Of a stretch of 6,126 nt of DNA, positions 1-6,126 are shown piece by piece. The notes under the pieces are model-generated. The model was given only the letters and a program-made list of their open reading frames with translations. It was not told the origin of the DNA and did not search any database. Source of the DNA: Chamaesiphon sp. (GTDB lineage: Bacteria; Cyanobacteriota; Cyanobacteriia; Cyanobacteriales; Chamaesiphonaceae). Numbering within the stretch: position 1 is the stretch's first letter; each line of letters begins with the position of its first letter. The translations under genes were made by a program, and so were the position numbers. Location: positions 1 through 6,126 of the forward strand of contig JAGVCD010000174.1 of assembly GCA_020059425.1 (NCBI GenBank), given 5' to 3'.

Positions 1-565
1 GCCGCTCCTTAGGTACTTGGGGAAAGATCGGGCTGTGTTCTACTTCCACATAGACCTGTTCTTGTAGCTGATAAATTCGCCAAACTTGGCCATCAAATCT
101 CCAAAATTCGGGGATTCCCAAGCTGGAATAGAACTGATTTTTGGCAATATCGGTGTGGGTAATGTCTACTTCTACTACTAAATCTGGCGGAGGATCTTGG
201 CTGAAATCTACTGTGCGACCTTTGACCAGCGGCTGATTTTGAATATAGTAAGCATTGTCCGGTTCGGCACCTTTTTTAAGATGCGGGTAGTTCATGGTGG
301 TGGAACCCATGGTTTTAAGACGCAGTCCCATTATTTCGATCAATGTCCGGATAAAGATATCGATCAAACTCCGCGAAAATTCATGTAATTCGGAAGGCAC
401 TGTAATTTCTAATACTCCATCGTCATAGGTGAGGCGGGCACGTCTTGAGTCAGGTAGTGCAGTCAGGATTTGGAGATATGCTTCCCACGATAGACTGCGC
501 AATACGACGCGCTGTTCGCCAGTGAACTGCATTTTAGTTTTCGGTTCTGGTGCGGCTATTACCAT
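1..565 (-). CDS. Uma2-family (DUF820) PD-(D/E)XK nuclease-like protein, C-terminus off the left edge
   Basis: An uninterrupted reading frame on the minus strand runs from ATG at 565 to the window edge, 188 residues read. The N-terminal half holds SWEAYLQILTALPDSRRARL and YDDGVLEITVP, then a helical stretch and EPDNAYYI (D103), all in the order expected of Uma2 proteins. The core is PPPDLVVEVD with D128 and E132, where the family's acidic active-site residues lie, followed by D139, K142 and LGIPEFWRFDG, the usual strand after the catalytic helix. A good Shine-Dalgarno AGGAGA sits 7 nt before the ATG and fixes the start; an in-frame ATG at 532 is the only near alternative. Uma2 proteins are numerous in cyanobacteria, have the restriction-endonuclease fold, and are of unsettled function; nuclease activity here is inferred from the fold. 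Only a short C-terminal tail should be missing. It is divergent from, and does not share a transcript with, the NACHT locus. Confidence 0.9.
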   Translation of the reverse strand, partial: MVIAAPEPKTKMQFTGEQRVVLRSLSWEAYLQILTALPDSRRARLTYDDGVLEITVPSELHEFSRSLIDIFIRTLIEIMGLRLKTMGSTTMNYPHLKKGAEPDNAYYIQNQPLVKGRTVDFSQDPPPDLVVEVDITHTDIAKNQFYSSLGIPEFWRFDGQVWRIYQLQEQVYVEVEHSPIFPQVPKER

Positions 566-722
566 CGATCGATCTCCTGGCAAAGAATACAAAGGTGACT
601 TGCTCTCATTGTAGATCTCAGTGGCGGGGTCAGGCTGAGTTTTTAGGTGATGATTCGGCTTTACACAGATTTATAAAATCATTAAGCGAGATGATATTTT
701 GATAGTTATATGAGACTGTATG

Positions 723-751
723 TTGATCGACTAAATAATCAGATATATTAT
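723..751 (+). promoter_or_regulatory. Candidate sigma70-type promoter of the adaptor-NACHT locus
   Basis: TTGATC at 723-728 (4 of 6 to TTGACA) is followed after 17 nt by TATTAT at 746-751 (5 of 6 to TATAAT), in an AT-rich stretch. Transcription would start near 758, about 30 nt before ATG 788. Other TATA-like hexamers overlap here (744-756), so the exact -10 is uncertain. The rest of 566-787 is the divergent intergenic region shared with the Uma2 gene; apart from this promoter and a possible minus-strand -10 (TACAAT, read from 613 to 608) I see no gene or structured element in it. Confidence 0.5.
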
Positions 752-787
752 ATATAGTGCTTTTACTAGCTCAATTTGAGTGATTTT

Positions 788-1282
788 ATGACAATTGATC
801 GACTTTCTCATCTCCAGAAGCAAATCAACCGTTACTACGAGCAAATTCAGGATCATGAGAATGCGCTTACAACAGCTCCACCAGGCGGCAAAGCTATCAT
901 CAAACAGAGAATTGAAGATGTAGCGAAAGACCTTGCTCCTGTAGAAGAAGAGTATTGGGTTTACTGGAAATCAAAAGGATCTCAACTGGAAATTGCGGAT
1001 GCTGATGCAGATATAATAACTGCTGAAATTGTAGAACAAGTAGAGATTCTACAGTACAAACCAACGGTTAAAAATAATGCAGCATTAGTCAAACTACTAA
1101 ATGAAATTAAAGCAGAATTAACCAAGCAGGAAATTCCTGGTTCGGGTAAGCTCAAAGCAGTAATTCCACTATTGCCTGGATTTTTATCTTATGAGTTGGA
1201 GTTGGATACAGAAGGGCTGTTACAACGGCTATTTCCGACATTTTCTAAGTTGGCGGCAAAACTAAAAAAGACCCTAGCCTAG
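788..1282 (+). CDS. Adaptor-like N-terminal domain of a NACHT system (free 164-aa form)
   Basis: This 164-residue ORF ends at TAG 1280-1282. Residues 1-60 look like a helical hairpin or coiled coil (MTIDRLSHLQKQINRYYEQ, then RIEDVAKDLAPVEEEYW). Residues 67-115 form two further helices, and residues 121-161 carry the distinctive block KLKAVIPLLPGFLSYELELD followed by TEGLLQRLFPTFSKLAAKLKK. As I recall, similar blocks occur at the N-terminus of, or just before, cyanobacterial NACHT/STAND proteins, so I read it as an effector-associated or TRADD-N-like adaptor domain; this is family resemblance, not proof. I chose ATG 788 over in-frame TTG 776, because the conserved-looking sequence begins at MTIDRLSHL and GAG at 778-780 is 7 nt upstream; neither start has a strong Shine-Dalgarno. 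The 3' end carries the A AAA AAG slippery heptamer in frame, so this ORF is probably also the N-terminal part of the NACHT protein that follows. Confidence 0.8.
   Translation: MTIDRLSHLQKQINRYYEQIQDHENALTTAPPGGKAIIKQRIEDVAKDLAPVEEEYWVYWKSKGSQLEIADADADIITAEIVEQVEILQYKPTVKNNAALVKLLNEIKAELTKQEIPGSGKLKAVIPLLPGFLSYELELDTEGLLQRLFPTFSKLAAKLKKTLA
1264..1270 (+). promoter_or_regulatory. Candidate -1 programmed ribosomal frameshift site (A AAA AAG)
   Basis: The adaptor frame reads gca aaa cta aaa aag acc cta gcc tag. The heptamer at 1264-1270 is A AAA AAG in X XXY YYZ phase, the same site used by E. coli dnaX. A -1 slip re-pairs both lysine tRNAs and continues gac cct agc cta gat, which is exactly the NACHT frame, open from 1249 to 3702. 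The zero-frame stop follows 9 nt after the heptamer. Stimulators are weak: a 4-pair hairpin GCCT/GGGC (1277-1280 with 1288-1291) 6 nt downstream, a possible 8-bp stem ATCGATCG/CGATCGAT (1296-1303 with 1332-1339), and no clear upstream Shine-Dalgarno. The six A's (1264-1269) could also cause RNA polymerase slippage with the same outcome. Confidence 0.6.
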
Positions 1283-3702
1283 ATCGAGGGCAAGAATCGA
1301 TCGCACACAACATACACCAAATCGACTGGCTCGATCGATCGCGCCAACTCCTCAAAGCCCAGAAATACCTCACCACCAACCGCCTCCTCAAAGAATCCAA
1401 CCGCAAAATCGATGATATTAACGTAGGACTAGTCGAGCGGAAAGAACGCCCAAAAATGAAGGAGGTGGAAGACGCAGCGCAGGGTTCTCAGATATATCAT
1501 CCAGTCGAATATATTGATACGAAACGCTTCGAGCATGAGGCATTTCTCGCCGAAGTGGTGGGAAAACCTGCTGGGGGCAAACATATCGCGATTATTGGCG
1601 AACCTGGTGCGGGTAAGACTACCATCCTGACTAAAATCGGTGCATGGCTGATTCAGCAAGCCGAGCAACAACCGCCAGCACCATTGGTAGTAGCATGGAT
1701 ATCGCTAGCAGATGTCGGAGATAACTCACTAGAAAAATATATCAAGAAAAAATGGCTCAAAAAAGTTTGCGAAGATAATTTTGATGCAGCTTGGGAAGAC
1801 TGGAAAAAATTGCGCCAGCAGTGGCGGGTATGGCTGTTATTGGATGGTTTGGATGAAATGTCTGGCGATGCTTTGGCGGCGATTCATCGCGATTTGGGAC
1901 AGGCTTGGGCGCAGAATTTGCGGGTGGTAATGACTTGTCGGCTCAATCAGTGGGAAACTGCTGCGGGTGGTAATATTCTGACGAATAGCTTTGATGTCTA
2001 TCGCACGCTGGACTATAGCTATCAAACGAGTCAGGGTGAAGACCAAGTAAAGGAGTTTATTAGCAAGTGGTTTGCCGACGATGAAAAAGTAGCTACCCAG
2101 ATTCGCACAGAGTTGGATGCTCCAGGCAAGGAACGGATTAAGGATTTGGTGAAGAATCCGCTCCGATTGACGCTATTGTGTGCGTCTTGGGAAAAAGATA
2201 ACCAAGCTCTACCAGAGATGCAAGCCGATTTGTATCGGGGGTTTGTGAATTATCTGTATAAGTGGAAGGCGGCGGAGTTTTCAGATGAAGTAAAACTCAG
2301 ACAAGAACTAGATCTAGCTCTGAGGGAACTGGCAAAAGCGGGTTTGAATCGACAACCGATTAATGATGGCGCAGTCAGACGGTTTCGCTTTACAGCTTCG
2401 GAAATTAGCGAGTTATGGAAAGATTTACCGGATACGTTGCTACCCGCTGCGAAGAATTTGGGCTGGTTGAATGTGGTGGGTGAGGAATCAGGGGAAGCTG
2501 TATATGCTTTTTACCATCCGACGTTTCAGGAATATTTTGCGGCTTGCAGTATCGATGATTGGGATTATTTTTTACCAAGGGCACATATTGATCGACCTGT
2601 TCCTTGTCAGGGTGAAGATATTCCAACTTATCGAGCATTTGAGCAAGAATGGCGACAGGTAATTTTGTTCTGGATGGGGCACAAAAATGAGATCATAACA
2701 GATACACTCAAGGAAGAATTTATCAAGAGGCTGACTGATTTTCAGGGACGAGAGGGGAAATTCTACTTTTATCGAGCTTATATTATGGCAGCGATTGTTG
2801 TAGGTGAGTTCAAGTCTTCTCAACAGGCTGAATCGATCGTTGGACAGATTATCGAATTTGCATTTGGACGTTTCAATTCAGAGAAAAATCAGTGGGAGGG
2901 TTATTTAGAGTCGATTGAATCTTTGGCGAGAGCAACAATACCTTTTACTCATAGAAAATATGCGATCAAAAGTTTAGAGGTTCTTCTCGAACAAAATAAT
3001 TCAAACAATAATAAACTCTATGAAATAAGAGAAATTTTAAATAACATCACTTCTTTTCATGAAAAAATAGTCGAGGAAGATATCAGGGAACCGAGTGATT
3101 CAATCTATTATGAACGACCTGGTTCTCGAAGTGATGAATCAATTAATCAAAAAACTGAAGATGCGATTACCATTCTTCAAAAAAGTTCTGATTGCAACCC
3201 ATTCAACCCTGATAAACTGCATTGGGCAATTGATACATTAGCTAGATCTACGGGTAATCAAAAAACGATCAAGGCTTTGATTACTTTTCTTGGACAAGGC
3301 AATCATCGTAGTAGTTTTTATCGTCCTGGTACTATTGCTGGTACTGATACTTATGGATATCAGGCCGCATTGGCTTTAGGCAAAGTTGCCGTAGGAAATA
3401 AGTTAGCGATCATTGATTTAATAGATCTCTTAAAGAATGACAAAGTGAATCATAATATATGCTTCAATGTTTATATAGCTATCTATAAAATTGTTACTAA
3501 ATCAGAAATGTTTTTGGTTATTGAAAACATTAAAGGGTACATCATACAAGGATCTTACAAGTCCAATCCTCATAGATTTAATAAATGCTACATGATTGTT
3601 TTTCAATATACTCAATTTCTTACCTATCCAGAGTTTTATAAAGCATGGCACCAGCGTCAAGATTCAGCTTCTCTAAACCTCAAATTTTTCAAGGATGACT
3701 AA
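1270..3702 (+). CDS. NACHT (STAND) NTPase with HEAT-like C-terminal region, expressed by -1 frameshift from the adaptor ORF
   Basis: The frame is open from 1249 (after TAA 1246-1248) to TAA 3700-3702. The first ATG is 1456 (748 residues), but the 62 codons before it already encode a linker that looks conserved (HNIHQIDWLDRSRQLL, then LTTN and VGLVERKERPK), with no ATG, GTG or TTG; I therefore begin the entry at the -1 frameshift point. Numbered from ATG 1456: Walker A GEPGAGKT 48-55; Walker B WLLLDGLDE 126-134; sensor-like RVVMTCRLNQW 156-166; NPLRLTLLC 234-242, typical of the NACHT helical region; winged-helix end YHPTFQEYFAA 353-363; then DDWDYFLPRAHIDRPVPCQGE; and from about 585 degenerate HEAT-like helices (HWAIDTLARSTGNQ; YQAALALGKVAVGN). 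The -1 fusion is 971 residues, adding 223 to these numbers. NACHT NTPases oligomerise on sensing a ligand, and bacterial ones act in antiphage defence; the HEAT-like part is the likely sensor. No nuclease, TIR or membrane effector domain is visible, so the N-terminal adaptor probably recruits or is the output. A pipeline would probably call 1456-3702, or a frameshifted pseudogene. Confidence 0.9.
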   Translation, partial: DPSLDRGQESIAHNIHQIDWLDRSRQLLKAQKYLTTNRLLKESNRKIDDINVGLVERKERPKMKEVEDAAQGSQIYHPVEYIDTKRFEHEAFLAEVVGKPAGGKHIAIIGEPGAGKTTILTKIGAWLIQQAEQQPPAPLVVAWISLADVGDNSLEKYIKKKWLKKVCEDNFDAAWEDWKKLRQQWRVWLLLDGLDEMSGDALAAIHRDLGQAWAQNLRVVMTCRLNQWETAAGGNILTNSFDVYRTLDYSYQTSQGEDQVKEFISKWFADDEKVATQIRTELDAPGKERIKDLVKNPLRLTLLCASWEKDNQALPEMQADLYRGFVNYLYKWKAAEFSDEVKLRQELDLALRELAKAGLNRQPINDGAVRRFRFTASEISELWKDLPDTLLPAAKNLGWLNVVGEESGEAVYAFYHPTFQEYFAACSIDDWDYFLPRAHIDRPVPCQGEDIPTYRAFEQEWRQVILFWMGHKNEIITDTLKEEFIKRLTDFQGREGKFYFYRAYIMAAIVVGEFKSSQQAESIVGQIIEFAFGRFNSEKNQWEGYLESIESLARATIPFTHRKYAIKSLEVLLEQNNSNNNKLYEIREILNNITSFHEKIVEEDIREPSDSIYYERPGSRSDESINQKTEDAITILQKSSDCNPFNPDKLHWAIDTLARSTGNQKTIKALITFLGQGNHRSSFYRPGTIAGTDTYGYQAALALGKVAVGNKLAIIDLIDLLKNDKVNHNICFNVYIAIYKIVTKSEMFLVIENIKGYIIQGSYKSNPHRFNKCYMIVFQYTQFLTYPEFYKAWHQRQDSASLNLKFFKDD

Positions 3703-3765
3703 ATTAACCCCACCCCTCCAAGCAGATTCAAATCATCTGGCCCACCAGCACCGATAATATTTCCG

Positions 3766-3829
3766 ATGCCCTCCCCCAGAACAAGAGAACTTAGTAGCAG
3801 CGATTTGCAGTGCGATTCTCCATTTTACT
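3766..3829. repeat. 64-bp direct repeat, copy 1, left of the TA cassette
   Basis: It begins ATGCCCTCCCCCAGA and ends near TTTTACT. It matches 4570-4633 at 59 of 64 positions with no gaps. A GAGAA/TTCTC inverted pair (3785-3789 with 3816-3820) is preserved in both copies, suggesting an RNA or DNA structure. It lies in the 172-nt gap between the end of the NACHT gene and the end of the minus-strand toxin gene; I see no convincing terminator there. Confidence 0.85.
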
Positions 3830-3874
3830 AAAAATAAGTTATGGGGTTAGCTATGGATTCAAGCTCGATCGACT

Positions 3875-4237
3875 TTATTCCAAATTAAAATTAAATAGCT
3901 TCTTCATTGCTTCCATCACCTTATCAGAATCAGCTTCACCCAAATGACCAATTCGCCTCACAATTAAGGAATAATCCAGAGTAAACAATTTCATCCGCAC
4001 GATCAATTCAGCTTTCAATCCAGCCAATGACAGATCAGAAATATTCACATCCAACGCCCAAGGTTGATGAGTCGCCGTGGTAATCATTGCCATCACGCCT
4101 TTACGCATCTGGTTATTAAATATACCTGCATCCGACAGGACTAAAGCAGGTCTGCGTTTAGTTGCAACACTATCTGTAAAAGGAAAAGGTACAACGACAA
4201 CATCGAACTGGTTATAAATCTTGGTAGGCGAACTCAT
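3875..4237 (-). CDS. PemK/MazF-family type II toxin (probable endoribonuclease)
   Basis: A complete 120-residue protein. The N-terminus QFDVVVVPFPFTDSVATKRRPALVLS (residues 10-35) is the hallmark MazF/PemK strand pair, with R29-P30 at the position of the conserved active-site arginine-proline; ITTATHQPW (52-60) supplies the second conserved strand with its threonines, and LIVRMKLFTLD (78-88) the later strand. Length is normal for the family (about 110-120). MazF-like toxins cut mRNA in the cytoplasm and are held inactive by a co-expressed antitoxin. The ATG overlaps the 3' end of the antitoxin gene by 26 nt and has no strong Shine-Dalgarno, so translation is probably coupled to the antitoxin. 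The reading frame shows no sign of damage. The pair sits between two 64-bp direct repeats and is transcribed towards the NACHT gene. Confidence 0.88.
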   Translation of the reverse strand: MSSPTKIYNQFDVVVVPFPFTDSVATKRRPALVLSDAGIFNNQMRKGVMAMITTATHQPWALDVNISDLSLAGLKAELIVRMKLFTLDYSLIVRRIGHLGEADSDKVMEAMKKLFNFNLE

Positions 4238-4493
4238 CTGCTGCGGACCCCCATTCAGTCATCAAAGAAGAAATACTAACTAAATATTCTGGGCTAGGAG
4301 GATCGATCGATTGATTTTCAACGGGAACATCATTAGCCAAAGACAGACGATGCTCATTCCGAGGAGCCACACTATCAGGCACGCCATTATCTAAGATAAT
4401 TACTTCTACTGATGCACCGATCGGCAATGGTAATTCCGATCCGATCTCCAAACCATTTTCAGTGACGATCGCATCAACTTTATAAGCATTCAT
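4212..4493 (-). CDS. Antitoxin of the PemK/MazF-like pair
   Basis: A complete 93-residue acidic protein directly upstream of, and overlapping, the toxin gene. Residues 5-34 (KVDAIVTENGLEIGSELPLPIGASVEVIIL) have the strand pattern of cyanobacterial MazE/AbrB-like or related antitoxins, with the familiar 'G..VEVIIL' close. Residues 35-65 look disordered. The C-terminus (SLMTEWGSAADEFAYQDL, 76-93) is the short acidic-aromatic helix that in such antitoxins wraps the toxin. A strong Shine-Dalgarno AGGAG (plus-strand CTCCT 4502-4506) lies 8 nt before the ATG, so it should be translated well, as expected of an antitoxin made in excess. It is recognised by pattern and partner; I cannot name a precise family. 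It probably autoregulates its promoter. Confidence 0.82.
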   Translation of the reverse strand: MNAYKVDAIVTENGLEIGSELPLPIGASVEVIILDNGVPDSVAPRNEHRLSLANDVPVENQSIDPPSPEYLVSISSLMTEWGSAADEFAYQDL

Positions 4494-4522
4494 CGATCCG
4501 GCTCCTAACTATCTGTTTCGTA

Positions 4523-4528
4523 ATTATA
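4523..4528 (-). promoter_or_regulatory. Candidate -10 box of the PemK/MazF-like TA operon
   Basis: The minus strand reads a perfect TATAAT here. Transcription would start near 4516, giving a 5' leader of about 22 nt that carries the AGGAG of the antitoxin gene. No good -35 hexamer lies at 16-18 nt spacing, so the promoter may need an activator or another element. It lies between the antitoxin start and copy 2 of the direct repeat. Confidence 0.45.
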
Positions 4529-4569
4529 AACCAGCTTCAAGCCACATAGAGTTAGAGAATCTACTCCCA

Positions 4570-4633
4570 ATGCCCTCCCCCAGAGCAAGAGAACTTAGTA
4601 GCAGCGATTTGGAGTGCGATTCTCTGTCTTACT
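4570..4633. repeat. 64-bp direct repeat, copy 2, right of the TA cassette
   Basis: Same orientation as 3766-3829, offset exactly 804 bp, with five substitutions and no indels. Together they bracket the toxin-antitoxin pair and its promoter. The whole gap 4494-4811 (318 nt) holds the TA promoter, this repeat, a candidate HigBA promoter and the broken 5' end of the HigB-like gene; nothing else is apparent. Confidence 0.85.
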
Positions 4634-4687
4634 GAGAGTCAAAGTCAATCTGGGTTTACCTCATTTATCAAAGAAAATGCTACTCGA

Positions 4688-4716
4688 TCGACAGCATCAT
4701 ATGTATGTGATATAAG
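4688..4716 (+). promoter_or_regulatory. Candidate promoter of the HigBA-like pair
   Basis: TCGACA (4688-4693, one mismatch to TTGACA), 17 nt, then TATAAG (4711-4716, one mismatch to TATAAT). The start would fall near 4723, that is, inside the remnant of the toxin's N-terminal coding sequence. If real, it makes a transcript suited only to the downstream ATG 4812. Confidence 0.4.
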
Positions 4717-4787
4717 AGATTATTTTTCACAGCGAATTTGAAGAGTGGTTTTTTGCCGAGGATCTGGAAGTGCAGACATCGTTGGCG
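4716..4787 (+). pseudogene. Remnant of the N-terminal coding part of the HigB-like toxin
   Basis: In the same frame as the toxin ORF at 4812, the 24 codons here read EIIFHSEFEEWFFAEDLE followed by VQTSLA, matching the usual start of HigB proteins (typically M-W-E-...-F...EFEEWF). The codon before it is a stop (TAA 4713-4715) where a Met-Trp start would be expected, and TAG follows at 4788-4790. There is no ATG in the segment; the only alternatives are GTG 4770 and TTG 4782, both blocked by the TAG. The 5' end of the gene is therefore disabled. Confidence 0.7.
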
Positions 4788-4809
4788 TAGCCTCTCCCGT
4801 GGAGAATCG
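4781..4809. repeat. Small GTTGGCGTAGCC repeat inserted in the HigB-like gene
   Basis: It begins GTTGGCGTAGCC and ends GAATCG, 29 bp. It contains a perfect 5-bp hairpin TCTCC-CGT-GGAGA (4793-4805). It interrupts the toxin frame between VQTS and MVLDILEE, carries the in-frame TAG 4788-4790, and supplies GGAGA 6 nt before ATG 4812. A diverged relative (23 of 29 identical) lies at 5597-5625. Sequences of this look are scattered through cyanobacterial genomes. Confidence 0.65.
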
Positions 4810-4811
4810 CG

Positions 4812-5066
4812 ATGGTACTTGATATCCTCGAAGAGCAAGGAGCCGCTTTGGGTCGCCCTTACGTTGACACCATCAAGGGTTCAGCGTTTACCAACATGAA
4901 AGAACTCCGAGTACAGTATGATGGCAATCCCTACCGCATCCTTTTTGCCTTCGACCCCCAACGCCAAGCCGTTTTACTAATAGGGGGCAATAAAAGAGGC
5001 GATAAACGCTGGTATGAGAAGAATAACCCGATCGCAGACCAACGATTTGCAGAGTGTTTAGCATAA
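4812..5066 (+). CDS. HigB-like (RelE/ParE superfamily) toxin, 5'-truncated
   Basis: 84 residues from ATG 4812 to TAA 5064-5066. LGRPYVDTIKGS (13-24), NMKELRVQYDGNPYRILFAFDP (28-49), AVLLIGGNKRGDKRWYEK (53-70) and NPIAD (72-76) are the standard blocks of Gp49-like/HigB toxins, which cut mRNA on the ribosome. Family members are usually about 110-120 residues; this one lacks the first 25-30, whose remains are readable in frame at 4716-4787. The present ATG has a good Shine-Dalgarno (GGAGA, 6 nt away), but that motif belongs to an inserted repeat and lies in a small hairpin. So the gene is either a pseudogene or makes a shortened toxin without its first strand and helix; loss of activity is more likely. 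It is 21 nt upstream of the HigA-like antitoxin gene, the toxin-first order typical of higBA. Confidence 0.8.
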   Translation: MVLDILEEQGAALGRPYVDTIKGSAFTNMKELRVQYDGNPYRILFAFDPQRQAVLLIGGNKRGDKRWYEKNNPIADQRFAECLA

Positions 5067-5087
5067 AACAAATGATGGTGAATTACT

Positions 5088-5351
5088 ATGACTCGTCAAC
5101 ACAGAACCTACAAACAAATTAAACAAGAATTCTCTCCAGAAATGCGGGCAGGAATTAGTGCTGGAGCCGATCAAATCCGAACCGAGTTGAAAATCATCAG
5201 TACGGTTCGTCAAGCCGCTGGACTTACCCAAGAAGAGTTAGCAGATTTATTAGAGGTTCGACAATCCTATATATCTCAGGTCGAAGCTAGAGAGAATATT
5301 ACTCTCACTACACTGATTAGCACGATCGCGGCCATGGGAGGATCGATCTGA
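5088..5351 (+). CDS. HigA-like XRE-family antitoxin, C-terminus lost to a frameshift
   Basis: 87 residues. Residues 36-83 form an XRE/Cro helix-turn-helix: IISTVRQAAGLTQEELADLL then VRQSYISQVEARENITLTTL, with the recognition helix around RQSYISQVE. HigA proteins bind and neutralise HigB and repress their own promoter. The frame stops at TGA 5349-5351 just after AAMGGSI, but the sequence from GAT 5345 in the -1 frame reads DLTVNFPEKPSVQFPQIE and continues for 28 codons to TAG 5429-5431. 'Gly-Gly-x-(L)-x-(V)-x-F-P' is the normal end of HigA-type proteins, so one base has probably been lost near GGATCGATCTG (for example from GGATCGGATCTG). The DNA-binding domain is intact, so repression may persist. 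The upstream Shine-Dalgarno is weak (GGTG), suggesting coupling to the toxin gene. Confidence 0.85.
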   Translation: MTRQHRTYKQIKQEFSPEMRAGISAGADQIRTELKIISTVRQAAGLTQEELADLLEVRQSYISQVEARENITLTTLISTIAAMGGSI

Positions 5352-5431
5352 CAGTCAACTTTCCAGAAAAACCCTCCGTCCAATTCCCACAAATTGAAAC
5401 ATCATTCCTTCGTAATAGGCAAGAATCATAG
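5345..5431 (+). pseudogene. Out-of-frame C-terminal tail of the HigA-like gene
   Basis: 28 codons ending at TAG 5429-5431, in the -1 frame relative to 5088-5351, encoding DLTVNFPEKPSV and QFPQIETSFLRNRQES. It joins to the antitoxin if one base is added near 5343-5345. The remaining gap 5432-5551 shows no recognisable gene; a short open stretch there (TPTLDERWKSSKGSV) resembles nothing I know. Confidence 0.6.
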
Positions 5432-5551
5432 TCAAGGTCAATCGATCTCAATTTGGCAACTCCAACGCTAGACGAACGCTGGAAATCTTCAAAAGGTTCT
5501 GTTACCCGCTGCTACGATCTTCTGAATCAGCTATTTCGCTCGTAGATCCTG

Positions 5552-5602
5552 GCCAACGGGGATTGCGTTATTATAGTACAAACTAACGCAATCCCCGTTG
5601 GC
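5552..5602. repeat. Perfect 19-bp inverted repeat (hairpin) upstream of uvrB
   Basis: The left arm 5552-5570 (GCCAACGGGGATTGCGTTA) is the exact reverse complement of the right arm 5584-5602, with a 13-nt AT-rich loop at 5571-5583. The stem is far longer than chance allows. No T-run follows, so it is not a textbook terminator. The right arm runs into the small GTTGGCGTAGCC repeat at 5597. The loop contains TATAGT, a -10-like hexamer, but with only a weak -35 (CTGGCC, 5549-5554). It could be a miniature mobile element, a regulator of uvrB or a transcription barrier. Confidence 0.9.
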
Positions 5603-5625
5603 GTAGCCCTTACTTTGGAAAATCG
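5597..5625. repeat. Second, diverged copy of the GTTGGCGTAGCC repeat before uvrB
   Basis: 29 bp sharing 23 positions with 4781-4809, including the first 12 and the last 5 (ATCG ending). It lacks the TCTCC/GGAGA hairpin. Like the other copy, it ends 2-3 nt before an ATG start codon. Its first six bases are also the outer part of the 19-bp inverted repeat arm. Confidence 0.55.
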
Positions 5626-5628
5626 ATC

Positions 5629-6126
5629 ATGGATAGCCCCTTCATCCTCGAAGCTCCCTTTCGCCCCACTGGCGATCAACCAAAAGCGATCGAACAACTC
5701 CTCGCTAACCTCCAAACCAACCAGCAATACCAAACCCTATTGGGGGCGACGGGTACTGGCAAAACTTTCACGATCGCCTCGGCCATTGCCGCCTATGGCA
5801 AACCAACCTTGGTGCTAGCTCACAACAAAACCCTAGCCGCCCAGCTGTGCAACGAATTCCGGCAGTTTTTCCCCCACAATGCTGTCGAATACTTTATTTC
5901 TTATTACGACTACTACCAGCCCGAAGCCTACATTCCAGTAACTGATACCTACATCGAAAAAACCTCGGCGATTAATGAAGAAATTGATATGCTGCGCCAC
6001 TCCGCCACCAGGTCGCTCTTTGAACGGCGGGATGTGATTGTAGTGGCTTCGATTAGTTGTATCTATGGTTTAGGTACGCCCGGTGAATATCTAAAAGCTT
6101 CGATCCCGTTTCAAGTGGGGATGGAA
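5629..6126 (+). CDS. uvrB: Excinuclease ABC subunit B, N-terminal 166 residues (cut by the right edge)
   Basis: UvrB is the damage-verifying helicase-like subunit of nucleotide excision repair; it is loaded by UvrA and recruits UvrC. The opening [20 protein letters not shown] is diagnostic. Walker A is GATGTGKT at 39-46; motif Ia is [11 protein letters not shown] at 63-73; the damage-probing beta-hairpin carries [11 protein letters not shown] at 91-101, placing tyrosines at 92, 93, 95, 96 and 101 as in E. coli Uvr[17 protein letters not shown] and [20 protein letters not shown] follow. About three quarters of the roughly 665-residue protein lies beyond the window. ATG 5629 gives the canonical N-terminus; its Shine-Dalgarno is weak (GGAAAA). 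The leader contains the 19-bp inverted repeat and a small repeat, so expression may be affected by them. No clear SOS operator was seen. Confidence 0.97.

Follow-up and report, generated by a model that had tools for sequence, protein, structure and literature searches.

The locus at positions 788 to 3,702 of the window, a 6,126-nucleotide stretch of DNA from a Chamaesiphon contig, is best read as one gene expressed through programmed -1 ribosomal frameshifting, a reading to which comparative sequence data lead us to assign a probability of about 0.88. All features described here lie on the forward strand. An adaptor ORF (788..1282; ATG at 788-790, stop codon TAG at 1280..1282) encodes a 164-residue protein of an unnamed family with an all-helical structural model, the proposed major product. 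Within it, at 1264..1270, lies the slippery heptamer A AAA AAG, which the adaptor-frame codons CTA AAA AAG place in the X XXY YYZ phase; nine nucleotides (ACC CTA GCC) separate it from the TAG. The -1 frame is limited upstream by TAA at 1246-1248, is open from 1249, and continues to a stop codon at 3700-3702 (ORF 1249..3702), so that a ribosome slipping at the heptamer would append the C-terminal 810 residues of a 971-residue fusion. The first ATG of this frame, at 1456..1458, is the start chosen by a mechanical ORF call, and the linker upstream of it (1271..1455) contains no ATG, GTG or TTG. The original prediction had described this heptamer, its phase and distance from the stop codon, and a NACHT ORF in the -1 frame lacking such start codons before 1456; the sequence confirms each of these points, and reading it as described reproduces both product lengths.

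With an in-phase X XXY YYZ heptamer and a -1 ORF open across it, the locus has the makeup of a programmed -1 frameshift gene. The downstream product is a NACHT STAND NTPase, having a NACHT domain at 1585..2076 (PF05729, E 2.4e-8, 34.4 bits against a cut-off of 26.7) with a Walker A motif, GEPGAGKT, at about 1597-1620, and it carries near its end the NACHT C-terminal Cys/His motif, NCC-H, at 3571..3651 (PF22730, E 6.8e-8, 32.6 bits, cut-off 27). PADLOC found no full-length match to an anti-phage system model in the window; its partial matches covered only a P-loop of about 30 residues (mad8, E 9e-4; mad3, E 0.013), and the adaptor drew none.

Comparison of loci shows that the heptamer and the frame change are conserved, at the level of sequence, across a large cyanobacterial family. 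In 74 of 105 non-redundant adaptor relatives, the window included, a -1 ORF of at least 150 residues is open across an in-phase slippery heptamer, which is A AAA AAG in 63, A AAA AAA in eight, and G GGA AAG in three. The set of 105 leaves out HMM hits with E above 1e-5, hits ending before HMM position 130, ORFs with no stop codon in the available DNA, and copies identical over the last 200 nt; weak or partial places, such as those in G496, G405, G671 and G657, were not taken with long flanks. The other 31 comprise ten with a heptamer but no long -1 ORF, fifteen with neither, two with an ATGA overlap and no heptamer, two with a +1 ORF, one in-frame fusion, and one fragment with a -1 ORF. Put the other way, 74 of the 77 loci with a -1 ORF of at least 150 residues have the heptamer no more than 60 nt from the adaptor stop codon, the three exceptions being the two ATGA overlaps and the fragment. 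The resulting table of heptamer against long -1 ORF (74/3/10/18) gives a Fisher p of 1.5e-10, with kinship ignored. Elsewhere in the same 74 adaptors, in-phase XXXAAAN heptamers occupy just 11 of 10,198 codon positions, and A makes up 29.7% of third positions. In 44 of the 74, the first base of the heptamer lies 7 nt before the stop codon. The codon that supplies its first base takes thirteen forms among the loci, and the motif is therefore not fixed by the protein sequence. A later search, in which the same 61 genomes were searched again and 12 of 30 loci were examined, added four loci with a -1 ORF, all four with a slippery heptamer (L194, L195, L206, L211), and contributed a fourth case of G GGA AAG; the replacement of A AAA AAG by this sequence points to tandem tRNA slippage rather than to a property of the A-run alone.

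A genome scan with the adaptor alignment found six loci, all cyanobacterial, each with CTA or TTA AAA AAG zero or three codons before the stop codon and a long -1 ORF. Module assignments, made by Pfam for L003 and L004 and by eye for the others, were a window-like NACHT in two Chamaesiphon, a different NACHT-like ORF in Zarconia, TPR proteins in Microcoleus and Tychonema, and VMAP-C in Richelia. In three overlapping sets of cyanobacterial genomes, adaptor relatives occur in 24 of 386, 59 of 291, and 40 of 388. The window adaptor groups with two Chamaesiphon adaptors (tree support 100/99 and 98/93). In three of the ten loci that have a heptamer and lack a long -1 ORF, the contig ends within 370 nt (L023, L086, L088); four have displaced or interrupted module-like sequence downstream (L046, L047, L127, L128), and one has GUN4-like sequence about 190 nt downstream (L181); in L051 and L117 the downstream sequence matched none of the 74 modules.

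The conservation proposed as a check in the original prediction thus extends well beyond NACHT proteins, and no close one-frame relatives lacking a slippery motif were found for adaptor-NACHT pairs; the two nearest loci, L001 and L002 of Chamaesiphon, keep both motif and frame change. Single-frame homologs spanning the junction, which had also been suggested as a comparison, exist on the NACHT side, but only with other N-terminal domains. A search with the fusion gave 806 proteins; in the 120 listed, similarity to the adaptor, the adaptor itself aside, never surpassed E 0.98. Full-length inspection of ten close NACHT relatives (55-73% identity) showed a different, longer N-terminal region in-frame in eight, such as EAD4 in P0010 or DUF4062 in P0007, and a short N-terminus in two (P0005, P0017). 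On the adaptor side, a protein search gave 150 proteins; 118 of the 120 matches listed are 160-172 residues long, and 115 of the 120 have KK within the last six residues. Only four cases were found of the adaptor in one frame inside a longer protein, all with TPR domains and all without the lysine pair. Because NACHT relatives are single-frame proteins with other N-termini while adaptor relatives stand alone, the frame change goes with the adaptor.

Comparison of the downstream ORFs indicates, again from sequence, that the same cassette of adaptor plus slip signal stands in front of many module types. At E of 1e-5 or better, the 74 loci include 25 NB-ARC, nine NACHT, seven VMAP-C, six nSTAND1, five nSTAND4, and four GUN4 modules; FGE-sulfatase, CHAT-GUN4, AAA_35, and TPR modules were also seen among twenty proteins examined. 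Some genomes hold several cassettes: G004 has an NB-ARC-TPR protein and a TPR protein, and G045 an NB-ARC-TPR protein, a weakly PPC-like protein, and an adaptor lacking a module. The NACHT-centred view of the original prediction therefore keeps its frameshift interpretation and loses its specificity: since the adaptor and slip signal are joined to many module types, the control is not particular to NACHT proteins, and the unit is the adaptor with its signal.

The adaptor itself had no significant match in Pfam or NCBIfam, nor in fold searches. Its AlphaFold2 model (mean pLDDT 85.8) contains helices only, with no strand of three or more residues; the fold of TRADD-N adaptors, a candidate relationship, includes beta strands. 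No Pfam EAD model scored the adaptor above its cut-off, and the only sub-threshold similarity was to EAD9, in 4 of 18 members (best E 0.004) and, in another search, 1 of 18 (E 0.038). The adaptor may oligomerise.

Signals of the kind that stimulate frameshifting surround the heptamer in most of the family. The 65 nt 3' of the heptamer have a mean folding z of -1.26 across the 74 loci, versus +0.02 for windows 200 nt further on, and when 40-nt windows are profiled from -120 to +190 in 52 representatives, the only peak, -1.48, falls at the heptamer end, values elsewhere being 0.1 to -0.5. Stems of at least five pairs with at least four G-C begin after spacers of 4, 5, 6, 7, and 8 nt in 7, 20, 19, 17, and 11 of the 52, where one stem may score at adjacent starts, and in none from -3 to 2. 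Of the 52, 22 have an unbroken stem starting exactly 5 nt after the heptamer, compared with 17% in shuffles, and the first pair varies among G-C, C-G, A-T, T-A, and G-T. Upstream, the SD-like energy of 8-mers ending 4-10 nt before the heptamer averages -2.3 to -2.8, versus -0.3 to +1.5 at 20-40 nt. Both signals exceed amino-acid-preserving shuffles, the stem at p 6e-8 (56 of 74 loci below the control mean) and the SD at p 1e-4 (53 of 74), with kinship ignored in both cases. Structure varies with slip type, the mean being -12.5 kcal/mol for A6G (49 loci), -6.1 for A9G (3), and -5.8 for A AAA AAA (8), and a stem is wholly missing in some loci, e.g., L165, L171, L173, and L132.

In the window these signals are weak candidates. 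The SD-like TGGCGG at 1251..1256 ends 7 nt before the heptamer, the SD-like peak being a result for the family as a whole. The predicted hairpin at 1277..1304 (-7.2 kcal/mol, z -1.17) is equalled by 26 of 200 shuffles, and a fraction of 0.30 of synonymous shuffles fold as low, so there is no excess; a 5-bp hairpin common to L001 and L002 is not kept. A candidate tRNA-Lys(CUU) is encoded in 12 of 25 genomes, including one Chamaesiphon MAG (tRNA-Lys(ctt) gene, L217), and this tRNA is expected to lower slippage on A AAA AAG. Slippage in the window copy may be modest.

The linker before any start codon evolves, by comparison of coding sequences, as protein in the -1 frame. The -1 frame has a dN/dS of 0.505 from heptamer to first start codon, versus 0.83 and 1.07 for the other frames, and of 0.24 beyond that codon (28 pairs, with loci shared between pairs). 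In the window the linker, 1271..1455, is shared with single-frame NACHT relatives. Selection in the -1 frame weighs against two separate proteins, a reading in which coupling or reinitiation would start the NACHT product independently, at ATG 1456 or at a non-standard codon, and the heptamer would be incidental. Such starts are available: a start codon precedes the P-loop in 45 of 46 P-loop loci (in the exception, L043, the first lies beyond it), the first start codon falls no more than 30 nt from the adaptor stop codon in 18 of the 74, making separate initiation possible at such loci, and the window has five ATC/ATA/ATT codons in the -1 frame before 1456. Two loci of a sister group have an ATGA overlap, and coupling therefore does occur in the adaptor family, while the public annotation of the Crinalium plasmid has two CDS, a hypothetical protein and a NACHT protein starting well inside the -1 ORF. 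Separate starts nevertheless leave unexplained the in-phase heptamer at nearly every locus with a long -1 ORF, the fixed spacing of the stem, and -1-frame selection on the linker, and we consider them improbable.

Two other explanations turn on the A-run itself. RNA polymerase slippage, or transcriptional realignment, could yield a fusion mRNA, and it may apply to loci with A9 runs, found in 10 of the 74 (seven A AAA AAA, three A AAA AAG), as downstream structure there is weak. Polymerase slippage needs longer runs than the A6 present in the window and as the sole run in 49 of the 74, three loci have G GGA AAG, and the SD and stem are consistent with ribosomal slippage; as a general account it is very improbable. 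Less probable still is that a single ancestral ORF was broken by a recent frameshift mutation or only looks broken through an error of sequencing or assembly. The frame break does fall in the A-run, but the heptamer and -1 ORF recur in 73 other loci, among them the complete plasmids of Crinalium epipsammum PCC 9333 and Nostoc sp. C057, and an adaptor 99% identical over 164 residues from two other contigs (P0123) ends at the same position.

Other layouts occur in a sister group of fourteen adaptors (support 91/76, not firm), in which long -1 ORFs with a heptamer are absent. Its members stand alone, overlap the next ORF by ATGA (L168, L175, and a short one in L161), or have a +1-frame module. 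In the +1 layout, seen in three related genomes, an NB-ARC-like module follows directly after TTT TTT CGA/CGG, with AGGAGG upstream in L163 and L187 and ATGAGG in L177. A +1 slip at TTT TTT CGR is a candidate mechanism for this group.

Most known cases of bacterial frameshifting come from dnaX, prfB, transposons, and phage genes. In E. coli dnaX, a -1 frameshift at A AAA AAG, with an SD-like sequence upstream and a stem-loop downstream, accounts for tau and gamma; the adaptor loci have the same heptamer, the same flanking signals at the family level, and two predicted products per gene, but in dnaX the shift gives the shorter product, whereas in the adaptor loci it would give the long fusion, the short protein being that of the 0 frame. 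That polarity is found in OrfA/OrfAB of the IS3 family, e.g., IS911, where a short 0-frame protein and a longer -1 fusion are made through A AAA AAG; the adaptor loci encode no transposase, and their N-terminal part precedes many unrelated C-terminal modules. Phage lambda gpG/gpGT, with a major short and a minor long product, shifts at G GGA AAG, the heptamer of four adaptor loci, and the same major and minor layout is proposed here, although lambda's are tail-assembly genes and the proteins are unrelated.

In composition the loci resemble effector-associated-domain (EAD) conflict systems, for which two papers describe helical N-terminal adaptors paired with NTPase, VMAP-C, GUN4, and FGS modules and propose homotypic coupling (Kaur et al. 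2020, PMC7159879; 2021, PMC8195603); VMAP-C, GUN4, and FGS modules are treated for such systems in PMC7159879. The present adaptor differs in having no significant match to a named EAD. The word "frameshift" does not occur in either text, and NACHT and NB-ARC do not occur in the text of PMC3711429, which lists frameshift clusters in supplementary tables, or in 300,000 characters of PMC5009743. A literature search, with preprints and most subscription papers outside it, returned no paper on frameshifting in NACHT, NB-ARC, or STAND proteins.

Under programmed frameshifting, the TAG just past A AAA AAG would end translation for most ribosomes and release the free helical adaptor. A minority would move one base backwards at AAA AAG and continue into the NACHT NTPase to make the adaptor-NACHT fusion; in most family members the SD-like sequence upstream and a stem-loop beginning about 5-8 nt after the heptamer would favour this slip. 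Ribosomes would slip in the window copy too, at a rate that sets the ratio of the products, and the two might, as originally proposed, have a fixed stoichiometry. Free and fused adaptor would bind each other, and excess free adaptor could cap or seed fusion complexes. A defence role is plausible for the locus, the system then acting as a conflict or immune sensor whose assembly threshold would be set by the product ratio. A broader proposal, which we regard as about evenly poised, is that adaptor gene, slippery site, SD, and stem form a portable recoding cassette, attached by exchange in cyanobacteria to STAND NTPases, VMAP-C, GUN4, CHAT, and FGE modules, making each sensor a minority fusion beside excess free adaptor. 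The free adaptor would co-assemble with the fusion and set the threshold of the signalling complex, possibly across several systems per cell, and sister lineages would reach the two-product output via the +1 slip, A9-run slippage, or ATGA coupling.

One adaptor gene thus probably yields both a free adaptor and an adaptor-armed sensor in cyanobacteria, a layout that explains split gene calls at such loci, e.g., in the Crinalium plasmid record. The frameshift signal accompanies the adaptor domain in front of roughly a dozen types of module from predicted conflict systems, and, if it works as proposed, the ratio of free to fused adaptor would be a built-in feature of bacterial NLR-like proteins.

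Two toxin-antitoxin-like gene pairs lie beside the NACHT gene in the window: a PemK/MazF-like gene with a small upstream ORF (3875-4493, minus strand), and a Gp49-like gene with an HTH gene (4812-5351, plus strand). The PemK/MazF-like pair is flanked on both sides by the two copies, 89% identical, of a 72-nt direct repeat (3758-3829 and 4562-4633). A Uma2 gene occupies 2-592 on the minus strand.

Public annotation splits the frameshift genes in two at two plasmid-borne loci of adaptor relatives in cyanobacteria. The record for L164, on a Crinalium plasmid (NC_019736.1), gives a hypothetical protein and a late-starting NACHT protein, while that for L165, on a plasmid of Nostoc sp. C057, gives a hypothetical protein and an FGE-domain protein. 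At L046 and L047, the cassette of adaptor plus slip signal is separated from its module, the protein part encoded downstream. The -1 frame closes after 32 aa at both; at L046 an NB-ARC module, which shares about 91% identity with the one at L045/L112, is found some 790 nt farther downstream, and just a piece of one follows L047.

The adaptor ends of L168, L175 and L161 lack a slippery heptamer, and the adaptor stop overlaps the next start codon as ATGA; this is an arrangement for translational coupling at a point where relatives carry a frameshift signal. Runs of nine A residues occur at the junction in L109, L118, L147, L148, L162, L129 and L130 (A AAA AAA type) and in three further loci (A9G, A AAA AAG type). 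Downstream structure is weak at the loci of both types, where polymerase slippage may replace ribosomal slippage. In a sister adaptor lineage, the adaptor 3' ends of L163, L177 and L187 carry TTT TTT CGA/CGG, preceded by AGGAGG or ATGAGG and followed at once by an NB-ARC-like module in the +1 frame. In these three loci, TTT TTT CGA/CGG is a candidate site for +1 (or -2) recoding.
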